Assembly (NCBI RefSeq): GCF_029265695.1
Contig: NZ_JAJUHW010000003.1
Location: 1 to 64,000, forward strand
Direction of reading: 5' to 3'
Source of the DNA: Gracilinema caldarium
Lineage (GTDB): Bacteria; Spirochaetota; Spirochaetia; Treponematales; Breznakiellaceae
DNA: 64,000 bases
Part shown: positions 1 to 64,000 of the stretch, in pieces
How the letters are laid out: the number at the start of each line of letters is the position of its first letter
How positions within the stretch are numbered: position 1 is the first letter of the stretch
Made by a program: the position numbers and the translations under genes
Notes under the pieces: generated by a model
Database searches by the model: none
What the model was told of the DNA's origin: nothing
Seen by the model: the letters and a program-made list of their open reading frames with translations, nothing else

Positions 1-138
1 GGAGCCCGCACCAATCCGCTTCGCCGGCTGGGTCTCCATGCAGAAAAACTCCTCTTCCGCCATCCCCAGACCCAGTCTGTGCTGGATTTTTCTGTTCCGC
101 CGCCGGCCCTCTTTTTATCTGCGAAGCTCTATACATAG
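1..138 (+). CDS. RluA-family pseudouridine synthase, C-terminal fragment
   Basis: The window opens inside a reading frame that ends at TAG 136-138 and encodes about 45 residues. The stretch LGLHAEKLLFRHPQ followed by LDFSVPPP resembles the C-terminal signature of RluA/RsuA-type RNA pseudouridine synthases, where R-L-x-LHA-x-x-L-x-F-x-HP is followed by a short strand and a P-x-P. That family converts specific uridines in rRNA or tRNA to pseudouridine in the cytoplasm. The catalytic aspartate lies upstream of the window, so the assignment rests on this tail only. Confidence 0.6.
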   Translation, partial: GARTNPLRRLGLHAEKLLFRHPQTQSVLDFSVPPPALFLSAKLYT

Positions 139-247
139 TTCCCCTTAGGCTTTTTATTTGTTAAAATAAGATGCCAGTAAGCATTTAAAGGGATTTCCCT
201 TTAAAATCCCATAATATTGTAGTAGAGTGAAGTATGGAGGTATGTTG

Positions 248-736
248 ATGAAAAAGCTAAATTGTTTTGTATTTCTTTTTGTGGTTTTTGCAAGCGGCTT
301 GCTGTCTGCCCAATCAAACAATCAACCAGATCAGCGGGTAGCGGACATGCTTAAAACCATGAATATAGACTATGTTATTACCGATAACGGCAACTTTGAA
401 ATAGAGTACGAACTTGCTTCTGGCAGAACTCAGTATGTCTTTATCATGTCAGAGACCCAAAAGTACCGCGGTATGGAAGTGCGGGAAGTATGGTCTAACG
501 CAGGGGTGCTCGATGAAGACCCCGAGGTAGATCTTCTTTATGAGCTTATGCAAGAATCGGGAAGCAATAAAATCGGTGCCTGGGCGCTGGAAGAAAACGA
601 CGAAGGGATCCTTTTATATTATTCAATAAAAGCACCGGTCTCCCATACGGTGGAAGACCTGCGCCAACTTATCGCCTTCGCCGCCGAGGTAGCCGACAGC
701 CAAGAATCGTATCTTTTTGAGGACGATGTGAATTGA
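248..736 (+). CDS. small secreted protein, YbjN-like
   Basis: The protein has 162 residues with a typical signal peptide: MKKLNCFVF, a hydrophobic core, then a cleavage site after LLSAQ. The mature part is acidic and contains VADMLKTMNIDYVITDNGNF and a strand-rich middle (YVFIMSETQKYRG), which recalls the YbjN/type III secretion chaperone-like fold. That resemblance is by eye only. The start was placed at ATG 248 because GGAGG (236-240) sits 7 nt upstream. ATG 242 and GTG 227 are also in frame but badly spaced. It is probably periplasmic. No function can be named from the sequence. Confidence 0.7.
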   Translation: MKKLNCFVFLFVVFASGLLSAQSNNQPDQRVADMLKTMNIDYVITDNGNFEIEYELASGRTQYVFIMSETQKYRGMEVREVWSNAGVLDEDPEVDLLYELMQESGSNKIGAWALEENDEGILLYYSIKAPVSHTVEDLRQLIAFAAEVADSQESYLFEDDVN

Positions 737-742
737 GTCCTT

Positions 743-1516
743 TTAATCCTTCCAGGGGAAGATAAAGCTGCGGAGGGAACGGGTGCCGGTCTTTTCCCGG
801 TCCTCTGCCAACAGCTCTTCCCAGGGAATGTGCCGGCGGTCTGCTTCCGGGTGGGCTTCGAGCCAGTCGTATTTAAGGAGTCTGAGCCTCAATGCTTCGT
901 CAAGAAAGAGGAGTATACCCGCTGGCCCCGGTGCGAGAAAGGCAAGAAAAAACGAGAGCACGAGCAGCACCGTGTTGTGCAGGAAAAGAAAAATACTAAA
1001 CAGGGGATTATCAAAAAAGAGAATAAAGCTTTTTTTCAGTATCTTTCCAGCCTTGTGATCCAGCCGAGCCCGGATTGGCAGCAGATACTGGAAGGTCATC
1101 AACAGGATAACAAGGGTCCAGAACACCAGTGATGCGGCAAAGAGGCCGACCATGGTCCCCAGTTTGGCGTAAAAGGGGAGGGCAATGTAAGCTAAAAGCA
1201 GCCAGAAGGCCGCAACTGCGCTGAGAAGCAAGGCTGTGGGGATAGCCTTTTTTATATTGGCAAAAAAATCAGCGAATCCAAAGGAGCTATAATCGGAAAT
1301 ACTTTTTACCGAAAGGGCCGTTGCCGTAAGGTAGACCACACACCAGAAACTTCCGAGAATAATTACAAGCAAAGCTACAAACGGTACATCTGCAAGTACT
1401 GTTGGGAGCAATATAGGAATTGCAGCAGAAAGGACAAAGCCCAAATTCACCAGGGCAATCCTAAAAAGGTTATCCCAGAGGTCGAAAAAGGTTTTCTTAA
1501 TAAGGAATCCGATCAT
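743..1516 (-). CDS. polytopic membrane protein, possibly DUF624/YesL-like
   Basis: About 257 residues with five to six hydrophobic segments separated by short loops and an acidic, charged C-terminal tail (EAHPEADRRHIPWEELLAED). The architecture and the N-terminal KKTFFDLWDNLFRIAL motif recall DUF624/YesL membrane proteins, but the match is weak and the role is unknown. An in-frame GTG at 1555 would add 13 residues. I prefer ATG 1516 because a promoter (TGGACC, 17 nt, TATAGT) ends 6 nt upstream of it and the GTG lies inside the promoter. The gene is divergent from the FMN-riboswitch operon. Confidence 0.65.
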   Translation of the reverse strand: MIGFLIKKTFFDLWDNLFRIALVNLGFVLSAAIPILLPTVLADVPFVALLVIILGSFWCVVYLTATALSVKSISDYSSFGFADFFANIKKAIPTALLLSAVAAFWLLLAYIALPFYAKLGTMVGLFAASLVFWTLVILLMTFQYLLPIRARLDHKAGKILKKSFILFFDNPLFSIFLFLHNTVLLVLSFFLAFLAPGPAGILLFLDEALRLRLLKYDWLEAHPEADRRHIPWEELLAEDREKTGTRSLRSFIFPWKD

Positions 1517-1522
1517 GGCTAT

Positions 1523-1551
1523 ACTATACGAAACAAGACTTAATTGGTCCA
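1523..1551 (-). promoter_or_regulatory. promoter of the minus-strand membrane protein gene, leaderless type
   Basis: Read on the minus strand: -35 TGGACC (1551-1546), a 17-nt spacer and -10 TATAGT (1528-1523). The ATG follows after exactly 6 nt, which leaves no room for a Shine-Dalgarno sequence. Confidence 0.55.
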
Positions 1552-1558
1552 GCACTCA

Positions 1559-1587
1559 TTGACCAAGAAGGCGACGCTGAGTACAAT
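1559..1587 (+). promoter_or_regulatory. promoter of the rfu riboswitch operon
   Basis: TTGACC (1559-1564) and TACAAT (1582-1587) are separated by 17 nt. The predicted transcription start, about 1594, lies just upstream of the first helix of the riboswitch. The -35 boxes of this promoter and of the divergent minus-strand promoter are only 7 nt apart. Confidence 0.7.
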
Positions 1588-1599
1588 TTGATTAAGAAA

Positions 1600-1743
1600 G
1601 ATTTTCAGGGTCGGGTGAGTTCATCAGTTTGATGGATAATTCCCTACCGGCGGTATAGCCCGCGACTTGACTGTTTCTGCGAAACAGCCAACTGAACCGG
1701 TGAAACTCCGGTGCCGACGGTACAGTCCGGATGAAAGAAAATC
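1600..1743 (+). promoter_or_regulatory. FMN riboswitch (RFN element)
   Basis: The conserved RFN core is present: TTCCCTACCGGCGGT, then AGCCCGCGA, a variable hairpin (CTGTTTCTGCGAAACAG), GGTGAAACTCCGGTGCCGAC, GGTACAGTCCGGATGAAAG. The closing helix P1 pairs GATTTTC (1600-1606) with GAAAATC (1737-1743). The family senses flavin mononucleotide and switches off riboflavin synthesis or uptake genes. A rho-independent terminator follows, so control here is probably by premature termination. Confidence 0.95.
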
Positions 1744-1804
1744 GAGGGAAAGAAGGTGCCGGCCGGACCTTCACTGTTGCCCATCGTTTTTTCGAGCAAA
1801 TGAT

Positions 1805-1832
1805 GCCCTGGATATCCTCCGGGGCTTTTTTT
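1805..1832 (+). terminator. riboswitch expression-platform terminator
   Basis: GCCCTGGA (1805-1812) pairs with TCCGGGGC (1818-1825) around a 5-nt loop, with one G-U pair, and is followed by seven T residues. It lies between the RFN aptamer and the rfuA ribosome-binding site, so FMN binding would favour its formation. Confidence 0.85.
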
Positions 1833-1869
1833 ATGCCCTGGAATGTATATCCCATTTCGGAGGTTCCTC

Positions 1870-3063
1870 ATGTTAGATACTAGAAAAGCACACGAAAAAG
1901 CACACTACAGTCTGCCTGAGGTGTTGTCGCAGACGCTCAACTCGCCGCAGTTGCCGCTAACGTCCAACTCGCTGCGGGCATCCCAGTCAAGACGAGTTTT
2001 TACTTGTTTGCTTGCTAGTTTCTTGCTGCTTTTTAGTTCCGTTATGACCTTTGCAGGCGGTGCTGCGGATAGTACCGGTAGAGGTAGTACAACAGGGACT
2101 GCATCCCAGTCAGGGCAGAAGACTAAATCCTTGGTAATCTTTGTGCCCGGTGTGGTTTCTGGAAGTCCCATATACGAAATGCTTGTCTCTGGTGTCAAAA
2201 AAGCGGTAGACGAAAAAGGCGGAGCAAATCTTAAAGTGGTAGAAGGTGGCTTTAACCAGGCTGAATGGGAATCCAAAATGACGAGCCTGGCCGCGAGCGG
2301 TGCCTATGATCTCATCATTTCGTCTAATCCGGCCATGCCTGCTATCTGCAAAGCTGTGGCCGATAAATTCCCCAAACAGCAGTTTTTGCTCTTTGACGGT
2401 CAGCTTGCGGGAAATACCCAAATCTATACGCTCCGGTATAACCAGCGGGAGCAGGCTTTCCTTGCAGGATATCTGGCAGCCCTGGTAGCAAAACAGAGTG
2501 GATCGGCCAAAAAGCTTGGTCTTGTGGCTGGGCAGGAATATCCTGCAATGAATGAAATTATTCTTCCTGGATTCCTCCAGGGAGCCCGTATGGTGGACTC
2601 TGGGTTCTCTGTAGACTTCCGTGTGGTTGGCAACTGGTACGATGCGGCGAAGGGGAGTGACCTGGCGGCCAGCATGATTCGAGAAGGCGCCACGGTTATA
2701 CTTCCCATCGCAGGAGGAGCAAACCAAGGTGTTGTGCAGGCTGCTGCAGATGGGAATGCAAAGGTCGTCTGGTTTGATGTAAACGGCTACAGTATTAAAC
2801 CCGGCGTGGTTGTGGGCAGTGCTATACTCAAGCAGGATAGGGCCGCGTATGAAAAGACCAAACTGTATTTGGAAGGTACCCTTCCTTTTGGTAAAGCCGA
2901 ACTGGTTGGTGTTGCCGATGGCTATGTGGATTTTATTGATGATGATCCGGCTTATATCGCTGCCGTCAGTGAGGCTGTCCGAAAACAACAGGCCGAAATG
3001 GTTGCCCAGTTCCGGTCCGGCAAATTTTCGCTCCTAGAAAACGGAAAGGAAATCAGGAAGTAA
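1870..3063 (+). CDS. rfuA: riboflavin ABC transporter substrate-binding protein RfuA
   Basis: A BMP/PnrA-family periplasmic binding protein of 397 residues. The order binding protein, double ATPase, two permeases behind an FMN riboswitch matches the treponemal riboflavin uptake system RfuABCD. ATG 1870 was chosen because GGAGG (1859-1863) lies 6 nt upstream; an ATG at 1843 is also in frame. The hydrophobic signal segment (VFTCLLASFLLLFSSVMTF) begins only near residue 43, after a polar extension. That extension includes an imperfect 9-residue tandem repeat. No lipobox cysteine follows the hydrophobic segment (it reads TFAGGAADS), unlike the lipoprotein known from T. pallidum. The function comes from family knowledge and context and is well supported. 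Confidence 0.9.
   Translation: MLDTRKAHEKAHYSLPEVLSQTLNSPQLPLTSNSLRASQSRRVFTCLLASFLLLFSSVMTFAGGAADSTGRGSTTGTASQSGQKTKSLVIFVPGVVSGSPIYEMLVSGVKKAVDEKGGANLKVVEGGFNQAEWESKMTSLAASGAYDLIISSNPAMPAICKAVADKFPKQQFLLFDGQLAGNTQIYTLRYNQREQAFLAGYLAALVAKQSGSAKKLGLVAGQEYPAMNEIILPGFLQGARMVDSGFSVDFRVVGNWYDAAKGSDLAASMIREGATVILPIAGGANQGVVQAAADGNAKVVWFDVNGYSIKPGVVVGSAILKQDRAAYEKTKLYLEGTLPFGKAELVGVADGYVDFIDDDPAYIAAVSEAVRKQQAEMVAQFRSGKFSLLENGKEIRK
1933..1986 (+). repeat. 27-bp imperfect tandem repeat in the rfuA N-terminal extension
   Basis: ACGCTCAACTCGCCGCAG (1933-1950) recurs as ACGTCCAACTCGCTGCGG (1960-1977), in frame, with a 27-bp period (9 codons). It encodes the polar stretch ahead of the signal segment, TLNSPQLPL then TSNSLRASQ. 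Confidence 0.6.
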
Positions 3064-3066
3064 GGC

Positions 3067-4641
3067 ATGGAAATTCGCCTGCGGAATGTGTCCAAATATT
3101 TTCCCGCCAACGGGGTTCAAGCCCTGAATGGTGCCGATTTTGACCTAACGGATGGGGAAATCCATGCCCTGATTGGAGAAAACGGTGCAGGAAAATCGAC
3201 CTTAATGCACATTCTCGCAGGTCACCTGGAGATGACCACCGGGGAGCTCCATATTGATGAAATCCCCTGCCGGTTCAGCCGGCCGGCGGAGGCTCTGCAG
3301 TTTGGGATTGGGATTGTTCGCCAGCATCCGGTCCTTGCACCGGGCCTGAAACTCTGGGAAGATGCGTTGCTGGGGCTCCCTGATCCGCCCCTTTTCCCCC
3401 TGGACAGGCGGAAGGGCCTTGGCCGCTTTCAGGAACTCTCTGACCGCTGGGGCTTTGACCTGGATGGAAATGCTAAGACCGAAAATCTTACCATAAGCCA
3501 GCGGCAAAAGGCTTCTATTTTAACACTTTTACTGCATCAAGCCCGGTGTATTATTTTGGACGAGCCGACCGCTGTCCTCACCCCCATAGAAACTGAGCGG
3601 CTCTTCACCTTGCTGCGAAAACTGAAAAGTGACGGCAAGGCTATTGTGCTTATTTCCCACAAACTGGATGAAATCCTTTCGGTAGCTGACCGAATTACGG
3701 TGCTCCGTTTGGGGCGTACGGTGGCAAGCATGCCCAGATCTCGCACCAGTGAGGCAGAACTCACTTCTTATATGTTTGGCCAGGACAAGGGGGATTCCCT
3801 GGATCTCCATAATACGAGCTTGGCAGCTGGCCGGCATACAGCTCGCATAAACTCTAACCAGGAACCACTGCTGCACGTGACGAATCTTTCGTCGGCTCAA
3901 AAAGATTCGGCAAGTCTCCGGGATCTCAGTTTTTCCGTATTTCCTGGAGAAGTCTATGGTATTGCGGGAGTCCGGGACAGCGGGCTTGAAACCCTGGAAC
4001 TTGCGCTTACCGGATTTATCGCTCCCCAAGATGGCCACATCACGCTCAATGGAATTCCCGTACAGGGACGGGGGGCCCTTGCCTTCCGGCAAGCTGGCGC
4101 TGCCTATGTGAGCGCTGACCGTCTCGGTAAGGCTCTTGCTTTACGATTACCCATAATCGATTCCCTCATTGTTCATTCCCATAGGCGGTTTGTTAAAAAA
4201 TGGCCTTTTATACCTGAGCTTTTGGATAAGCGGGCTATCAGAAATTGGGCTGCCGAGCTTTTCAGAATCAGCGGGATTCAAGGCCGTTTTGAAAGCCCCG
4301 CGGAAACCTTTTCTGGCGGCCAACTTCAGCGGCTCATTTTAGCCAGAGAATTTGCCGAGGAGCCATCGCTCATGGTTTTGGCCGAACCAGGCTGGGGGCT
4401 AGATGCATCAGGAAAGGCTCTGCTCTATGACCGGCTCTCTGATTATTTAAGACGGGGGGGAACGGTAGTTCTTTTTTCTACCGATGTGGATGAACTCCTG
4501 ATGCTCTCCTCTAGAATTATGGTACTTCACGATGGCTATAATGTGTTGGAACTGCAGCTGCCTGAGGACTATGACCAACGGCTTTCACTGAAAAAACAAA
4601 TATCCGCTGCTATGGTGGGGACTGGAGGTGTAGCTGCATGA
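3067..4641 (+). CDS. rfuB: riboflavin ABC transporter ATP-binding protein RfuB
   Basis: A 524-residue protein with two ABC domains, as in RbsA and BMP-type transporters. The first domain has Walker A GENGAGKST, a divergent signature (LTISQRQ) and Walker B CIILDEPTAVL. The second lacks a canonical Walker A (GIAGVRDSGLETLE), has a good signature (ETFSGGQLQRLILAREF) and a degenerate Walker B region (LMVLAEPGWGLD). Asymmetric sites of this kind are usual in this subfamily. It would power riboflavin import at the inner membrane. The gene starts 3 nt after the rfuA stop and overlaps rfuC by 4 nt (ATGA), so it is translationally coupled. Confidence 0.9.
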   Translation: MEIRLRNVSKYFPANGVQALNGADFDLTDGEIHALIGENGAGKSTLMHILAGHLEMTTGELHIDEIPCRFSRPAEALQFGIGIVRQHPVLAPGLKLWEDALLGLPDPPLFPLDRRKGLGRFQELSDRWGFDLDGNAKTENLTISQRQKASILTLLLHQARCIILDEPTAVLTPIETERLFTLLRKLKSDGKAIVLISHKLDEILSVADRITVLRLGRTVASMPRSRTSEAELTSYMFGQDKGDSLDLHNTSLAAGRHTARINSNQEPLLHVTNLSSAQKDSASLRDLSFSVFPGEVYGIAGVRDSGLETLELALTGFIAPQDGHITLNGIPVQGRGALAFRQAGAAYVSADRLGKALALRLPIIDSLIVHSHRRFVKKWPFIPELLDKRAIRNWAAELFRISGIQGRFESPAETFSGGQLQRLILAREFAEEPSLMVLAEPGWGLDASGKALLYDRLSDYLRRGGTVVLFSTDVDELLMLSSRIMVLHDGYNVLELQLPEDYDQRLSLKKQISAAMVGTGGVAA

Positions 4642-5663
4642 AACGTGGCATGAAACAACATGGTACCAACCGGACAAGAGCCCTTTTGAGTGCAATGATT
4701 CCGCTGGGGGGCAGCCTTTTAATTGTAGGCATTATTATAATGGCTACCACTGAAGATCCGGGAAAAACACTTATCGATTTCTTTGCTGGTCCCTGGTCGT
4801 CTCCCTGGTTTATCGGTAATACCTTGGATCTGACAGCCCTACTTGCGGTGAGCGCTCTTGGAATTGCCCTTTCTTTTAAAGGGGGAACTTTTAATTTAGG
4901 AGGGGAGGGGCAAATGTATATCGGAGGCCTTGGTGCTTCGGTGGTGCTGCTTTCAGCCTCGTCTGTTCCTGGTCCCCTTATGCTGCTTATCGCAGCACTG
5001 GTAAGTATTTTTCTGGGTGCCCTTATGGGGGGAATATCTGGTCTCCTCAAACGTTTGGTTAAAGCAGATGAACTGATTACCAGTTTTTTATTGTCTGCAG
5101 CTCTGACTCCGGTAGCAGATTTTATCATCGCTGGTCCCTTGCGAGACAAGGCTGGAAATTTACTTGCTAGCCCGCGATTTGTTCAGGATCGGATTTTACT
5201 CAGACTTTTACCCCCATCGAATCTTTCTGTTTCTCTGCTTTTTGCAATTCTGTTGATATTTGCTTCCTATGTGTTGCTGTACAGAACTCCCGCTGGGTAC
5301 CGTTTCCGGATTGCCGGTGCACATCCTGAGTTTGCCCATTTTGGAGGTTTTCCTGCTCCTCCATACTGGACGTATAGTATGGCTATTTCTGGTGCCTTAC
5401 ATGGGCTTACAGGCTTTTTTGCGGTAGCCGGAACCTATGGCCTTTGTCATCAGGGATTCCCCGGTGGTTTAGGTTGGAGTGGTATTGCGGTAGCTCTGAT
5501 CGGCCGAAATGAGCCGCTGGGACTATTTCCCGCAGCTCTCATATTTGCTTGGCTTAAAGCTGGTTCTGACCGGATGCTCCTTGCTTCGTCCCTGCAGGTT
5601 GAGACTTCCGCTTTTGTGCAGGCTGTGATCATGTTGTTAGTGACTATAAGGATGCGAAAATGA
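4638..5663 (+). CDS. rfuC: riboflavin ABC transporter permease RfuC
   Basis: A 341-residue polytopic BPD_transp_2-type permease (RbsC/BMP transporter class). The family pattern NLGGEGQMYIGG is present after the first helices, and hydrophobic segments run through the whole protein. GGAGGT (4623-4628) lies 9 nt before ATG 4638. It overlaps rfuB and rfuD by 4 nt each. It should form the membrane channel with RfuD. Confidence 0.88.
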   Translation: MKRGMKQHGTNRTRALLSAMIPLGGSLLIVGIIIMATTEDPGKTLIDFFAGPWSSPWFIGNTLDLTALLAVSALGIALSFKGGTFNLGGEGQMYIGGLGASVVLLSASSVPGPLMLLIAALVSIFLGALMGGISGLLKRLVKADELITSFLLSAALTPVADFIIAGPLRDKAGNLLASPRFVQDRILLRLLPPSNLSVSLLFAILLIFASYVLLYRTPAGYRFRIAGAHPEFAHFGGFPAPPYWTYSMAISGALHGLTGFFAVAGTYGLCHQGFPGGLGWSGIAVALIGRNEPLGLFPAALIFAWLKAGSDRMLLASSLQVETSAFVQAVIMLLVTIRMRK

Positions 5664-6469
5664 TACAGGACCTCTTGGTTTCTTCGGTTCCCCTTGTGCT
5701 TGCTTCCCTTGGCGGGCTTATAAGCGATTTTTCTGGATATCTTGCGGTGTTTCTAGAAGGAACGCTTAGTCTTGGGGCGTTTTTGGTATGGCTTATTGGG
5801 GTGCAAACCGGATCCCTTGCGACAGGATTTATCATAACCATCATTATCACCGGTTTAATTGGCTGGCTGCTTTCCCGCTTTATTGCCCTGACTGGAGCCA
5901 ACCCTTTTATAGCAGCCCTTGCAGTCAATGTGGGCTCCCAGGGTCTCACAGAAACGCTCTCGGTGCTCTTTTTTAATACCAAGGGGGTGCTTCGTGATCC
6001 TCGTTTTCCTTCGGCTGATGGAATGTTGTTTTTCTGGATTGCTCTGATTTTAATAGGGACTGCCTCTTTTATTGTCTACCGCACACCCTTTGGTTTAAGG
6101 CTGAGGGCTTCTGGCAGAAGTCCCCAGGTTTTATTATATCGGGGGATAGATCCCCTTCGATACCGGGATATTGCTTGGACCTTGGCAGCCATGCTTGCGG
6201 CCTTTGCGGGCGGTGTTTTAACGATAAAAATTGGAGCTTATGCACCTGGGGGAACTACTGGCCAGGGGTGGATTGCCCTTGTCATTGTGTATTTGGGGTT
6301 CAGGCGAGTGTGGGGGGTAGCACTGGCAGCAATCGTATTTACATTTATTCAATTCCTCGGAATTGAAGCCCAAGCTGCGCTTGCTATTCCATCAACCCTT
6401 TTACTGGGGCTTCCTTCTCTGCTCGCCCTCAGCTTATATATTCTCTCTCAAGTATTGAGAAAAGAGTAA
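5660..6469 (+). CDS. rfuD: riboflavin ABC transporter permease RfuD
   Basis: A 269-residue membrane permease paired with RfuC, with the same BPD_transp_2 character and about eight hydrophobic segments. Conserved features include GANPFIAALAVNVGSQGLTE and VYRTPFGLRLRASGRSPQ. The start overlaps the rfuC stop (ATGA), with a purine-rich ribosome-binding site AAGGAT upstream. It ends the riboswitch-controlled operon. No hairpin terminator is evident before the next gene, whose own promoter begins in the last codons of rfuD. Confidence 0.88.
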   Translation: MIQDLLVSSVPLVLASLGGLISDFSGYLAVFLEGTLSLGAFLVWLIGVQTGSLATGFIITIIITGLIGWLLSRFIALTGANPFIAALAVNVGSQGLTETLSVLFFNTKGVLRDPRFPSADGMLFFWIALILIGTASFIVYRTPFGLRLRASGRSPQVLLYRGIDPLRYRDIAWTLAAMLAAFAGGVLTIKIGAYAPGGTTGQGWIALVIVYLGFRRVWGVALAAIVFTFIQFLGIEAQAALAIPSTLLLGLPSLLALSLYILSQVLRKE

Positions 6470-6483
6470 ACAGAGTCGATAAT
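6455..6483 (+). promoter_or_regulatory. promoter of the histidine kinase/diguanylate cyclase gene
   Basis: TTGAGA (6455-6460), a 17-nt spacer and GATAAT (6478-6483). The ATG is 12 nt further on, so the 5' leader would be only about 5 nt and lacks a Shine-Dalgarno sequence. The -35 box lies inside the 3' end of rfuD. Confidence 0.6.
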
Positions 6484-6495
6484 TCATTAAAGCCG

Positions 6496-9400
6496 ATGAA
6501 AACATCCTTGGATCTCCTGACCAGTCTGAGTCCTGCTCTTGTTTTTGCAACCGGTGGTTTTTTTCTCGCTCTACTCCTTTTTATCTTCCGTGCTGTTTTT
6601 GGAAGACGAATCCGAGGGCTTCGGCATATTGCCTTTGCGGATCTTATTATATCTCTCGCATTAGTTGGGCTTGTGAGTCTCGATTCGTCCTCTGAAACTG
6701 TGGGCTCTTTTATTTTATATCCTTTTTTGCTTTATGGTATTGCGCTCATTGGCTCCGGCTACGGTATTTTTTTTAACGAGTCCTTTAAATATAAGCTGTT
6801 GCTGTATATTCCAGTAATCCTTCTCCCTTTTTTAGAGTTTCTTTTTCTGTTACTTCGAACCCCTGTTTGGGTTAACCATGTGCTGTTATCTGGTTTTGTC
6901 AGTGTAGAGTTTTTGATAAGCGGGCTCATCATCATCCGCGAAGGACTATTGGTAAGAAATCATGTTGTAAAACCCCTTGCCTTAAATCAGACGGCTCTTG
7001 CTTCTGTTGTGGGATCTGTTTGTATAGCGGTAAGTTTTGTGTATGTGCTTCGTGCTGCGGGTTTTCTGTTCTCCGATTCTTATACAAGCATCCTTTTTAT
7101 AATGACCGTAGCAGGTATATTGTTCAGCTTTGGTATTCTTATTCTGGGGGGAATTAAGCTTCAGGAAGAGCTTGCCCGCCGGGAGCTCAAACTTACTCAA
7201 GAACAGTATGATGTGCTTGTCCGAACAATTATCGATACGGTGCCGCAGGCGGTCATTTTAAAAAACAGACAGTCGGTTTTTGTGTTTGTTAATTCCTATT
7301 TTGCCATGCTTCATAATAAAAAGCCTGAGGATCTTGTGGGCCTTACCGATGCGGACCTGTACCCTCCGGAACTGGCTCAAAAGTACCGAGCGGATGACAG
7401 AATTGTGATGGAAAGCCGCTTGAGCCGAAGTTATATCGAAGAACATGTGCAGGGCGGTGATCGAACCTGGGTAGAAACGATAAAAACCCCTGTTCTGGAT
7501 GCTTCGGGAGAAGTGACCGGTGTGCTTGTTATGTTCATCGATATAACATCCCGTATCCGGACCCAGGAGGCTCTGAAAGAAAGTGAATTAAAATATCGGG
7601 AGCTGAACGAACAGCTCGAAAAACGGGTAGAGGAGCGTTCCAGGGGCTTGCGGGAAGCAAAACGGGATCTGGACCTCTTTTTTGAAGTAACCCTGGACTA
7701 TTTGTGTATCATCAATATGAACGGCTATTTTCAAAAGGTAAGCAAATCTTGGGTTAACGATACGGGCTGGCCGGAGCACGAGCTTGTGGGCGTATCCTTG
7801 TTTCAGTTTATGTATGCAGAAGATAGGGAGAGGGTGATAGAGGCTGCAAGAATGCTTGTCTCTGGAGTTCCTCTTAAGGATTTCCATATCCGGTTTAAGC
7901 GGGCCGACGGCAGCTGGATGATGCTTTCATTGTCCGCCGTAGGAGTTCCAGAGCGGAACCTGGTGATCGCCGCAGGGCATGATATAACCCAGCAGCTTGA
8001 AATAGAAGAACGGCTCCGGCAGGCCAGGATTGATGCTGAACAGGCGAGCAAGGCAAAAAGCCAGTTTATTGCCACCATGAGCCATGAGCTGCGCACACCG
8101 CTTAACGCAGTGCTTGGATACAGTTCTCTGCTAGAACCTTATATTCAGGATGAAAAGGGGCTTCGTTACCTGAAATCTATTGGCACCGCTGGCCGCTCCC
8201 TTTTGGCTATCATTAACGATATTCTTGATCTTACCAAGGCTGAGTCAGGACGGATTGAACTGGTGCCAATGCCCTTTGAAATACGGCTCCTGGCGGATGA
8301 ATTGCTGGACATTTTTAGGTTTAATGCGGAAGAAAAGGGGCTCCTTGTTCAGATCCAGGTAACCGAAGCGGTTCCGAAAACTATTATGCTTGATCAAAAC
8401 CGGCTAAGACAAATTCTCGTTAATCTGGTGGGGAATGCCATTAAATTTACCGATTCCGGTTCGGTGAGCCTTTTTATCGATGCAAAGCCGGAAGCAAGCT
8501 CTTCCCGGGTGCACCTTATTATGGAAGTGACCGATACGGGTATAGGTATTTCGGAAGAATTCCGGGCCCACCTTTTTGATCCCTTTACCCAGCAGGATTT
8601 TAATATTGCCCGTAAATACGGCGGTACCGGTTTAGGCTTAGCGATTTCTAAACGGCTTTTAGATCTTATGGGCGGAACGATTCACTGCGAGGCTCCAGAG
8701 CAGGGCGGAACTCGTTTCTGGATAGATATCCCCCAGGTTCCCGCCTCGGGCTCTGACGTACACTATTTTGTGAATTTCGGTCAGGGATTTGAGGAAAAAA
8801 TTGAAACCGATCAAGACATGGTTCCTGTGGTGCAGCATCTGGATGCGTCCCTTACCTTGCTTATTGTTGGAACATCGGAAAATCGGAGGAGCTGGCTTAA
8901 GGAACTCTTGCAGGGGAAACATGTTAATGTGTATGAGGCTTCTCTGGATTCAGCCCAAACATACCCAATACAACAGGTAAACGGCATTATTTTTGACTTT
9001 CCTTCTGGCAAAAATCAGATTGAAGACGGTCGTGAGCTCATTAAAAAGTGGGTTCAAATGTATAAAACACCACTTTTGGTTATCAGCCATGCTAAAAAAT
9101 CCGCCGTTGACCATGAAAATCTTTTGGGTGTTTTGAGTATTGGCGGTCTCGATTATGTTCAGGAACCAATAGATCCGGAAGAACTCTGGCTCAGGCTCAT
9201 GAACCAAATTGAACTAAAGGGAAGCCGAACACGAATAGCCGCAGTGAACCGCGTATTGACCGAGACAACGAGCAGACTGCAGCAGTTATCGGTACAGGTG
9301 GATAAACTGGTCTCTATCGATGAGCTTACGGGGCTAGCCAACCGAAAAACCCTCTGGCGCTGGCTGGTGCAGGAAATTGGCCATGCAAAAGAAAAGAAGA

Positions 9401-9891
9401 CAAGTCTAGCCGTTATGATGGGCGACATTGATCATCTCAAGCAGATCAACGATATGTACGGCCAGGGGCTGGGGGATCAGGCTGTGGTAGAATGCGCCCA
9501 TCGTTTTGTTCGAGCGCTAGAGCCTCATGTCCTTATTGGTAGATGGTCAGGCGAAGAATTTCTTGCTATTCTAGGAGCATCAGATAAGGTGACTCCCGAT
9601 GAGCACCTTGCGTGGGCAACAAGGCAGGCAGAAGAAGTGCGCGCCCAGGTAGTAGGGGAACCTCTTATTATTGGCAGGGAGCGAATCAACCTGTCCATAT
9701 CAATCGGGCTTTGTCTTGTTGTTTGCGATGGCCCGAAAGATGACGAAAAACTGGCTTCTTCCCTGCTTAGGATGGTAGATGATGCTCTGTTCAGGGCAAA
9801 AACACGGGGCCGCAACCATGTAGAAGCCCTCAAGTTTATTCATCAGAGCGAGATGCAAGATCCTCCCACCGAAGGGTCTTCTCCTCGATAA
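6496..9891 (+). CDS. membrane hybrid sensor histidine kinase fused to a GGDEF domain
   Basis: A 1131-residue protein. Domains in order: about seven N-terminal membrane helices (residues 1-225), a short coiled coil, PAS (about 235-355), a second coiled coil, PAS (about 395-505), HisKA with phospho-acceptor His530 in ATMSHELRTPLNA, HATPase_c (about 640-750, with N, G1 and G2 boxes such as DTGIGI and GGTGLGLAISKRLLDLMGG), a degenerate receiver-like domain (about 790-930) and a C-terminal GGDEF domain. The GGDEF motif is SGEEF (Ser1018) and the RxxD product-inhibition site is missing. The receiver-like part lacks the acidic pair (LLIVGTSENR) and has Glu where Lys is expected (VQEPIDPEEL). It probably couples a membrane or ligand signal to phosphorylation and cyclic-di-GMP output. 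Its 3' end overlaps the convergent ABC-F gene by 56 bp. Confidence 0.85.
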   Translation: MKTSLDLLTSLSPALVFATGGFFLALLLFIFRAVFGRRIRGLRHIAFADLIISLALVGLVSLDSSSETVGSFILYPFLLYGIALIGSGYGIFFNESFKYKLLLYIPVILLPFLEFLFLLLRTPVWVNHVLLSGFVSVEFLISGLIIIREGLLVRNHVVKPLALNQTALASVVGSVCIAVSFVYVLRAAGFLFSDSYTSILFIMTVAGILFSFGILILGGIKLQEELARRELKLTQEQYDVLVRTIIDTVPQAVILKNRQSVFVFVNSYFAMLHNKKPEDLVGLTDADLYPPELAQKYRADDRIVMESRLSRSYIEEHVQGGDRTWVETIKTPVLDASGEVTGVLVMFIDITSRIRTQEALKESELKYRELNEQLEKRVEERSRGLREAKRDLDLFFEVTLDYLCIINMNGYFQKVSKSWVNDTGWPEHELVGVSLFQFMYAEDRERVIEAARMLVSGVPLKDFHIRFKRADGSWMMLSLSAVGVPERNLVIAAGHDITQQLEIEERLRQARIDAEQASKAKSQFIATMSHELRTPLNAVLGYSSLLEPYIQDEKGLRYLKSIGTAGRSLLAIINDILDLTKAESGRIELVPMPFEIRLLADELLDIFRFNAEEKGLLVQIQVTEAVPKTIMLDQNRLRQILVNLVGNAIKFTDSGSVSLFIDAKPEASSSRVHLIMEVTDTGIGISEEFRAHLFDPFTQQDFNIARKYGGTGLGLAISKRLLDLMGGTIHCEAPEQGGTRFWIDIPQVPASGSDVHYFVNFGQGFEEKIETDQDMVPVVQHLDASLTLLIVGTSENRRSWLKELLQGKHVNVYEASLDSAQTYPIQQVNGIIFDFPSGKNQIEDGRELIKKWVQMYKTPLLVISHAKKSAVDHENLLGVLSIGGLDYVQEPIDPEELWLRLMNQIELKGSRTRIAAVNRVLTETTSRLQQLSVQVDKLVSIDELTGLANRKTLWRWLVQEIGHAKEKKTSLAVMMGDIDHLKQINDMYGQGLGDQAVVECAHRFVRALEPHVLIGRWSGEEFLAILGASDKVTPDEHLAWATRQAEEVRAQVVGEPLIIGRERINLSISIGLCLVVCDGPKDDEKLASSLLRMVDDALFRAKTRGRNHVEALKFIHQSEMQDPPTEGSSPR

Positions 9892-11758
9892 GGGCGAGCA
9901 CTGCGGTATATCGTTTCTGCGCTTCTACGGCAGCTTTTCCGTCTTTGATGAGTCCGCCATCGGGGGCAGCAAAAGACGCTTCCAACGCCGCTTTTTCATT
10001 TTCGAGAGCTTCTATTTCTGTTAAAAGCCGGTTGAGCTCCTGTTTTTCCTTAAACGTCAATTTAGTCGTTAGTTTATCTTTTTGATTTGCCCCGCTGCGC
10101 CGGTTTTCTTTCTCGATTTTATTACTCGGTGCAAGGTTTGTTGTTTTCTGCAGATTTTTCTGCCCTTCCTTCTCTTGGTTGGCCTGTTGGTCTCTCCACG
10201 TGCCGTAGGTGCCCACAAAGGATGTGATATTCCCCTGACCGTCAAATATCCAGAGCTTGTCTGTTGTGCCTTCCAGAAAGGCTCGGTCGTGGGAAACAAT
10301 AATGATGCTGCCTCTAAACCGGCTCAGGAAGTCTTCGAGTAAGGCGATGGTATCTATATCAATATCGTTAGTGGGTTCATCAAACAGAAGCACATTAGGA
10401 CTGGCGATGAGTAGTCGTACAAGCTGCAGTCGTCGTCGTTCGCCCCCTGAAAGTTTTTCTATCCGTTGAGACTGCATGGGCCGGGGATAACCAAAACGTT
10501 CAAGGAACTGTTCTGCCGTCAGTTCTGTCCCGTCATCAAAGGAAATCCGTTCTGCCGCTTTCTGCACATAATCCAAAATACTAGTCTGGCCGTTCATGGC
10601 CGCACCGGTTTGATCAAAATATCCGATAGCTACCGTTTCTCCCCGGATAATAGCGCCGCTGTCAGGATCGGCGGTGCCCGCAATAAGGTTAAGAAGGGTA
10701 CTCTTGCCGCTGCCATTCGGCCCTATGATCCCGATACGCTCTCCTGCAGATATGGTATAGGAAAAGTTTTTTATAATTGGGCGACCCTCAAAGGATTTGT
10801 TCACCTGTTGTATTTCCAAAACTTTGCCCCCAAGCCGGCGTTGGGCTGTACGGAACGTTTCCGTTTGAGGGGAAGAAGCTTCCGGCCGGCCTTGGACAAG
10901 GTCCCGGATCCGTTCTTTGCGCTTTTTGTCCTTTCCGCCCCGAGCTTTGGGACCCCGTTTGAGCCATTCCAGTTCGACCCGTAAAATAGATTCCCGCCGA
11001 CGTTCTCGGGCTGCATCCATAAGGTCCCGTTCTTCCAGCCGTTCCAGGTATTCGCTGTAGTCCCCCGGATATTTGGATACCCCCTGGCGGTCTATATCGA
11101 TAATGACATTGCATACCGCGTCCAGGAACCAGCTGTCATGGGTAACCAGTACAAAGGCCTTGCCGGTTTGGATGAGTTTTTGTTCGAGCCATTCGATAGT
11201 ATCTATGTCCAGGTGGTTGGTCGGTTCATCAAGCAAAAGAAGATCCGCATCGCTTGCAAGGCAGCGTACCAGGGCTACTTTTTTTACCATGCCGCCCGAA
11301 AGGGTCTCCATAGGGAGGCTGAGGTCCCTGATATCTAATTCAGAAAGGAGGGATGTAAAACGGTGTTCTACTGTGTAGCCGCCCCGTTCTTCCATTTCAT
11401 GGTTCAAGGCGGTGATGAGTTCCGGTGTACTATGCGGATCCTGCAAGGCCCGTTCATAACGGTCAACAAGCTGAACCAAGGGATCGGCCGAACGGAATAG
11501 AAAGTCCCTGATACGATCCCCGTCATTCCATTTCGGGACCTGATCCAGTACGCTGACAAAGAGGTTCTTTTTTCTAATAATAGTTCCCCGGTCAGGTTCC
11601 AGATTCCCTGAAATTATTTTAAGAAGGGTAGACTTGCCTGCCCCATTGGGGCCTACAAAGCCGATATGTTCTTCCGGTTCTATGCTGAATGATACATTGG
11701 TAAATAGGGGTGTTTCCCCGACGGTTTTGCTAATCGAATCCAGTGAAATGAGCGCCAT
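9836..11758 (-). CDS. uup: ABC-F family ATPase, Uup-like
   Basis: A soluble 640-residue protein with two ATPase domains and no membrane segment. Walker A motifs are GPNGAGKST and GPNGSGKST, signatures are TLSGGMVKK and LSGGERRRLQ, and Walker B regions are LLLLDEPTNHLDI and LLFDEPTNDIDI. A C-terminal charged coiled coil (EKQELNRLLTEIEALENEKA) fits the Uup branch of ABC-F proteins, which act on ribosomes or nucleic acids rather than in transport. ATG 11758 is preceded by a -10 like TATAAC exactly 6 nt upstream and has no ribosome-binding site. Stop codon TAA 9838-9836 lies inside the convergent sensor kinase gene. Confidence 0.88.
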   Translation of the reverse strand: MALISLDSISKTVGETPLFTNVSFSIEPEEHIGFVGPNGAGKSTLLKIISGNLEPDRGTIIRKKNLFVSVLDQVPKWNDGDRIRDFLFRSADPLVQLVDRYERALQDPHSTPELITALNHEMEERGGYTVEHRFTSLLSELDIRDLSLPMETLSGGMVKKVALVRCLASDADLLLLDEPTNHLDIDTIEWLEQKLIQTGKAFVLVTHDSWFLDAVCNVIIDIDRQGVSKYPGDYSEYLERLEERDLMDAARERRRESILRVELEWLKRGPKARGGKDKKRKERIRDLVQGRPEASSPQTETFRTAQRRLGGKVLEIQQVNKSFEGRPIIKNFSYTISAGERIGIIGPNGSGKSTLLNLIAGTADPDSGAIIRGETVAIGYFDQTGAAMNGQTSILDYVQKAAERISFDDGTELTAEQFLERFGYPRPMQSQRIEKLSGGERRRLQLVRLLIASPNVLLFDEPTNDIDIDTIALLEDFLSRFRGSIIIVSHDRAFLEGTTDKLWIFDGQGNITSFVGTYGTWRDQQANQEKEGQKNLQKTTNLAPSNKIEKENRRSGANQKDKLTTKLTFKEKQELNRLLTEIEALENEKAALEASFAAPDGGLIKDGKAAVEAQKRYTAVLALIEEKTLRWEDLASRSDE

Positions 11759-11764
11759 GCTTTA

Positions 11765-11770
11765 GTTATA
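11765..11770 (-). promoter_or_regulatory. -10 element of the ABC-F gene, leaderless type
   Basis: The minus strand reads TATAAC, then 6 nt, then ATG. No convincing -35 is visible at the right distance, so this is a partial assignment. Confidence 0.4.
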
Positions 11771-11910
11771 TCAGAAATTAATTATCTCGACAGGGGGGGA
11801 TAATGTGCAGGGCTTGTGGTTGACCTGGGCTTAAGGGTGTCCTGACTGTCGCTTTTATATGGCCTGTGGGCGGTCAAGGACTTGTTTTTTGGCACCGCTT
11901 CCCTGGCTTC

Positions 11911-11939
11911 TGGAAAAAAGAACGTTTCCGATGTATAGT
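11911..11939 (+). promoter_or_regulatory. trpR promoter, leaderless type
   Basis: TGGAAA (11911-11916), 17 nt, TATAGT (11934-11939), then 6 nt to ATG 11946. The alternative ATG at 11931 lies across the start of the -10 element. Confidence 0.5.
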
Positions 11940-11945
11940 AACACC

Positions 11946-12254
11946 ATGACTATTGACGATCCTGCGGTGGCAGTAAATCTTAAAGAACTTTCCCGAACTC
12001 TAGCGGCAGCATCGGATCCACAGCTTATAGAAGATTTTTTGAGAAGCCTTCTTACTCCATCTGAAACAGCGGACATTGCCGCCCGCTGGGCGCTGGTTAA
12101 GGCCTTAGACAACAAGGTCCCCCAGCGGGAAATTGCACGGGAGCTGGGGCTTTCGCTCTGTAAAATTACCCGGGGCTCCCGGGAGCTTAAAAAGCCTGAT
12201 TCACCCTTCAGGAAAATGCTGCATATAACAGACCAGTTAGACCGGCAGGCTTGA
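11946..12254 (+). CDS. trpR: Trp operon repressor family protein (TrpR)
   Basis: 102 residues (107 from ATG 11931). It aligns with TrpR over its whole length: LTPSETADIAARWALVKALD corresponds to the family segment with helices C and D, and QREIARELGLSLCKITRGS is the helix-turn-helix, very close to the TrpR recognition helix. TrpR binds DNA as a tryptophan-loaded dimer. No trp biosynthesis or transport genes are in the window, so the target is unknown. The gene stands alone between a divergent ABC-F gene and a convergent membrane protein gene. Confidence 0.85.
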   Translation: MTIDDPAVAVNLKELSRTLAAASDPQLIEDFLRSLLTPSETADIAARWALVKALDNKVPQREIARELGLSLCKITRGSRELKKPDSPFRKMLHITDQLDRQA

Positions 12255-12277
12255 AAAGTCCACGGCCTCTGTTGTAA

Positions 12278-13255
12278 TCAGAGCGTGCCGACCTGAAATG
12301 ATTTGCGGAAAAGTATCCGTCTGCCCCGTTCAAGCCAGACCACTACAATAGCAAGAACAAAGCGGGGCACCACTGCCCAGAAGAGGGGAACCCCTATGGC
12401 CATAAAGAGGAGCGTATCCTCCAGCAAGGAGTGGCTTACGCCCACATGGTGGTTAAAAAGGTCTCCCTCGGAAAGACTCAGTTTCCCAGACTCGACCCGT
12501 TCAATCATAATGGCCGACCCATAGGCCAGGCCAATGATGTTTGCCACGATCCACAGGAACCCAGTCGATGGCGGAAGCCCCAGAAGCCGCATAAAAGGCC
12601 CGGTGATGTTTCCCAAAAGCTCAAGGATGCCAAATTCTTCCATCACTTTTTGAGCTGCCATAAGAAGGCTTACGATGATGGCAATTTTTAATATCAACTG
12701 TCCCATCTGTATGGCCCATTGCTTAAGAATCTCTGGAATTTCCTGCAAACTCAGCGCCGCAGGCGGAGCTAGTTCTGCAGAAAGCCCCTGCATTTTGCTT
12801 GCCCCAAAGGCCGCAGGAAGGATATAATTCAAGATAAAAGCCGCTGCCAGGGCCGTGAAGATTCTGAGAAATACCATTTTGGTTGCCGATGACCCGGTTT
12901 TTCGCATCACCGTGCATTCCACAATCAGGTTGTGGGCGATGAGACACATGACTGCTAAAATGGTTATCTCCCGCAGGGAAAGCTGCAAGGTTCCAATAAC
13001 GGCGATGGCAGAATAAATGTTGAGCAGAATGGCGCTTAAAAAAACTAAGGAGCTTTCGCCGGGCAGGCCCACAAAGTGCATGATGGGATCAAGCAGCCGG
13101 GATGCGGTAAAAAGTAAACCGGTTTTCTCGAGGGCCAAAACAAAGAGTGAAACGGGAACCATAATGGAGAGTAAAAACCGGATCGTGTGCAGAGAGGGTT
13201 TCCATGCCCGGCCTAGGGCTGAAAAAAAACGATGGACAACAGATTTTTGATCCAT
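12278..13255 (-). CDS. nucleoside-recognition (Gate) domain membrane protein
   Basis: 325 residues with about eight to nine hydrophobic helices arranged as two repeats, each with a Gate-type motif. The C-terminal half contains GLAYGSAIMIERVESGKLS and HHVGVSHSLLEDTLLFMAIG, typical of the nucleoside_recognition/Gate family also seen in spore maturation proteins SpmA/SpmB and in FeoB. The substrate is not known. ATG 13255 has no Shine-Dalgarno sequence; a TTGACA lies upstream, with a palindrome next to it. The stop codon is inside a small hairpin shared with the convergent trpR gene. Confidence 0.75.
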   Translation of the reverse strand: MDQKSVVHRFFSALGRAWKPSLHTIRFLLSIMVPVSLFVLALEKTGLLFTASRLLDPIMHFVGLPGESSLVFLSAILLNIYSAIAVIGTLQLSLREITILAVMCLIAHNLIVECTVMRKTGSSATKMVFLRIFTALAAAFILNYILPAAFGASKMQGLSAELAPPAALSLQEIPEILKQWAIQMGQLILKIAIIVSLLMAAQKVMEEFGILELLGNITGPFMRLLGLPPSTGFLWIVANIIGLAYGSAIMIERVESGKLSLSEGDLFNHHVGVSHSLLEDTLLFMAIGVPLFWAVVPRFVLAIVVVWLERGRRILFRKSFQVGTL

Positions 13256-13268
13256 GGCTTGTATTAAG

Positions 13269-13292
13269 CGCCGAATATCGGCGAATTGTCAA
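13269..13292 (-). promoter_or_regulatory. putative promoter with a 15-bp palindromic operator
   Basis: On the minus strand TTGACA (13292-13287) is followed by the perfect palindrome CGCCGATATTCGGCG (13283-13269), then TAATAC and the ATG. The dyad, with 6-bp arms and a 3-bp centre, lies between the -35 and -10 regions, where a repressor would block polymerase. The regulator is unknown. Confidence 0.45.
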
Positions 13293-13328
13293 GGTTGTTT
13301 TGACCTAAGAGGAGCAAAGGATAGTAAA

Positions 13329-15611
13329 ATGGGAACTTTAAGCCGCATAACAGAGGGAAGACTCGGGTATGGCTTTGTAGAAAAGGACTATATCCCTGAA
13401 GGGTGCGATGAATACTGGCAAAGAAATCAGCAGGTCGGAGATTATGCAAAAAAGTGGCGGAAATTGCGGGCCGATGAAATAGCTATTCTTGTAAAAAACA
13501 ATAACATCTGTGCAAACTGGGACGATTTCTTGGTAAGCGATCCCTTTAATCCCCATCTTATTCGCAACTCTCAATTTTACGGCCTTGTCCGCCTTGGTGC
13601 GGTCAGGGAAAACTTGCTCCAGTACCATGACTACAAAATTCCCGCCGGCATACGGGACAGTACCATCATCTCCTGCGACATCGGTGACGACTGCGCCATA
13701 CAAAATTGCCCCTACATTTCCCATTATATCATCGGCAACCAGGTGATTCTGAGCCGGGTCGATGAAATTCAGGTGTCTAACCATGCAAAGTTCGGTAACG
13801 GCATACTGACCCCCGGAGAAAGTGAGGATATACGGATCTGGATTGATGTGATGAACGAGGCTGGCGGCCGCTCTATCCTTCCCTTTAAGGATATGATCAG
13901 CGCCGATGCCTACCTCTGGGCTGCCTATCGGGACGATGTTGAACTTGTTGCAAGGCTCAAGGAAATTACCCAGAATCAATATGGAGCAGGCAGGGGGCGT
14001 TACGGCACCATAGGTTCCTGGACCGTGATAAAGGGCTGCGGCATTATTAAGGATGTGGCTATCGGTGACTGTGCTTATATCAAAGGAGCCAACAAGCTTA
14101 AAAATCTGACCATACTCTCCAGCGAAGATGAACCCACCCAGATTGGAGAGGGTGTTGAACTGGTGAATGGTATTATCGGTTATGGCTGTCATGTGTTTTA
14201 TGGCTGCAAGGCGGTCCGCTTTGTCATGGGACGGAACAGCAACCTCAAATACGGTGCCCGGCTTATTCATTCTGTCTTGGGGGATAACTCCACCGTCTCA
14301 TGCTGCGAAATGCTTAACAACCTTGTCTTCCCGGCACATGAACAGCACCATAATAATTCGTTTCTGATAGCTAGCTTGATTCAAGGACAGTCTAATATAG
14401 CGGCAGGGGCAACCATTGGGTCTAACCATAACAGCCGGGCAAACGACGGCGAAATTCGGGCAGGCAGAGGTTTTTGGCCCGGCCTCTCGGTGACGCTGAA
14501 ACATCCGAGCCGCTTTGCATCCTATGTGTTGATCGCCAAGGGCGACTACCCCTATGAGCTTGATATTCCGCTTCCGTTCTCGTTGGTAAACCATGATGTT
14601 GCCCGGGACCGGCTGGAAATTATGCCAGCCTATTTCTGGATGTACAACATGTATGCTCTGGAGCGGAACGCGTGGAAAGCAGTGAGCAGGGATAAACGGG
14701 TGATAAAGATCCAAAAAATAGAAACCGATTATCTTGCCCCTGATACGGCGGAAGAAATAATCCATGCCATGGAGCTTTTGGAACTCTGGACCGGCAAGGC
14801 TGCTGTGCTGAGGGGCGGTGAAAATCCAGAGACTTATACTGAAGAGGCTCTAAGCCAGTTCGGACTGAGTCTTCTTGCTTCCGCTGAAAACCGGATGAGC
14901 GGCCTTGATGTCTTTGCTGAGGGCCTTGAACGGCACAAACGGCCCGCCCTGGTGCTTAAACCCCGCAAGGCCTGGCGGGCCTATAACCGGATGCTCCGCT
15001 ATTATGCCCTTAAATCACTGCTTGCCTATGCGGAACTCCATGCCGATGTCTGTCCGCGCGATCTATTTGCTGGATTGGACCAGGAGTACCGGAATAATGG
15101 AGCAAAACGGGAAAGGCTGTGGGTAAACCTGGGCGGCCAAATCGCTCCGGCTTCTCGGGTAGATGCCTTGCGGCAGGATATTAGAGAAAAAAAACTCACG
15201 AGCTGGGACGCTATTCATGATCGGTATGAAGCGATGGCCCAGTGGTATATCAAGGACGCTGCGCTCCATGCATGGGTGGTACTCTTAGAGCTTCCGCCTC
15301 TGGATGGCGAAGATCCCTTGAGCGCCGCAAGGCTCCTGGATGGGTCTGGTATGACTGCTCTCATTGACCAAGGCCGTGAAACCCGGCGTTGGATAGAGTC
15401 AGAGGTGTATAAAAGCCGTGCCAAGGACTGGCGGGACCAGTTCCGCAAAATCACCTTCCGCAATGATGATGAGATGATCGCGGTTCTCGGCCGGGTGGAA
15501 GACAACCCCTTTATCAAAATGGCTCAAAAAGCGACCGAGAACTTTATCAAGCGGCTCGATACCTTAGAACAGAGGCTGACCAACGCTGCTTCTAAGCCTC
15601 GTTCAGAATAG
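13329..15611 (+). CDS. DUF4954 family protein with left-handed beta-helix
   Basis: 760 residues from ATG 13329, which has AAAGG at 13316-13320. An in-frame ATG at 13254 is rejected because it overlaps the divergent gene. Residues about 20-450 match DUF4954: FNPHLIRNSQFYGLVRLG, then hexapeptide-like repeats (GDDCAIQNCPYISHYIIGN, GVELVNGIIGYGCHVFYGC) and QGQSNIAAGATIGSNHNSR. Such repeats form left-handed parallel beta-helices as in acyl and nucleotidyl transferases. The family is common in Bacteroidota and spirochaetes and has no established reaction. The C-terminal 300 residues look helical. It ends in a 20-bp overlap with the convergent dehydrogenase gene. Confidence 0.85.
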   Translation: MGTLSRITEGRLGYGFVEKDYIPEGCDEYWQRNQQVGDYAKKWRKLRADEIAILVKNNNICANWDDFLVSDPFNPHLIRNSQFYGLVRLGAVRENLLQYHDYKIPAGIRDSTIISCDIGDDCAIQNCPYISHYIIGNQVILSRVDEIQVSNHAKFGNGILTPGESEDIRIWIDVMNEAGGRSILPFKDMISADAYLWAAYRDDVELVARLKEITQNQYGAGRGRYGTIGSWTVIKGCGIIKDVAIGDCAYIKGANKLKNLTILSSEDEPTQIGEGVELVNGIIGYGCHVFYGCKAVRFVMGRNSNLKYGARLIHSVLGDNSTVSCCEMLNNLVFPAHEQHHNNSFLIASLIQGQSNIAAGATIGSNHNSRANDGEIRAGRGFWPGLSVTLKHPSRFASYVLIAKGDYPYELDIPLPFSLVNHDVARDRLEIMPAYFWMYNMYALERNAWKAVSRDKRVIKIQKIETDYLAPDTAEEIIHAMELLELWTGKAAVLRGGENPETYTEEALSQFGLSLLASAENRMSGLDVFAEGLERHKRPALVLKPRKAWRAYNRMLRYYALKSLLAYAELHADVCPRDLFAGLDQEYRNNGAKRERLWVNLGGQIAPASRVDALRQDIREKKLTSWDAIHDRYEAMAQWYIKDAALHAWVVLLELPPLDGEDPLSAARLLDGSGMTALIDQGRETRRWIESEVYKSRAKDWRDQFRKITFRNDDEMIAVLGRVEDNPFIKMAQKATENFIKRLDTLEQRLTNAASKPRSE

Positions 15612-17181
15612 CCTCTGCCACGCGGATGCCGTCCATCGCCGCGGACATAATACCCCCCGCGTAGCCAGCCCCTTCTCCTGCCGGGTATAGCCCCCTTATC
15701 GGGGACTGGCAGGCCCCGTCCCGCAGTATCCGAATGGGGCTTGAGGTCCTTGTTTCTACCCCGGTAAGGAGGGCATCTTTCCTGTCAAAACCTGCAATAG
15801 ATTTACCGAAGCGGTTTATGCCTTCCGCGATTCCGTTGGAAACAAAGGCCGGGAGACAGCGGTGCAGATTTGCCAGGCTCCAGCCCCTAGTGGCGCTTGG
15901 TTTAATTGCTCCAAGGGCGGTGCTGGGTCTATCTTCAAGAAAATCACTCCACAACTGTACCGGTAAAGCATAGGTTCGGCCAGCAATATCATAGGCGGCC
16001 TGTTCCCATTTTCTCTGAAACTCAACACCACCAAGGAGACCCGGAAACCCAAAGTCGTGGGGACTTACGGCTACTACAATGGCCGCGTTTGCGTTTGTTC
16101 CATCCCGGGCAAAGTCGCTCATTCCGTTGCAAACCACGCCGCCAGGTTCCGAACTTGCGTTTACCACGGTTCCTCCGGGACACATACAAAAGCTGTATAC
16201 ACCCCGGTCATCACTGGTGCGGGCCGCAAGTTTGTAGTCCGCCACCGGCAGGGCTGGATGCTTCCAAAAGCGGCCAAATTGGGAGCGGGATATCATTTCC
16301 TGAGGATGTTCAATCCTGATCCCTATTGCAAAGGATTTTTGTTCCATGGGAACACCACGTTTTTCAAGCATGGCAAAGGTATCTCGGGAACTGTGCCCGA
16401 TTGCCAGAACCAGGGTGTCAATATCAATCCATTCAGTCCTATTGATGAGAATACCAGTGACTTTGCCGCCTTCTATGCGGATATCATCCAGCCGGCTTCT
16501 AAACCGGAAGGTTCCGCCAAGACGGATTATTTTTTTTCTGAGCCCCGCTACGACGGAGACGAGCTGATCGGTACCTACATGGGGTTTTGCCAGGATTCCG
16601 ATTTCGCTTGGAGCTCCTGCGGCAATAAGTTCCCGAATAACTTTCCGGTTGCGGCCCTGTTCATCTTTTACCTGGGTGGTCAGCTTTCCGTCTGAATAGG
16701 TCCCAGCCCCGCCTTCGCCGAACTGTATATTCGATTCTGGATCTAGATCAGCGCCGGACATAAAGGAGCGCACCCGTGCGTCCCGGGTTTCGACCGGGTC
16801 GCCCCGTTCAATGACGAGGGGGGCGAGCCCTGCCTCTGCCAGTATAAGGGCTGCAAAAAGTCCGGCGGGCCCGGTGCCAACCACGACCGGCGCCGTACTT
16901 CGGCTCCGGCGGGGCTGGGGCACACGGTAGACCGGTTCAGGCCCCACAGGCAGCGCAACCGAGGCGGGAATAGTCCCCTGCCTGCTATGATCTACATCAA
17001 CAAGCACTCCGTATACGAGTTTTATATGCTCCTTGTCCCGTGCATCCACCGATTTTCGTTCTATGTGCATGTCCCGGAGGGCAGCCGGGGCAATTTTAAG
17101 CAATTTGATAATCCGTTTCCGCAGTTCTGTTTCATCTGCGTCGAGGGGGAGATTTACTTGTGGAATTCGGTAAAGACTCAA
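15592..17181 (-). CDS. FAD-dependent dehydrogenase (COG2509 family)
   Basis: About 529 residues. After an N-terminal domain rich in charged residues comes a Rossmann motif, VVVGTGPAGLFAALILAEAG, then the second nucleotide-binding region (LVLAIGHSSRDTFAML) and the family motif ATRGWSLANLHRCLP. The C-terminal GEGAGYAGGIMSAAMDGI is the FAD-contacting end. These soluble flavoproteins are widespread and their substrate is not defined. I chose TTG 17181 because AAGGAG ends 6 nt before it. A TTG at 17187 directly abuts the ribosome-binding site and is less likely. Confidence 0.8.
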   Translation of the reverse strand: MSLYRIPQVNLPLDADETELRKRIIKLLKIAPAALRDMHIERKSVDARDKEHIKLVYGVLVDVDHSRQGTIPASVALPVGPEPVYRVPQPRRSRSTAPVVVGTGPAGLFAALILAEAGLAPLVIERGDPVETRDARVRSFMSGADLDPESNIQFGEGGAGTYSDGKLTTQVKDEQGRNRKVIRELIAAGAPSEIGILAKPHVGTDQLVSVVAGLRKKIIRLGGTFRFRSRLDDIRIEGGKVTGILINRTEWIDIDTLVLAIGHSSRDTFAMLEKRGVPMEQKSFAIGIRIEHPQEMISRSQFGRFWKHPALPVADYKLAARTSDDRGVYSFCMCPGGTVVNASSEPGGVVCNGMSDFARDGTNANAAIVVAVSPHDFGFPGLLGGVEFQRKWEQAAYDIAGRTYALPVQLWSDFLEDRPSTALGAIKPSATRGWSLANLHRCLPAFVSNGIAEGINRFGKSIAGFDRKDALLTGVETRTSSPIRILRDGACQSPIRGLYPAGEGAGYAGGIMSAAMDGIRVAEAILNEA

Positions 17182-17238
17182 AGGCAACTCCTTGCAGGCT
17201 TTAGCTGGTTATCTGGAAAAGACTTCAATGGGTTAAAG

Positions 17239-17267
17239 TTGCCAGAAATTAAAAAGCGCCGCATAAT
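17239..17267 (+). promoter_or_regulatory. promoter of the cyclase-like gene, leaderless type
   Basis: TTGCCA (17239-17244), a 17-nt spacer and CATAAT (17262-17267). The ATG at 17276 is 8 nt after the -10 element and no ribosome-binding site precedes it. Confidence 0.6.
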
Positions 17268-17275
17268 GGAATTAT

Positions 17276-18778
17276 ATGAAAAGTATCAGTGATTATACCA
17301 GTAGTACCTCCGCCATGGAGCTCTATACCTTTTTGGCCGAAGCGGTTGTAGAAGAGCGGATTCAGTCTTTTTCAACGTTGATGGAATGGGTAGCCCCCCT
17401 GCCGCGGGATGCCCGTTTTAACGCGGTGATACCCCGTATTTTTAAACTGATTCGAAAACTCCATTGGGGCTTTTTCCGCGATATCGACCCGGAAACGTAT
17501 CCGAAAATATGGAAAGAGGTTGTTATTCCCCATAAGGAGTTAAAACAGTTTGGGGACCTGAAACGGAACCTGACGATTTCTGATGTTTATGTGGGGATTC
17601 TGGATCTTCACGGATATACCCGGTTTTGCGAAAAAAATAAGAACAACCTTTCCATGCTGCAAATGCTGGATGATATAATCCAGGTGGATCTCTTTAATAT
17701 TGCAAAATCCTACAATGTGGTATTCCAACGCCGGCAGGGGGATGAGATGGTCCTTGTGGGCGCCTCTGCCTGTGATGTCCTGGCGGTTACGCTCCTTATT
17801 ATTGATACCTTTGCAAAACGGCGGACCTTTAATGTAAAGGAACAGGCAAACCACCGGACGGGCTACAAGATTATTCTGGAGGAAATGCATGTCTCCGCTG
17901 GCATCGCGGGGGGCAAGAAATTTACCCCCTTTATCATCACCAAGGACGGAGACCTTTCTGGCGGTGTAATCAATACAGCTGCCCGTCTCCAGGGGAGGGC
18001 TAACGAACTCTCAGGCTCCCATTCTATGATTCTTGTGAGCCGTACGGTTTACACAAATTTCACCAACGAGATGAAAAATGCTCCCCATCCATTCTTTGTA
18101 AAAACCCCGATTAAGTTTTTTGATTCCGGCTGGATCAGCTTTAAGGGTATTTCGGTAGCGGTTCATGAGGTTCTTTACACCGAGCAGGATATGCAAAAAC
18201 TGCTTTATGAAGCCCAGATGACTGATCTTTATCGGGCTATCGAAGGCGGGCTCTGGAAAGATGGTATTTATATTTCCCTCCTGTCCTTGCTTTCTAAGGT
18301 GCTCCGTACTATGCCCAAGCTAAAAATTGAAGTGACCGAACAGGGTTCCCTCCGGTGTCTTACGAACGAGGATATCATCAAATTTATTCAGGATACGCTT
18401 TCCACCTTCCGGATCACACAGGATTACCGGAAGGCGTTGAAAAACCTTGAAACACTTGTTGAGTACTTGGATGCAATTCCCCGCTTTGACCGCTTATGTC
18501 TCGAATATGCCCATTCGATTACCCAGGAATATAGAAAGATACTCTCCCGTTATGAAGCACGGATAGATACAAAAATTGAAGAGAAGGTGCCTACGGTGCT
18601 TCCTGCAAAATACCGTACCCTCTATGAGGAAGGCCGCCGGGGAGCTGAGATTTACCAAAAGCTTCAGGAGCGCCTGTACCAAACACTGACGCCCTTAGAA
18701 ATATCACTCCTCTGGTCCAGTGTTATTGACAGCCTCCAGCAGCACCTGGATGTTTCGATACATTCAGGGAAAAAGTAA
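17276..18778 (+). CDS. class III nucleotide cyclase-like protein
   Basis: 500 residues, soluble. Residues about 100-270 resemble the catalytic fold of class III adenylate/guanylate cyclases. ILDLHGYTRFCEKN corresponds to the metal-binding strand (usually an F-x-D-x-x-G-F-T pattern), FQRRQGDEMVLVGA to the K-x-x-GDE region, and GGVINTAARLQGRANE to the G-x-x-VN-x-AAR-L segment. The first metal Asp appears as Asp in ILDLHG. The C-terminal 230 residues are predominantly helical and unassigned. It could be an active cyclase or a degenerate sensor. No partner gene is adjacent. Confidence 0.6.
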   Translation: MKSISDYTSSTSAMELYTFLAEAVVEERIQSFSTLMEWVAPLPRDARFNAVIPRIFKLIRKLHWGFFRDIDPETYPKIWKEVVIPHKELKQFGDLKRNLTISDVYVGILDLHGYTRFCEKNKNNLSMLQMLDDIIQVDLFNIAKSYNVVFQRRQGDEMVLVGASACDVLAVTLLIIDTFAKRRTFNVKEQANHRTGYKIILEEMHVSAGIAGGKKFTPFIITKDGDLSGGVINTAARLQGRANELSGSHSMILVSRTVYTNFTNEMKNAPHPFFVKTPIKFFDSGWISFKGISVAVHEVLYTEQDMQKLLYEAQMTDLYRAIEGGLWKDGIYISLLSLLSKVLRTMPKLKIEVTEQGSLRCLTNEDIIKFIQDTLSTFRITQDYRKALKNLETLVEYLDAIPRFDRLCLEYAHSITQEYRKILSRYEARIDTKIEEKVPTVLPAKYRTLYEEGRRGAEIYQKLQERLYQTLTPLEISLLWSSVIDSLQQHLDVSIHSGKK

Positions 18779-18871
18779 ATTTAAACTTCTGGACGGCCAT
18801 TTCTCAACTGCAAGCAATCGCGCCGCCTATTTTTTAACTCCATGGGTATTTGTCTACATTCTAAAAAACAC

Positions 18872-18910
18872 TTGACAATTCTGATTTAGTGTATTAGTGT
18901 AATAATACAC
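18872..18910. promoter_or_regulatory. promoter and YtrA-type GntR operator of the ABC operon
   Basis: TTGACA at 18872-18877. A perfect dyad lies over the expected -10 and start region: arms GTGTATTA (18889-18896) and TAATACAC (18903-18910) with a 6-nt centre. YtrA-subfamily GntR repressors are encoded in the operon they control and bind such dyads, and a YtrA-type gene is the third gene here. The exact -10 is unclear; TAGTGT at 17-nt spacing is the best fit. Confidence 0.7.
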
Positions 18911-18925
18911 TATTTTGGAGGTGTT

Positions 18926-19789
18926 ATGCTGGAAGTCAAGAATGTTGATTTTGGATATGGCAGGCAGCAGCTGTTTAATCATTTAAATTTGTCTGTGCAG
19001 CCGGGGCAGATTGTTGGTTTGCTCGGCCTTAACGGAGCGGGAAAAACCAGTCTTCTCAAGCTGATTGCGGGGGCCCTCTATCCCCATAAGGGTGAAATCA
19101 GTCTTTTCGGAAAATCCACGTTGCATCGGAGACCTGATGTTCTTGCGGATCTTTGCTTTGTTCCTGAAGATCCCTGGGGACCGGCTTTGACCCCTGAGGC
19201 TTGGTTTAGCCGATATGGGGTGTTTAGGCCGGCCTTTAACAAGGAGCTGTTTTATTCCCTTTTGGAAGAATTTCAGGTAGATAAAACCAAACTTATCTCC
19301 CGGATGTCCTATGGGCAGCGGAAAAAATGCGCCCTTGCCCAGGCTATGGCAAGCGGCAGCCGCCTTATTCTGCTGGATGAACCCACCAATGGCCTTGATA
19401 TCCCCTCGAAAGCCCAATTCCGCCGTTCTCTTGCCATGGTAGACCTGCAGGAAACCATGTTCATCATTTCTACTCACCAGGCCAGGGACCTGGAAGCGGT
19501 GCTTGATCCTATTCTTATTATTCATGAGGGGAATTTGCTGTGCAGTTTCCCCGCCGCAGCGGTTAATGAGCAGTTTTCGGTTCGGCGGGTCGAACGCCTC
19601 GAAGGTCTGCCGGTGGTCTACGCAGAACAGGGGCCCCTTGGGTATCAGGCCGTATTGGCCGAACCTGGATCAGGGGCTGATCTGGAAATCCTCTTTACCG
19701 CGGCAATACAGAATCCTGTCTCATTCCGTGCCGCCTTAGAACCAAAGAAAACAGAGTCCGTTGAAAATTCAACCAAGGAGAATAGCTAA
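18926..19789 (+). CDS. ABC transporter ATP-binding protein (YtrB-like)
   Basis: A 287-residue single-domain ATPase. It has Walker A GLNGAGKTS, Q-loop FVPEDPWG, signature MSYGQRKKCALAQAM, Walker B LILLDEPTNGLD and H-loop IISTHQ. Its closest functional class is the drug or bacitracin-type exporter ATPases associated with GntR regulators. GGAGG lies 6 nt before ATG 18926. It is the first gene of an operon with a permease, a GntR regulator and a tiny membrane peptide. The substrate is unknown. Confidence 0.85.
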   Translation: MLEVKNVDFGYGRQQLFNHLNLSVQPGQIVGLLGLNGAGKTSLLKLIAGALYPHKGEISLFGKSTLHRRPDVLADLCFVPEDPWGPALTPEAWFSRYGVFRPAFNKELFYSLLEEFQVDKTKLISRMSYGQRKKCALAQAMASGSRLILLDEPTNGLDIPSKAQFRRSLAMVDLQETMFIISTHQARDLEAVLDPILIIHEGNLLCSFPAAAVNEQFSVRRVERLEGLPVVYAEQGPLGYQAVLAEPGSGADLEILFTAAIQNPVSFRAALEPKKTESVENSTKENS

Positions 19790-19790
19790 G

Positions 19791-20576
19791 ATGCAAAAAG
19801 AACCCTTAAACCAATTCTATTCAGTGAAGCGATTATATTATCTTGTGCGGAACCGCCTTTTCGATGATATGGTTCCTATTCTTGTCGGTTCTGCGGCAGT
19901 CTTAGCCCTTAACCTGCTTTTGGTTATTGGATCAAGCCAATATAATATTGGCTCCGTAGAAAGCTGGGCTGCGCTCGGCGCGATTGCCGGTGTACTGCTT
20001 GCAGGGAACGCTTTTTCGAGAATGCATGATGGCAAGGCTGGTACAGAATGGATACTGCTTCCCGCAAGCAGCGCGGAAAAATATTCTGCCGCCCTGGTCA
20101 TGTATCTTCTGGTGTATCCAGTCCTCATTTCAATTATTGCAGTTATAGAAACACTGATTATCAGTAGTTTTGGCAAAATACTCTATGGCATGCCCCTGTG
20201 GATTTATAATCCTCTTTCATGGGTACTAGTAAAGAATTATGGAAATTATGCCTTTTTTATACTGCTAGCCCTGGCAGGATCTGCCCGGTTCCGTAAATTC
20301 GCTATCGTTAAAACCGCCGCGCTCGTCCTCGGATTTGTGCTTCTTTCTTCGTTGCTTTTACTACTTGGAATCATGGTGGCAACACCAGAAGGCCGAATTA
20401 TTATGATGCATGGCCTTCAGGGGAGTTCTATCCAGATACAGCGTTCCTTGGAGGTCGGAAAAGAAATGACCCTGAAGGTGCTCTACACCATCTTTACAAT
20501 TGGTACCGCGGCCTTTGTATTGGGCTACGGATACGCGCTTGTATGCGAAAAGGAGGCTCGGGATGAAGTTCAATGA
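19791..20576 (+). CDS. ABC transporter permease subunit
   Basis: 261 residues with six hydrophobic segments, including LVGSAAVLALNLLLVIG and FAIVKTAALVLGFVLLSSLL. AAGGAG (19775-19780) lies 10 nt before ATG 19791, so the in-frame ATG at 19761, inside the preceding ATPase gene, is rejected. It is expected to form the exporter with the ATPase encoded just upstream. Its last codons overlap the start of the regulator gene by 14 nt, which implies coupled translation. Confidence 0.75.
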   Translation: MQKEPLNQFYSVKRLYYLVRNRLFDDMVPILVGSAAVLALNLLLVIGSSQYNIGSVESWAALGAIAGVLLAGNAFSRMHDGKAGTEWILLPASSAEKYSAALVMYLLVYPVLISIIAVIETLIISSFGKILYGMPLWIYNPLSWVLVKNYGNYAFFILLALAGSARFRKFAIVKTAALVLGFVLLSSLLLLLGIMVATPEGRIIMMHGLQGSSIQIQRSLEVGKEMTLKVLYTIFTIGTAAFVLGYGYALVCEKEARDEVQ

Positions 20577-20937
20577 GGATCGACCCATCTTTGAACAGAT
20601 TGCCCTGCTTCTCGAAGACCGTATATTAGCCGGATCTTTTTCCGAAAACGGCCGGCTCCCATCGGCCCGGGAACTTGCTGCATCTTTAGAAGTCAATCCC
20701 AATACTGCAACCAGGGCGCTCCAGCTATTGGCAGATACGGGACTCGCCTATGCAGAACGGGGTGCAGGCTATTATGTAGCCTCCGGCGCGGCGGAAAAAA
20801 TTAGAACCGTGCGGAAGGAGCGATTTTTTAACGAAGAATTGCCCCGATTTTTTTCAATAATGAAGAGCCTCGGCATCCAGTTTGATGAACTAGCTCAACG
20901 ATGGACTACATTTGCTATAGGGAGTGAAATTAAATGA
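20563..20937 (+). CDS. GntR-family transcriptional regulator, YtrA subfamily
   Basis: 124 residues. The N-terminal winged helix starts with DRPIFEQIALLLEDRILAGS and continues with LPSARELAASLEVNPNTATR and LAYAERGAGYYVA, the standard GntR DNA-binding domain. The short C-terminal tail of about 50 residues, with no large effector domain, defines the YtrA subfamily. These are usually repressors of their own ABC-transporter operons in response to cell-envelope stress or antibiotics. The palindrome at 18889-18910 is the likely operator. ATG 20563 overlaps the permease gene. Confidence 0.88.
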   Translation: MKFNEDRPIFEQIALLLEDRILAGSFSENGRLPSARELAASLEVNPNTATRALQLLADTGLAYAERGAGYYVASGAAEKIRTVRKERFFNEELPRFFSIMKSLGIQFDELAQRWTTFAIGSEIK

Positions 20938-21029
20938 GTGTGAAAAAACTTAGCAGCAAATTATTGCTGATTTATGGAGTATTTTGTTTTCTTACGTATA
21001 TCGTTGCAATAGTACTATTTATTCGCTAG
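20934..21029 (+). CDS. 31-residue single-span membrane peptide
   Basis: The start ATG overlaps the GntR stop (ATGA at 20934-20937), with GGGAG about 9 nt upstream. The product MSVKKLSSKLLLIYGVFCFL followed by TYIVAIVLFIR has a positively charged N-terminus, one hydrophobic span of about 22 residues and a short basic end. Its position in the operon and good ribosome-binding site argue for a real gene. It may be a small regulator or subunit of the ABC transporter. It overlaps the 3' end of the convergent gene by 15 bp. Confidence 0.6.
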   Translation: MSVKKLSSKLLLIYGVFCFLTYIVAIVLFIR

Positions 21030-22409
21030 TTTTAGTGATTTTTTAATCCGGGTCTGCTCTCCCAGCGCCAGGCCTGTTTCCCTCCGTACAGGTTGGTAAA
21101 GCAGGATGGCGTCGGAACGGCGAAGGGTTCGGAATTGGGTTTCCCCAGGCAGGCCCTCTCCGAGCTTAGCGGAAAAGGGTATGCGGCCTTCGTCTCCGCA
21201 GAGTATAAGACGGGTCCTGCCAGCCTTGTTCAGCATGGGCTCTGACACAATCCGATAGGGCCCCCGCTGATCGGTGTCCCCTTTAGTTCCTCCAGCCGCT
21301 TCGGCAGTTGCGGTATCTTCTGTTGCGCTTGAATAATTCGCCGTATCCAGCGCTTTTGGGTGGCTTCCCAGGTTGTCCAAGGCGCGTGCTTCTGTCAGGT
21401 ACACCGGGCTGTTGCCCAAATGGTCCTCTCGGCGGCTCATGACGAGGGCGGTCGTTTTTACCAGGTCCTTGTCGAGGCCGGTTTTCTTTGCCAGGTCCCG
21501 GACGGTCCGGGGCGGATTCCAGGCAAAATCGCTGTGGCAGGTCTGCTGCGATTCTTTAAAGGCCGGGCATGGCCGTTGGGTAAAGCAGGGCGCCAAAACC
21601 CGCCAGTCTGAAGCTACGAGCCGGTCCCGCAGCGCAAGGAGATCCCGTCCTGTTGCGAGCAGAGCCGGTTCCAGGATGATGAGTATCCCCCCTGGTTCAA
21701 GATGTTTTCCCAGTTTTGCAATAAAAGCTTCCCGTTTTTGGAGCCTCTCCGGAGTTTCTTTCCACAGCTCGTTGAGCATGTGGCCAATGGTGATGATGTG
21801 GTATTTCCCCGCAGGAATGGCGGATGTACCGGCCCACCAGGGGGCAATAGTTTTCATGTTGTACCCAGCCTGCTGGGCTAATGCTTGGGCATGCTTCAGA
21901 GCAAGCGGACTCTGATCGCAGGCCCTAATTTCAATACTGTCCGGAGAAATTCCCCGGAATCTCAGCCAGTCCGCTGTAGCGAGGCTGCAAGGGGCCGGCC
22001 CTGATCCCAGGTCCAGGATGCGAAACCGCCCCTCCGACATAGGTACAAAAGGAGCCCGGTTCTCTGGCTTTACCGAATGTGCCTCATAGGTCATATCAAG
22101 CATGCCCCAGGTCTGAGCGTAGGATGTAAACCAGTAAAAAAGCAGGTATGCACCAAGCCTCTGGCCCTCATCCATATAAGCGGAGCCTATGAGGGCCCGA
22201 TCCCCCGTAAGGCCCCGCTGCAGGGCCAGGAGGTCCGCCGCGGCCCTTTCTAGTTCATGACGGCTGAGGGGACCATAATCCTGCAAAACAGAAGGCCGGC
22301 CTGTTATAGCAGGGTTTTTGTAATTTTTAATTCCTCCCTGCAAAACCCGCCATTCGCGGATGAGGCGCTCTTCCCAGATTGCCAGTTCAGCGGATGGTTT
22401 TTCAGGCAC
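21015..22409 (-). CDS. Rsm22-like methyltransferase
   Basis: 464 residues. A Rossmann-type S-adenosylmethionine motif, RILDLGSGPAPCSLATADWL, is followed by IEIRACDQSPLALKHA and HMLNELW. A cysteine cluster (LAPCFTQRPCPAFKESQQTC) then resembles the metal-binding cysteines of the Rsm22/mitochondrial small-subunit methyltransferase-like family. That family is tied to ribosome biogenesis; the reaction is not firmly established. GTG 22409 overlaps the pepT stop by 8 nt, with AAAGGA upstream, so the two genes are coupled. Confidence 0.75.
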   Translation of the reverse strand: MPEKPSAELAIWEERLIREWRVLQGGIKNYKNPAITGRPSVLQDYGPLSRHELERAAADLLALQRGLTGDRALIGSAYMDEGQRLGAYLLFYWFTSYAQTWGMLDMTYEAHSVKPENRAPFVPMSEGRFRILDLGSGPAPCSLATADWLRFRGISPDSIEIRACDQSPLALKHAQALAQQAGYNMKTIAPWWAGTSAIPAGKYHIITIGHMLNELWKETPERLQKREAFIAKLGKHLEPGGILIILEPALLATGRDLLALRDRLVASDWRVLAPCFTQRPCPAFKESQQTCHSDFAWNPPRTVRDLAKKTGLDKDLVKTTALVMSRREDHLGNSPVYLTEARALDNLGSHPKALDTANYSSATEDTATAEAAGGTKGDTDQRGPYRIVSEPMLNKAGRTRLILCGDEGRIPFSAKLGEGLPGETQFRTLRRSDAILLYQPVRRETGLALGEQTRIKKSLKLANK

Positions 22410-23676
22410 CGGCCCGTTCCTTTGCCCAAAGTTGAATCAGTTCCAGGATGGTTCGGGTGGATGCAACCATATCCGAAAGGGAAGCCCATTCGGTTCTGCT
22501 GTGGTAGTTGTGGCCCCCAGTGTAAACATTGGGCGTCGGAATCCCCATTTGGGTAAGCCGGGATCCGTCGGTGCCTCCCCGGATTGGTTTTAAGTAGGCC
22601 TTTACCGCTGCCTTTTCTGCAGCTCGTTCAAGCAGCTCCAGGACCTTGGGATGTTCATCAATCTTTTGTTTCATATTGATGTACTGCAGCTGGGGTTTTA
22701 CTTCTACCCGACCGCCGGGGAACTGGGCTTCCACGGTTTTGCCGAACAGTTCCAGGGCTGCAAGCCGCCGCTCAATTTCCTTCTGATCAAAATCCCGGAT
22801 ATAAATTTCAAGAGATGCTTCTTCCAGGTCTCCCTTGATTTCTATTGGACAATAGTAGCCGTAGTAGCCGTCGGTTGCTTCAGGACTTTCCGAACGGGGA
22901 AGGAGCGTGGCATAGGTGGCGGCCATCATGGTGGCATTGGCCAGTTTTCCCCGGGCCTGTCCGATATGGATAGCCTTGCCATGGCAGAGTACATCAATCT
23001 TGTAGGCCGTAAAACATTCTACCTCAAGCTCTCCCGCAGGACCGCCGTCCAGGGTGTAAAAAGCCGTGGACTTAAAAGACGAAAGCGGAAACTCGGGGAG
23101 TCCCTTGCCGGTTTCTTCGTCTGGGGAAAAAACGATTTCCAGGGGGCCGTGACCAATCTCAGGGTGGGCCTGAAGGTAATCCAGGGCTGCCATGATTTCT
23201 GCAACACCCGCCTTATCATCGGCCCCCAGCAGGGTAGTTCCATCGGTATGGATAATGGTATCTCCGATTCGTTTTGCAAGGGCCTCGTCTTTTGCAGGAT
23301 CCAGACTAACCCCGTCTTTAAGAGTAATGACTGACCCATCGTAATTAGTGGTGACGATTGGATGCACATCCTTGCCGCTCACATCGCTGGCGGTGTCCAT
23401 GTGGGCCATGAAACCGATCGTTGGGGCCTCTTCGTATCCCGGTGTGGCGGAAAGCCGGGCAATCACATAGCAGTGCTCGGTGAGCTCTACCTGTGAAATA
23501 CCAAGCCCTTTAAGTTCATCAACCAGCATCCTTGCCAGATCCCATTGACCGGGGGTGGATGGAGTTTCCGCAACATGACGGTCACTGGTTGTCCAAATCT
23601 GGACATACCGGGTGAACCGGGGAAGCAGACGGTTTACCATGTCGGTGTCCGCTAAGCGCTTTGTAAAATTGTTCAT
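22402..23676 (-). CDS. pepT: peptidase T
   Basis: A 424-residue M20-family aminotripeptidase. Zinc-site motifs are visible: FMAHMDTASDVSG, LLGADDKAG, SPDEETGKG, YTLDGGPAGELE and a final NVYTGGHNYHSRTEWA. The enzyme removes the N-terminal residue from tripeptides in the cytoplasm, which suits an amino-acid and peptide fermenter. A -10-like CATAGT lies 6 nt upstream of ATG 23676, and there is no ribosome-binding site. It heads a two-gene unit with the Rsm22-like gene. Confidence 0.92.
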   Translation of the reverse strand: MNNFTKRLADTDMVNRLLPRFTRYVQIWTTSDRHVAETPSTPGQWDLARMLVDELKGLGISQVELTEHCYVIARLSATPGYEEAPTIGFMAHMDTASDVSGKDVHPIVTTNYDGSVITLKDGVSLDPAKDEALAKRIGDTIIHTDGTTLLGADDKAGVAEIMAALDYLQAHPEIGHGPLEIVFSPDEETGKGLPEFPLSSFKSTAFYTLDGGPAGELEVECFTAYKIDVLCHGKAIHIGQARGKLANATMMAATYATLLPRSESPEATDGYYGYYCPIEIKGDLEEASLEIYIRDFDQKEIERRLAALELFGKTVEAQFPGGRVEVKPQLQYINMKQKIDEHPKVLELLERAAEKAAVKAYLKPIRGGTDGSRLTQMGIPTPNVYTGGHNYHSRTEWASLSDMVASTRTILELIQLWAKERAGA

Positions 23677-23682
23677 GTCTAT

Positions 23683-23688
23683 ACTATG
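23683..23688 (-). promoter_or_regulatory. -10 element of pepT, leaderless type
   Basis: The minus strand reads CATAGT, 6 nt, ATG. The -35 region (TTACGA at a 16-nt spacing) is poor, so confidence is limited. Confidence 0.4.
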
Positions 23689-23804
23689 CGTATTTTGTAT
23701 TCCCTCGTAAAGGCCCTGCCGATTTCCGTTTTATGCCCATATTTAGGCATGGAGGCAGATTTTCTTGCCTCTTTTGGTCATCAATCTGTATATTATTATC
23801 TATA

Positions 23805-24674
23805 ATGAATATTCCTAAATATCCTGAATTTGTGCCAATCAGTCTGGAACTAAAAGAAGATTTATATCCGCGGCTTAACATGACCGCCGACGGGGTTTCG
23901 GAATTTACCTTTTCTAACCTTTATCTCTTCCGAAAACGGTACAACTATCAATTATCCCACGATGACAATACCATCATCATTTCGGGCGAACGGGAGGGTA
24001 AAAAATTTTTTATGACCCCCTGTTCTATACCCTCCCGGGATGTAATAGAAGATCTTTTTGTGCACCATGATTATTGGAAAAATCTTTCCGATTCAGTGCT
24101 TTGTGCGAACTGTATTACCTTGCAGGATCTTAGTATTACAACCCTGGAAGATCGGGATAACTTTGATTACCTGTACCTCAGAAAGGATCTGGCAGAGCTT
24201 TCTGGGAAAAAGTACCATAAAAAAAGAAACTTGGTGAATGCGTTTATCAATTCCTATACCTACGAGGAACGGCCCTTAACCGCGGAACTCGTTCCTCAGG
24301 CGCTTTTTGTGCTTGATGAATGGTGCAAGGAAAAGGGCACCGAAGGAGACTATGTGGCCGCCAAGGAAGCTCTGGAGCGGTTTGAATACCTGGGGCTCAA
24401 GGGTGCCATGTATTATGTGGATAATAGGCCTGCGGGCTGGTGTCTGGGAGAAAGCGTGGCTAAGGGCCGCATGTTTGCCGTTCATTTTGAAAAGGGCCTT
24501 GAGGTTTACAAGGGGATTTACCAGTTTATTAACCAGGCTTTTGCCTCGTCGCTGCCCAAACATTTCCTTTACATTAACCGTGAACAGGATCTGGGCGATG
24601 AGGGGCTCCGGCAGGCCAAAATGACCTACCGGCCCTGCGGTTTTGTTCGTAAGTATGTGGGAAGGCGGGGCTAG
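23805..24674 (+). CDS. DUF2156 protein (LPG synthase C-terminal/GNAT-like)
   Basis: About 289 residues from ATG 23805. An AT-rich -10 region (TATTAT, 5 nt before the ATG) and homology support this start over the in-frame ATG 23733. DUF2156 features include EFTFSNLYLFRKRYNYQLS near the N-terminus, KYHKKRNLVNAF in the middle and YINREQDLGDEGLRQAKMTY at the C-terminus. The fold is a double GNAT, as in aminoacyl-phosphatidylglycerol synthases, but no membrane domain is attached, so the acyl donor and acceptor are unknown. Confidence 0.8.
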   Translation: MNIPKYPEFVPISLELKEDLYPRLNMTADGVSEFTFSNLYLFRKRYNYQLSHDDNTIIISGEREGKKFFMTPCSIPSRDVIEDLFVHHDYWKNLSDSVLCANCITLQDLSITTLEDRDNFDYLYLRKDLAELSGKKYHKKRNLVNAFINSYTYEERPLTAELVPQALFVLDEWCKEKGTEGDYVAAKEALERFEYLGLKGAMYYVDNRPAGWCLGESVAKGRMFAVHFEKGLEVYKGIYQFINQAFASSLPKHFLYINREQDLGDEGLRQAKMTYRPCGFVRKYVGRRG

Positions 24675-24741
24675 GCTAAACTATGCTTTAGAATTACAGC
24701 GCTACTCTAACCCTTAATTGTTCATCAATATAAAGTCCATA

Positions 24742-25626
24742 TTACTCTGACGGCTCAAGCTGGCCATTTTCATAATGGTATACACGGTCCCGTTCCATTA
24801 AAAAGTACATTGAGTCCGGGGCGTTCTTTTCCAGGGATGTCCGAAAGGGCTCTGGATTAAGCGAGTTGTGGGGAAAGAGGTCCCAATGGGCGGGAACCAC
24901 ATAGCGGGCCTGGGCTGCGCCGGCAAGTCGGCTTGCATCCCAGTGCGAAAGGTTGCCGTAGCCCGCATTAATACAAACAGCCATGACGTTGGGGCCGGTT
25001 CCGCCATTCCATTCTGCAATTGTCTTGCAGACTTCTCTGGACGCAAGTGTAGGTAATAGATCGCACCAGGCAGTGTCCCCCGTATTCCAGAAGGTGCTGC
25101 CGTCGCTAAACCGGATAATATAGCCCACATGGTTCAGGTCTGTTCCGTCGGTTGGCAGCGCAAAGGTAGCTTTAATCCGAATGCCCCCTTCAAATGGACT
25201 TTCACTGCTCCGCCGTATTTGTTCCGCCGCGGCAAGCATGCCGGGTTTGCTGTAAAAGGTTATTTCTTCTCCCGGATGTATAAGCCTGAGCCGTTCCGCG
25301 CTGATGCCGGCTTTTTCCGCCGCCTTAAGGGCATCCCGGGGGCCTGCAACGCGTATGTGGCCTTTGCCTGCCAGGGCCCGCAGCGTTTCCGGGTCCGCGT
25401 GATCGCAGTGAGAATGGGTAAGCAATACCAGGTCCACATCCAGGTTCTCTGGGGCAATCGGCGGCGGAAAAAGCCGGCTTTTAGGTGTCGGCGTTTTGTC
25501 TTTGCCTCGGGAGGCACACCAGTCGCTCAAATAAGGATCGATGGCTATAGAAAAGCCTTGGCTGTCCATCAATATAAAAGAATTCTGTCCGAGAAATCGA
25601 ATGGAAAATCCGCTCTTTTGTATCAT
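24742..25626 (-). CDS. metallo-beta-lactamase fold hydrolase, UlaG-like
   Basis: 294 residues. The signature LLTHSHCDHADPETL is a metal-binding HxHxDH-type motif. SDGSTFWNTGDTAW and YVVPAHWDLFPHNS supply further metal ligands. The overall layout resembles the UlaG family, whose founder hydrolyses L-ascorbate-6-phosphate lactone, but many members have other substrates and no ascorbate genes are nearby. AAGGAG lies 11 nt before ATG 25626. The gene is convergent with the DUF2156 gene. Confidence 0.8.
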   Translation of the reverse strand: MIQKSGFSIRFLGQNSFILMDSQGFSIAIDPYLSDWCASRGKDKTPTPKSRLFPPPIAPENLDVDLVLLTHSHCDHADPETLRALAGKGHIRVAGPRDALKAAEKAGISAERLRLIHPGEEITFYSKPGMLAAAEQIRRSSESPFEGGIRIKATFALPTDGTDLNHVGYIIRFSDGSTFWNTGDTAWCDLLPTLASREVCKTIAEWNGGTGPNVMAVCINAGYGNLSHWDASRLAGAAQARYVVPAHWDLFPHNSLNPEPFRTSLEKNAPDSMYFLMERDRVYHYENGQLEPSE

Positions 25627-25708
25627 TCTGGCTAAAGCTCCTTAAGTGATAGTGTAATGCTTCTCTTTATAATATCAAGATTTATAATTAAAAAAGCAAC
25701 CATTTTCC

Positions 25709-25736
25709 TTGCTAAATCTCCATTTTGGTATATACT
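25709..25736 (+). promoter_or_regulatory. buk promoter, leaderless type
   Basis: TTGCTA (25709-25714), a 16-nt spacer, TATACT (25731-25736) and 9 nt to ATG 25746. No Shine-Dalgarno sequence is present. Confidence 0.55.
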
Positions 25737-25745
25737 GTCATTGCT

Positions 25746-26813
25746 ATGGCATATACGATACTTGTTATCAATCCCGGGTCTACCTCCACCAAGGTTGGTG
25801 TGTACCGGGACGAAGAAACGGTCTTTTCTTCCGGTGTTTCCCATTCTGTAGAAGCCCTTGCTCAATTCGATACAGTGGCAGACCAGATGGAGTTTCGCGA
25901 GAAAGCTATTTTGGAGTTGCTCGATGCTCACGTTATCGATCATAAGGCTATTGATTGTATAGTAGCCAGGGGCGGACTGGTACGCCCTCTGCCTCATGGG
26001 ACCTACCGAGTCAACGATAAAATGAAGGAGGACCTCCGCACGGCCTGTTACGGAGGTCACGCTTCTAATTTGGGTGCCCTCATTGCGGATGATCTGGCAA
26101 CTAAACTGGGTGTTCCTGCCTATATAAGTGATCCGGTGGTTGTTGATGAACTGGACGATGTGGCGCGTCTCACAGGCATTAAGGGTATAAAGCGGCGCTC
26201 TATTTTCCATGCCCTAAATCAGCGGGCTGTAGCCCTCCGGTATGCAAAGTCCAAGGGTTTACGGTATGATGACATAAATCTTATTGTTGTCCATATGGGC
26301 GGCGGTGTGACCGTGGGTCTCCATCGGCGAGGCCGGGTAACGGACGTGAATAATGGCTTAGACGGCGAAGGTCCCTTTACTCCCGAACGGGCTGGTACAA
26401 TCCCCGCAGGATCTCTGGTGAGTCTCTGTTTCTCCGGTGAATACAGTGAACACGAAATCCGAAAAATGCTGACCGGCCATGGGGGTTTTGTAAGCCTCTT
26501 GGGCACCAACGATATGAGGGAAGTGGAACGTCGGGTCAGCGAAGGGGATCAGGAAGCGGCTTTGGTCCTTAATGGTTTTATATACAGGGTTGCAAAAGAA
26601 GTGGGATCCTTGGCTGCGGCGGCGGACGGAAAAATAGATGCCATCCTGCTAACCGGCGGCATTGCTCATGATACCAATGTCATCCAGGGAATAACAAAAA
26701 AGGTGTCGTGGATTGCCCCGGTGGAAGTATTCCCCGGCGAAGGCGAATTGGAAGCACTCCGTGATGCAGGACTTCGGGTCCTGCGGGGAGAAGAAATTCC
26801 AGTAGAGTATTAG
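25746..26813 (+). CDS. buk: butyrate (branched-chain acyl) kinase
   Basis: 355 residues of the acetate/butyrate kinase family. The phosphate-binding start is ILVINPGSTSTKVGVY, and VVHMGGGVTVGLHRRGRV and LTGGIAH are further active-site motifs. It transfers phosphate from butyryl- or isobutyryl-phosphate to ADP, yielding ATP and the free acid. ATG 25746 matches the family start. The next gene begins 10 nt after the stop and encodes the acyl-phosphate-forming partner. The oxidoreductase genes just downstream argue for branched-chain substrates. Confidence 0.93.
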   Translation: MAYTILVINPGSTSTKVGVYRDEETVFSSGVSHSVEALAQFDTVADQMEFREKAILELLDAHVIDHKAIDCIVARGGLVRPLPHGTYRVNDKMKEDLRTACYGGHASNLGALIADDLATKLGVPAYISDPVVVDELDDVARLTGIKGIKRRSIFHALNQRAVALRYAKSKGLRYDDINLIVVHMGGGVTVGLHRRGRVTDVNNGLDGEGPFTPERAGTIPAGSLVSLCFSGEYSEHEIRKMLTGHGGFVSLLGTNDMREVERRVSEGDQEAALVLNGFIYRVAKEVGSLAAAADGKIDAILLTGGIAHDTNVIQGITKKVSWIAPVEVFPGEGELEALRDAGLRVLRGEEIPVEY

Positions 26814-26823
26814 AGGAATGGAT

Positions 26824-27750
26824 ATGAAATCTATCGCTGAATTGATCCAAAAGGCGAAAAGTCTGTCTGCGGAAAACGGCCGGGTTCAAATAGCTGTTGC
26901 GGCAGCCCAGGACGAAGAGGTTTTGGTTGCCGTGGAAGCAGCCCGTAAGGACGGATTTGCGGATGCGGTTTTAATCGGAAACACCGGGCAGATAGAGTCT
27001 ATTGCAAGGGCTAAAAATATAGATCTTTCTTTTTATAAGCTTGTTGATGAGCCTGATATCGTCCGTTCTGCCGCTCTTGCGGTGGATTATGTGCGGCAGG
27101 GAAAGGCAGCTTTTGTTATGAAGGGAATTCTTGATACTTCGGTACTTCTTAAGGCTGTTTTGAACAAAGAAACGGGGCTGAATGCAGGCCGGCTCGTGAG
27201 TCATGTTGGGGTAGCCGAGTCAGCCAATTACCATAAATTATTTCTCATGACCGATGCGGCAATTAACATTGCGCCGACCCTGCAGGAAAAAATGGATATT
27301 ATCCGCAATGCGGTGGATTGTGCGCGGGCCCTGGGCATCGAAATGCCTAAGGTGGCGCTTTTGGCCGCGGTCGAGAAGGTAAACAGCGACAAAATGCCCT
27401 GTACGGTCGATGCTGCTATTCTGACCCAAATGAACCGCCGGGGTCAAATAAAGGACTGTATTGTTGACGGGCCTCTGGCTTTGGATAATGCTATCAGCGC
27501 CGAATCAGCCCGGATAAAGAAAATCGAAAGCCCCGTTGCAGGGGATGCGGATATCCTGGTGGCGCCGGACATTGAGGCCGGAAATATCCTGTACAAGGCT
27601 GTCATTGACCTGGGCGGGGCTAAGGGGGCAGGGCTTGTCATGGGGGCTGGGGCACCGGTGGTCTTGACAAGCCGGGCCGATAGCGCCGAAACAAAGCATG
27701 CCTCTATCGCCTTGGCGGTGCTGGTTTCTTTTACCATGAAAAAGAAATAA
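26824..27750 (+). CDS. ptb: phosphate butyryltransferase
   Basis: 308 residues of the phosphate acetyl/butyryltransferase family. Recognisable blocks are VAAAQDEEVLVAVEAA, AAFVMKGILDTSVLLKAVL, SHVGVAESANYHKLFLMTDA and GNILYKAVIDLGGAKGAGLV. It converts butyryl-CoA or isobutyryl-CoA and phosphate to the acyl phosphate. AGAGGA lies 6 nt before ATG 26824; ATG 26818 is too close to it. It is in an operon with buk. Confidence 0.93.
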   Translation: MKSIAELIQKAKSLSAENGRVQIAVAAAQDEEVLVAVEAARKDGFADAVLIGNTGQIESIARAKNIDLSFYKLVDEPDIVRSAALAVDYVRQGKAAFVMKGILDTSVLLKAVLNKETGLNAGRLVSHVGVAESANYHKLFLMTDAAINIAPTLQEKMDIIRNAVDCARALGIEMPKVALLAAVEKVNSDKMPCTVDAAILTQMNRRGQIKDCIVDGPLALDNAISAESARIKKIESPVAGDADILVAPDIEAGNILYKAVIDLGGAKGAGLVMGAGAPVVLTSRADSAETKHASIALAVLVSFTMKKK

Positions 27751-27759
27751 TCAGAGCAG

Positions 27760-27802
27760 GACGGGCCTGATCCGGTTGTAGTACTGAAATCATAGGCCTG
27801 TC
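27760..27802 (+). other. stem-loop in the ptb-oxidoreductase intergenic region
   Basis: GACGGGCCT (27760-27768) pairs with AGGCCTGTC (27794-27802), one G-U pair, and three further pairs form across a 2-nt bulge. There is no T-run after it, so it is more likely a processing or stability element than a terminator. Confidence 0.4.
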
Positions 27803-27826
27803 TAAATAGTTCCATAAGGAGGCCCT

Positions 27827-28057
27827 ATGGCTAAGAGAGGCAAGGTTGTCATTGACCGGGAAATGTGCAAGGGATGTTATCTCTGCGTCCGTGCATGTCC
27901 TTCCAAGGTTCTTGAACCAGACACAACACCTAATGCAACAGGAACATACCCTTCCTTTGCAAAGTATATGGAAAAATGCATAGCATGCGGCAACTGCTAT
28001 CAGGTATGCCCCGATGTCTGCATCGAGGTGTATGAACTGGAAGGAGACGAGGCATGA
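27827..28057 (+). CDS. 2-oxoacid:ferredoxin oxidoreductase, delta (ferredoxin) subunit
   Basis: 76 residues with two 4Fe-4S motifs, CKGCYLCVRACP and CIACGNCYQVCPDVC. This small ferredoxin passes electrons from the thiamine-pyrophosphate site to external ferredoxin in four-subunit enzymes of the VOR/KOR type. AAGGAGG precedes ATG 27827. It overlaps the alpha-subunit gene by 4 nt. Confidence 0.9.
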   Translation: MAKRGKVVIDREMCKGCYLCVRACPSKVLEPDTTPNATGTYPSFAKYMEKCIACGNCYQVCPDVCIEVYELEGDEA

Positions 28058-29118
28058 GCGAAGGAAAACGCTTAATGAAGGGGAATGAGGCTATTGCGGA
28101 GGCCGCTATGAGAGCGGGCTGTACCGCTTATTACGGCTATCCGATTACTCCCCAGAACGAATTAACGGCCTACATGGCCCGGCATATGCTTGCCCGAGGC
28201 CGGGTTTTTATCCAGGCGGAGAGCGAAGTGGCCGCCATCAACATGGTATATGGTTCCAGTGCTGCGGGTGCCCGGGCAATGACCAGTTCCAGCAGCCCCG
28301 GGGTGAGTCTTAAACAGGAAGGTATTTCCTATGCAGCGGGGGCGGATATTCCCCTTGTATTGGCTAATGTGGTCCGGGGCGGCCCCGGTCTGGGTTCCAT
28401 AGCTCCCAGCCAGGCCGACTATTTCCAGTCGACCCGGGGAGGCGGCCATGGAGATTATTATACCATCGTGCTGGCCCCGAAAAGCGTGCAGGAAGCAGCG
28501 GACCTGACCTATCTTGCATTTGACCTCGCCGACACCTGGCGGATTCCGGTGATACTCCAGGCCGACGGCATGATTGGACAAATGATGGAAGGGGTAGTGT
28601 TGCCTCCTGAGCGGGATCTCAAGGATCTTCCCAAACGGGACTGGGCCGTGGGCCATCAGGCACTTACAGGCCGCGAAGCACGGCATATTTCGTCCCTGGA
28701 TCTCGTGCCGGAAAGTCTCGAGGCCAAAGTAAAAGCCCGTTTCCAGCGCTACGAACAGATTAAAGCCAAAGAAGTCCGCTATGAGTTAATCGGCGAAGAT
28801 GCGGACCTTTACATGGTCGCCTATGGTACCTCCGCCCGGGTTTGCCTTGGCGCAAAAAAACTGGCGGATAAGGCAGGAATTAAACTTGGGCTGTTCCGGC
28901 CGATAACTCTCTGGCCTTTCCCAGAACAGGCCCTTTCAGAGCTCGCTAAAAAAGGTAAGCCCTTCCTGACTGTCGAAATGAGTATGGGACAGCTTGTTGA
29001 GGATGTCCGGCTTTCGGTTCTCGGCCGCGCACCAGTTCATTTGCTGGGCCACTGCGGTGGAGTCATTCCAACGGAAGAAGAGGTCTTCGCTGAGGCGAAG
29101 CGTATCCTCGGGAGGTAA
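28054..29118 (+). CDS. vorB: 2-oxoacid (probably 3-methyl-2-oxobutanoate):ferredoxin oxidoreductase alpha subunit
   Basis: 354 residues. It starts KRLMKGNEAIAEAAMRAGCT and AYYGYPITPQNELTAYMA, the pyrimidine-binding half of the thiamine-dependent 2-oxoacid oxidoreductases. TSSSSPGVSLKQEGISYAAG and RGGPGLGSIAPSQADY follow. The size and four-subunit gene order (delta, alpha, beta, gamma) fit VorB-type enzymes, which oxidatively decarboxylate branched-chain 2-oxoacids to acyl-CoA. 2-Oxoglutarate is the main alternative substrate; the neighbouring ptb and buk genes favour branched chains. Confidence 0.85.
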   Translation: MSEGKRLMKGNEAIAEAAMRAGCTAYYGYPITPQNELTAYMARHMLARGRVFIQAESEVAAINMVYGSSAAGARAMTSSSSPGVSLKQEGISYAAGADIPLVLANVVRGGPGLGSIAPSQADYFQSTRGGGHGDYYTIVLAPKSVQEAADLTYLAFDLADTWRIPVILQADGMIGQMMEGVVLPPERDLKDLPKRDWAVGHQALTGREARHISSLDLVPESLEAKVKARFQRYEQIKAKEVRYELIGEDADLYMVAYGTSARVCLGAKKLADKAGIKLGLFRPITLWPFPEQALSELAKKGKPFLTVEMSMGQLVEDVRLSVLGRAPVHLLGHCGGVIPTEEEVFAEAKRILGR

Positions 29119-29121
29119 GAC

Positions 29122-29937
29122 ATGAAAAAACTCTACGGACACCCCGAGAGCCTGAAAAAGGTTGCTACGAAATATTGCGCCGGCTGCGGCCATGGCGTAA
29201 TACACCGGCTCATTACCGAAGTTATCGATGAAATGGGCTTGCAGCAGCAGGCAATTATTACCAATCCGGTAGGTTGTTCTATTTGGGCGGATCTTTATTT
29301 TGATTTTGATTCAGTCCAGCCGCCCCATGGGCGTACTCCCGCGGCTGCAACAGGGATTAAACGGGTGCTGCCTGATCACCTTGTGGTTTGCTACCAGGGT
29401 GATGGGGATCTGGCTGCCATCGGTACCGCTGAAATTATTCATGCGGCAAACCGGGGCGAAAAATTTACCGTTATTTTCGTTAATAATGCGATTTATGGTA
29501 TGACGGGAGGCCAAATGGCCCCCACCACCCTGGTTGGGCAAAAGGCAACCACCGCGCCCCTGGGGCGGGACCCGGTGGAGGCCGGTATGGGCTATCCTAT
29601 TCAGGTTTGTGAATTGCTGGCTACGTTAGGTGGAACAAGATATCTTGCCCGCGGCGCGGTGAATACACCTGCTAACATCCGAAAGACCAAGCAGTATATT
29701 AAAAAAGCATTCCAGGCCCAAATGGCAGGTATTGGATTTACCATGGTAGAGATCCTGTCCCAATGCCCCACCAACTGGAGCATGGAACCGGCTGAGGCGG
29801 TGGATTGGCTCGAAAAAAACATGATTCCCTACTATCACCTCGGGGAAATTAAAAACGAGCTCGAAGGGGCTTCTGCGGGGGCCGCCGCAGCCAGCGTTGA
29901 AGTCGGAGGCGCTGTTGCAAAGGGGGCTGCACGATGA
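29122..29937 (+). CDS. 2-oxoacid:ferredoxin oxidoreductase beta (TPP-binding) subunit
   Basis: 271 residues. The TPP/magnesium motif VVCYQGDGDLAAIGTAEI ends with FVNNAIYGMTGGQMAPTT. Cysteines in KYCAGCGHG and NPVGCS belong to an iron-sulphur cluster. The last 25 residues are an Ala/Gly-rich tail (ASAGAAAASVEVGGAVAKG) that I do not expect in the family core and that looks like a species-specific extension. It follows the alpha gene by 3 nt and overlaps the gamma gene by 4 nt. Confidence 0.9.
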   Translation: MKKLYGHPESLKKVATKYCAGCGHGVIHRLITEVIDEMGLQQQAIITNPVGCSIWADLYFDFDSVQPPHGRTPAAATGIKRVLPDHLVVCYQGDGDLAAIGTAEIIHAANRGEKFTVIFVNNAIYGMTGGQMAPTTLVGQKATTAPLGRDPVEAGMGYPIQVCELLATLGGTRYLARGAVNTPANIRKTKQYIKKAFQAQMAGIGFTMVEILSQCPTNWSMEPAEAVDWLEKNMIPYYHLGEIKNELEGASAGAAAASVEVGGAVAKGAAR

Positions 29938-30467
29938 CAGAAAAATCCTTTTTTGCCGGTTTTGGCGGCCAGGGGATCATTTCCCTGGGACAAATCTGGG
30001 TGTATCTTGCTATGGAAGAGGGTAAAAATGTTACCTTTTTTCCCTTTTATGGGGCCGAAAAACGGGGCGGTATTGCCCGGGCGGGGGTTATTGTTTCTGA
30101 CGAAGAAATCGCGAGTCCCTTAGTAACCGTCCCTGATTCGGTGTTGGTTATGAACCCCGATTCCCTTCCCTTATGTGAAAAAATGGTGCGGCCCGAGGGT
30201 CTTATGGTCATCAATTCCACGATTGTGAAGGATGACCCAGGCCGGAAAGATATTCGGGTGGTCAAAATAGATGCCCAGGGAATAGCAGAAAAGATCGGAG
30301 ACGCTAAGATTGCCAATATGGTAGCCCTTGGAGCCCTTGCAAAGCTTACCGGGGCGCTTAAACTGACCGATACGGAGCGGATCTTAAAAAAGTTTTTCCC
30401 CGAGACAAAGCACAAGTTTGTCCCCATGAACCTGGAAGCGATCCAGGCGGGGTATCAAGCGGTTTAG
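29934..30467 (+). CDS. 2-oxoacid:ferredoxin oxidoreductase gamma subunit
   Basis: 177 residues. The start KSFFAGFGGQGIISLGQIWV and the block FPFYGAEKRGGIARAGVIVS are characteristic of the gamma (CoA-contacting) subunit of VOR/KOR enzymes. Last gene of the delta-alpha-beta-gamma set, overlapping the beta gene (ATGA). It is followed by a repeat pair and a strong bidirectional hairpin. Confidence 0.9.
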   Translation: MTEKSFFAGFGGQGIISLGQIWVYLAMEEGKNVTFFPFYGAEKRGGIARAGVIVSDEEIASPLVTVPDSVLVMNPDSLPLCEKMVRPEGLMVINSTIVKDDPGRKDIRVVKIDAQGIAEKIGDAKIANMVALGALAKLTGALKLTDTERILKKFFPETKHKFVPMNLEAIQAGYQAV

Positions 30468-30477
30468 GGAAAGTTTA

Positions 30478-30536
30478 CGGGGCGAGCCCCGCGAAATTGG
30501 TTCAGTTTTTTTCGGGGCGTGCCGCGATTGGCGCAG
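30478..30536. repeat. degenerate tandem GC-rich repeat, two copies
   Basis: Copy 1 at 30478-30505 begins CGGGGCGAGCCCCGCG and ends ATTGGTTCAG. Copy 2 at 30513-30536 begins CGGGGCGTGCCGCG and ends ATTGGCGCAG. A run of T separates them. The first copy can fold on itself (CGGGG with CCCCG). This is the pattern of a short intergenic palindromic repeat family. Confidence 0.5.
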
Positions 30537-30569
30537 GTTGTTGAAATGCGTTAGGCGTTTCAACAACCT
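30535..30569. terminator. bidirectional terminator with a perfect 12-bp stem
   Basis: AGGTTGTTGAAA (30535-30546) pairs perfectly with TTTCAACAACCT (30558-30569) across an 11-nt loop, and ATTTT follows on the plus strand. It sits between the convergent oxidoreductase operon and the NlpC/P60 gene and reaches the stop codon of the latter, so it probably serves both. Confidence 0.75.
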
Positions 30570-31425
30570 ATTTTGTCCCCACAACCTTCCAGACCCGCTC
30601 GACCCGTTTGAGGTTGCTGCTGGTCTTGAGTATGAGTTTATACTGGCCGGTTTCGGTCAGTATGATCGGATCAATCTCTACCGATGCTCCAGCCTTAATG
30701 GATACCCGGTCCTGTCTGATTGTCTTGGATTTAGCGGGATCAAGATCCATTTTATAAAAGAGAATCTCAAAAATACCATCTTTCCCGGTTTCATTCCTCA
30801 CCACAAATTGAACGCCGCTTCCCACTTGGGCCGGAATCTTATCAGTATAGATAAGGACTTCATTCGTAATGGCGAACGAAATGGTATCTACGGGAATTTC
30901 GTTTTTAACCGGTTCCTGAGCCGGAGAGCTGTTTTCAGGTTTCTGAGCAACACTGTTTTGCGCCGAATTGTCCGAGATAAAGCTGCGGACGCCGATAAGC
31001 CGTGGACCGAAATAGGAATCATTCAGGGAAGAAATCATAACACCAGTGCGGGGCCCCTGTGAGACCGCATGGACCATCTGGTTTTTATCGATAAGGAGTG
31101 CCACATGACTGGGGAAGCCGCCAGAGGTATCAAACACGAGGATGTCCCCGGGCTGCGCCTTTGCAAGGGGTATAGCAAGTCCAATGGCCCAAATCTGCCT
31201 GGACGAACGGGGAAGCGTTATTGCAGCGGCTTCCCGGTATACATAGCCGACAAACCCAGAACAGTCAAAGGCCGTGGGAGAAGATGCGCCGTACATGTAG
31301 GGGACCCCTACATATTTCGTGGCTGTCGTAACAATAGCTTTACGAAGCGAAGCTGTATCAATGGCAATCGCCAGGAAGGGCGCTATAAATATGAGCAGTA
31401 TAATATGGAGTGTGCGATATCGCAT
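30568..31425 (-). CDS. secreted NlpC/P60 peptidoglycan endopeptidase
   Basis: 285 residues. N-terminal signal anchor (TLHIILLIFIAPFLAIAI), then an NlpC/P60 domain: GVPYMYGASSPTAFDCSGFV with nucleophile Cys55, the following PRSSRQIW and PGDILVF, and the catalytic His in GGFPSHVALLID. The family cleaves D-glutamyl-diaminopimelate links in the cell wall. After about residue 165 comes a proline/serine linker and a C-terminal beta-rich domain (FVVRNETGKDGIFEI) with no name. ATG 31425 has TGAGG 8 nt upstream. It follows the diguanylate cyclase gene by 10 nt, so the two probably share a transcript. Confidence 0.85.
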   Translation of the reverse strand: MRYRTLHIILLIFIAPFLAIAIDTASLRKAIVTTATKYVGVPYMYGASSPTAFDCSGFVGYVYREAAAITLPRSSRQIWAIGLAIPLAKAQPGDILVFDTSGGFPSHVALLIDKNQMVHAVSQGPRTGVMISSLNDSYFGPRLIGVRSFISDNSAQNSVAQKPENSSPAQEPVKNEIPVDTISFAITNEVLIYTDKIPAQVGSGVQFVVRNETGKDGIFEILFYKMDLDPAKSKTIRQDRVSIKAGASVEIDPIILTETGQYKLILKTSSNLKRVERVWKVVGTK

Positions 31426-31435
31426 GAGCAGAGCC

Positions 31436-32821
31436 TCAGTTATATAATATACACCGGTTTCTACCAGATTCTTTAGCTCTGTACAAGGCTTCATCGGCAC
31501 ATGAGATTGCTTCCCGAATATCTGTTTGGATTGTTGTGCAGTGAATACCAATACTCACGGTGACCGCAACTTCAGGATTTTCATCAAAATGAAGATGCTG
31601 AATATGATCCCGAATTCGTTCTGCTACCGCCAAGGCTATTTTCTCATCCGCCCCAGGAAGAACAACCAGAATTTCTTCTCCGCCATAGCGGCAGCTGATA
31701 TCCTGGGTTCGAAAAGCTTCCTTGCAGGCCCCTGCTATAGCAACTAAAACGGTATCACCAAACAGGTGGCCGTAATTATCGTTAATGTGTTTAAAATGGT
31801 CGATATCGATTAAAAGCAGCGCAAATGTTTCATCTGGGCGGTTCTCTAATAAAAACCTATTTATCCGTGCATGGAATGAGCGCCTGGTGGGCAGTCCGGT
31901 AAGCCAGTCGGTAGCCGCTTCCTGTTCGCTTATTCTGTGCCGTAATGCATTGGCAAACGCAACCCCTGCTTGTTCAGCAAAGAGCAAGGCATTGCCAATC
32001 TGATCTTTTGTAAAACAATTTTCTTTTTTTGAATAAAACTCGATGCATCCAATCAGTTTGTTTCTTTTAATAATGGGTACTCCCAGAATATGTCGGTAAG
32101 GTCCGGAAGCTGGGGCAAATACCTTTGGGGTTGGATCTGGTTTAATGAATGACTGGAGCAAAAGATTAGGAATACAGGCGGGGTCCACGCCTGATTGGAA
32201 TCCGCTGGCTGCAAGCAATATGACCTCATCATCTTCCAGTACCCGTACCGTGGCTGCATCAAAGGTGAGAATTCGAGAAGCCTGGTATATCATTTGCTCA
32301 GCCGCTTCATAGGGGTCCAGGGTAGTGCTCAGAATGGTAGCCGCATTCCTGATTTCTTCTGAGCGCTGTAATAGCTGGCGGTAATGGTCGAGCTGTTTTT
32401 TTACGGTTTCCAGCTGCAAGACCAGGTCGGTAATATCCACATCCCAGCCTATATAAAGCCGGGGTGTTTTTTGTTCCGAACGTTCAAGAACGATAGCCCG
32501 GTGCCGAATGGTATGGTATTCCCCTGACCGTGCGCGGATTCGGTATTCTCCTTCCCACAGGTCGTTTTCACCCTTAACAAGGCGTTCATGAAAGCTTTTT
32601 GTCTTTTCAAGGTCTTCAGGATGCACCACCTGGAGCCATGAATCGTGCTTCATGTCCCGGTCAGAATAGCCTAAATTTTTCCAGATAGTGTTCGGAATTG
32701 CTTCGCCGCTTTCGTAATTTTTAACAAAAACTCCAGAACCTTTAAGAAGAGTTAGCAGATATGGAGATTTTAGAATCTTTTGTTTTAATGATAATTTTTT
32801 AATATGTAATGGTTTAGCCAT
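31436..32821 (-). CDS. diguanylate cyclase with PAS and GAF domains
   Basis: 461 residues, soluble. A PAS domain (about 35-160, ending YIGWDVDITDL), a GAF domain (about 175-300, HILGVPIIKRNKLIGCIEFY) and a GGDEF domain (about 315-460) with LPTRRSFHARINRF, LLIDIDHFKHINDNYG and active-site GGEEI. An RTQD lies exactly five residues before GGEEI, which is the product-inhibition site RxxD. This indicates an active, feedback-regulated cyclic-di-GMP synthase. Transcribed from its own promoter, divergently from the kinase gene. Confidence 0.88.
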   Translation of the reverse strand: MAKPLHIKKLSLKQKILKSPYLLTLLKGSGVFVKNYESGEAIPNTIWKNLGYSDRDMKHDSWLQVVHPEDLEKTKSFHERLVKGENDLWEGEYRIRARSGEYHTIRHRAIVLERSEQKTPRLYIGWDVDITDLVLQLETVKKQLDHYRQLLQRSEEIRNAATILSTTLDPYEAAEQMIYQASRILTFDAATVRVLEDDEVILLAASGFQSGVDPACIPNLLLQSFIKPDPTPKVFAPASGPYRHILGVPIIKRNKLIGCIEFYSKKENCFTKDQIGNALLFAEQAGVAFANALRHRISEQEAATDWLTGLPTRRSFHARINRFLLENRPDETFALLLIDIDHFKHINDNYGHLFGDTVLVAIAGACKEAFRTQDISCRYGGEEILVVLPGADEKIALAVAERIRDHIQHLHFDENPEVAVTVSIGIHCTTIQTDIREAISCADEALYRAKESGRNRCILYN

Positions 32822-32830
32822 AGTTTTTAC

Positions 32831-32858
32831 ATTATAAATCTTATTTTCAGTATGTAAA
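32831..32858 (-). promoter_or_regulatory. promoter of the diguanylate cyclase gene, leaderless type
   Basis: The minus strand reads TTTACA (32858-32853), 16 nt, TATAAT (32836-32831), then 9 nt to ATG 32821 with no Shine-Dalgarno sequence. Confidence 0.65.
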
Positions 32859-32873
32859 GATGGAATTTAAAAT

Positions 32874-32879
32874 TATAAT
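32874..32879 (+). promoter_or_regulatory. -10 element of the sensor kinase gene, leaderless type
   Basis: TATAAT at 32874-32879, then 6 nt, then ATG 32886. The -35 is not clear. The 64-bp gap holds both divergent promoters. Confidence 0.5.
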
Positions 32880-32885
32880 AATATT

Positions 32886-34322
32886 ATGCCAAAACTGAAG
32901 TTATCGATTCGTAAAAAGCTGCTCCTCTTTTATATCGCTTCTATCAGTGCGGTGGCGATGCTGGACCTCTATGTACAGTTTGTTACCTACCATGGTGTTC
33001 AGGAGTTCGATTTCCGGCTTAACCGATACCATCAAATACACCGTCTCAGATTGGATTTAGCCCAGCAGTTTCAGCGGATTGAGCGTCAGCTGAGAGAAGG
33101 CAATATTCCCGATGAATCCCAAATAGATCAGGAGCAGCGAGCCCTCTATTATACCCTTTCCCAGCTTGAATCCCATGAGAGTGAAAGTAAAAACGTTTAT
33201 TTTAATTTACGGGCTACCCGGCGGGGGCTGGATGCCTATTTTATACAGCTGGGAAAGGGTATTGCAGCCCGAGGCCACAAGGATGCCACATGGTACCAGG
33301 ATATAGCTGCTGCAGGGCGAATTGCTGCTTATGTGGATTTATACCTTGCGACAACGCTTTCCGATGCAATGCAGGCCGGTTCTGATCTGTATCAGATTCT
33401 GGTGGGACGTATCCACCGAATCAGGGCTGCTACGCTGGGCCTTTTGGGAGTCTTTATCATCCTCTTTGGTTTAGCCGCTATTGCCTTCTCATCTGCCATA
33501 GCTAAGCCAATCCATCGGCTTGCAGAGGCTTCCCAGCGAATTGCGCAAGGAGACTTGGATGTCCCTGAAATTAAAACCGCTACCGGAGACGAAATAGATA
33601 CCCTGGCAAGTGCATTCAATACCATGAGTCAAAATATAAAACGGATGGTTCAGGACCTTCGGGATAAAGCAGAATTGGAACGAAAACTGCGGGAGGAAGA
33701 CCTGGCTCTTAAGGAAGCCCAGTTTATCAATCTGCAGGATCAAATACGGCCCCATTTCCTGTTTAATGCAATTAACACGATTGCCAGGACCGCTCTTTTT
33801 GAAGGAGCCCGGGAAACAGAGCAATTGACCCTTGCACTGGGGGCTTTGTTTCGCTATGCCCTCGCGTCCCCCCAGGTTTTGGTTTCCATCGAGGAGGAAG
33901 CTTCTATTGTAAGTGAATACTTGAAATTTCAGTCTCTTCGATTCGGTAAGCGGCTGCAATGGAAAGTGAACATACAAAAAAGCGCTCGGTCAGTGCTTAT
34001 TCCCCGCTTTACCTTACAGCCCTTTGTAGAAAATGCGGTAAGGCACGGTATAGAACCTCTGGAGCAGGGAGGGAGCGTGGAGCTTACCATAAATCGCAGG
34101 GGTAATATGGTATATGCTAAAATAAAGGACACCGGAAAAGGGATGTCTTTCAATAAGATTGATAAGCTGCATGAAGGACTTGGAATCAGCAATGTCCGAA
34201 GACGCCTGCAGATCTGTTACGGTGATCGGGCCTCGTTGCAGATTAAAAGTACTTTAGGACAGGGGACCACCGTATCTGTTGCTTTTCCGGCAGACACAAC
34301 AATGGAGGTGCATCTCGGATGA
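32886..34322 (+). CDS. sensor histidine kinase, YesM/LytS type
   Basis: 478 residues. Two membrane helices (about 12-32 and 180-205) bracket a mostly helical extracytoplasmic domain. HAMP (about 206-258, KPIHRLAEASQRIAQGDLDV) is followed by the His_kinase domain with LQDQIRPHFLFNAINT (His290) and HATPase_c (FTLQPFVENAVRHGIEPL, then DTGKGM and HEGLGISNVRRRLQICYG). Such kinases pair with AraC-type response regulators to control sugar or sugar-acid uptake. The regulator gene overlaps it by 4 nt and a TRAP transporter follows. Confidence 0.9.
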   Translation: MPKLKLSIRKKLLLFYIASISAVAMLDLYVQFVTYHGVQEFDFRLNRYHQIHRLRLDLAQQFQRIERQLREGNIPDESQIDQEQRALYYTLSQLESHESESKNVYFNLRATRRGLDAYFIQLGKGIAARGHKDATWYQDIAAAGRIAAYVDLYLATTLSDAMQAGSDLYQILVGRIHRIRAATLGLLGVFIILFGLAAIAFSSAIAKPIHRLAEASQRIAQGDLDVPEIKTATGDEIDTLASAFNTMSQNIKRMVQDLRDKAELERKLREEDLALKEAQFINLQDQIRPHFLFNAINTIARTALFEGARETEQLTLALGALFRYALASPQVLVSIEEEASIVSEYLKFQSLRFGKRLQWKVNIQKSARSVLIPRFTLQPFVENAVRHGIEPLEQGGSVELTINRRGNMVYAKIKDTGKGMSFNKIDKLHEGLGISNVRRRLQICYGDRASLQIKSTLGQGTTVSVAFPADTTMEVHLG

Positions 34323-35551
34323 CTGAAATAGCGGTTCTTGTCGCAGATGATGAAGAATTAGAGCGAAGGGCTATAAAAAAAATACTCGGAGAAATGAACG
34401 GATTATCCTTAGTTCTCTATGAAGCTGAAAATGGCCGGGAGGTTTTAGAGAGAATTCAGCAAGCCAAAATCGATATTGTATTGCTTGACATAAGGATGCC
34501 GGGCTTGGATGGTATCTCCATTGCGAAACAAATAAACCTCTTGCAACCCGCTACCCACATTGTGTTTGTGACTGCCTTTAGTGAATTCGATTATGCCCGG
34601 GAGGCGATACGGCTCGGTGTACAAGATTATTTGGTAAAACCGGTATCCAGAGAAACAGTGCAGGAAACCATCGCAAAAGTAATACAGCATATAAAGACAG
34701 AACACCAAACAGCTCATTCAAGCTTTGTCTCGGAAAGTCTCTTGCTGCAGGAATTGGAAATCGATATTGGAAAGGGCCGCCTTTCGGACGAGAAACTGTT
34801 AGCCTATGCTGAATACAGGGGAATGAAAAAAAGTCAGACCTATCTCATTGCTGCCGATTTAGGCTGTTTGGCTGGAAATAACAAGATTGTACAGGAGAAT
34901 CTGGTAAAAAAAATAAAAATATATCTTAACAATAGTTTCGATACTCCCGGAACCATAGTACTTGGCAGTGAAACGGAGGATATACGCCGATTTTATGCGG
35001 TTCTATTATTCAGTGAGCCTGTGAGTGAAGCAGCGTTGCAGTCGAAATTCCATTCTATTGTGGATCAAATTAAAAATCAGCTTGGCATAAAGCTTAAATT
35101 TACAGCCATGGAATGGAAAGGCGGCAGTATTGGGGACTTGTTTATGGAGCTGTGTAATTACAGTTCTTTGGCAAGAGATGCATTGCCGCTATTGGTTGTC
35201 GATCCTGTAGCGGGGCTATCGCAGGAACATGCGAAGGGTAAACTTGCTAAAATTATGGGATATATGCGGCAGCACCTCGCTCAAAATATTTCACTAAAGG
35301 AAGCTGCATCAGTGGTCGGACTTTCGCCTTTTCATGTAAGCCACCTGTTTAAAACCTATCAGGGTGAAACTTTTGTGCAGGTGTACACCCGTTTGCGAAT
35401 AGAAGCTGCTAAAAATGTGCTGAGGGATGGCCGGTATTCTATTAAAGAGGTGTGCAGCATGTTGGGCTATAATGATCAGGCATATTTTTCACGGGTATTT
35501 AAAAAGCATGAAGGAATTAGTCCCCAGGAATATCTAAAAAAGTATGAATAG
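34319..35551 (+). CDS. AraC-type response regulator, YesN-like
   Basis: 410 residues. The receiver domain (about 5-125) has the acidic pair VADDEE, phospho-acceptor Asp57 in VLLDIRMPGLDG and the switch Lys in YLVKPVSRE. A middle region of about 180 residues is unassigned. The C-terminal AraC DNA-binding domain contains SLKEAASVVGLSPFHVSHLF and SIKEVCSMLGYNDQAYFSRV. Encoded with its kinase; the dctPQM genes that follow are the likely target. Confidence 0.92.
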   Translation: MTEIAVLVADDEELERRAIKKILGEMNGLSLVLYEAENGREVLERIQQAKIDIVLLDIRMPGLDGISIAKQINLLQPATHIVFVTAFSEFDYAREAIRLGVQDYLVKPVSRETVQETIAKVIQHIKTEHQTAHSSFVSESLLLQELEIDIGKGRLSDEKLLAYAEYRGMKKSQTYLIAADLGCLAGNNKIVQENLVKKIKIYLNNSFDTPGTIVLGSETEDIRRFYAVLLFSEPVSEAALQSKFHSIVDQIKNQLGIKLKFTAMEWKGGSIGDLFMELCNYSSLARDALPLLVVDPVAGLSQEHAKGKLAKIMGYMRQHLAQNISLKEAASVVGLSPFHVSHLFKTYQGETFVQVYTRLRIEAAKNVLRDGRYSIKEVCSMLGYNDQAYFSRVFKKHEGISPQEYLKKYE

Positions 35552-35646
35552 GATAAAGACCGAAACAGCAAAAAAGTACAAATAAAAGCAAAATCTTTGT
35601 AAGTTCTGCTTTTCAAAGCCTCCTATCATTAATAGTGCCTGACTAA

Positions 35647-35684
35647 TGGAACAGTTATATTGAAACTGCACTGTTCCAACAGTG
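35647..35684 (+). promoter_or_regulatory. overlapping inverted repeats upstream of dctP
   Basis: TGGAACAGT (35647-35655) is the exact inverse of ACTGTTCCA (35670-35678). CACTGT (35669-35674) is the inverse of ACAGTG (35679-35684). The two dyads share bases, so they could form mutually exclusive RNA hairpins or adjacent protein sites ahead of AGGAGG and ATG 35712. They are in the right place to be the response element of the two-component system. Confidence 0.5.
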
Positions 35685-35711
35685 AGGAAAAACCGTTTTT
35701 AGGAGGATTGT

Positions 35712-36722
35712 ATGAAGAAGTTGTTGCTGGTCATTTCTGGCCTCGCCCTCGTTGTGTCCATGACCTTTGCAAGCGGTACCCAGGATCAGGGTGCGGCTGC
35801 GGGAGCTAAAGAAGTAAAGCCTATTGTTCTTCGTTTGGCAGAAACCCATCCTGCAGATTATCCCACAACGAAGGGTGATATGAGATTTGCCGAGCTGGTC
35901 AAAGAACGTACCAACGGTAGGATCATCATTGAGGTCTATCCCAGTTCACAATTAGGTCAGGAGAAGGCTGTTATAGAACAGGTACAATTCGGAGCCATCG
36001 ATTTTACACGGGTCAGCATTTCTCCCCTGGCATCTTTTGTGCCCGTATTTAATGCTCTGCAAATGCCCTATCTTTATCGTTCAGAAGAACATATGTGGAA
36101 TGTTTTACTCGGTCCTATTGGAAAAGAGCTGCTTGCATCTCTTGAACCCTCCGGCTTTATAGGTATTGGCTGGTTTGAGCCGGGAGCCCGCAATTTCTAT
36201 AACTCCAAGCGGCCCGTCTACAAGCCGGAAGATCTGGCGGGGCTTAAAATCCGGGTCCAGGAAAGTGAGCTTATGGTTGGTATGGTACAGGCTCTGGGTG
36301 CAGCGGCAACTCCCATGCCTTATGGCGAAGTATACTCGGGCTTACAGACTGGTGTTATAGATGGAGCAGAAAACAACTGGCCCAGCTATGAATCGACCAG
36401 TCATTATGAAGTGGCAAAATACTACACCCTCGACGGGCACACCAGGGTTCCGGAAATCATTATCGCCTCTAAAATTTCCATGCAGAAACTGTCCAAAGAA
36501 GACCAGGAAATCATAAAACAGGCTGCATTGGATGCAATCCCCTATCAGCGGCAGCTTTGGGCTGAGCGGGAGAAGGCTTCGGAAGCAAAGGTCCGGGCCG
36601 GTGGCAGCATTATCATTGAAGTAACAGACAAGACTCCCTGGCAGGAAAAAATGAAAGCCCTCTATGCAAAGCAGCCTAACGATGTACAAGCCCTAATTAA
36701 ACAGATTCAGGACGTAAAATAA
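35712..36722 (+). CDS. dctP: TRAP transporter substrate-binding protein, DctP family
   Basis: 336 residues. Signal peptide MKKLLLVISGLALVVSMTFA, then a DctP domain: LAETHPADYPTTKGDMRFAE, the LGQEKAVIEQVQFGAIDF block, LAGLKIRVQESELMVGM and IDGAENNWPSYESTSHYEVA. The last motif, with the two Asn residues and the YEVAKYYTLDGHTR run, is common in TRAP proteins for sugar acids such as hexuronates. Arg in KIRVQ normally binds the substrate carboxylate. AGGAGG precedes the ATG. Substrate class is inference. Confidence 0.9.
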   Translation: MKKLLLVISGLALVVSMTFASGTQDQGAAAGAKEVKPIVLRLAETHPADYPTTKGDMRFAELVKERTNGRIIIEVYPSSQLGQEKAVIEQVQFGAIDFTRVSISPLASFVPVFNALQMPYLYRSEEHMWNVLLGPIGKELLASLEPSGFIGIGWFEPGARNFYNSKRPVYKPEDLAGLKIRVQESELMVGMVQALGAAATPMPYGEVYSGLQTGVIDGAENNWPSYESTSHYEVAKYYTLDGHTRVPEIIIASKISMQKLSKEDQEIIKQAALDAIPYQRQLWAEREKASEAKVRAGGSIIIEVTDKTPWQEKMKALYAKQPNDVQALIKQIQDVK

Positions 36723-36731
36723 TACCTACAG

Positions 36732-36764
36732 AAACAGGGCCGGTAAATGCTGGCCCTGTTTTTT
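36732..36764 (+). terminator. intercistronic terminator/attenuator between dctP and dctQ
   Basis: AACAGGGCC pairs with GGCCCTGTT across a 10-nt loop, followed by a run of T to 36764. It lies within the operon, so it probably lets most transcripts stop after dctP and provides an excess of binding protein over permease. Confidence 0.75.
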
Positions 36765-36785
36765 AGCTCACTGTGAGGTTTATTC

Positions 36786-37313
36786 ATGCAAAATCGGATA
36801 ATAGCTTTTTTTAACACTATTCATATTGCGTTGGTCTACTTGGCCCAGATCCTCATGATCGCTATGGTGCTTATCATTTTTATAAATGTGGTTCTCCGCT
36901 ATGTATTTAACAGCGGACTCATGTGGTCGGAAGAGGTGGCCCTCCTTCTGGCGGTGTGGTTCATTTTTATCGCCATGATTATTGGAGTAAAACAGGATCT
37001 GCACATCAATATATCAGTACTGCCTAAAAGGATCTTGACCCCAAAGGTATTGTTTTTGCTTAACAAGACAAAGAATCTCGTTGTGCTCTTTATTGCGACA
37101 GTAATGTTGGTAGACGGTTTTAAGCTGGTCCAATTTACCATGGCTTCTATAATGCCTGCAACAAAACTCCCTGCTGGTTTATTGTATGCCATCCTGCCGA
37201 TCAGCGCGATTATCATGATCTATGAGTCCCTTATGGATTTATTTAATGTTGATACAAACGATCATGCCGTTGATGCCTTTTTATCCGGGAAAGGAGACTC
37301 CCATGCCCGATAG
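36786..37313 (+). CDS. dctQ: TRAP transporter small permease, DctQ family
   Basis: 175 residues with four membrane helices. The core motif NVVLRYVFNSGLMWSEEVAL, with LLAVWFIFIAMIIGVKQD after it, is typical of DctQ. It links the binding protein to the large permease. The 3' end overlaps the dctM start by 11 nt. Confidence 0.88.
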   Translation: MQNRIIAFFNTIHIALVYLAQILMIAMVLIIFINVVLRYVFNSGLMWSEEVALLLAVWFIFIAMIIGVKQDLHINISVLPKRILTPKVLFLLNKTKNLVVLFIATVMLVDGFKLVQFTMASIMPATKLPAGLLYAILPISAIIMIYESLMDLFNVDTNDHAVDAFLSGKGDSHAR

Positions 37314-38607
37314 TACCATAGCAACCATACTGTTATTAGGCCTGTTTGTGTTCCTTATGATTATCAGACTGCCCATAACCTTTTCGCTTATTTTTTCATC
37401 TATCGTGACCGCTGTCTATCTTAAAATACCTCTCATGGCGGTGGTACAGCAAATGGTTCAAGGTGTGAGATCCTTTAGTCTATTAGCAATCCCGTTTTTT
37501 ATTATCGCCGGAGAAATGATGGGCCAGGGTGGTATCTCCCGGAGGCTTATTCTCTTTTCAAACCTCCTGGTGGGCCGTATTCGTGGCGGTTTAGCCCAGG
37601 TGAACTGTCTTGCGAGCATGTTCTTTGGTGGTATTTCTGGTTCTGCCGTGGCGGATGTTTCATCAATTGGTACCATCCTTATTCCTATGATGAAACAAAA
37701 GGGTTACGACGATGATTTCTCCGTAGGTATTACCGTTACGAGCGCCTGTCAGGGTGTTATTATTCCGCCGAGCCATAACATGATTATTTATTCCCTCGCT
37801 GCAGGGGGCGTTTCGGTTGGGCGGCTCTTCCTGGGCGGATTTATTCCTGGTGTGCTCTTGGGAGTAGGCCTCATGATCGTGAGCTATATATTCGCCATAA
37901 AACGGAACTACCCGAAGGAACGTCGTTATACCCTTAAAGAAGCCCTGCAGATTACCAAGGATGCGGTACTAGGCCTTTTAACTGCGGTTATTATCATTGG
38001 CGGGGTTATTTCCGGAGTATTCACCGCTACCGAATCGGCAGCTATTGCCGTCGTGTATGCGTTTATAATCACCTTTTTTGTGTACCGGGAAATACCCTTA
38101 AAAATGTTTCCCCGCATCCTGTACAACTCCCTTAAAACCCTGGCAATGGTCATGGCCCTCATTGCAGCAGCAAGCGCCTTTGGTTGGCTCATGGCTTATC
38201 TGAGGATACCCGCAAAGGCTACTGAAGCGCTCCTTTCGGTAACCCATAACAAGGTGCTGCTGTTGATTCTCATTAATGTGTTACTTTTACTGCTTGGTAT
38301 GATAATGGATATGGCTCCTCTGATTCTGATCACCACACCAATTTTATATCCTGTTGCCGTCGGTTCCCTGGGGATGTCTCCGGTTCATTTTGGTATTATG
38401 CTGATACTGAATCTTGCTATTGGTCTGACGACCCCTCCTGTAGGTTCCGCCTTGTTTGTTGGTTGTGCTGTGGGTAAGATTCGGATAGAACAGGTCGTAA
38501 AGACCATGCTCCCCATGTGGCTGGTTATGTTTGCTGTTCTAATGCTTATCACCTTCGTCCCGGAAATAACCATGTGGATTCCGGATATGCTCATGCCCCA
38601 AAAATAA
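37303..38607 (+). CDS. dctM: TRAP transporter large permease, DctM family
   Basis: 434 residues with about 12 hydrophobic segments. Family motifs SLLAIPFFIIAGEMMGQGG, MFFGGISGSAVADVSSIGTI and ATESAAIAVVYA are present. I place the start at ATG 37303 because AAGGAG lies just upstream; the in-frame ATG 37222 would run into dctQ. Sodium-driven import is the family mechanism. The last 17 bp overlap the convergent tag gene. Confidence 0.92.
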   Translation: MPDSTIATILLLGLFVFLMIIRLPITFSLIFSSIVTAVYLKIPLMAVVQQMVQGVRSFSLLAIPFFIIAGEMMGQGGISRRLILFSNLLVGRIRGGLAQVNCLASMFFGGISGSAVADVSSIGTILIPMMKQKGYDDDFSVGITVTSACQGVIIPPSHNMIIYSLAAGGVSVGRLFLGGFIPGVLLGVGLMIVSYIFAIKRNYPKERRYTLKEALQITKDAVLGLLTAVIIIGGVISGVFTATESAAIAVVYAFIITFFVYREIPLKMFPRILYNSLKTLAMVMALIAAASAFGWLMAYLRIPAKATEALLSVTHNKVLLLILINVLLLLLGMIMDMAPLILITTPILYPVAVGSLGMSPVHFGIMLILNLAIGLTTPPVGSALFVGCAVGKIRIEQVVKTMLPMWLVMFAVLMLITFVPEITMWIPDMLMPQK

Positions 38608-39175
38608 GTTCTTTATAACGATAGCAGTCTGTCAGGTGGTCGTTTACGAGTCCTGCAGACTGCATATAAGCATACACGATGGTGGGCCCGACAAAGCTGA
38701 AACCTTTTTGGACTAGTTCTTTTGAGATTTTTTCGGAGAGGGCCGTTTGTGCAGGGATTTCAAAGAGCCTTTCCCAATGGTTTATAATTGGCTGTCCATC
38801 TACCCAGTTCCAGAGCCAATGAGAAAACGTGACTCCCTTTTCCTGCATTGTAAGAAATGCTCGGGCGTTCGTGATGGCCGACTCAATCTTTCTTCGGTTC
38901 CTGATAATCCGTCCATCCTGCATAAGCCTGAGTATGTCAACATCGGTGTAGCGGGCTATCTTATCTGGATCCAGGTTGTCCATAGCAGCCAGGTACCCCT
39001 GGCGGCGCTTCAGTATGGTGATCCAGGAAAGGCCTGCCTGGGCCCCTTCGAGTACCAGGAGCGAAAATAGGGCTTTATCATCCCTGAGGGGAGTGCCCCA
39101 TTCGGTATCATGGTATTGTTGGTAATCCCTGTCCCCGAGGCACCAGGGGCAGCGAAATGGTTCATGCAAGTCCAT
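38591..39175 (-). CDS. tag: DNA-3-methyladenine glycosylase I
   Basis: 194 residues, very similar to E. coli Tag: CPWCLGDRDYQQYHDTEWG, EGAQAGLSWITILKRR, IRNRRKIESAITNARAFL and GFSFVGPTIVYAYMQSAGLV. The zinc ligands Cys and His occur near the N-terminus and in NDHLTDCY. It removes 3-methyladenine from alkylated DNA. ATG 39175 has TACAGT 6 nt upstream and no ribosome-binding site. A longer in-frame ORF reaching 39472 is rejected, since it overlaps the lacI promoter and gene. Confidence 0.93.
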   Translation of the reverse strand: MDLHEPFRCPWCLGDRDYQQYHDTEWGTPLRDDKALFSLLVLEGAQAGLSWITILKRRQGYLAAMDNLDPDKIARYTDVDILRLMQDGRIIRNRRKIESAITNARAFLTMQEKGVTFSHWLWNWVDGQPIINHWERLFEIPAQTALSEKISKELVQKGFSFVGPTIVYAYMQSAGLVNDHLTDCYRYKELIFGA

Positions 39176-39181
39176 GACCGT

Positions 39182-39187
39182 ACTGTA
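39182..39187 (-). promoter_or_regulatory. -10 element of tag, leaderless type
   Basis: The minus strand reads TACAGT, 6 nt, ATG. A weak TTTTCT lies 16 nt upstream of it. Confidence 0.4.
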
Positions 39188-39233
39188 GCAGATAAACAAA
39201 AAAAGAAAAGCAGCATGATTGAAAATGCCGCCC

Positions 39234-39278
39234 TTGACAGCTAAAATTGGTGGTATTATAATTGCCAACGATGGCAAT
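39234..39278 (+). promoter_or_regulatory. consensus promoter and LacI-type operator
   Basis: TTGACA (39234-39239), 17 nt, TATAAT (39257-39262) is a perfect sigma-70 promoter. It runs directly into the dyad ATTGCCAACGATGGCAAT (39261-39278), with 7-bp arms and a central CpG as in LacI-family operators. The site covers the transcription start, which predicts strong promoter activity under tight autorepression. Confidence 0.8.
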
Positions 39279-39292
39279 ATGGAGACAAGAAA

Positions 39293-40273
39293 GTGCCAAC
39301 AATCAATGATGTAGCGCGGAAATGCGGTGTTTCTACCCGGACTGTGTCGCGGGTTTTGAATGACCGACCCAATGTACGGCCCGAGGTCCGGCAGCGGGTT
39401 CTCGCTGCGGCGGACCAGCTTGGGTATCGGCCTGACCCTAATGCACGGGCGCTTAAATCGGGCCGCAAACAAGTTGTCGGTATTGTGGCCAATTCAGTAT
39501 CCAGCGATACTACCCTTCACCGAATCGAAGTCATTTCAAAACTTTTTGCCACTTCCGGCTATGCGGTCCTCATGCAGTTCGCCGAATCCCCTGAAATGGA
39601 AGATACTGCTATTCGCAGTATTGCCCCCCGCTGCGACGGTCTTGTGATCTTCTCTAACTTACATTCTGCCCATGCGCCAGCCTTGCTGTGGCTCGATTCC
39701 CGTCATATCCCCTTTGTGGTGGTTGATCCGCCGGTGGACATTACCTTTCCGGCGGTTCACATAGACCGTCGCAGCGGGTACCGCGAAGGGGTCCGTTACC
39801 TTGTGCAAAAGGGACGCCGAGAGCTGCTTCTGGTCGTAGAAAGTTTTCGGGCCTCAGAACGGATTGCAGGTTTTATGGAGGGCCTTGAACGGGAAGGACT
39901 TCGGTTCCGTTCTTCCCGCATCATCCATTCAGCTAAGGGCTTTAAGGGCGGCGCCGATGCGGCATCCCAGGTTTTAGAACTCATCAAACAGGAACATATT
40001 GATGGAATTCTGTGCCACAACGACAAGATTGCCCTCGGTTTGCTGGGAGCCCTGCAAAAACAGGGCATAGCGATTCCGGAACAACTGTCCCTCATCGGTT
40101 TTGACGATGACGGCTATGATGCCTATATAAATCCAGCCCTTACCACCATTGCTCAGACCGGCGGGGATGTGGGGGCCTTTATTTATGAACAATTAAAAAA
40201 TGCCATTGAATATGGGACCACGATAGAAAGCAAGACTTTTGGAACTGGGCTCGTGCTGCGAGCTTCAGCCTAA
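39293..40273 (+). CDS. LacI-family transcriptional regulator
   Basis: 326 residues. N-terminal helix-turn-helix PTINDVARKCGVSTRTVSRV and hinge helix LGYRPDPNARALKSG, followed by a periplasmic-binding-protein-like sensor domain (VVGIVANSVSS, ILCHNDKIALGLLGALQ, LIGFDDDGYDAYINPALTT). GTG 39293 has GGAG 8 nt upstream. It probably represses itself through the adjacent dyad and, by context, the 6-phosphogluconate dehydrogenase and sugar kinase genes that follow on the same strand. Confidence 0.92.
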   Translation: MPTINDVARKCGVSTRTVSRVLNDRPNVRPEVRQRVLAAADQLGYRPDPNARALKSGRKQVVGIVANSVSSDTTLHRIEVISKLFATSGYAVLMQFAESPEMEDTAIRSIAPRCDGLVIFSNLHSAHAPALLWLDSRHIPFVVVDPPVDITFPAVHIDRRSGYREGVRYLVQKGRRELLLVVESFRASERIAGFMEGLEREGLRFRSSRIIHSAKGFKGGADAASQVLELIKQEHIDGILCHNDKIALGLLGALQKQGIAIPEQLSLIGFDDDGYDAYINPALTTIAQTGGDVGAFIYEQLKNAIEYGTTIESKTFGTGLVLRASA

Positions 40274-40327
40274 AATATGATAATTCGGGCAGTGGTAATT
40301 ATTCAGCCGCCCGGCTAGGAGGTAAGT

Positions 40328-41803
40328 ATGGGAAGCAGGGAAGGTACGGCCGATATTGGGCTCATCGGGCTCGCCGTAATGGGAGAAAATCTTGTTCTCA
40401 ACATGGAAAGCAAGGGGTTTGTGGTAGCAGTATACAACAGAACCGTTTCCAAGGTTGATGACTTTATCCAGGGCCGCGGCGCCGGAAAGCGTATTATCGG
40501 CGTAAAAAGCCTCGATGCGCTCGCCGCTGCGCTTAAGCGTCCCCGGAAGGTTATGCTGATGGTTAAGGCAGGGCAGGCGGTTGATGAAACTATTGAACAG
40601 CTGCTGCCTGTACTTGAGCCGGGGGATATTATTATCGACGGCGGCAACTCTAATTACCAGGATACCATGCGGCGGACCAGTTATGTGGAGTCCAAGGGAC
40701 TTTTGTATATTGGATCCGGTGTTTCTGGCGGCGAAGAGGGGGCGCTTAACGGTCCGTCCCTTATGCCCGGTGGTTCCCCTGCAGCCTGGCCCCTTATTAA
40801 ACCCATTTTCCAGGCTATTGCAGCCAAGGTCGAAGGGGGCATACCCTGCTGTGACTGGGTTGGAGAAAACGGTGCAGGCCACTTCGTAAAAATGGTTCAT
40901 AATGGGATTGAATACGGTGATATGCAGCTCATCAGCGAGACCTACTGGCTTATGAAACACTATGTCGGGATGAGCCACGAAGAAATGGCCGATGTTTTTG
41001 ATGAGTGGAACCGGACTGAACTGGATAGTTACCTTATCGAAATTACCCGGGACATACTCCGTTATAAAGACAGCGACGGCAGCCCCTTGGTGGAAAAAAT
41101 CCTTGATGCGGCGGGCCAGAAGGGAACCGGTAAATGGACCGGTATGACCGCTCTGGATTTTGGCGTGCCGCTGACCCTGATTGTGGAGGCTGTCTTTGCA
41201 CGGAGCCTATCGTCCCAGAAAGAGGAGCGGAGCCGGGCGGCTGCTTTGTTTACCAAGCCTTCATTGCCCCGGGAGCCCCTTACCGGAGACGCAGGAAAAT
41301 CTTTTATTCAGGATTTAAAGCAGGCCCTCTATGCGTCTAAAATCGTTTCTTATGCCCAGGGCTACCTTCTGATGCGGGAGGCCGCCAAGGCTTACGGATG
41401 GAAACTCAATTACGGCGGCATTGCTCTTATGTGGCGAGGGGGCTGCATTATCCGGTCCGCATTTCTCGGCAAAATCAAGGAAGCCTTTGACCGGAACCCT
41501 GAGCTAGAAAACCTCCTGCAGGACCCCTTCTTTAGTTCCGTGGTGGATAAGGCCCAGGCTTCCTGGCGCCGGGTAGCGATGACCGCTTTGCAGTATGGGC
41601 TTCCGGTGCCAGCCCTGACCAGTGCTCTTACCTATTTTGACGGCTACCGGAGCGAAACCTTGCCGGCAAACCTGTTGCAGGCCCAGCGGGATTATTTTGG
41701 TGCCCATACCTATGAACGGACTGATCGCCCCCGGGGCGAGTTTTTCCATACCAACTGGACTGGTCGGGGCGGCAGTACCAGCGCAAGTACCTATACGGTC
41801 TAG
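40328..41803 (+). CDS. gnd: 6-phosphogluconate dehydrogenase, decarboxylating
   Basis: 491 residues. NADP-binding start IGLIGLAVMGENLVLNMESK, then GDIIIDGGNSNYQDT, VSGGEEGALNGPSLMPGG and the catalytic Lys region FVKMVHNGIEYGDMQLI. C-terminal helices contain LKLNYGGIALMWRGGCIIR-type sequence (WKLNYGGIALMWRGGCIIRS). It oxidises 6-phosphogluconate to ribulose 5-phosphate and CO2. AGGAGG lies 5 nt before the ATG. It sits in a unit with a LacI regulator and a sugar kinase, consistent with gluconate or sugar-acid use. Confidence 0.93.
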   Translation: MGSREGTADIGLIGLAVMGENLVLNMESKGFVVAVYNRTVSKVDDFIQGRGAGKRIIGVKSLDALAAALKRPRKVMLMVKAGQAVDETIEQLLPVLEPGDIIIDGGNSNYQDTMRRTSYVESKGLLYIGSGVSGGEEGALNGPSLMPGGSPAAWPLIKPIFQAIAAKVEGGIPCCDWVGENGAGHFVKMVHNGIEYGDMQLISETYWLMKHYVGMSHEEMADVFDEWNRTELDSYLIEITRDILRYKDSDGSPLVEKILDAAGQKGTGKWTGMTALDFGVPLTLIVEAVFARSLSSQKEERSRAAALFTKPSLPREPLTGDAGKSFIQDLKQALYASKIVSYAQGYLLMREAAKAYGWKLNYGGIALMWRGGCIIRSAFLGKIKEAFDRNPELENLLQDPFFSSVVDKAQASWRRVAMTALQYGLPVPALTSALTYFDGYRSETLPANLLQAQRDYFGAHTYERTDRPRGEFFHTNWTGRGGSTSASTYTV

Positions 41804-41822
41804 TGAATGAGGAGGAATAAAA

Positions 41823-42935
41823 ATGGCTCAATTGCAGATAAAATCCGCGGAAGGAACGACCCATGATTTATTGGCCCTGGGAGCCCTTGTTACACGGCTT
41901 GATCCAGGGATCATTCCCTTTTCGGAAGCAAACCACTACGACCTCTATGTGTCAGGGGGCGAGTATAATGTGGCGGCGAACCTCTCCCAATGTTTCAGAA
42001 TGCGGACCGCTATTGCATCCGCCATGGTCGACTATCCTATCGGTCAGCGGGTGGAAAATGCGGTCAGAAAGGCTGGCGTAACACCCTATTATGTGCGTTT
42101 TCCCCATGACGGTGTGAGGGGTCCCAATATAGCTACCGTCTGGAGCGACCGCGGCCAGGGAGTGCGGGCTCCGGTCGTATTTTACAATCGATCCAATGAA
42201 GCAGCGGGGTATCTAAAACCAGGAAGTTTTAACTGGTCCGAATTATTTGCAAAGGGCATCCGCTGGTTCCATTCTGGAGGGATCTTTTCCGCCCTTTCAG
42301 AAACCACGCCGGCCCTGGTTGTAGAAGCAATGGAAGCAGCCAAGAAAGCCGGCGCGGTAGTTTCCTTTGATCTTAACTACCGGGCAAAGCTCTGGGCTGT
42401 CGCTGCAGCTTCCCGGGGGCTTTCTTCTGCCCAGGCTGCTGAACAGGCTTCTCAAACTCTGAGGGAAATTGTCCGCCATGTAGATGTCCTTGTAGGTAAC
42501 GAAGAAGACCTCCAAAAGGGCTTGGGCCTGCCGGGGCCAGAAGTAGAGAGCAAAAATAAGCTTGATCCATCAACTTTTTTTGGCATGATGGAAAGCGTGG
42601 TCCGTGATTTCCCAAACATTAAGGCTGTTGCCACAACGCTCCGGGAAGTACATTCTACCAACCGCCATTCCTGGGGGGCTGTTCTCTGGCTGGACGGAAA
42701 AAGCTATATATCCCCTACCTGTGAATTGGATGTGTATGATCGGGTAGGTGGTGGCGACGGTTTTGCCGCAGGCCTCTTTTATGGTCTTATGGCCGGGAAG
42801 AGCCCAGAAGAAGCGCTGCGGATTGGCTGGGCCCATGGGGCGCTCCTTACCACAACACCGGGTGACACGACCATGGTGAGCCTTGAACAGGTAGAAGCCT
42901 TTGCTAAAGGAGGCTCGGCCCGTATACAACGGTAA
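41823..42935 (+). CDS. PfkB-family sugar kinase, 2-keto-3-deoxygluconate kinase-like
   Basis: 370 residues. PfkB features: VSGGEYNVAANLSQCF near the N-terminus, FDLNYRAKLW in the middle and catalytic-base motif DVYDRVGGGDGFAAGLFYGL. LVGNEEDL is typical of the ribokinase fold. The FDLNYR-x-K-W signature and the neighbouring gnd gene favour 2-keto-3-deoxygluconate or a related sugar acid as substrate. GAGGA precedes the ATG by 7 nt. Confidence 0.85.
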   Translation: MAQLQIKSAEGTTHDLLALGALVTRLDPGIIPFSEANHYDLYVSGGEYNVAANLSQCFRMRTAIASAMVDYPIGQRVENAVRKAGVTPYYVRFPHDGVRGPNIATVWSDRGQGVRAPVVFYNRSNEAAGYLKPGSFNWSELFAKGIRWFHSGGIFSALSETTPALVVEAMEAAKKAGAVVSFDLNYRAKLWAVAAASRGLSSAQAAEQASQTLREIVRHVDVLVGNEEDLQKGLGLPGPEVESKNKLDPSTFFGMMESVVRDFPNIKAVATTLREVHSTNRHSWGAVLWLDGKSYISPTCELDVYDRVGGGDGFAAGLFYGLMAGKSPEEALRIGWAHGALLTTTPGDTTMVSLEQVEAFAKGGSARIQR

Positions 42936-42939
42936 TTTT

Positions 42940-42968
42940 TTGCAAATTCCTCCTGAATAACGTATATT
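42940..42968 (+). promoter_or_regulatory. promoter of the proline-rich small protein gene
   Basis: TTGCAA (42940-42945), 17 nt, TATATT (42963-42968). TATTAT at 42965-42970 is an alternative -10. The predicted leader is about 45 nt and ends in AAGGAGG. Confidence 0.5.
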
Positions 42969-43019
42969 ATAAATGAGGGATCAGGTGTTTTCTCCCTGTA
43001 TCCCCTCAAGGAGGATTGT

Positions 43020-43190
43020 ATGGCCCTAGAAAATTCAGGTGTGGTTCCTGGGCCTGTTGGACTCACTGTTCCGCCTCCCCAAGAAGATTTTACCCCCGCA
43101 GAGCCTGCTCCGGAACCGGAAGTACCCCCAGAACCTCCACCTGCACCATTACCGGTTTATCAGGGAACCGTGGTTGACAAATCGGTTTAG
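43020..43190 (+). CDS. proline-rich 56-residue protein
   Basis: ATG 43020 is preceded by a textbook AAGGAGG and a promoter. The product is MALENSGVVPGPVGLTVPPP, then an acidic proline run (PAEPAPEPEVPPEPPPAPLP) and the end VYQGTVVDKSV. There is no signal peptide or membrane segment. Roughly a third of the residues are proline, so it should be extended and disordered. The last block, Y-x-G-x-x-VD, recalls the short C-terminal motif of small motility-associated proteins, but I cannot assign it. It ends just before the arsR promoter. Confidence 0.6.
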   Translation: MALENSGVVPGPVGLTVPPPQEDFTPAEPAPEPEVPPEPPPAPLPVYQGTVVDKSV

Positions 43191-43198
43191 CTTCCATC

Positions 43199-43227
43199 TT
43201 GACATTGTTGCATAATATTGCAACAAT
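43199..43227. promoter_or_regulatory. arsR promoter and palindromic operator
   Basis: TTGACA (43199-43204) with AACAAT (43222-43227) 17 nt away. A perfect dyad, arms ATTGTTGCA (43204-43212) and TGCAACAAT (43219-43227) with a 6-nt centre, fills the spacer and -10. This is the layout expected for self-repression by the ArsR-type regulator that follows. Confidence 0.75.
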
Positions 43228-43248
43228 GAGATGAAAGGTGAGGATGCT

Positions 43249-43563
43249 ATGACCGAAGAGGAACAGAAGCGCTGCGAATTAAGGGCTCAAATGTTCAAAG
43301 CACTAGCCCATCCGTTGCGCATTTATATGCTTGAAAAAATCAAAGAACGACCCCGGTGTGTCTGTGAAATGGCATCAGAGTTAGGGGTTGATAAATCAAT
43401 TGTTTCAAAATACCTGACACAGCTTAAAAATGCCGGTATTCTAGAAGTTAAAAAAAGGGGCACCCTGGTAGAATATCACCTAGCTGCCCCCTGTGTGCTA
43501 GAACTAGCTTCCTGCGCTGAGTCTTCAGTCCTCGAGATCCGAAAAAAGCGCTTAATGATTTAG
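43249..43563 (+). CDS. ArsR-family transcriptional regulator
   Basis: 104 residues. MFKALAHPLRIYMLEKIKER and SELGVDKSIVSKYLTQLKNA form the winged helix. CVCEM in helix alpha3 is the cysteine pair used for arsenic/antimony or soft-metal sensing (ELCVCDL in classical ArsR), and another Cys pair is near the C-terminus (CVLELASC). GGTGAGG lies 5 nt before ATG 43249. The convergent arsC gene overlaps the 3' end by 4 bp. Metal release is expected to derepress the palindromic operator. Confidence 0.9.
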   Translation: MTEEEQKRCELRAQMFKALAHPLRIYMLEKIKERPRCVCEMASELGVDKSIVSKYLTQLKNAGILEVKKRGTLVEYHLAAPCVLELASCAESSVLEIRKKRLMI

Positions 43564-44006
43564 AGATGCGGCTCCTCAAAAGCTTCTGGTAAGGTCTTTA
43601 CAAAGTCCCGTATTTCATCTCTAACACGGCGATAGATATTCAGCACTTCTTCTTCACTTTTTGCGTTTTTTGCCAGAGCGGGCGGATCTTGAAATGAATG
43701 GTGTATAACTTTTGCCTTCCCAGGGAAGCGGGGGCAAACCTCTGCGGCATGATCACATACAGTAACTACATAATCAATGCCCTTATCCAATAGTTCTGTG
43801 ACCAATTTAGATCGATGGTTAGAAATGTCGACCCCAGCCTCAGCCATGACACGAACCGCAATTGGGTTAAGACCATGGGCTTCTACACCGGCTGAAAAAA
43901 CTTCAAATAGATCACCTTTTAAGTGCCTGGCCCATCCTTCAGCCATTTGGGATCGGCAGGAATTGCCGGTACAGAGAAACAGTATTTTCTTTTTTTCTGT
44001 ATTCAT
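43560..44006 (-). CDS. arsC: arsenate reductase, thioredoxin-coupled ArsC
   Basis: 148 residues of the low-molecular-weight phosphatase-like ArsC class. P-loop [18 protein letters not shown] with nucleophile Cys12, and a second cysteine pair [11 protein letters not shown] (Cys84 and Cys91) spaced as in the staphylococcal plasmid enzyme. So all three redox cysteines are present, which separates it from tyrosine phosphatases. It reduces arsenate to arsenite using thioredoxin. Its start codon overlaps the stop of the amino-acid transporter ATPase gene (ATGA), so it is the last gene of that operon. No arsenite efflux gene is in view. Confidence 0.92.
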
Positions 44007-44734
44007 AAAATATGCTCCAAAAATCGTTTAGTCCGGTCTTCCTTTGGATTAGTAAAAAACTCATCCGGGGGAGCGGATTCTATTATTTGTCCCTGATCCA
44101 TAAAGATTACCCTATTTGCAGCAGCCCGGGCAAAGCCCATTTCGTGGGAAACTACAAGCATGGTCATGCCCTCTTTTGCAAGGGCCGTCATGACATCAAG
44201 AACCTCTTTTATCATTTCCGGATCCAGTGCGCTGGTTGGCTCATCGAAAAGCATGACCTTGGGATTCATAGCCAAAGCCCGCGCAATAGCGACCCGCTGC
44301 TGCTGTCCTCCGGATAGCTGATCTGGATAGGCATGGGCCTTGTCAGAGAGCCCTACTTTTTTAAGAAGCCGCAGGGCTGTTTCCTCTGCTTCTATGGCAC
44401 TTATTTTTTTTACTGTGGTCGGAGCCAGGGTAATATTTTGCAGTACCGATAGGTGGGGAAAGAGATTAAAGCTCTGGAAAACCATGCCAACCTCTTCTCT
44501 AATTTGGCGTATATCAGCTTTCTCATCGGTTACGCAATCCCCATCGATATAGATGGTGCCGCTGTCCAGCCGTTCAAGCCGATTTACACTGCGAAGCAAC
44601 GTACTTTTTCCCGAACCAGAGGGGCCAATAATAAGTACTACTTCGCCTTTGCTAACATCCAGATCTACACCCCGCAGGGCTTCTACTTTGCCGTATGTTT
44701 TACGGGCTCCACGAATACTAATGAAGGGTTCCAC
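44003..44734 (-). CDS. amino-acid ABC transporter ATP-binding protein
   Basis: 243 residues of the GlnQ/HisP class. Walker [21 protein letters not shown]-loop [20 protein letters not shown], signature [19 protein letters not shown] and Walker [15 protein letters not shown], then [18 protein letters not shown]. It powers polar amino-acid uptake. It overlaps the permease gene by 17 nt and the arsC gene by 4 nt. Confidence 0.92.
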
Positions 44735-45578
44735 GATGCCTCAACCTTTCTTCCATGATTGCGACCAAGCGCGAGAAGAATAATGTCATAACCAGATAGA
44801 TAAGGGCAATGACCGTATAGCTTTCAAAGTACCTGAAGGAAGTGGACGCAAATTCCCGTCCGCGACGCAGCAGGTCCGCAACCGCCAATATCGAAACCAG
44901 CGATGAATCTTTGAGCAGGGCGATAAACTCGTTGCCGATAGGCGGCAGTATCACCTTAATAGTCTGGGGAAGGATGACTTTTTGCATCGCCTGAGCTCTG
45001 CTGAGACCCAGGGCTAATGCGGCTTCCATCTGTCCCTTGGGAATTGACTGAATCCCTGCCCTAAAAATCTCAGCCATATAAGCGCCGTAACAGATAGACA
45101 TGGCCAAAATAGCCGCAGCGGGACCGCTCAGTTTTACCCAGTTTCCCAAGGCATAATAGATGTAAAAAAGCTGTACCAATAGGGGAATGCCCCGAATTAC
45201 TTCCACATAAACGGTGGCTATTCTATTGATAATTGTGACCTGGGAAATGCGGCCGAGACCGGCTATGAGGCCGATAAAAAGGGCAAAAAAGATCGCTGCT
45301 ATAGTTACACCAAAGGTAACCATGAGTCCGTCAGGGACAAAGGATAGTATCTTTACATAAGGGTCCGGAAAGAAGATGACCAGAACCGCGAGTATCGCCA
45401 GGGCACCGAAAAACGATATGTTCCACGCCGAAAGGGCACCCCGCTCCCCTTTCTGGGGTATCAGGGTACCGTCGGTTACGTTGATGTGGGTCGGAAGAGG
45501 AATAAGATCCTCTTCCTGCTTCGGTTCGGCTTTTTTGGATTCCCTCGTGTTAGATGGTGGAATTATTAATGGAGCCAT
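44718..45578 (-). CDS. amino-acid ABC transporter permease
   Basis: 286 residues. A polar 45-residue N-terminal extension ([20 protein letters not shown]) is followed by a HisMQ-type permease: [40 protein letters not shown] and the coupling EAA-like loop [20 protein letters not shown]. The N-terminal extension is longer than usual for the family. It overlaps the binding-protein gene by 13 nt. Confidence 0.9.
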
Positions 45579-46360
45579 TTTTTTGCTATTTCTTCCAGCT
45601 TGCCGTTAGCTTTAATTTTTGCGAGCCCATCGTTAATGAGTGAAAGAGTTTTAGTATCCCCCTTGCGGACCGCAATACCAAGCCATTCGTCAGTAAAGGG
45701 TTCGCCGACGATCTTAAGCTTATCCTTGAATTTGGGGTTTTGTAAGGCAAAGTCCGCAGCAATCGGATTGTCCGCCACTACACCGGCGATTCTGCCGTTT
45801 GCCAGGTCTTCGAAAGCCAGGCCTACTTCGTCATAGGTTGCAAGCTGTATGCCGCTCACCTTTTGAATTTCGATGGCGCCGGTAGTCCCTATCTGGGCTC
45901 CAACTTTTTTGCCTACCATGTCTTTAAGGGTGCTCACCCCATTAAGCGTTTTTTGCACAACCAGGACCTGTCCTGCATTGACATAGGGTTCGGAAAAGTC
46001 CATAGTTTGCTTTCGTTCTTCGGTTATGGTGACCGATGAGCAGATTGCATCATAGTTCCCTGCTGCAAGACCTGCAAAAATGCCGTCCCAGGCAGTATTC
46101 CGGATTTCCACGTCGAATCCCGCAGCTTCGGCTATGGCCTTCATCATTTCTGGGGCAAAGCCAACAATGTTTTTATTTTCATCAACAAATTCCATGGGCG
46201 GCCATGTCGCATCGGATGCAATAACCAGTTTAACCCTTTCAGCAGGTTTTGTTGTCTGGGGCGCAGCAGATTCTTTTTTTTGACAAGATAGTACAAATCC
46301 AGTCAGGCAAAACACCGATAGGAACAAAATACCCGTAGGAAACAATATTCTTTTAGACAC
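45566..46360 (-). CDS. amino-acid ABC transporter substrate-binding lipoprotein
   Basis: 264 residues. Signal peptide with lipobox FVLSC (Cys near residue 26), then a class 3 solute-binding domain: KLVIASDATWPPMEFVDENK, FAPEMMKAIAEAAGFDVEIR, DGIFAGLAAGNYDAICSSVT and VGAQIGTTGAIE. Specificity cannot be read; polar or basic amino acids are the family norm. GTG 46360 with AAGGAGG 8 nt upstream. It is the first gene of the operon that ends with arsC. Confidence 0.9.
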   Translation of the reverse strand: MSKRILFPTGILFLSVFCLTGFVLSCQKKESAAPQTTKPAERVKLVIASDATWPPMEFVDENKNIVGFAPEMMKAIAEAAGFDVEIRNTAWDGIFAGLAAGNYDAICSSVTITEERKQTMDFSEPYVNAGQVLVVQKTLNGVSTLKDMVGKKVGAQIGTTGAIEIQKVSGIQLATYDEVGLAFEDLANGRIAGVVADNPIAADFALQNPKFKDKLKIVGEPFTDEWLGIAVRKGDTKTLSLINDGLAKIKANGKLEEIAKKWLH

Positions 46361-46390
46361 GGAGAGCCTCCTTGAGCAAAGATAGTCTTT

Positions 46391-46419
46391 ATAATAGTAG
46401 GAACTGTATATATTGTCAA
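46391..46419 (-). promoter_or_regulatory. promoter of the amino-acid transporter/arsC operon
   Basis: The minus strand reads TTGACA (46419-46414), 17 nt, TATTAT (46396-46391). The leader of about 25 nt ends with AAGGAGG before GTG 46360. No copy of the ArsR dyad is present here. Confidence 0.75.
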
Positions 46420-46516
46420 TTTAACTGCATTTTTATACATTCATAAACAGATTGAAATGATTGGCTTGCAGGATGGGCCCGTACTCGATACACTTACAAT
46501 ATAAGAAGGAGCTGGA

Positions 46517-47821
46517 ATGGATTTTTCTTCTACCCGTTCAAAGGAAATAAAGGTCAGTTTCAGGGAAGCGGTAATGCACTGTCTCCCCCCAGATAGCGGC
46601 CTGTATGTGCCTGCTTCCATGGTAGATTTACGGCCCTTTTTCCTCTATATGGACAGCGAAACCTCCTATCCAGAATTGGTGGCTACGGTAGCTCCTGTTC
46701 TCCTGCAGGGTGAGTTAAACCCGATTTCTGCTGCCCGGGTTGCTGAAAGCGCCTTTAGTTTTGAACCAGAGCTGAAACTGCTCGATTCCAATTTGTCGGT
46801 TCTGGAACTCCATAACGGACCGACCGGAGTATTTAAGGATTTTGGTATTGCTTTTTTAGCCGCCGTCATGGAAGAGCTTTTGAAACCTTCCGGTTACGCA
46901 ATGACACTAACTGCCACCACCGGCCATACGGGAGCCAGCGTAGCCCATGCGTTCCAAGGGCGTGCTGGTATTACCGCGGTGATTCTGTATCCTCAAGGTC
47001 ATGTACGGGGGCTTGATCCTGCAACCTTTGTAAATAACGGCGGCAATATCCTTCCGATTCAAATAGAAGGGACCTTTGATGATTGCCAGCGGCTTATCCG
47101 CGATGCTTTCGAGGACCGGCCTTTTGCGGATCGTTATGGACTCACAAGTGCGAATACCATCAATGTGGGTCGGCTTCTGCCTCAGGCGTTCTATTTCCTG
47201 TATGCATTTATTAAAATTAAGAAAGAACTGCATGGGGACCTGCTCTTTAGCGTACCTTCCGGTAACTTTGGCAACCTGATCGCAGGGCTTTACGCCTGGA
47301 AATTCGGGCTTCCTACAAATGGCTTTATCGCTGCCATGAATGCCAATGATACCTTTGGTGATTTTTTCCGGGGCCAGTCTTTTGTACCCCATACACCGAT
47401 TCGGACCTTGTCCCGTTCCATGGATGTCGGGAACCCCTCCAACTATGAACGGCTTGCTGCTTTTTATAACGAAGCTCCGGCGGTCATGAAGCATATGGTG
47501 TATTCTGAAAAGGTTAATGATGAGGCTACTCTGGCTGCCATGGAACGGGCCTGGAAACGCTATGGCATTCACCTTGATCCCCACGGTGCGGTAGGTTTCG
47601 CTGCGGCGGAACGGCTACTTTCAGGTGATATCGAAGATGGTCATGTGGTGGTGCTTTCAACCGGGCATCCTGCAAAGTATTCGGATCTGGTTAAAAAAGT
47701 AACTGGAAAGGAACCGGTAACTTCCGAGACACTTCACAATTTGCAGAAAGAGACTAGTCCGGTGGCGGTGATTCCTGCCCGCTTGGACGCACTTGAGTCG
47801 GCTATCGCTGGAGCACTGTAG
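46517..47821 (+). CDS. thrC: threonine synthase
   Basis: 434 residues of the fold-II PLP family, in the short bacterial class. N-terminal domain DSGLYVPASMVDL, PLP-lysine motif ELHNGPTGVFKDFGIAFLAA, then TATTGHTGASVAHAFQG, SANTINVGRLLPQAFYFLYA and VPSGNFGNLIAGLYA. It makes threonine from O-phospho-L-homoserine. AAGGAG precedes the ATG. It stands alone, convergent with the alpha-glucan operon by 12 bp. Confidence 0.93.
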   Translation: MDFSSTRSKEIKVSFREAVMHCLPPDSGLYVPASMVDLRPFFLYMDSETSYPELVATVAPVLLQGELNPISAARVAESAFSFEPELKLLDSNLSVLELHNGPTGVFKDFGIAFLAAVMEELLKPSGYAMTLTATTGHTGASVAHAFQGRAGITAVILYPQGHVRGLDPATFVNNGGNILPIQIEGTFDDCQRLIRDAFEDRPFADRYGLTSANTINVGRLLPQAFYFLYAFIKIKKELHGDLLFSVPSGNFGNLIAGLYAWKFGLPTNGFIAAMNANDTFGDFFRGQSFVPHTPIRTLSRSMDVGNPSNYERLAAFYNEAPAVMKHMVYSEKVNDEATLAAMERAWKRYGIHLDPHGAVGFAAAERLLSGDIEDGHVVVLSTGHPAKYSDLVKKVTGKEPVTSETLHNLQKETSPVAVIPARLDALESAIAGAL

Positions 47822-47833
47822 GGTGAGCCTATT

Positions 47834-49003
47834 TCATAATTTTTTACCATCCGCTCTGCGATATGGGTTTTTGACATTTCGCAGGTAATTTTGGTACGCA
47901 GCGGCACTCTCGTAGTAATTATCGAGTCCTTTAAATGATGATGCCTCATCGCAGCGGTACAGTTCGAGGAGAGTCGGAAATAGAGGTGATTCCAAAGTTT
48001 CCTGGGTCCTTTGCAGCGGCAATCGGGGCAGCGCTGCGGGCATCATGTGGTTGCGGACCAAATACTGAACTTTTCCAATGGTAGATTCGCTGTAACCAAG
48101 GCGCTCAAGAAACTTTTTTGCCAGATCCGCTCCCAGTTCTGCGTGTCTATCGAAACGGCGGCCGCCGGAAGATTCTGCAAGGCTTTTACCTGAATCATGG
48201 AGGAGCAGTCCTAAAGAAAGAAGAAGGTCTGCTTTTTTTCGGTGCCGAAAGGTTTCCAATGTATGGCGCCACACGTTACCTTCGGGATGAAACTCCTTGG
48301 AATGATCCGTACGATCCATCATGGCTAGCTCGGGCCATAATAATGCCATAAGGCCTGTTCCCATGAGCAATGAAAAGCCCAGGTCCGGCCGATTGGATGT
48401 TAAAAGCAGCTCAAGATAGGTTCGCTCCATTTCAGCTGGTAACTTTTGCGGTTCTGCCTGAAGGACCACCTTTTTTAACAGGTCTGTTACGGGGTCGTGA
48501 AAATAGTAAGGACTTTCCAAAGCGCTGTATCGAGAAAGCATAACCGCAGTTTCGAGTACCAGGTATGGACCGATGTCCCGCTGTTTTGGAGAGTTGGCGT
48601 TTATATCCAGCCAAGGAATATTGTTAACCGTCCTTTGTTCTGGATTAAAAAACGCCTTTGCCATTTCTTTCAGAACCGGATACAAACCGGCATTATCGAT
48701 AAAAACCTGCCTGCCTTGATCAAAGGCTACGTTAAGAAGGGAATGCTCAAATACAGGGCTGTTATGGTTTTCTGCGCAATAAAAATAATATCGATGCTCT
48801 CCTAAGTCCGCCGCCGCATCCGCGATGATGGCGCCGGGGAAACGGAGGTTTTCAAACAATCTGCTGAGCTCTGGAAGATCTGCGGTTGTTTTAACAAAAG
48901 TAACAGGCCCTGGCGGTATATTAAAATACCGATCCAGGGCACTGAAACCAATTAATTCTGCAGTCCATCCCGCTTCCAGCAGTTCCCGGAAGGGGCTTTT
49001 CAT
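47834..49003 (-). CDS. HD-domain protein related to CCA-adding enzymes, NTase-degenerate
   Basis: 389 residues. The C-terminal half has an HD phosphohydrolase domain (NVWRHTLETFRHR, LLLHDSGKS with His269-Asp270, RFDRHAELGADLAKKFLERL). The middle (RDIGPYLVLETAVMLSRYSA and FHDPVTDLLKKV) recalls tRNA nucleotidyltransferases. However, the expected GG-x-x-RD and D-x-D catalytic motifs near the N-terminus are replaced (ELIGFSALDRYF, VTFVKTTADLPEL). So nucleotidyl transfer seems lost while the hydrolase site remains. The gene follows the GH13 gene by 2 nt in an operon. Confidence 0.65.
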   Translation of the reverse strand: MKSPFRELLEAGWTAELIGFSALDRYFNIPPGPVTFVKTTADLPELSRLFENLRFPGAIIADAAADLGEHRYYFYCAENHNSPVFEHSLLNVAFDQGRQVFIDNAGLYPVLKEMAKAFFNPEQRTVNNIPWLDINANSPKQRDIGPYLVLETAVMLSRYSALESPYYFHDPVTDLLKKVVLQAEPQKLPAEMERTYLELLLTSNRPDLGFSLLMGTGLMALLWPELAMMDRTDHSKEFHPEGNVWRHTLETFRHRKKADLLLSLGLLLHDSGKSLAESSGGRRFDRHAELGADLAKKFLERLGYSESTIGKVQYLVRNHMMPAALPRLPLQRTQETLESPLFPTLLELYRCDEASSFKGLDNYYESAAAYQNYLRNVKNPYRRADGKKL

Positions 49004-49005
49004 AG

Positions 49006-52000
49006 CTATTTCTGATCTGCCTTTGGTTTTGCCGCCTGAGCCTTAGGACTCTTCGGCTTTATACTGGCTGTCTTAGCTTTTGATTGAAGGGCCTGCAGCA
49101 GGGCCTCTACTTGATACCCTGAGCTATCAAGCGCTCCAGCTAATTCTTGGTAAATCTGGGCCACCAGTTCAAGCCGTTTGGTCCATTGACTTGTGTTTAG
49201 TTTAGAAGGATGAGGTACAGATACAACAGTCGCTGTATCTGTCTTTGTAGTTCCCTTATTCCGTGGGGGAATGGCTGCGTCATCAGACTCGATAGCCGCA
49301 ATTACTCCTCCGTAGAGCAGGACCTGTTCAAACCGTTCTTTGGTAAACCACAAAATGTCATTAAAGAGGTTAACTCCCAAAAATGCCTTAGAATCATCTG
49401 TGTTGAACAAATTGTGTGCGAGGGACAGACTTACCGATGGTCCCTGGAACAAGCTTGGGTCTTTGCTCATTGTTCTGCTTAAGATAAGCTTGAGCAATTC
49501 TACCACACGGTAACTTTCATCGGCGGGGAATCCTGCTTCCTGATAGCTTTCACGAAGTTTTCTGTCCAGGCACCAATGATCTACAAGGCGTCGGCCGTCA
49601 TCTCCTGAAGCCTCTTGTCCGATGATGCCCCGGCTCAGTGCTAATACCAAATAACCTGCAAGATAAGCCGAAATTCGTGGTTCCTGGCTTAATGTTTTAT
49701 AGATCGAATCAAGGTATGTTTTCCCAGCACTATGAAGGGCTGCGGGCGGTTTTTCAAAATATTCACCAAGTTTGATGAACCGCTGCATGGACTGGGCAAA
49801 TTCATTCCATACTTCTTCGGCTTCCAGGGCACTGTATTGCTGGTTCCGTTCAAAGGATTCATACCTGCCTGAGGCGCCATCGAGGTATTCACGGGCTATT
49901 CTGATGTACCGTAATGCTGGTTCCCGGAGGGTTTCTATAAATGGAGCAGCCTTTGGAGTTTTTTGGTCAGGGTTAAAGAAGGCATAAAAGCCGTTAAAGT
50001 ATGAGGGTTTTACCAGTTCTTTAAAAGCGCTATAGAGGTCCCGCAGGAAAAGATCCTGGAACGCTGCATGAAGGTCTGGAACGCCGCGGCCCGCCAGTTC
50101 TTCGTTGAGCCGTCTCCAATGACCAAGATTGTTATCTTCGATTTCATGTATATCTAAGAAAACCTGGGATTGATAGCCGTCCAGTGACACGAAAAGGCCT
50201 TGTTCAGAAATGTCTTTGCTGGATCTAATAAACCAACGGTCTGAGCGCTGCTCCCGCAGCAAGGTAAATGAATTGGGCTTATTGCTGAGTCCAAGGGCCT
50301 GGGCAAGGTTCCTTTGCAGGTTAACCTTAACTCCTCCAGGATCTTTCTGACTGCTGGGAACCGCATTGCGAATCCAGCCTGAAGCCCTGTGGAAGCTGTT
50401 GTTATAAAAAACCAGTGCCCTCTCTTCTCCCAGCCGGTTTGAATAGGCAAAGACATTCTCGTTCACTGAACCGTCGGGGGTATAGAGGTCGTAAAGAGCA
50501 AAGTTTTCGCTGCCTGCGAAAAGACGTCGCTTTTTAAGGAGTGGGAAAATCTCCCGCTCATGCCGGGCTATCAAGTCCTGGTCTGGGGCTTCTTCCCGGT
50601 AGGCCCTCCGGTACTCCATGCCATATTTTTCTTCAAAGCCTTCGATTTGTCCGTGGCCGAACATGGGGAGTCCGGGCATGGTCGCCATGAGGGTACAAAC
50701 GCCGAAATACTTATCTCCTCTGCCGAATTGTATTGCCGCCGTTTCTTCATCGGGGTTGTTCATAAAGTTAACAAAACGCTGGAGAATCTGGGGATCAAAT
50801 TCCAGGGTGTTCTTTATAGTTGCCCGGTATTTGGCATTTTCCTCCATTTTGAGCATGTTCATGAAAGCCGAATTGTATACCCGGTGCATTCCTAATGTGC
50901 GGACAAAGTAACCTTCCATCATCCAGAATGCTTCAGCCAACAGGAGTGTATCCGGTGCTTCTACGGCGCAGCGGTCGACCACTTCCCGCCAGAATTCATT
51001 GGGAAGACGTTTATCAAATTCTTCTTTCGTGAGCCCGTATTCTGCCCTGCTTGCAATGTCTCCTCCTGACCCCGGTTCGGGATACCACAGCCGCTGTATG
51101 TGTTTTTTTGCCAGCGTCATGGCTGCGTCGAACCGGACGATGGGGAACTGTTTACAGACCCCGATAATGGTTTGAATGACCGCTTCTCGTGCTTCGGGAT
51201 TCAGGAAGTCTATCTGGGCTGTATCATTCCAGGGCATCGACGTTCCATCGTTACCATGATAGATGTACCGGGTGTCTCCGGTACGGAAATCTACCCGTTT
51301 AAATACCACCGCCGCGTCCGAACGGCTGTAATAATGGTCTTCGAGATAAATACCAATACCTTCCCGATTTGATAGATTTTCTCCGTTAAAGGTATAGCTG
51401 GGGAAGGGAGAATGGCGGAGCTGGAGGAAGCGATCAGGATGTTCCATGACCCAGCGGGAGTCTATACCGGTGTGGTTCGGTACCATATCTGATCCGAGCC
51501 GTATTCCCCGCCATGCACAACGGTTCCTCAGGTTTTCTAATGCTTCCCAGCCGCCCAGTTCAGAGGCAATGTCATAATCATACAGGCTATATGCGCTGGC
51601 CGCTGCTTCTGGATTGCCGCAGCGCCGCTTTATTTCGCGGCTTGCCTGGCTTCGTTCCCAGAGTCCTATGAGCCACAGACCGGTAAAACCCCTCCGGGCT
51701 AACTCGTCCAGCTCTTCGTCGGGTATCTGATCCAGCCGGTGTATGGGCCTGTTGTATTTTTTTGAGAGCTGGTACAGCCAGACCAGGGTGCTTTTGGCCA
51801 TAAGAACCGTACGGGGCATCCATTCCCGGTCTTCCGAAAACCGTTCGTATTCATGTTCTAATTCATTGTAAATATACGCCCTTGTTGGCCCGGGGCCCAG
51901 ACCAAAGAAGCTGGGTTTTTCCTCTTCCTTTATAACATCGAGACTGGTTAGGAGCCGGATAAGATATTTTCCAATCAGGAGACCCCACTTTTTCCTGATG

Positions 52001-52779
52001 TATTCGAGCTGGCCCGTCAGTGAATAGGGTTCAGCCACGGCAGGGCTCCGCAATAGGTCCCAGAGATTCTGGTCATCGGGACCAAAGTGGGGAAGGGTGG
52101 CCAAGTGGGCCTTTATCACTTCCACTGCCCGATTGTATTCAGTAGCGGCGCTTAAGGTTTTATCGGAGAACATAAAAGCAAAGGGTTCAAAGGCGGGGTT
52201 TTCATTGGCAAGCCTGAGGAGTATCAGCTCTTCCAGGACTAAAAGCCGGTTCGGTATCCCTTCTTCGCTGTCCGCAAGGTAGTCTTCTATAGACTGTTTT
52301 CCTTCATATACCGATTGGGGAGGGAAAAGCTCCACAAAGGTATGGATGAGTTTATCCAACTTTTTTGTGCCAAGCTCTTTTTCCAAGGCTTGCATGGTGG
52401 TCTGTAAAACCGTAGGACAGGCCTTTTCCCGATACAGGGCTGTTACATAGTGGAGAATTTCGTCGATTAGGCCCATGGCATTGAGTTTGCCTGCTTTTAT
52501 GTACCGCTCGGGGTGTATTTCCGGATTGATCGTACTGTTTATTTTCTGGGCAAATTCCCGTACCGTTTTAAAGTCGGCGAATATTACATTGCCGCGGATT
52601 GCAAAAAGAGCTTTGTCTAGTCCGTAGGTATCCCGAACATCCTTAGCCACATGAAATTCTCTGGTGGCATAGAAAGTGTCTGCTCGGAAATTACTTCCGG
52701 GTATCCCGGTACTAGCAGGGTAATCAAGACCACTATTCTGCATTCGCAGATAATAAAGCTGTATTTCCAGTTCTTTCAT
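49006..52779 (-). CDS. GH13-family alpha-glucan hydrolase or transglycosylase with long extensions
   Basis: 1257 residues. The central alpha-amylase barrel (about 340-830) has region I SDMVPNHTG, region II FPIVRFDAAMTLAKKH (nucleophile Asp551), region III LLLAEAFWMM (acid/base Glu616) and region IV FVNFMNNPDEE (stabilising Asp). The 330 N-terminal residues and the 400 C-terminal residues are largely helical, with no named domain, and the C-terminus is Lys/Pro/Ala-rich (SPKAQAAKPKADQK). No signal peptide, so it is cytoplasmic. With malQ upstream it probably trims or rearranges storage or imported alpha-glucans. Confidence 0.8.
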   Translation of the reverse strand: MKELEIQLYYLRMQNSGLDYPASTGIPGSNFRADTFYATREFHVAKDVRDTYGLDKALFAIRGNVIFADFKTVREFAQKINSTINPEIHPERYIKAGKLNAMGLIDEILHYVTALYREKACPTVLQTTMQALEKELGTKKLDKLIHTFVELFPPQSVYEGKQSIEDYLADSEEGIPNRLLVLEELILLRLANENPAFEPFAFMFSDKTLSAATEYNRAVEVIKAHLATLPHFGPDDQNLWDLLRSPAVAEPYSLTGQLEYIRKKWGLLIGKYLIRLLTSLDVIKEEEKPSFFGLGPGPTRAYIYNELEHEYERFSEDREWMPRTVLMAKSTLVWLYQLSKKYNRPIHRLDQIPDEELDELARRGFTGLWLIGLWERSQASREIKRRCGNPEAAASAYSLYDYDIASELGGWEALENLRNRCAWRGIRLGSDMVPNHTGIDSRWVMEHPDRFLQLRHSPFPSYTFNGENLSNREGIGIYLEDHYYSRSDAAVVFKRVDFRTGDTRYIYHGNDGTSMPWNDTAQIDFLNPEAREAVIQTIIGVCKQFPIVRFDAAMTLAKKHIQRLWYPEPGSGGDIASRAEYGLTKEEFDKRLPNEFWREVVDRCAVEAPDTLLLAEAFWMMEGYFVRTLGMHRVYNSAFMNMLKMEENAKYRATIKNTLEFDPQILQRFVNFMNNPDEETAAIQFGRGDKYFGVCTLMATMPGLPMFGHGQIEGFEEKYGMEYRRAYREEAPDQDLIARHEREIFPLLKKRRLFAGSENFALYDLYTPDGSVNENVFAYSNRLGEERALVFYNNSFHRASGWIRNAVPSSQKDPGGVKVNLQRNLAQALGLSNKPNSFTLLREQRSDRWFIRSSKDISEQGLFVSLDGYQSQVFLDIHEIEDNNLGHWRRLNEELAGRGVPDLHAAFQDLFLRDLYSAFKELVKPSYFNGFYAFFNPDQKTPKAAPFIETLREPALRYIRIAREYLDGASGRYESFERNQQYSALEAEEVWNEFAQSMQRFIKLGEYFEKPPAALHSAGKTYLDSIYKTLSQEPRISAYLAGYLVLALSRGIIGQEASGDDGRRLVDHWCLDRKLRESYQEAGFPADESYRVVELLKLILSRTMSKDPSLFQGPSVSLSLAHNLFNTDDSKAFLGVNLFNDILWFTKERFEQVLLYGGVIAAIESDDAAIPPRNKGTTKTDTATVVSVPHPSKLNTSQWTKRLELVAQIYQELAGALDSSGYQVEALLQALQSKAKTASIKPKSPKAQAAKPKADQK

Positions 52780-52816
52780 AGTTCTGTCCTTTTATAAAAG
52801 AATTTATAAGTATGGC

Positions 52817-54790
52817 TCAGCGTTTAGATGTAAGATCCTTACAGCTCTTAATGAGCTCCTTATCTGCTTGCAGCTGTTCTATTGTGCCAGGCAGCCGGTA
52901 TGTCCAGTTAAAATCGTTGACACTTCCAGGCACATTGATGCGTTCATCCTTAGGATTCGGTGAATACCACCGCGGGGATAGATGCAACAAATCCTGGATT
53001 TGGAATATGCAGAATCGGGATGTCGATTTTATAATGTGACCCAAGAGAATGCGGGCCGTATCTGGATTATACCTGTCTTGCAACGATGGTTCGTTAAGAA
53101 ACTGCTTAAACTGTTCCCGGTCGACTTCGTTTTCCCACCATTGCCGGACCGTGGATGTATCATGAACTGCGGGAGTACAAACAGAAAGTTCTGGATATTC
53201 ATTAAAAGGAATATAGGGCTCTCCCCATTCTCCCCAGCGCCGGGTCCACCGGACAATTTTAAGGCCTAAAATTCCCAATTCCTGTAGAACTTTAGGGACG
53301 CAGGGGGGAATCGCTCCTAAATCTTCTGCGCAGGGAATCATACTGGTAGAAGATGTAAGGACCGACAAAATGGTACGTCCCTGATCTTCCCATAATTGTT
53401 CCGATTCTCTGCGTTTCTGTTGTATGAGACTGTCCAGATTCCGTCGTTCCGTCTCGGATAAGGTAGGAAATGCCCTGGTGTCCCAATATGTCCAGGTTGG
53501 GCAATAGGTCCCGTCTCCCTGGGGTACTAAAACCCTGTTTCTCCAAACCTTCTGAAAGTATTCTTTAAGGAGGGGATGTATATCGAGCTGTTCAATATCA
53601 ATTTCCCCCGTAATTTCGTTTTTAAAAAGCCAGAGTTCTTCGTTACCAATCTGGTTCAATGCTTTAACAGCTGCCTTCCGTACTGCCGCCTCGGTCGCAG
53701 GGTCTCCCTTCATAGCTTCATACATTTCTGAGCTGGGAATATGGGGTTCAGAAAGCCAGCGAATTCGGGCGCTGTCGAATCCCAGATTCATAAGTTCCTC
53801 TGTTGTTATAGGTACCGAAGGAACAAAACGGCCAAGGGTGGCTGAAATATCACGGCGGGAGCTCGACCAGATACGAAAGAATCCCAGCACATGGTCTATT
53901 CGGTATGCACTGTAGTAGCGGTCAGCTAGTCTGAGCCGGTCGATCCACCAGGAATAGCCAGCCTTTGCTAAGGTTCCCCAGTTATAAGTAGGGAACTGCC
54001 AGTTTTGTCCCAGAGGATTAAGCGGTTCAGGAGGCGCCCCTGCGGACAGATCCCGGTTAAAAAATTCACTATGGGCCCAGACATCTGCCGAATCTTCGTT
54101 CATCAATATGGGGATATCCCCTTTGAGTATGAGGCCCATGTCATTGATTATTTTTGCTGCCTGGCGGAATTGCCGGTCCAGAGCTTCCTGTACCCATACC
54201 CAGAAAAGATGCTCTTCGTGATATTCGGGATTGTTCCAGAAGCTATCGAGGGTTTTTGCGTCTATGTCTCTGAATTGCTTCCATTCTTTCCAATGGGCTC
54301 CGTGGTTAAGATCCTTGAGCCTGCGGTACACTGCATAATCTTTTATCCAGGGATTTTCTAAAATCCATGAATGGAGGGGTTGGCCTGCTTTTGCTGCAGC
54401 AAGGATGTCATGTTTCTTTTTATTAAAGATATCTCGAAGCAAGGCTAATTTTGCATCCTGCAAGGGGCCGTATGCAAAACGATCGAGCCCTTCGAATCGG
54501 TCCTTTATTTCTTGTAATTGCTTTTCAAATCCGTGGCTTTCCGGTAAGTCTCCGATACGGAGATAGATGGGATGGAGTGCAAAAGCGGTGAGTGCGCTGT
54601 ACGGCGAACTCTGGAACCCAGAATCGTTGACCGGTAACAGTTGAATCAGCTCTACTCCAATAGCCTTACAGAACTGAGCCAATTCTACCAAATCAGGGAA
54701 TTCTCCAACCCCAATACTCTTATTGCTTCTAAGAGCACCGAGCGGAACGGCAATCCCTGTGAGCCTTTTTTTTGGGTCTAAAATACGCAT
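52817..54790 (-). CDS. malQ: 4-alpha-glucanotransferase
   Basis: 657 residues of GH77. Start LGALRSNKSIGVGEFPDLVE, then QLLPVNDSGFQSSPYSALTA, YSAYRIDHVLGFFRIW (catalytic Asp) and MIPCAEDLGAIPPCV (acid/base Glu region). LKIVRWTRRWGEWGEPYIP and VCTPAVHDTSTVRQWWE match the C-terminal barrel. It disproportionates malto-oligosaccharides in the cytoplasm. GGGGAGGGGG precedes ATG 54790. First gene of the malQ-GH13-HD operon. Confidence 0.93.
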   Translation of the reverse strand: MRILDPKKRLTGIAVPLGALRSNKSIGVGEFPDLVELAQFCKAIGVELIQLLPVNDSGFQSSPYSALTAFALHPIYLRIGDLPESHGFEKQLQEIKDRFEGLDRFAYGPLQDAKLALLRDIFNKKKHDILAAAKAGQPLHSWILENPWIKDYAVYRRLKDLNHGAHWKEWKQFRDIDAKTLDSFWNNPEYHEEHLFWVWVQEALDRQFRQAAKIINDMGLILKGDIPILMNEDSADVWAHSEFFNRDLSAGAPPEPLNPLGQNWQFPTYNWGTLAKAGYSWWIDRLRLADRYYSAYRIDHVLGFFRIWSSSRRDISATLGRFVPSVPITTEELMNLGFDSARIRWLSEPHIPSSEMYEAMKGDPATEAAVRKAAVKALNQIGNEELWLFKNEITGEIDIEQLDIHPLLKEYFQKVWRNRVLVPQGDGTYCPTWTYWDTRAFPTLSETERRNLDSLIQQKRRESEQLWEDQGRTILSVLTSSTSMIPCAEDLGAIPPCVPKVLQELGILGLKIVRWTRRWGEWGEPYIPFNEYPELSVCTPAVHDTSTVRQWWENEVDREQFKQFLNEPSLQDRYNPDTARILLGHIIKSTSRFCIFQIQDLLHLSPRWYSPNPKDERINVPGSVNDFNWTYRLPGTIEQLQADKELIKSCKDLTSKR

Positions 54791-54827
54791 ACCCCCTCCC
54801 CTATGGTGCAGAACATTGTATGTGCTC

Positions 54828-54859
54828 TGGTATTATACCATGAGTATAGATATGGTAAA
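54828..54859 (-). promoter_or_regulatory. malQ promoter with palindrome over the -10
   Basis: The minus strand reads TTTACC (54859-54854), 16 nt, TATAAT (54837-54832). The -10 lies inside the perfect dyad TGGTATAATACCA (54840-54828), an ideal place for a repressor. The leader is about 35 nt. Confidence 0.6.
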
Positions 54860-54888
54860 CCGGTTTTGTAAATAAAAATATATCTGTT

Positions 54889-55902
54889 TTATAGAAAACC
54901 CTTGCTCCAGTGCCATATGGGGACAGAAAGTTCTGAAGAAAAGGGATTTGTCCTGGTAAAATCGGGGAGCCATGAATCATCGGAGACCAGTTCCTGATAA
55001 AATCCATCCTCTATATCGAATTCTTCCAGCCACCCCTGGAGCGTATCGTATTCTTTATCATTTACAAAACGGTTAGGAAGTTCTCTGGCATACCGGTTCT
55101 TGGGGCTTTTGATGGGAGTGTATTGGGTCATGAGAGAGAGAAGGGCTTTGCCCTTTGCGTGTTCGGCAAACCATGCGAGTACTGCCCGGGTATCTTGCAG
55201 TCGGTCAGGCAGTACCAGGTGGCGGATAATAACCCCCGATTCCAAGACTAGGGGCCAGTCTGGATCGATTGGTTTTACCTCCTCTGCAGCTCGGACCGCA
55301 GCTCTGCAGGGGCCATATCGGAGCTCCTTTTGCTTGATCATCTCAGTAATTGCTGCTGTAGCTGTCGCTGGATAGTCGGGAGCGTTAAAATACCGGCCTG
55401 AAAAATCGCTGTCTAAGGTTTTTAAGTCCGGCAGATATACATCGATCATGGTTTCTGCCTGTTTAAGTGCATGGACCGATTCATAACTCGAAGAATTCCA
55501 TAAAATTGGAATTGTAAGCCCCAGTTCTCGGGCCCGCGTAATACTGTGCACCAAAGCGGGAATGGCATGACTTCCGGTAACTATATTGATGTTCTCCGCT
55601 CCAGCTTTTTGCAGTTTAAGGCAAATCTGGGCACATTCATCGGCGCTGACAACCTTACCCATGCCGCTGTGAGAAATCTGCCAGTTCTGGCAAAAAGCGC
55701 AGCCCAAGGTGCAGCCAGTGACAAAAATAGTCCCCGAGCCGCCAAGGCCGGTGAGAGGCGGCTCTTCGCCCCGGTGTATGTTGGCAACAGCAATACGGAG
55801 TTCAGCGCTTTCTCCACAATAGCCTCGCTGCCCGCTCCTGCGATTAACTTGGCAGTTGCGGGGACAAAGTGTGCAGGAAGTATAAAAATTATCCAAGTAC
55901 AT
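54889..55902 (-). CDS. radical SAM protein, PflX/PflA-like
   Basis: 337 residues. N-terminal CTLCPRNCQVNRRSGQRGYC binds an accessory cluster. The radical SAM cluster motif is FVTGCTLGCAFCQNWQIS. LLPD-like LYLPDLKT and LDSDFSGRYFNAPDYPATA are typical of the PflX branch of COG1313. The target is unknown; the family name reflects similarity to pyruvate formate-lyase activating enzyme. ATG 55902 has CAGGA upstream and overlaps the HD-GYP stop by 14 nt; ATG upstream at 55935 is less likely. Confidence 0.8.
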   Translation of the reverse strand: MYLDNFYTSCTLCPRNCQVNRRSGQRGYCGESAELRIAVANIHRGEEPPLTGLGGSGTIFVTGCTLGCAFCQNWQISHSGMGKVVSADECAQICLKLQKAGAENINIVTGSHAIPALVHSITRARELGLTIPILWNSSSYESVHALKQAETMIDVYLPDLKTLDSDFSGRYFNAPDYPATATAAITEMIKQKELRYGPCRAAVRAAEEVKPIDPDWPLVLESGVIIRHLVLPDRLQDTRAVLAWFAEHAKGKALLSLMTQYTPIKSPKNRYARELPNRFVNDKEYDTLQGWLEEFDIEDGFYQELVSDDSWLPDFTRTNPFSSELSVPIWHWSKGFL

Positions 55903-57598
55903 AATGTTCCTGATAAATGGCATAGATCTGCTCACGTTGTGTAGTGAATATTTTTATGAGTTCCGGATTAAAATGGGTCCCAGCCTGCTCTATAAGCATT
56001 TCAAGAGATTTATCTATTGGAAAGGCTTCCTTGTAGGGCCGCTTTGTAGAAAGGGCATCGAAAACATCTGCTATAGCAACAATCTGCCCTTCTATGGAAA
56101 TATCCATACCCTTTTTGCCCTGGGGATAACCCGAACCATTCCACCACTCATGGTGGTCAACGATAATGTTATAGGCTGTATGAAGGAGACCGAATCCAAG
56201 CTGGTTTACGAGCTGTTGGTTGGCGTTTTTTATTAACTTCCCTCCGATCAGTGGGTGTTGTTTCATGACAATCCATTCTTCCGCTGTTAATGGTCCCGGC
56301 TTAAGCAGAATAGAGTCGGGAATGCCAATTTTACCTAAATCATGGAGGGGCGCATATTCTCGGATTTCGTCTGCTTTCTGAGGTGTGATCTGGCCCTCTT
56401 CCCGGAGCACATCGGCGATCAAGGCAGAGTAAAGGGAAACCCGGCGGGTATGATCCGCGGTCTCATCGTCTTTAAATTCAACAATATTAACAATTCCATC
56501 CCCAAAGACAGAAAGGGTTTTTTGAAGCGCATAGGAATAAAACACCCGGGAGCGGATAATATTAGACACAAGGCTGGCAAATTTACCCATTTCATCGGTA
56601 TAGATATCCTGCTGGCGATGAGCAAAAAACAAAAAGCCAAAGAGCCGTTGGTTCACCATGATAGGAACAGTTAGATTTGAACGAATTCCCTCCTGCAAAA
56701 GCAGCCGTGAAGATAACGTATCCTTTTCAGTCAGCCGGTTAATGATTCTGAAGGGTTGCCGTTGGTCTATAATTTTTTTGAGCGACGTTTCAGAAAGATC
56801 CTGCTTGAAACCCTTTTTAAGAAAAACTGGATAATCGCCCCTGACTGTGGCATGAAATGCCACGAGCTGGTTTTGGTAATTATGATAGATAGCCAGAGAG
56901 AACCGATCGCAGGGAAGAATGTGCTGGTATTTATCTGAACAGAAAACAGAGCCAAATTGGTCTATAAAGGATTCTATGGAAAAACTGAGATCCATCGTGA
57001 GGAGTTCCTGAATCAGGTTCATCAAATCCAGGTTGAGCTGGAAGAAATTCCCCATATCCTGAATTTCCCTATAATAAGGGAATGATTGTATTGATTTATG
57101 ACCCTCTAGATTGGTGTCTCCGATGAGTAGTACCTGATGAAAATGCAACAGCATGTTTTTTGAAGCGATCAGGATTTTATTGATATATCGGTCGGTAATA
57201 ATAAAGAGGAGCAGCATGAGAAAAAAGAAGGGGGTAATGGCAATAATTCCAACATGAAAATATTGTAATAATTTTAAAAGTTGTTTGGTTCGTACATCCT
57301 GAATCTTAGCAATGACTGCCCTCGTTTCGGTTTGGAGGGCCATGATATCCTGGGCTTTTTTGAGTTCACCTAATCGATTCTGAGGGACATATTTATAAAT
57401 GCCATCTATAGTTTGGTCTTCTATTATCCCCTGGGAAAAGACCTTATTCAGGCTGCTGAATATGGTGCTGGTATCTATCATAAGGCGCTGGTAAGATTCT
57501 GCTGAGCTATAGAGAAATATAAATAAGGCCATTATAAACACAAAGGCCCCAACGGCGATAATAAGCTGTACACGGAAATATGATCCGATTGATTTCAT
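55889..57598 (-). CDS. membrane HD-GYP cyclic-di-GMP phosphodiesterase with GAF domain
   Basis: 569 residues. Two membrane helices (about 13-33 and 116-140) flank a short extracytoplasmic loop. A GAF-like region (about 190-355, SNLTVPIMVNQRLFGFLFFA) is followed by the HD-GYP domain (about 375-560): DDETADHTRRVSLYSALIAD, LHDLGKIGIPDSILLKPG, VDHHEWWNGSGYPQG and GQIVAIADVFDALSTKRPYK. It should degrade cyclic-di-GMP. ATG 57598 lies 18 nt after a TATAGT -10; no strong ribosome-binding site. Co-transcribed with the radical SAM gene. Confidence 0.87.
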   Translation of the reverse strand: MKSIGSYFRVQLIIAVGAFVFIMALFIFLYSSAESYQRLMIDTSTIFSSLNKVFSQGIIEDQTIDGIYKYVPQNRLGELKKAQDIMALQTETRAVIAKIQDVRTKQLLKLLQYFHVGIIAITPFFFLMLLLFIITDRYINKILIASKNMLLHFHQVLLIGDTNLEGHKSIQSFPYYREIQDMGNFFQLNLDLMNLIQELLTMDLSFSIESFIDQFGSVFCSDKYQHILPCDRFSLAIYHNYQNQLVAFHATVRGDYPVFLKKGFKQDLSETSLKKIIDQRQPFRIINRLTEKDTLSSRLLLQEGIRSNLTVPIMVNQRLFGFLFFAHRQQDIYTDEMGKFASLVSNIIRSRVFYSYALQKTLSVFGDGIVNIVEFKDDETADHTRRVSLYSALIADVLREEGQITPQKADEIREYAPLHDLGKIGIPDSILLKPGPLTAEEWIVMKQHPLIGGKLIKNANQQLVNQLGFGLLHTAYNIIVDHHEWWNGSGYPQGKKGMDISIEGQIVAIADVFDALSTKRPYKEAFPIDKSLEMLIEQAGTHFNPELIKIFTTQREQIYAIYQEHYVLG

Positions 57599-57724
57599 GT
57601 GTTTTACCCATTAACCACTATAATGCATCATCCTCATAGATGTAAATGCAAGTTGTCTCAAGCTATGGTCTTGAAAAACCATATTGTTTTACCATAATAA
57701 ATATTACCACACTGGAGGTGTTGC

Positions 57725-59878
57725 ATGAGCCTTTCTATACGGAGCCGTCTCTTTATTCTTTTTTTGGTTCCTCTGGGTTTTTTCTTGGTTCGAGAGGGCA
57801 TGAATTTCCAGAAAAACTATGCAGATTACCAGCTCTACAAGAGTCAGCAGAAAAATATCCGGATTATAGGTGTTACGGGGGACCTCGTTACGGCTCTACA
57901 GAAAGAACGGGGACTCTCGAGTATCTATGCAAGCTCCGGAAAGGAACTGGATAAAATATCCGCTGAAAGGTCTGCGGTTGATGCAGAGCTTGATCGCTGG
58001 AGCAGAGAAGTTGCCCAGGCGGCTTATGTAAAACAGCAGAAAGGCCAGGTCCCGGAAAAAATCCGCGCTGCCCGGAACATGGTGGACGGGAAAACCTTTA
58101 CTTCTTTTTACGATGTTTTTGATGCATATTCTGCGGTGATATCGGATTTACTGGCGATTTCCAACAAGGCGGTGAACCAGCCTACCATCGGTGGAATCGG
58201 CAAGGTGATGTCCTCTGCAGGGATTTTAATGCAAGCCCAAGAGTCCGTAGCCATGACGAGAGGTTTACTGGGCAGTATCCTTGCAGGCCAGCACCAGATC
58301 AATGATAAACAACGCTTGCTAGACTTAATTGAAGCCTTTGAGGGCTTTGAGATAAATCTAAAAAGTCCCGCAATTATCTATTCCGATGAGACCAAAAAAG
58401 CGGTGAGTGCAATTCTTGCAAGCGAAGCCTACATTGTCATAGAATCGAGTCTTTTTGATGTTTTTGTAAAAAACATGTCCGGCAACTGGGGAACTGGTTA
58501 TTCCGTTGGGTATGATGAGCTATGGACCAAGGGGACTGGACTAGTAAATGATCTGAACGGAATAGTAAAAGAGGAGCTTACAAAAATTATTGACCGTTCT
58601 GTTCAGATGGACAGCAAATATGCATCACAATTCTTATTTACGATTGTTTTAGTAATTATTATGGTGATAGGTATTGTTAGCACCGGTTTTGTCTTTGCCC
58701 GGTCTATACGGAGTCCTGTTGTACAGGTTATGCACACCTTTGACTCTATTGCCAAGGGACAGGGCGATCTCTCTCAGGAAATTGCCGTAAGGGATAATTC
58801 TGAGCTTGGTAAAATGGCTTTGTATTTTAACAGTTTTACAACCCAGCTCAGCAGGATTATTCGCACTATTCGGGACGAGACCGCACGGCTTAAGAGCCTG
58901 GGAGAAAACCTCTCACAGGAAATGGAACAAAGCGCTGCTGCCACTGAAGAAATAAGCACCACCCTTAAAAGCATTCATCAAAATGTGCTGCACCAATCCA
59001 CCAGCGTTACCGAAAGTGCTGCTACCATCGAGCAGTTCCTGTCCAATATTTCTGAACTAAAAGGCCAGATAGAAACCCAGTCGGCGGCAGTAACCGAGTC
59101 TTCCGCCTCCATTCGTCAGATGTTGGAATCAATCCGGCGTATGCAGGAATCCCTGGAAGCAGGTAATGAAAAAATAGCCGATTTGGTAAAAGCCAGTGAA
59201 GTTGGAAAGAGTACCCTGGAGCCTCTGATTGCCCAGATTGGCGAAATTACCGAACAGTCCCGGGCCTTGCAGGAGGCAAATAGCCTCATTTCCGGTATTG
59301 CAGCCCGCACAAACCTCTTGGCTATGAATGCTGCTATAGAAGCGGCCCATGCGGGTGAACATGGACGGGGTTTTGCGGTAGTAGCGGACGAAATCCGAAA
59401 ACTTGCAGAAAATGCGGCAAGCCATTCCAAGAGTATCGCCACGAACCTTAAAGCGATACAGCAGGTAATTAACAACGTGGTAGAAAGTTCACAAAAAGTG
59501 AGCGAAAGTTTTACCTCTATCAATACGGGTATACAGGAAGTCAATTCGAGTCGTGAGCAGATGCGCCAAGCCATGCTGGAACAGCAGTCGGCTTCCAAAG
59601 AGGTTTCTATTGCCTTGGATGAAATTACCACTATCACCAGCAAGGTCGAGGATTTCGCAGGAGAAACCGAGACCGGCAGCAAGCAAATTAAAAGCGAGAT
59701 GTCCAATCTGCTTCAGGTAACCGAGGAAATTCGGAATGCGGTTGCGGAGGCGTCTCAGGCGCTGGACGAAATAACTGAAACTACCCTCCATGTACACGAA
59801 CTGAGCGAAGAAAATCGGAAGTCGATTGAGCACATTTATGAGGGTATAGCAGCATTTAAACTTAAAGAAGAAGCATAA
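57725..59878 (+). CDS. methyl-accepting chemotaxis protein with NIT sensor domain
   Basis: 717 residues. Membrane helix 1 (about 8-24), an extracytoplasmic NIT (nitrate/nitrite-sensing) domain (about 45-290, with [17 protein letters not shown] and [19 protein letters not shown]), membrane helix 2 (about 302-325), HAMP (about 326-380) and the MCP signalling domain with tip [20 protein letters not shown] and [16 protein letters not shown]. It reports nitrogen-oxide or other small-anion levels to CheA/CheW. GGAGG precedes the ATG. A strong terminator follows. Confidence 0.9.
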
Positions 59879-59885
59879 TTGTTTC

Positions 59886-59923
59886 ACGGGGCTTTTGAAA
59901 AGGTAATTCAAAAGCCCTGTTTT
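59886..59923 (+). terminator. terminator of the chemoreceptor gene
   Basis: A perfect 11-bp stem, GGGCTTTTGAA (59889-59899) with TTCAAAAGCCC (59907-59917), extends to 14 bp with one G-U pair. Loop of 7 nt, then TTTT. Confidence 0.85.
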
Positions 59924-59993
59924 ATAATAATACATCATTATTATTGATGAATATAAACGATATGTATTGACCTTACTCTGTAAATAGAGTAGC

Positions 59994-60270
59994 TTGATAA
60001 AAGAGTGAGAGAAACTCATAACGTTACTGCTACATTTTCTACTGTTACGCTCCTTTCGAAGTTTTTGATGCCTGCCTTTCCCTGGCCGATATTCAAGAAA
60101 ACCGACTCGGAAATTAAAGTTATCGTGAAAAGTGCTGTCCGTTCAGTCCGTCTCTTCGCTCTGCCCCGGATTTCTGCGGTCTAATCTTGCGGAAACTGAC
60201 TGGGAAAAGCGCTTATCCTGTATAGGCGGATTTTATAAGACCCGAACAATTGGGCAAAGGCAGGCCATAT
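59994..60270 (+). promoter_or_regulatory. promoter and ~240-nt untranslated leader of the RRM gene
   Basis: This gene-free stretch (59924-60270) has one reasonable promoter, TTGATA (59994-59999), 17 nt, CATAAC (60017-60022). Transcription from about 60029 gives a leader of roughly 240 nt before ATG 60271. I see a possible hairpin TTTCTGC with GCGGAAA near 60170-60200. There is no ORF, no known riboswitch core and no tRNA. A long leader is typical of cold-regulated RNA-binding protein genes. This one may be a structured regulatory leader or a small RNA. Confidence 0.4.
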
Positions 60271-60561
60271 ATGGCTAAAAAACTTTATGTAGGCAATCTT
60301 TCCTACAACACCTTCGAAGACAGTCTTCGCAATCTCTTTTCTTCCTACGGAAACGTAGAATCGGTAAAAATCATTACCGACCGGGATACGGGCTATTCCA
60401 AAGGTTTTGGTTTTGTTGAAATGAGCACCGATGCGGAAGCCCAGGCTGCTATTTCTGCGACCAACGGTGTCGAATTCGACGGTCGCCGTCTTAAGGTGAA
60501 TGAAGCGATGGACAAACCCCGCCGGGATCGGGATAACGGCGGTAACTACGGTCGCTGGTAA
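60271..60561 (+). CDS. RRM-domain RNA-binding protein
   Basis: 96 residues, a single RNA recognition motif. RNP2 is LYVGNLSYNT and RNP1 is KGFGFVEMST; the short Gly-rich, charged end RRDRDNGGNYGRW resembles cyanobacterial and spirochaetal Rbp proteins, which bind RNA and are often cold-induced. I chose ATG 60271, since the family begins MAKKLYVGNL; AAAGG lies about 10 nt upstream. A terminator follows the stop. Confidence 0.92.
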   Translation: MAKKLYVGNLSYNTFEDSLRNLFSSYGNVESVKIITDRDTGYSKGFGFVEMSTDAEAQAAISATNGVEFDGRRLKVNEAMDKPRRDRDNGGNYGRW

Positions 60562-60596
60562 TTTTTAAACCGGTAGCATAGTTAATGCGTTAAGAA

Positions 60597-60629
60597 AAGG
60601 CTGCTCAAATACTTGGGCAGCCTTTTTTT
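60597..60629. terminator. terminator between the RRM gene and a convergent lipoprotein gene
   Basis: AAGGCTGCTCAA (60597-60608) pairs with TTGGGCAGCCTT (60613-60624), 12 bp with one G-U pair and a 4-nt loop, then T residues. On the minus strand a TTTTC tract follows, so it may act both ways. Confidence 0.85.
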
Positions 60630-60639
60630 ATTTCATTTT

Positions 60640-61065
60640 TTAATAGAAAAAGGCTGTTCCATTATTAGATATGCGGCGGACCGAATAGGTTGTTCCGCCC
60701 AAAAAGGTTGGCTTGTTTTCGGTCATTTCAAATACATAGCTGAGGGTTGAACCTGTTCCCATTGGATCAAAGCCTACTGTTGCGGTGTTCCCGGAAATTA
60801 TACAGCTTACAATGCTGTATGGCCGATTGGGAAAATAAGTATTCCAGAGATCTGTGGTAGATGCGGTATTGTACATGGTGGCTGTGGGGTCAAGGCAATC
60901 TTTAATTCCCTGTTCGTCCCCAGAATTCACCGCATCTATAAATTTTCCGATCCGGTCCCGGATTGTTTCTCCTGAAAGGCTGCAACCTGCAAGCAGCACC
61001 GCTGCGAGTAGTAAGACAATCGAGCCAAGCATAAGGCCGGTTTTAATAGTAGTTTTCTTTTTCAT
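60640..61065 (-). CDS. small lipoprotein
   Basis: 141 residues. Signal peptide with lipobox LLAGC (Cys28 by count of the leader), then a helical stretch IRDRIGKFIDAVNSGDEQGI and an alpha/beta body that recalls SnoaL/NTF2-like small domains (IKDCLDPTATMYNT). AGGAGGGAG precedes ATG 61065, and the in-frame extension to 61188 is rejected. Probably anchored in the outer or inner membrane. Function unknown. Confidence 0.75.
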   Translation of the reverse strand: MKKKTTIKTGLMLGSIVLLLAAVLLAGCSLSGETIRDRIGKFIDAVNSGDEQGIKDCLDPTATMYNTASTTDLWNTYFPNRPYSIVSCIISGNTATVGFDPMGTGSTLSYVFEMTENKPTFLGGTTYSVRRISNNGTAFFY

Positions 61066-61102
61066 AGCTCCCTCCTGGTTTTTCAGGCCGCAATGCAGCC
61101 TG

Positions 61103-62116
61103 TCAGTAATCGGTAATATTGGTATAAGGTTCAAAGGTTTCCTGAAAATCCTGAATAAGCTTCCGGTAGCGGGCCATAAAGGTTTCATAAGTACTGTCTT
61201 TGGTTACCATGTTCCGGGTCCTCACCTGCATATATAGGGGCCCCAGAACATAACGGCGGAGAGACAGGGCCGAAAGGGTATAGTAACGGTAATTTAAAAC
61301 TGCGCTGCCGGTTTGCAGGGCCAGGGGGAACCACACCTCGTCCCGATATTTCCCCTGGGCTTCCTTGTCGGTGATTTCCGCCATGGTTTTGGCAGCCGCT
61401 TCAGATTCGACCCTGGCAGATTCGTATTTGCCAACCCATTCTGCAAGCCCCGCTTTGAACTGTTCTAAAAGGACCTGAGTCCGTTCCAAAGCTGCCAAGG
61501 GATCTGCAAGGAGGGCTTCTGCCTTTTCCTGGGCCCAGACAGAAAAATCGAGCTCCCGGCCTAGAACTGAGTATTTTTCTCCCGGAGGACCTCCGACAGG
61601 GACTTCCACCGCTTCCTGTTCGCCCAGGTCCACGGTCTTACCCTCCGCGGTGACCGATACAAGTCCGCTTTTCACGATAAAGAGGGAGCTGCCATCAGGT
61701 CCTGCAAACACCGTTAGTTCTGTGCCGCGGATGCCCGCGATGGTACTCACCGTTCCGACCCGGGGTTCTTTTCCTGCAAGGCGGTTAAATTTCATGGACA
61801 CCGAACCAACTACGGTACTGAGGACCTGTTCTTTCTGTCCCCCTGTTTCTACTTCGCGGATGGTAAAGACCGTATTGGGTTTTATTCTGATGACCGCCGC
61901 AGATCCCTGTTCGAGCTCTGCCAGGTCCTTTTTACCGGTAATAACCGATTCCCCGGCGCTCAGCCGGCTCCCGTAATCGAGGGGCGCCAAAACTCCCTTG
62001 CTGTTTTTATGCTGCGGCTCCCCTTCTAGATACACCACCGTAGTATTCTGGGCCATCAGTATGCCGGCAGAAAAAATGCAGGCAAGGTGAAACCATATAA
62101 ACAGGCTGCGTTTCAT
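61103..62116 (-). CDS. secreted FecR-domain protein
   Basis: 337 residues. Signal peptide (IWFHLACIFSAGILMAQ), then a FecR domain (about 55-150: VITGKKDLAELEQGSAAVIR, GTVSTIAGIRGTELTVF and VKSGLVSVTAEGKTVDL) and a C-terminal helical coiled-coil region (about 200-337). FecR domains sense or bind in signalling or surface scaffolds; no sigma factor gene is adjacent. ATG 62116 overlaps the upstream lipoprotein gene by 4 nt. Confidence 0.8.
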   Translation of the reverse strand: MKRSLFIWFHLACIFSAGILMAQNTTVVYLEGEPQHKNSKGVLAPLDYGSRLSAGESVITGKKDLAELEQGSAAVIRIKPNTVFTIREVETGGQKEQVLSTVVGSVSMKFNRLAGKEPRVGTVSTIAGIRGTELTVFAGPDGSSLFIVKSGLVSVTAEGKTVDLGEQEAVEVPVGGPPGEKYSVLGRELDFSVWAQEKAEALLADPLAALERTQVLLEQFKAGLAEWVGKYESARVESEAAAKTMAEITDKEAQGKYRDEVWFPLALQTGSAVLNYRYYTLSALSLRRYVLGPLYMQVRTRNMVTKDSTYETFMARYRKLIQDFQETFEPYTNITDY

Positions 62117-62592
62117 AGAGATCCCCCCTTGCTCGTAAAGCCGATGATTTTAGGTGTGAACCAGGTGCGCCCGCCGGTTATAATGTAAAAAGTTCCCAGG
62201 CTTGTTGCCACTTCCGCGACGGCCCCGTCCTTGGGAACATATTTCTTAAAGAAAAATTGGGCATCCTTGGAATTGCCAAAAAGCAGATAACTTTCGCTGT
62301 TCACTGGTTGTATCGATACAATTTCTGCTTCGGAAAAGCTGAATCGGGCGGCCCGTAGATTCTGCCAGAGAGATTCTAGGTCGGATTCCCGCACTATTAT
62401 TTCCCCGTCCAAAAGAAACGGACGACTGGATCGTTTCATGAGGCTTTCGACCGGTTCAGTGTTGAGGGCCTGAATAAGACTCTGTACCCGTCTGGGGTTT
62501 TGAGACATAGGCAGGGTAGAACAAGATGCAAGGCCGCCCATAATAAGGGCTCCCATAAGAGAAAATAAAAAGCAGTATACATTCCTATTCAT
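62113..62592 (-). CDS. lipoprotein of unknown function
   Basis: 159 residues. Signal peptide with lipobox GLASC (Cys24), then a polar protein with SDLESLWQNLRAARFSFSEA and a strand-rich end. ATG 62592 lies 6 nt after TATTAT, with no ribosome-binding site. First gene of a two-gene unit with the FecR protein, which suggests a shared envelope role. Not recognised. Confidence 0.75.
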   Translation of the reverse strand: MNRNVYCFLFSLMGALIMGGLASCSTLPMSQNPRRVQSLIQALNTEPVESLMKRSSRPFLLDGEIIVRESDLESLWQNLRAARFSFSEAEIVSIQPVNSESYLLFGNSKDAQFFFKKYVPKDGAVAEVATSLGTFYIITGGRTWFTPKIIGFTSKGGSL

Positions 62593-62598
62593 AGTGTA

Positions 62599-62627
62599 AT
62601 AATATCCCGGTTTTCATTGGTTCACAA
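62599..62627 (-). promoter_or_regulatory. promoter of the lipoprotein-FecR unit, leaderless type
   Basis: The minus strand reads TTGTGA (62627-62622), 17 nt, TATTAT (62604-62599), then 6 nt to ATG 62592. It is one of the clearest examples of the leaderless layout. Confidence 0.6.
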
Positions 62628-62713
62628 GCAGACTATTTTCATCAATATATGATGGCCCTCACCTCTCGATTTATACCACCTCTTTGGGCTACAATAAAGC
62701 TCGGAGGAATACT

Positions 62714-63559
62714 ATGAAACAGGTTCAAGTTAAATTTGCTCTCGTTATTCTAGCTGTCATGCTTGTAGCTGGTTTTGTTTCCTGTGCAAAAAAAGCGGAT
62801 AACACCGCGGCGCAGCCTAGCCAAGGCACACTGAGCGCTGGTTTGCCAGACCTTAAGGGCCGGACGATACGGGCGGTTACCGAAAATGCCTACACACCCC
62901 TAAATTTTGTGGATCCCAAGACCGGCAAGGCTATGGGCTGGGAATATGACGCTACGGAAGAAATTGCCCGCCGGCTGAATGCCAAAGTGGAATGGCACAT
63001 CACCTCCTGGGACACCATGATTCAGGCGATTCGGGATGGCCAGTTTGATGTGGGTATGGACGGTATTACTATTAACGATGAACGAAAGGCCCAGGTCGAT
63101 TTTTCCATTCCCTATATGACCAGCCAGCAATTTATGCTGGTTCGTGCCGATGAAACCCGTTTTACCGATGCTAAATCCTTTGCGGCCAATCCAAAGCTGC
63201 TCATCGGCTCCCAGGCTGGTACCACCAATTTTTATGTGGCTGTCTATAACGTACTGGACGGGAACGAGTCCAATCCGCGGATTAAACTCTTTGAAACCTT
63301 CGGTGCAGCGGTGCAGGCCTTGTTAGCAGGCGATGTGGATACGGTGTTGATGGATGCGGCTTCCAGCAAAGGCTATGTGGGTGCAAACCCTGGGAAACTT
63401 AAGGTCCTGGGCGAAGCTCTGGGCACCGAAGAATTCGGCTTTATCTTTAAAAAAGGTTCAGATCTCGTTGAGCCCTTTAACAAGGCAATTGAGTCTATGA
63501 AAGCCGATGGAACTCTGGACAGGCTGAATACCAAGTGGTTTTTTGAATACCAGCCGTAA
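62714..63559 (+). CDS. amino-acid ABC transporter substrate-binding lipoprotein
   Basis: 281 residues. Signal peptide with lipobox GFVSC, then a class 3 solute-binding domain: [60 protein letters not shown] and [21 protein letters not shown] lies 6 nt before ATG 62714. It is distinct from the binding protein at 45.6 kb. The permease gene begins 5 nt after its stop. Confidence 0.9.
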
Positions 63560-63564
63560 ATAGC

Positions 63565-64000
63565 ATGGCGAAACAGGACTTCCCCTGGTGGCTCGGCCTC
63601 CTTGCGGTTTTAGCCGCCGCTATCATCGTATCTGTAGCGGTTTCCCCTGATAGCCAGGTTATTTTTACCGCCGTAGCAAAGGGCTTGGGGGTTACTATAA
63701 CGGTATCTCTTATAGCGTACGGGACTTCGGTACTTCTTGGCCTTATATTAGGGCTCCTCAGGGCTTCTCCTTTTAAGCCCTTTAGGGAATTGGCCACCTT
63801 TTATATCGAGGTGGTCCGGGGCCTCCCGATGCTGGTTATCCTTTATTATATCGCCTTTGTCGGGGCTCCGGCCTTGGCATCCGCGTTGAACTGGCTTATC
63901 GCACCTTTTATAAAGTTGGGCTGGCTCGCTGCAGTGGAAGTCCGCGCTTTTAATTTTACCGTTCGGGCGGTTCTGGCCCTAACCCTGGGGTACGCGGCTT
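63565..64000 (+). CDS. amino-acid ABC transporter permease, partial
   Basis: 145 codons to the window edge. It begins MAKQDFPWWLGLLAVLAAAI and shows the HisMQ permease signature FYIEVVRGLPMLVILYYIAF, with at least three membrane helices. The C-terminal coupling loop is outside the window. Partner of the preceding binding protein; the ATPase gene is presumably downstream. Confidence 0.85.
   Translation, partial: MAKQDFPWWLGLLAVLAAAIIVSVAVSPDSQVIFTAVAKGLGVTITVSLIAYGTSVLLGLILGLLRASPFKPFRELATFYIEVVRGLPMLVILYYIAFVGAPALASALNWLIAPFIKLGWLAAVEVRAFNFTVRAVLALTLGYAA

Follow-up and report, generated by a model that had tools for sequence, protein, structure and literature searches.

The DxD, RRD, EDxxR and GG motifs together define the class II transferase, and in bifunctional class II tRNA nucleotidyltransferases, which add CCA, the transferase is joined to an HD domain. 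The two activities have been separated in the CCA enzyme of Mycobacterium tuberculosis: the study (PMC10673834) states that a DLD-to-ALA change abolishes CCA addition while metal-dependent hydrolysis of pNPP stays, that H298A abolishes pNPP phosphohydrolase activity, and that the HD phosphohydrolase is independent of the transferase site. Among HD proteins, the ligand set H...HD...H...H...D marks a dinuclear site, which is also found in YqeK and HD-GYP proteins (PMC8177086, in part), and an Arg at position -3 relative to the first HD His is typical of HD phosphohydrolases (PMC8177086, figure legend). Our search of the literature, which covered titles and abstract openings of mostly open-access papers, returned no published description of an HD-bearing paralogue whose nucleotidyltransferase (NTase) is dead.

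We found such a protein in Gracilinema caldarium. The window is the whole stretch of DNA that was analysed, 64,000 nucleotides of contig NZ_JAJUHW010000003.1, and includes the following features:

47834..49003, minus strand: NTase-dead, HD-bearing paralogue of class II tRNA nucleotidyltransferases, 389 aa, ATG start (the window protein)
48644..49003, minus strand: degenerate nucleotidyltransferase head, residues about 1-120 (profile, hhalign and fold matches)
48899..48907, minus strand: site aligned with the catalytic DxD, P33-V34-T35 (hhalign register)
48290..48643, minus strand: linker plus neck, residues 121-238; PolyA_pol_RNAbd matches below threshold at 195-227 (Pfam, hhalign)
47924..48289, minus strand: HD domain, residues about 239-360, with ligands H247, H269, D270, H287, H319 and D352 and HPEG at 239-242
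48194..48199, minus strand: His269-Asp270 dyad, kept in 85 of 85 relatives
49006..52779, minus strand: GH13-like protein, 1257 aa, directly upstream, a neighbour without demonstrated functional partnership
52817..54790, minus strand: malQ, 4-alpha-glucanotransferase GH77, a neighbour
46517..47821, plus strand: threonine synthase gene thrC, convergent, a neighbour that accompanies the HD paralogue more widely

The original prediction described this reading frame as a relative of CCA-adding enzymes that had lost its transferase motifs and kept an HD motif. Its coordinates, ATG start and length of 389 aa hold, and the His269-Asp270 motif is correctly placed, lying inside a Pfam HD domain (PF01966, residues 256-323) that scores 25 bits against a cut-off of 22. 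Pfam gave no match to the PolyA_pol head in the window protein, and the best NCBIfam match is the model of actinobacterial CCA enzymes (TIGR02692, residues 187-320, E 1.8e-14), with a score of 53.3 bits where the cut-off is 438.8. The genome encodes two further proteins that have the PolyA_pol head (E 3e-40 and 4e-37 in Pfam): L001, which combines the head with RNA-binding, HD and C-terminal families, and L002, which has no HD. This makes the window protein a third, divergent paralogue.

Kinship with CCA-adding enzymes is borne out by the fold of the whole chain and by profile matches to tRNA nucleotidyltransferases. An AlphaFold model made with a 30-sequence alignment (A1) reached a pLDDT of 89.7 and a pTM of 0.91. 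Comparison of this predicted structure with tRNA nucleotidyltransferases, a check that the original prediction had proposed, placed HD-bearing tRNA processing enzymes at the top of the VIA-align ranking (best solved match 3wfo: Z 22.3, rmsd 4.4, 337 aligned residues, model 2-387), followed by other CCA and poly(A) enzymes; the structural match to Rel has a Z of 7.2 versus 22.3 for the tRNA enzymes. Residues 1-228 also align with FAM46 proteins (Z 8.3), which are nucleotidyltransferases. A 26-row profile (A3) searched against the PDB matched head and neck of the CCA enzyme 1miv (E 2.6e-4) and neck and HD of 3wfp (E 6.6e-15), and hhalign of A1 against an alignment of 11 spirochaete CCA enzymes gave an E of 2.6e-20. 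The head-neck-body fold of class II tRNA nucleotidyltransferases is therefore present in the window protein, as seen in the 3wfo match and the 1miv profile. In a tree of neck and HD, 35 relatives all fall on one side of the branch that parts them from 12 CCA enzymes (support 83/82); the bootstrap values are not settled, and L157, E. coli and L151 sit on long branches.

Among described proteins, the HD-bearing tRNA processing enzyme deposited as "Poly A polymerase" (3wfo-3wfs) shares the whole-chain fold, the neck and the HD domain with the window protein, which differs in lacking DxD and the other class II transferase motifs. The actinobacterial CCA tRNA nucleotidyltransferase (TIGR02692; M. 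tuberculosis Rv3907c) has a similar neck and HD domain, but the transferase site is lost in the window protein. E. coli Cca, a fused CCA tRNA nucleotidyltransferase/phosphohydrolase, has the HPE, H, HD, H and H positions as in the window protein, whereas the G of HPEG and every transferase motif differ, and the column of the last HD ligand is T in the alignment, which leaves five of the six ligands. By analogy with these enzymes, the window protein most likely descends from a tRNA nucleotidyltransferase and works as an HD phosphohydrolase, much like the HD half of a CCA enzyme.

The loss of the N-terminal transferase motifs, the second part of the original prediction, extends to the whole group of relatives. 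We collected 93 relatives, of which 8 were dropped as copies, and left out of the CCA set two sequences for which a wrong frame had been picked (L155, L174), two short CCA genes (L154, L162) and the other proteins with a PolyA_pol head. In one joint alignment, complete DxD, RRD, EDxxR and GG motifs are present in none of the 85 distinct relatives and in all 12 CCA enzymes (11 from spirochaetes and one from E. coli); in the DxD column, three relatives are gapped and in one the second position alone is Asp. The letters RRD occur elsewhere within the first 200 residues of four of the 85 relatives and in the aligned columns of none. In hhalign of A1 with the 11 CCA enzymes, the catalytic D-x-D falls on P33-V34-T35 of the window protein. 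Pfam recognizes PolyA_pol at E up to 0.01 in 4/26 relatives. Far relatives from another class have a recognizable head, with PolyA_pol above cut-off in L175 and sub-threshold in L176 and L177, and these too are without DxD. Judged by sequence, the transferase site of the window protein is dead and nucleotides would no longer be added; because the features that define the transferase were looked for and are absent, the protein is not a CCA enzyme.

Conservation is highest in the HD half. All six ligands (H247, H269, D270, H287, H319 and D352) and H239-P-E-G242 are kept in 85/85 relatives, K236 in 83/85 and K256 in 84/85, although the relatives were collected with a profile weighted most on the HD half, so that part of this conservation reflects how they were chosen. 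Pfam finds the HD domain (PF01966) in 26/26 relatives at E up to 0.01. The same six ligands are present in nine of the 12 CCA enzymes, with most or all missing from L151 and L157. The Arg at -3 from the first ligand His is absent in the window protein, where V244 stands three residues before H247. The part that follows the last HD ligand is short, with a median of 43 residues in the relatives versus 90 in CCA enzymes, and the C-terminal family PF13735, which is present in the CCA enzyme of the same genome, was found in 0/26 relatives; for these two reasons, whole tRNA may not be bound as it is by CCA enzymes. The CCA enzyme of the same genome also has an intact HD domain, so tRNA-end repair by the paralogue would be redundant.

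Within the order (241 genomes), hand counts of matches to the A1 profile (30 sequences, E up to 1e-39) gave relatives in 44/95 genomes of the window's own family (f1), 1/1 of f2, 0/92 of f3, 30/30 of f4 and 20/23 of f5; many genomes are incomplete, which makes absences in f1 uncertain. A search of the window's taxonomic family matched 49 of 58 genomes, many of the matches being the CCA enzyme at residues 185-321. Across the phylum, 40 of 344 genomes match at E up to 1e-22, although at least one match (G498, model 157-326) could be a CCA enzyme. Because the window's class is not the only one with matches in the phylum, the family is old, and we conclude that this is an old, Spirochaetota-wide paralogue. 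A genome-wide pattern scan, which required near-identical peptides, gave three loci, all titled as spirochaetes, and none outside Spirochaetota. The whole-protein dN/dS is 0.11 to L003 and 0.17 to L007. In these two pairs, the only ones for which both parts could be computed (several L004 values were incomputable), dN/dS is 0.06 (L003) and 0.08 (L007) for body and HD versus 0.28 (L003, on very few changes) and 0.35 (L007) for the head. Going by these ratios and by the spread of relatives over four families of the order, this is a real gene under purifying selection, conserved beyond chance.

A role as an HD phosphohydrolase, which the original prediction had suggested, is probably correct, given the intact HD ligands and the descent from CCA enzymes. 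In the scheme that we propose, a bifunctional, CCA-adding class II tRNA nucleotidyltransferase with an HD domain would have given rise to the paralogue early in Spirochaetota. The head would have retained its fold and lost all catalytic motifs, ending nucleotide addition, while the HD domain, with its full two-metal site and the K/HPEG signature, would act as a metal-dependent phosphohydrolase or phosphodiesterase. The dead head and the neck may serve as a scaffold or as a grip on nucleotides or RNA. By analogy with the HD half of the E. coli and Mycobacterium CCA enzymes, the substrates may, more tentatively, be 2',3'-cyclic, 2'- or 3'-phosphates of nucleotides or RNA 3' ends. The M. tuberculosis DLD-to-ALA mutant, as described in PMC10673834, is a direct precedent and the laboratory counterpart of the window protein. 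With about even confidence, we read the window protein as a metal-dependent phosphohydrolase or phosphodiesterase that stems from a class II tRNA nucleotidyltransferase, would act on nucleotides or RNA ends, and is not tied to glucan metabolism. A narrower version is possible but more doubtful: a dedicated spirochaete enzyme that arose when a CCA enzyme was duplicated and one copy had its transferase half killed, and that removes cyclic or terminal phosphates from nucleotides or the ends of RNA, so that two ancestral jobs are split between two proteins. The window protein is nature's equivalent of the laboratory mutant in which the two CCA-enzyme activities come apart, kept over much of the phylum; if active, it would offer a way to ask what the HD domain of these enzymes does once freed from tRNA finishing. 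Such proteins should not be annotated as polymerases or CCA enzymes.

A signalling hydrolase, a role that the original prediction had also named, is the alternative that fares best, although we think it unlikely. Here, the dead head would sense a nucleotide and gate an HD domain that degrades an alarmone or a cyclic or dinucleotide messenger, as in GlnD or Rel, which likewise pair an NTase with an HD domain. The pairing of NTase and HD, the moderate purifying selection on the head and the occurrence of dinuclear-type ligands in YqeK and HD-GYP (PMC8177086, in part) are all consistent with this, as are weak NCBIfam matches of GlnD to the HD part. The score for the GlnD uridylyltransferase equivalog is nevertheless far below cut-off (33.9 bits versus 631) and covers neck and HD only, the Rel match falls far short of that to the tRNA enzymes, and we recognized no recurrent signalling neighbour, apart from a convergent HD-GYP-like gene seen by eye beside some f4 loci.

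A second alternative, a catalytically idle RNA-binding or scaffold protein in which HD is structural only, is somewhat less probable still. In its favour, an HrpB-type RNA helicase gene lies directly upstream in 7/17 f4 loci (L066, L067, L070, L081, L082, L083 and L093; checked with Pfam in one locus, called by clustering in the others), but retention of the six metal ligands in every relative, in what is the best conserved half of the protein, argues against an idle site. HrpB is an RNA-linked neighbour of the HD paralogue. No constant operon partner was found among the neighbours; different genes recur in different lineages. PurH is directly upstream of far relatives in 5/6 f21 loci (L141, L142, L146, L147 and L148; Pfam-checked in two, the rest called from the first residues), DUF4954 is upstream in loci that, like these, lie outside the window's class (Pfam-checked in two), and convergent thrC recurs in several families.

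The original prediction had set the gene in a malQ-GH13 operon and derived from this a role in sugar or nucleotide-sugar metabolism. The first of these stands for the window, where the HD paralogue starts two bases after the GH13-like gene on the same strand, with malQ further upstream, but the arrangement is local to part of one family. A GH13-like gene is directly upstream in 12/30 f1 loci (L006-L035, flanks up to 1.5 kb) and adjacent in 0/31 loci of f2, f4 and f5, lying more than 4 kb upstream in L065; in four of nine longer f1 loci, a gene for an SppA-type peptidase (Pfam-checked in one of the four) stands between. The GH13-like gene was found in 226/241 genomes of the order, including 91/92 of f3, where by hand count it is present and the HD paralogue absent, and conversely six genomes have the HD paralogue without a GH13-like match, four of them less than 90% complete (G192, G231, G132 and G138) and two that are exceptions to this (G009 and G080). 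The best promoter-like pair on the strand precedes malQ, although the promoter and terminator scans as a whole were not above shuffles. Given the neighbourhood and co-occurrence results, the glucan operon says little about function; the metabolic role drawn from it is not supported, nor is a link of the HD paralogue to glucan metabolism. On the same grounds we rejected, as improbable, the idea that the HD domain hydrolyses sugar phosphates or nucleotide sugars for the malQ-GH13 operon. The Pfam alpha-amylase match of the 1257-aa GH13-like protein itself is only short and weak (29.1 bits, residues 356-448), and the protein is divergent yet nearly universal in the order.

A mixed-valent diiron oxygenase of HD type, like PhnZ and TmpB, is highly improbable. 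These oxygenases share the HD fold (Z 10.3 for PhnZ and 9.5 for TmpB) and the dinuclear site with the window protein, the HD part alone aligning with PhnZ over 126 residues (rmsd 2.9, 22% identity), and the ligand set is that of known HD oxygenases (PMC8177086, in part). The likeness is, however, limited to the HD part, while tRNA enzymes match over the full length and score far better (Z 22.3); the sequence-profile search gave no PhnZ match, and ordinary CCA enzymes have the same ligands.

The least probable alternative, a still active nucleotidyltransferase with its catalytic acids in another register, could draw on the kept head fold and on D24, D62 and D103, which are well conserved in the head of the near family, but D24 and D103, which are the head's most strongly conserved acids, correspond in the alignment to conserved Asp residues of CCA enzymes that lie outside DxD, D62 is lost in the far relatives, and RRD and EDxxR are lost too. 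Conserved catalytic Asp residues in a different register would have spoken against the original prediction; what appears to be conserved family-wide is confined to inherited structural acidic positions, and a new catalytic register in the head is unlikely from the alignment.

Some CCA enzymes of the phylum are themselves altered. The CCA-enzyme gene of G433, a single-contig genome, goes out of frame after about 199 residues (L154), through a break or a sequencing error. Compensation by the paralogue for a CCA enzyme without an HD site was considered and shows no clear pattern: the HD ligands of the CCA enzyme are degenerate in G067 (L151), a genome of about 1.1 Mb that matches neither the HD paralogue nor the GH13-like gene, and lost in G373 (L157), where the paralogue keeps all six.
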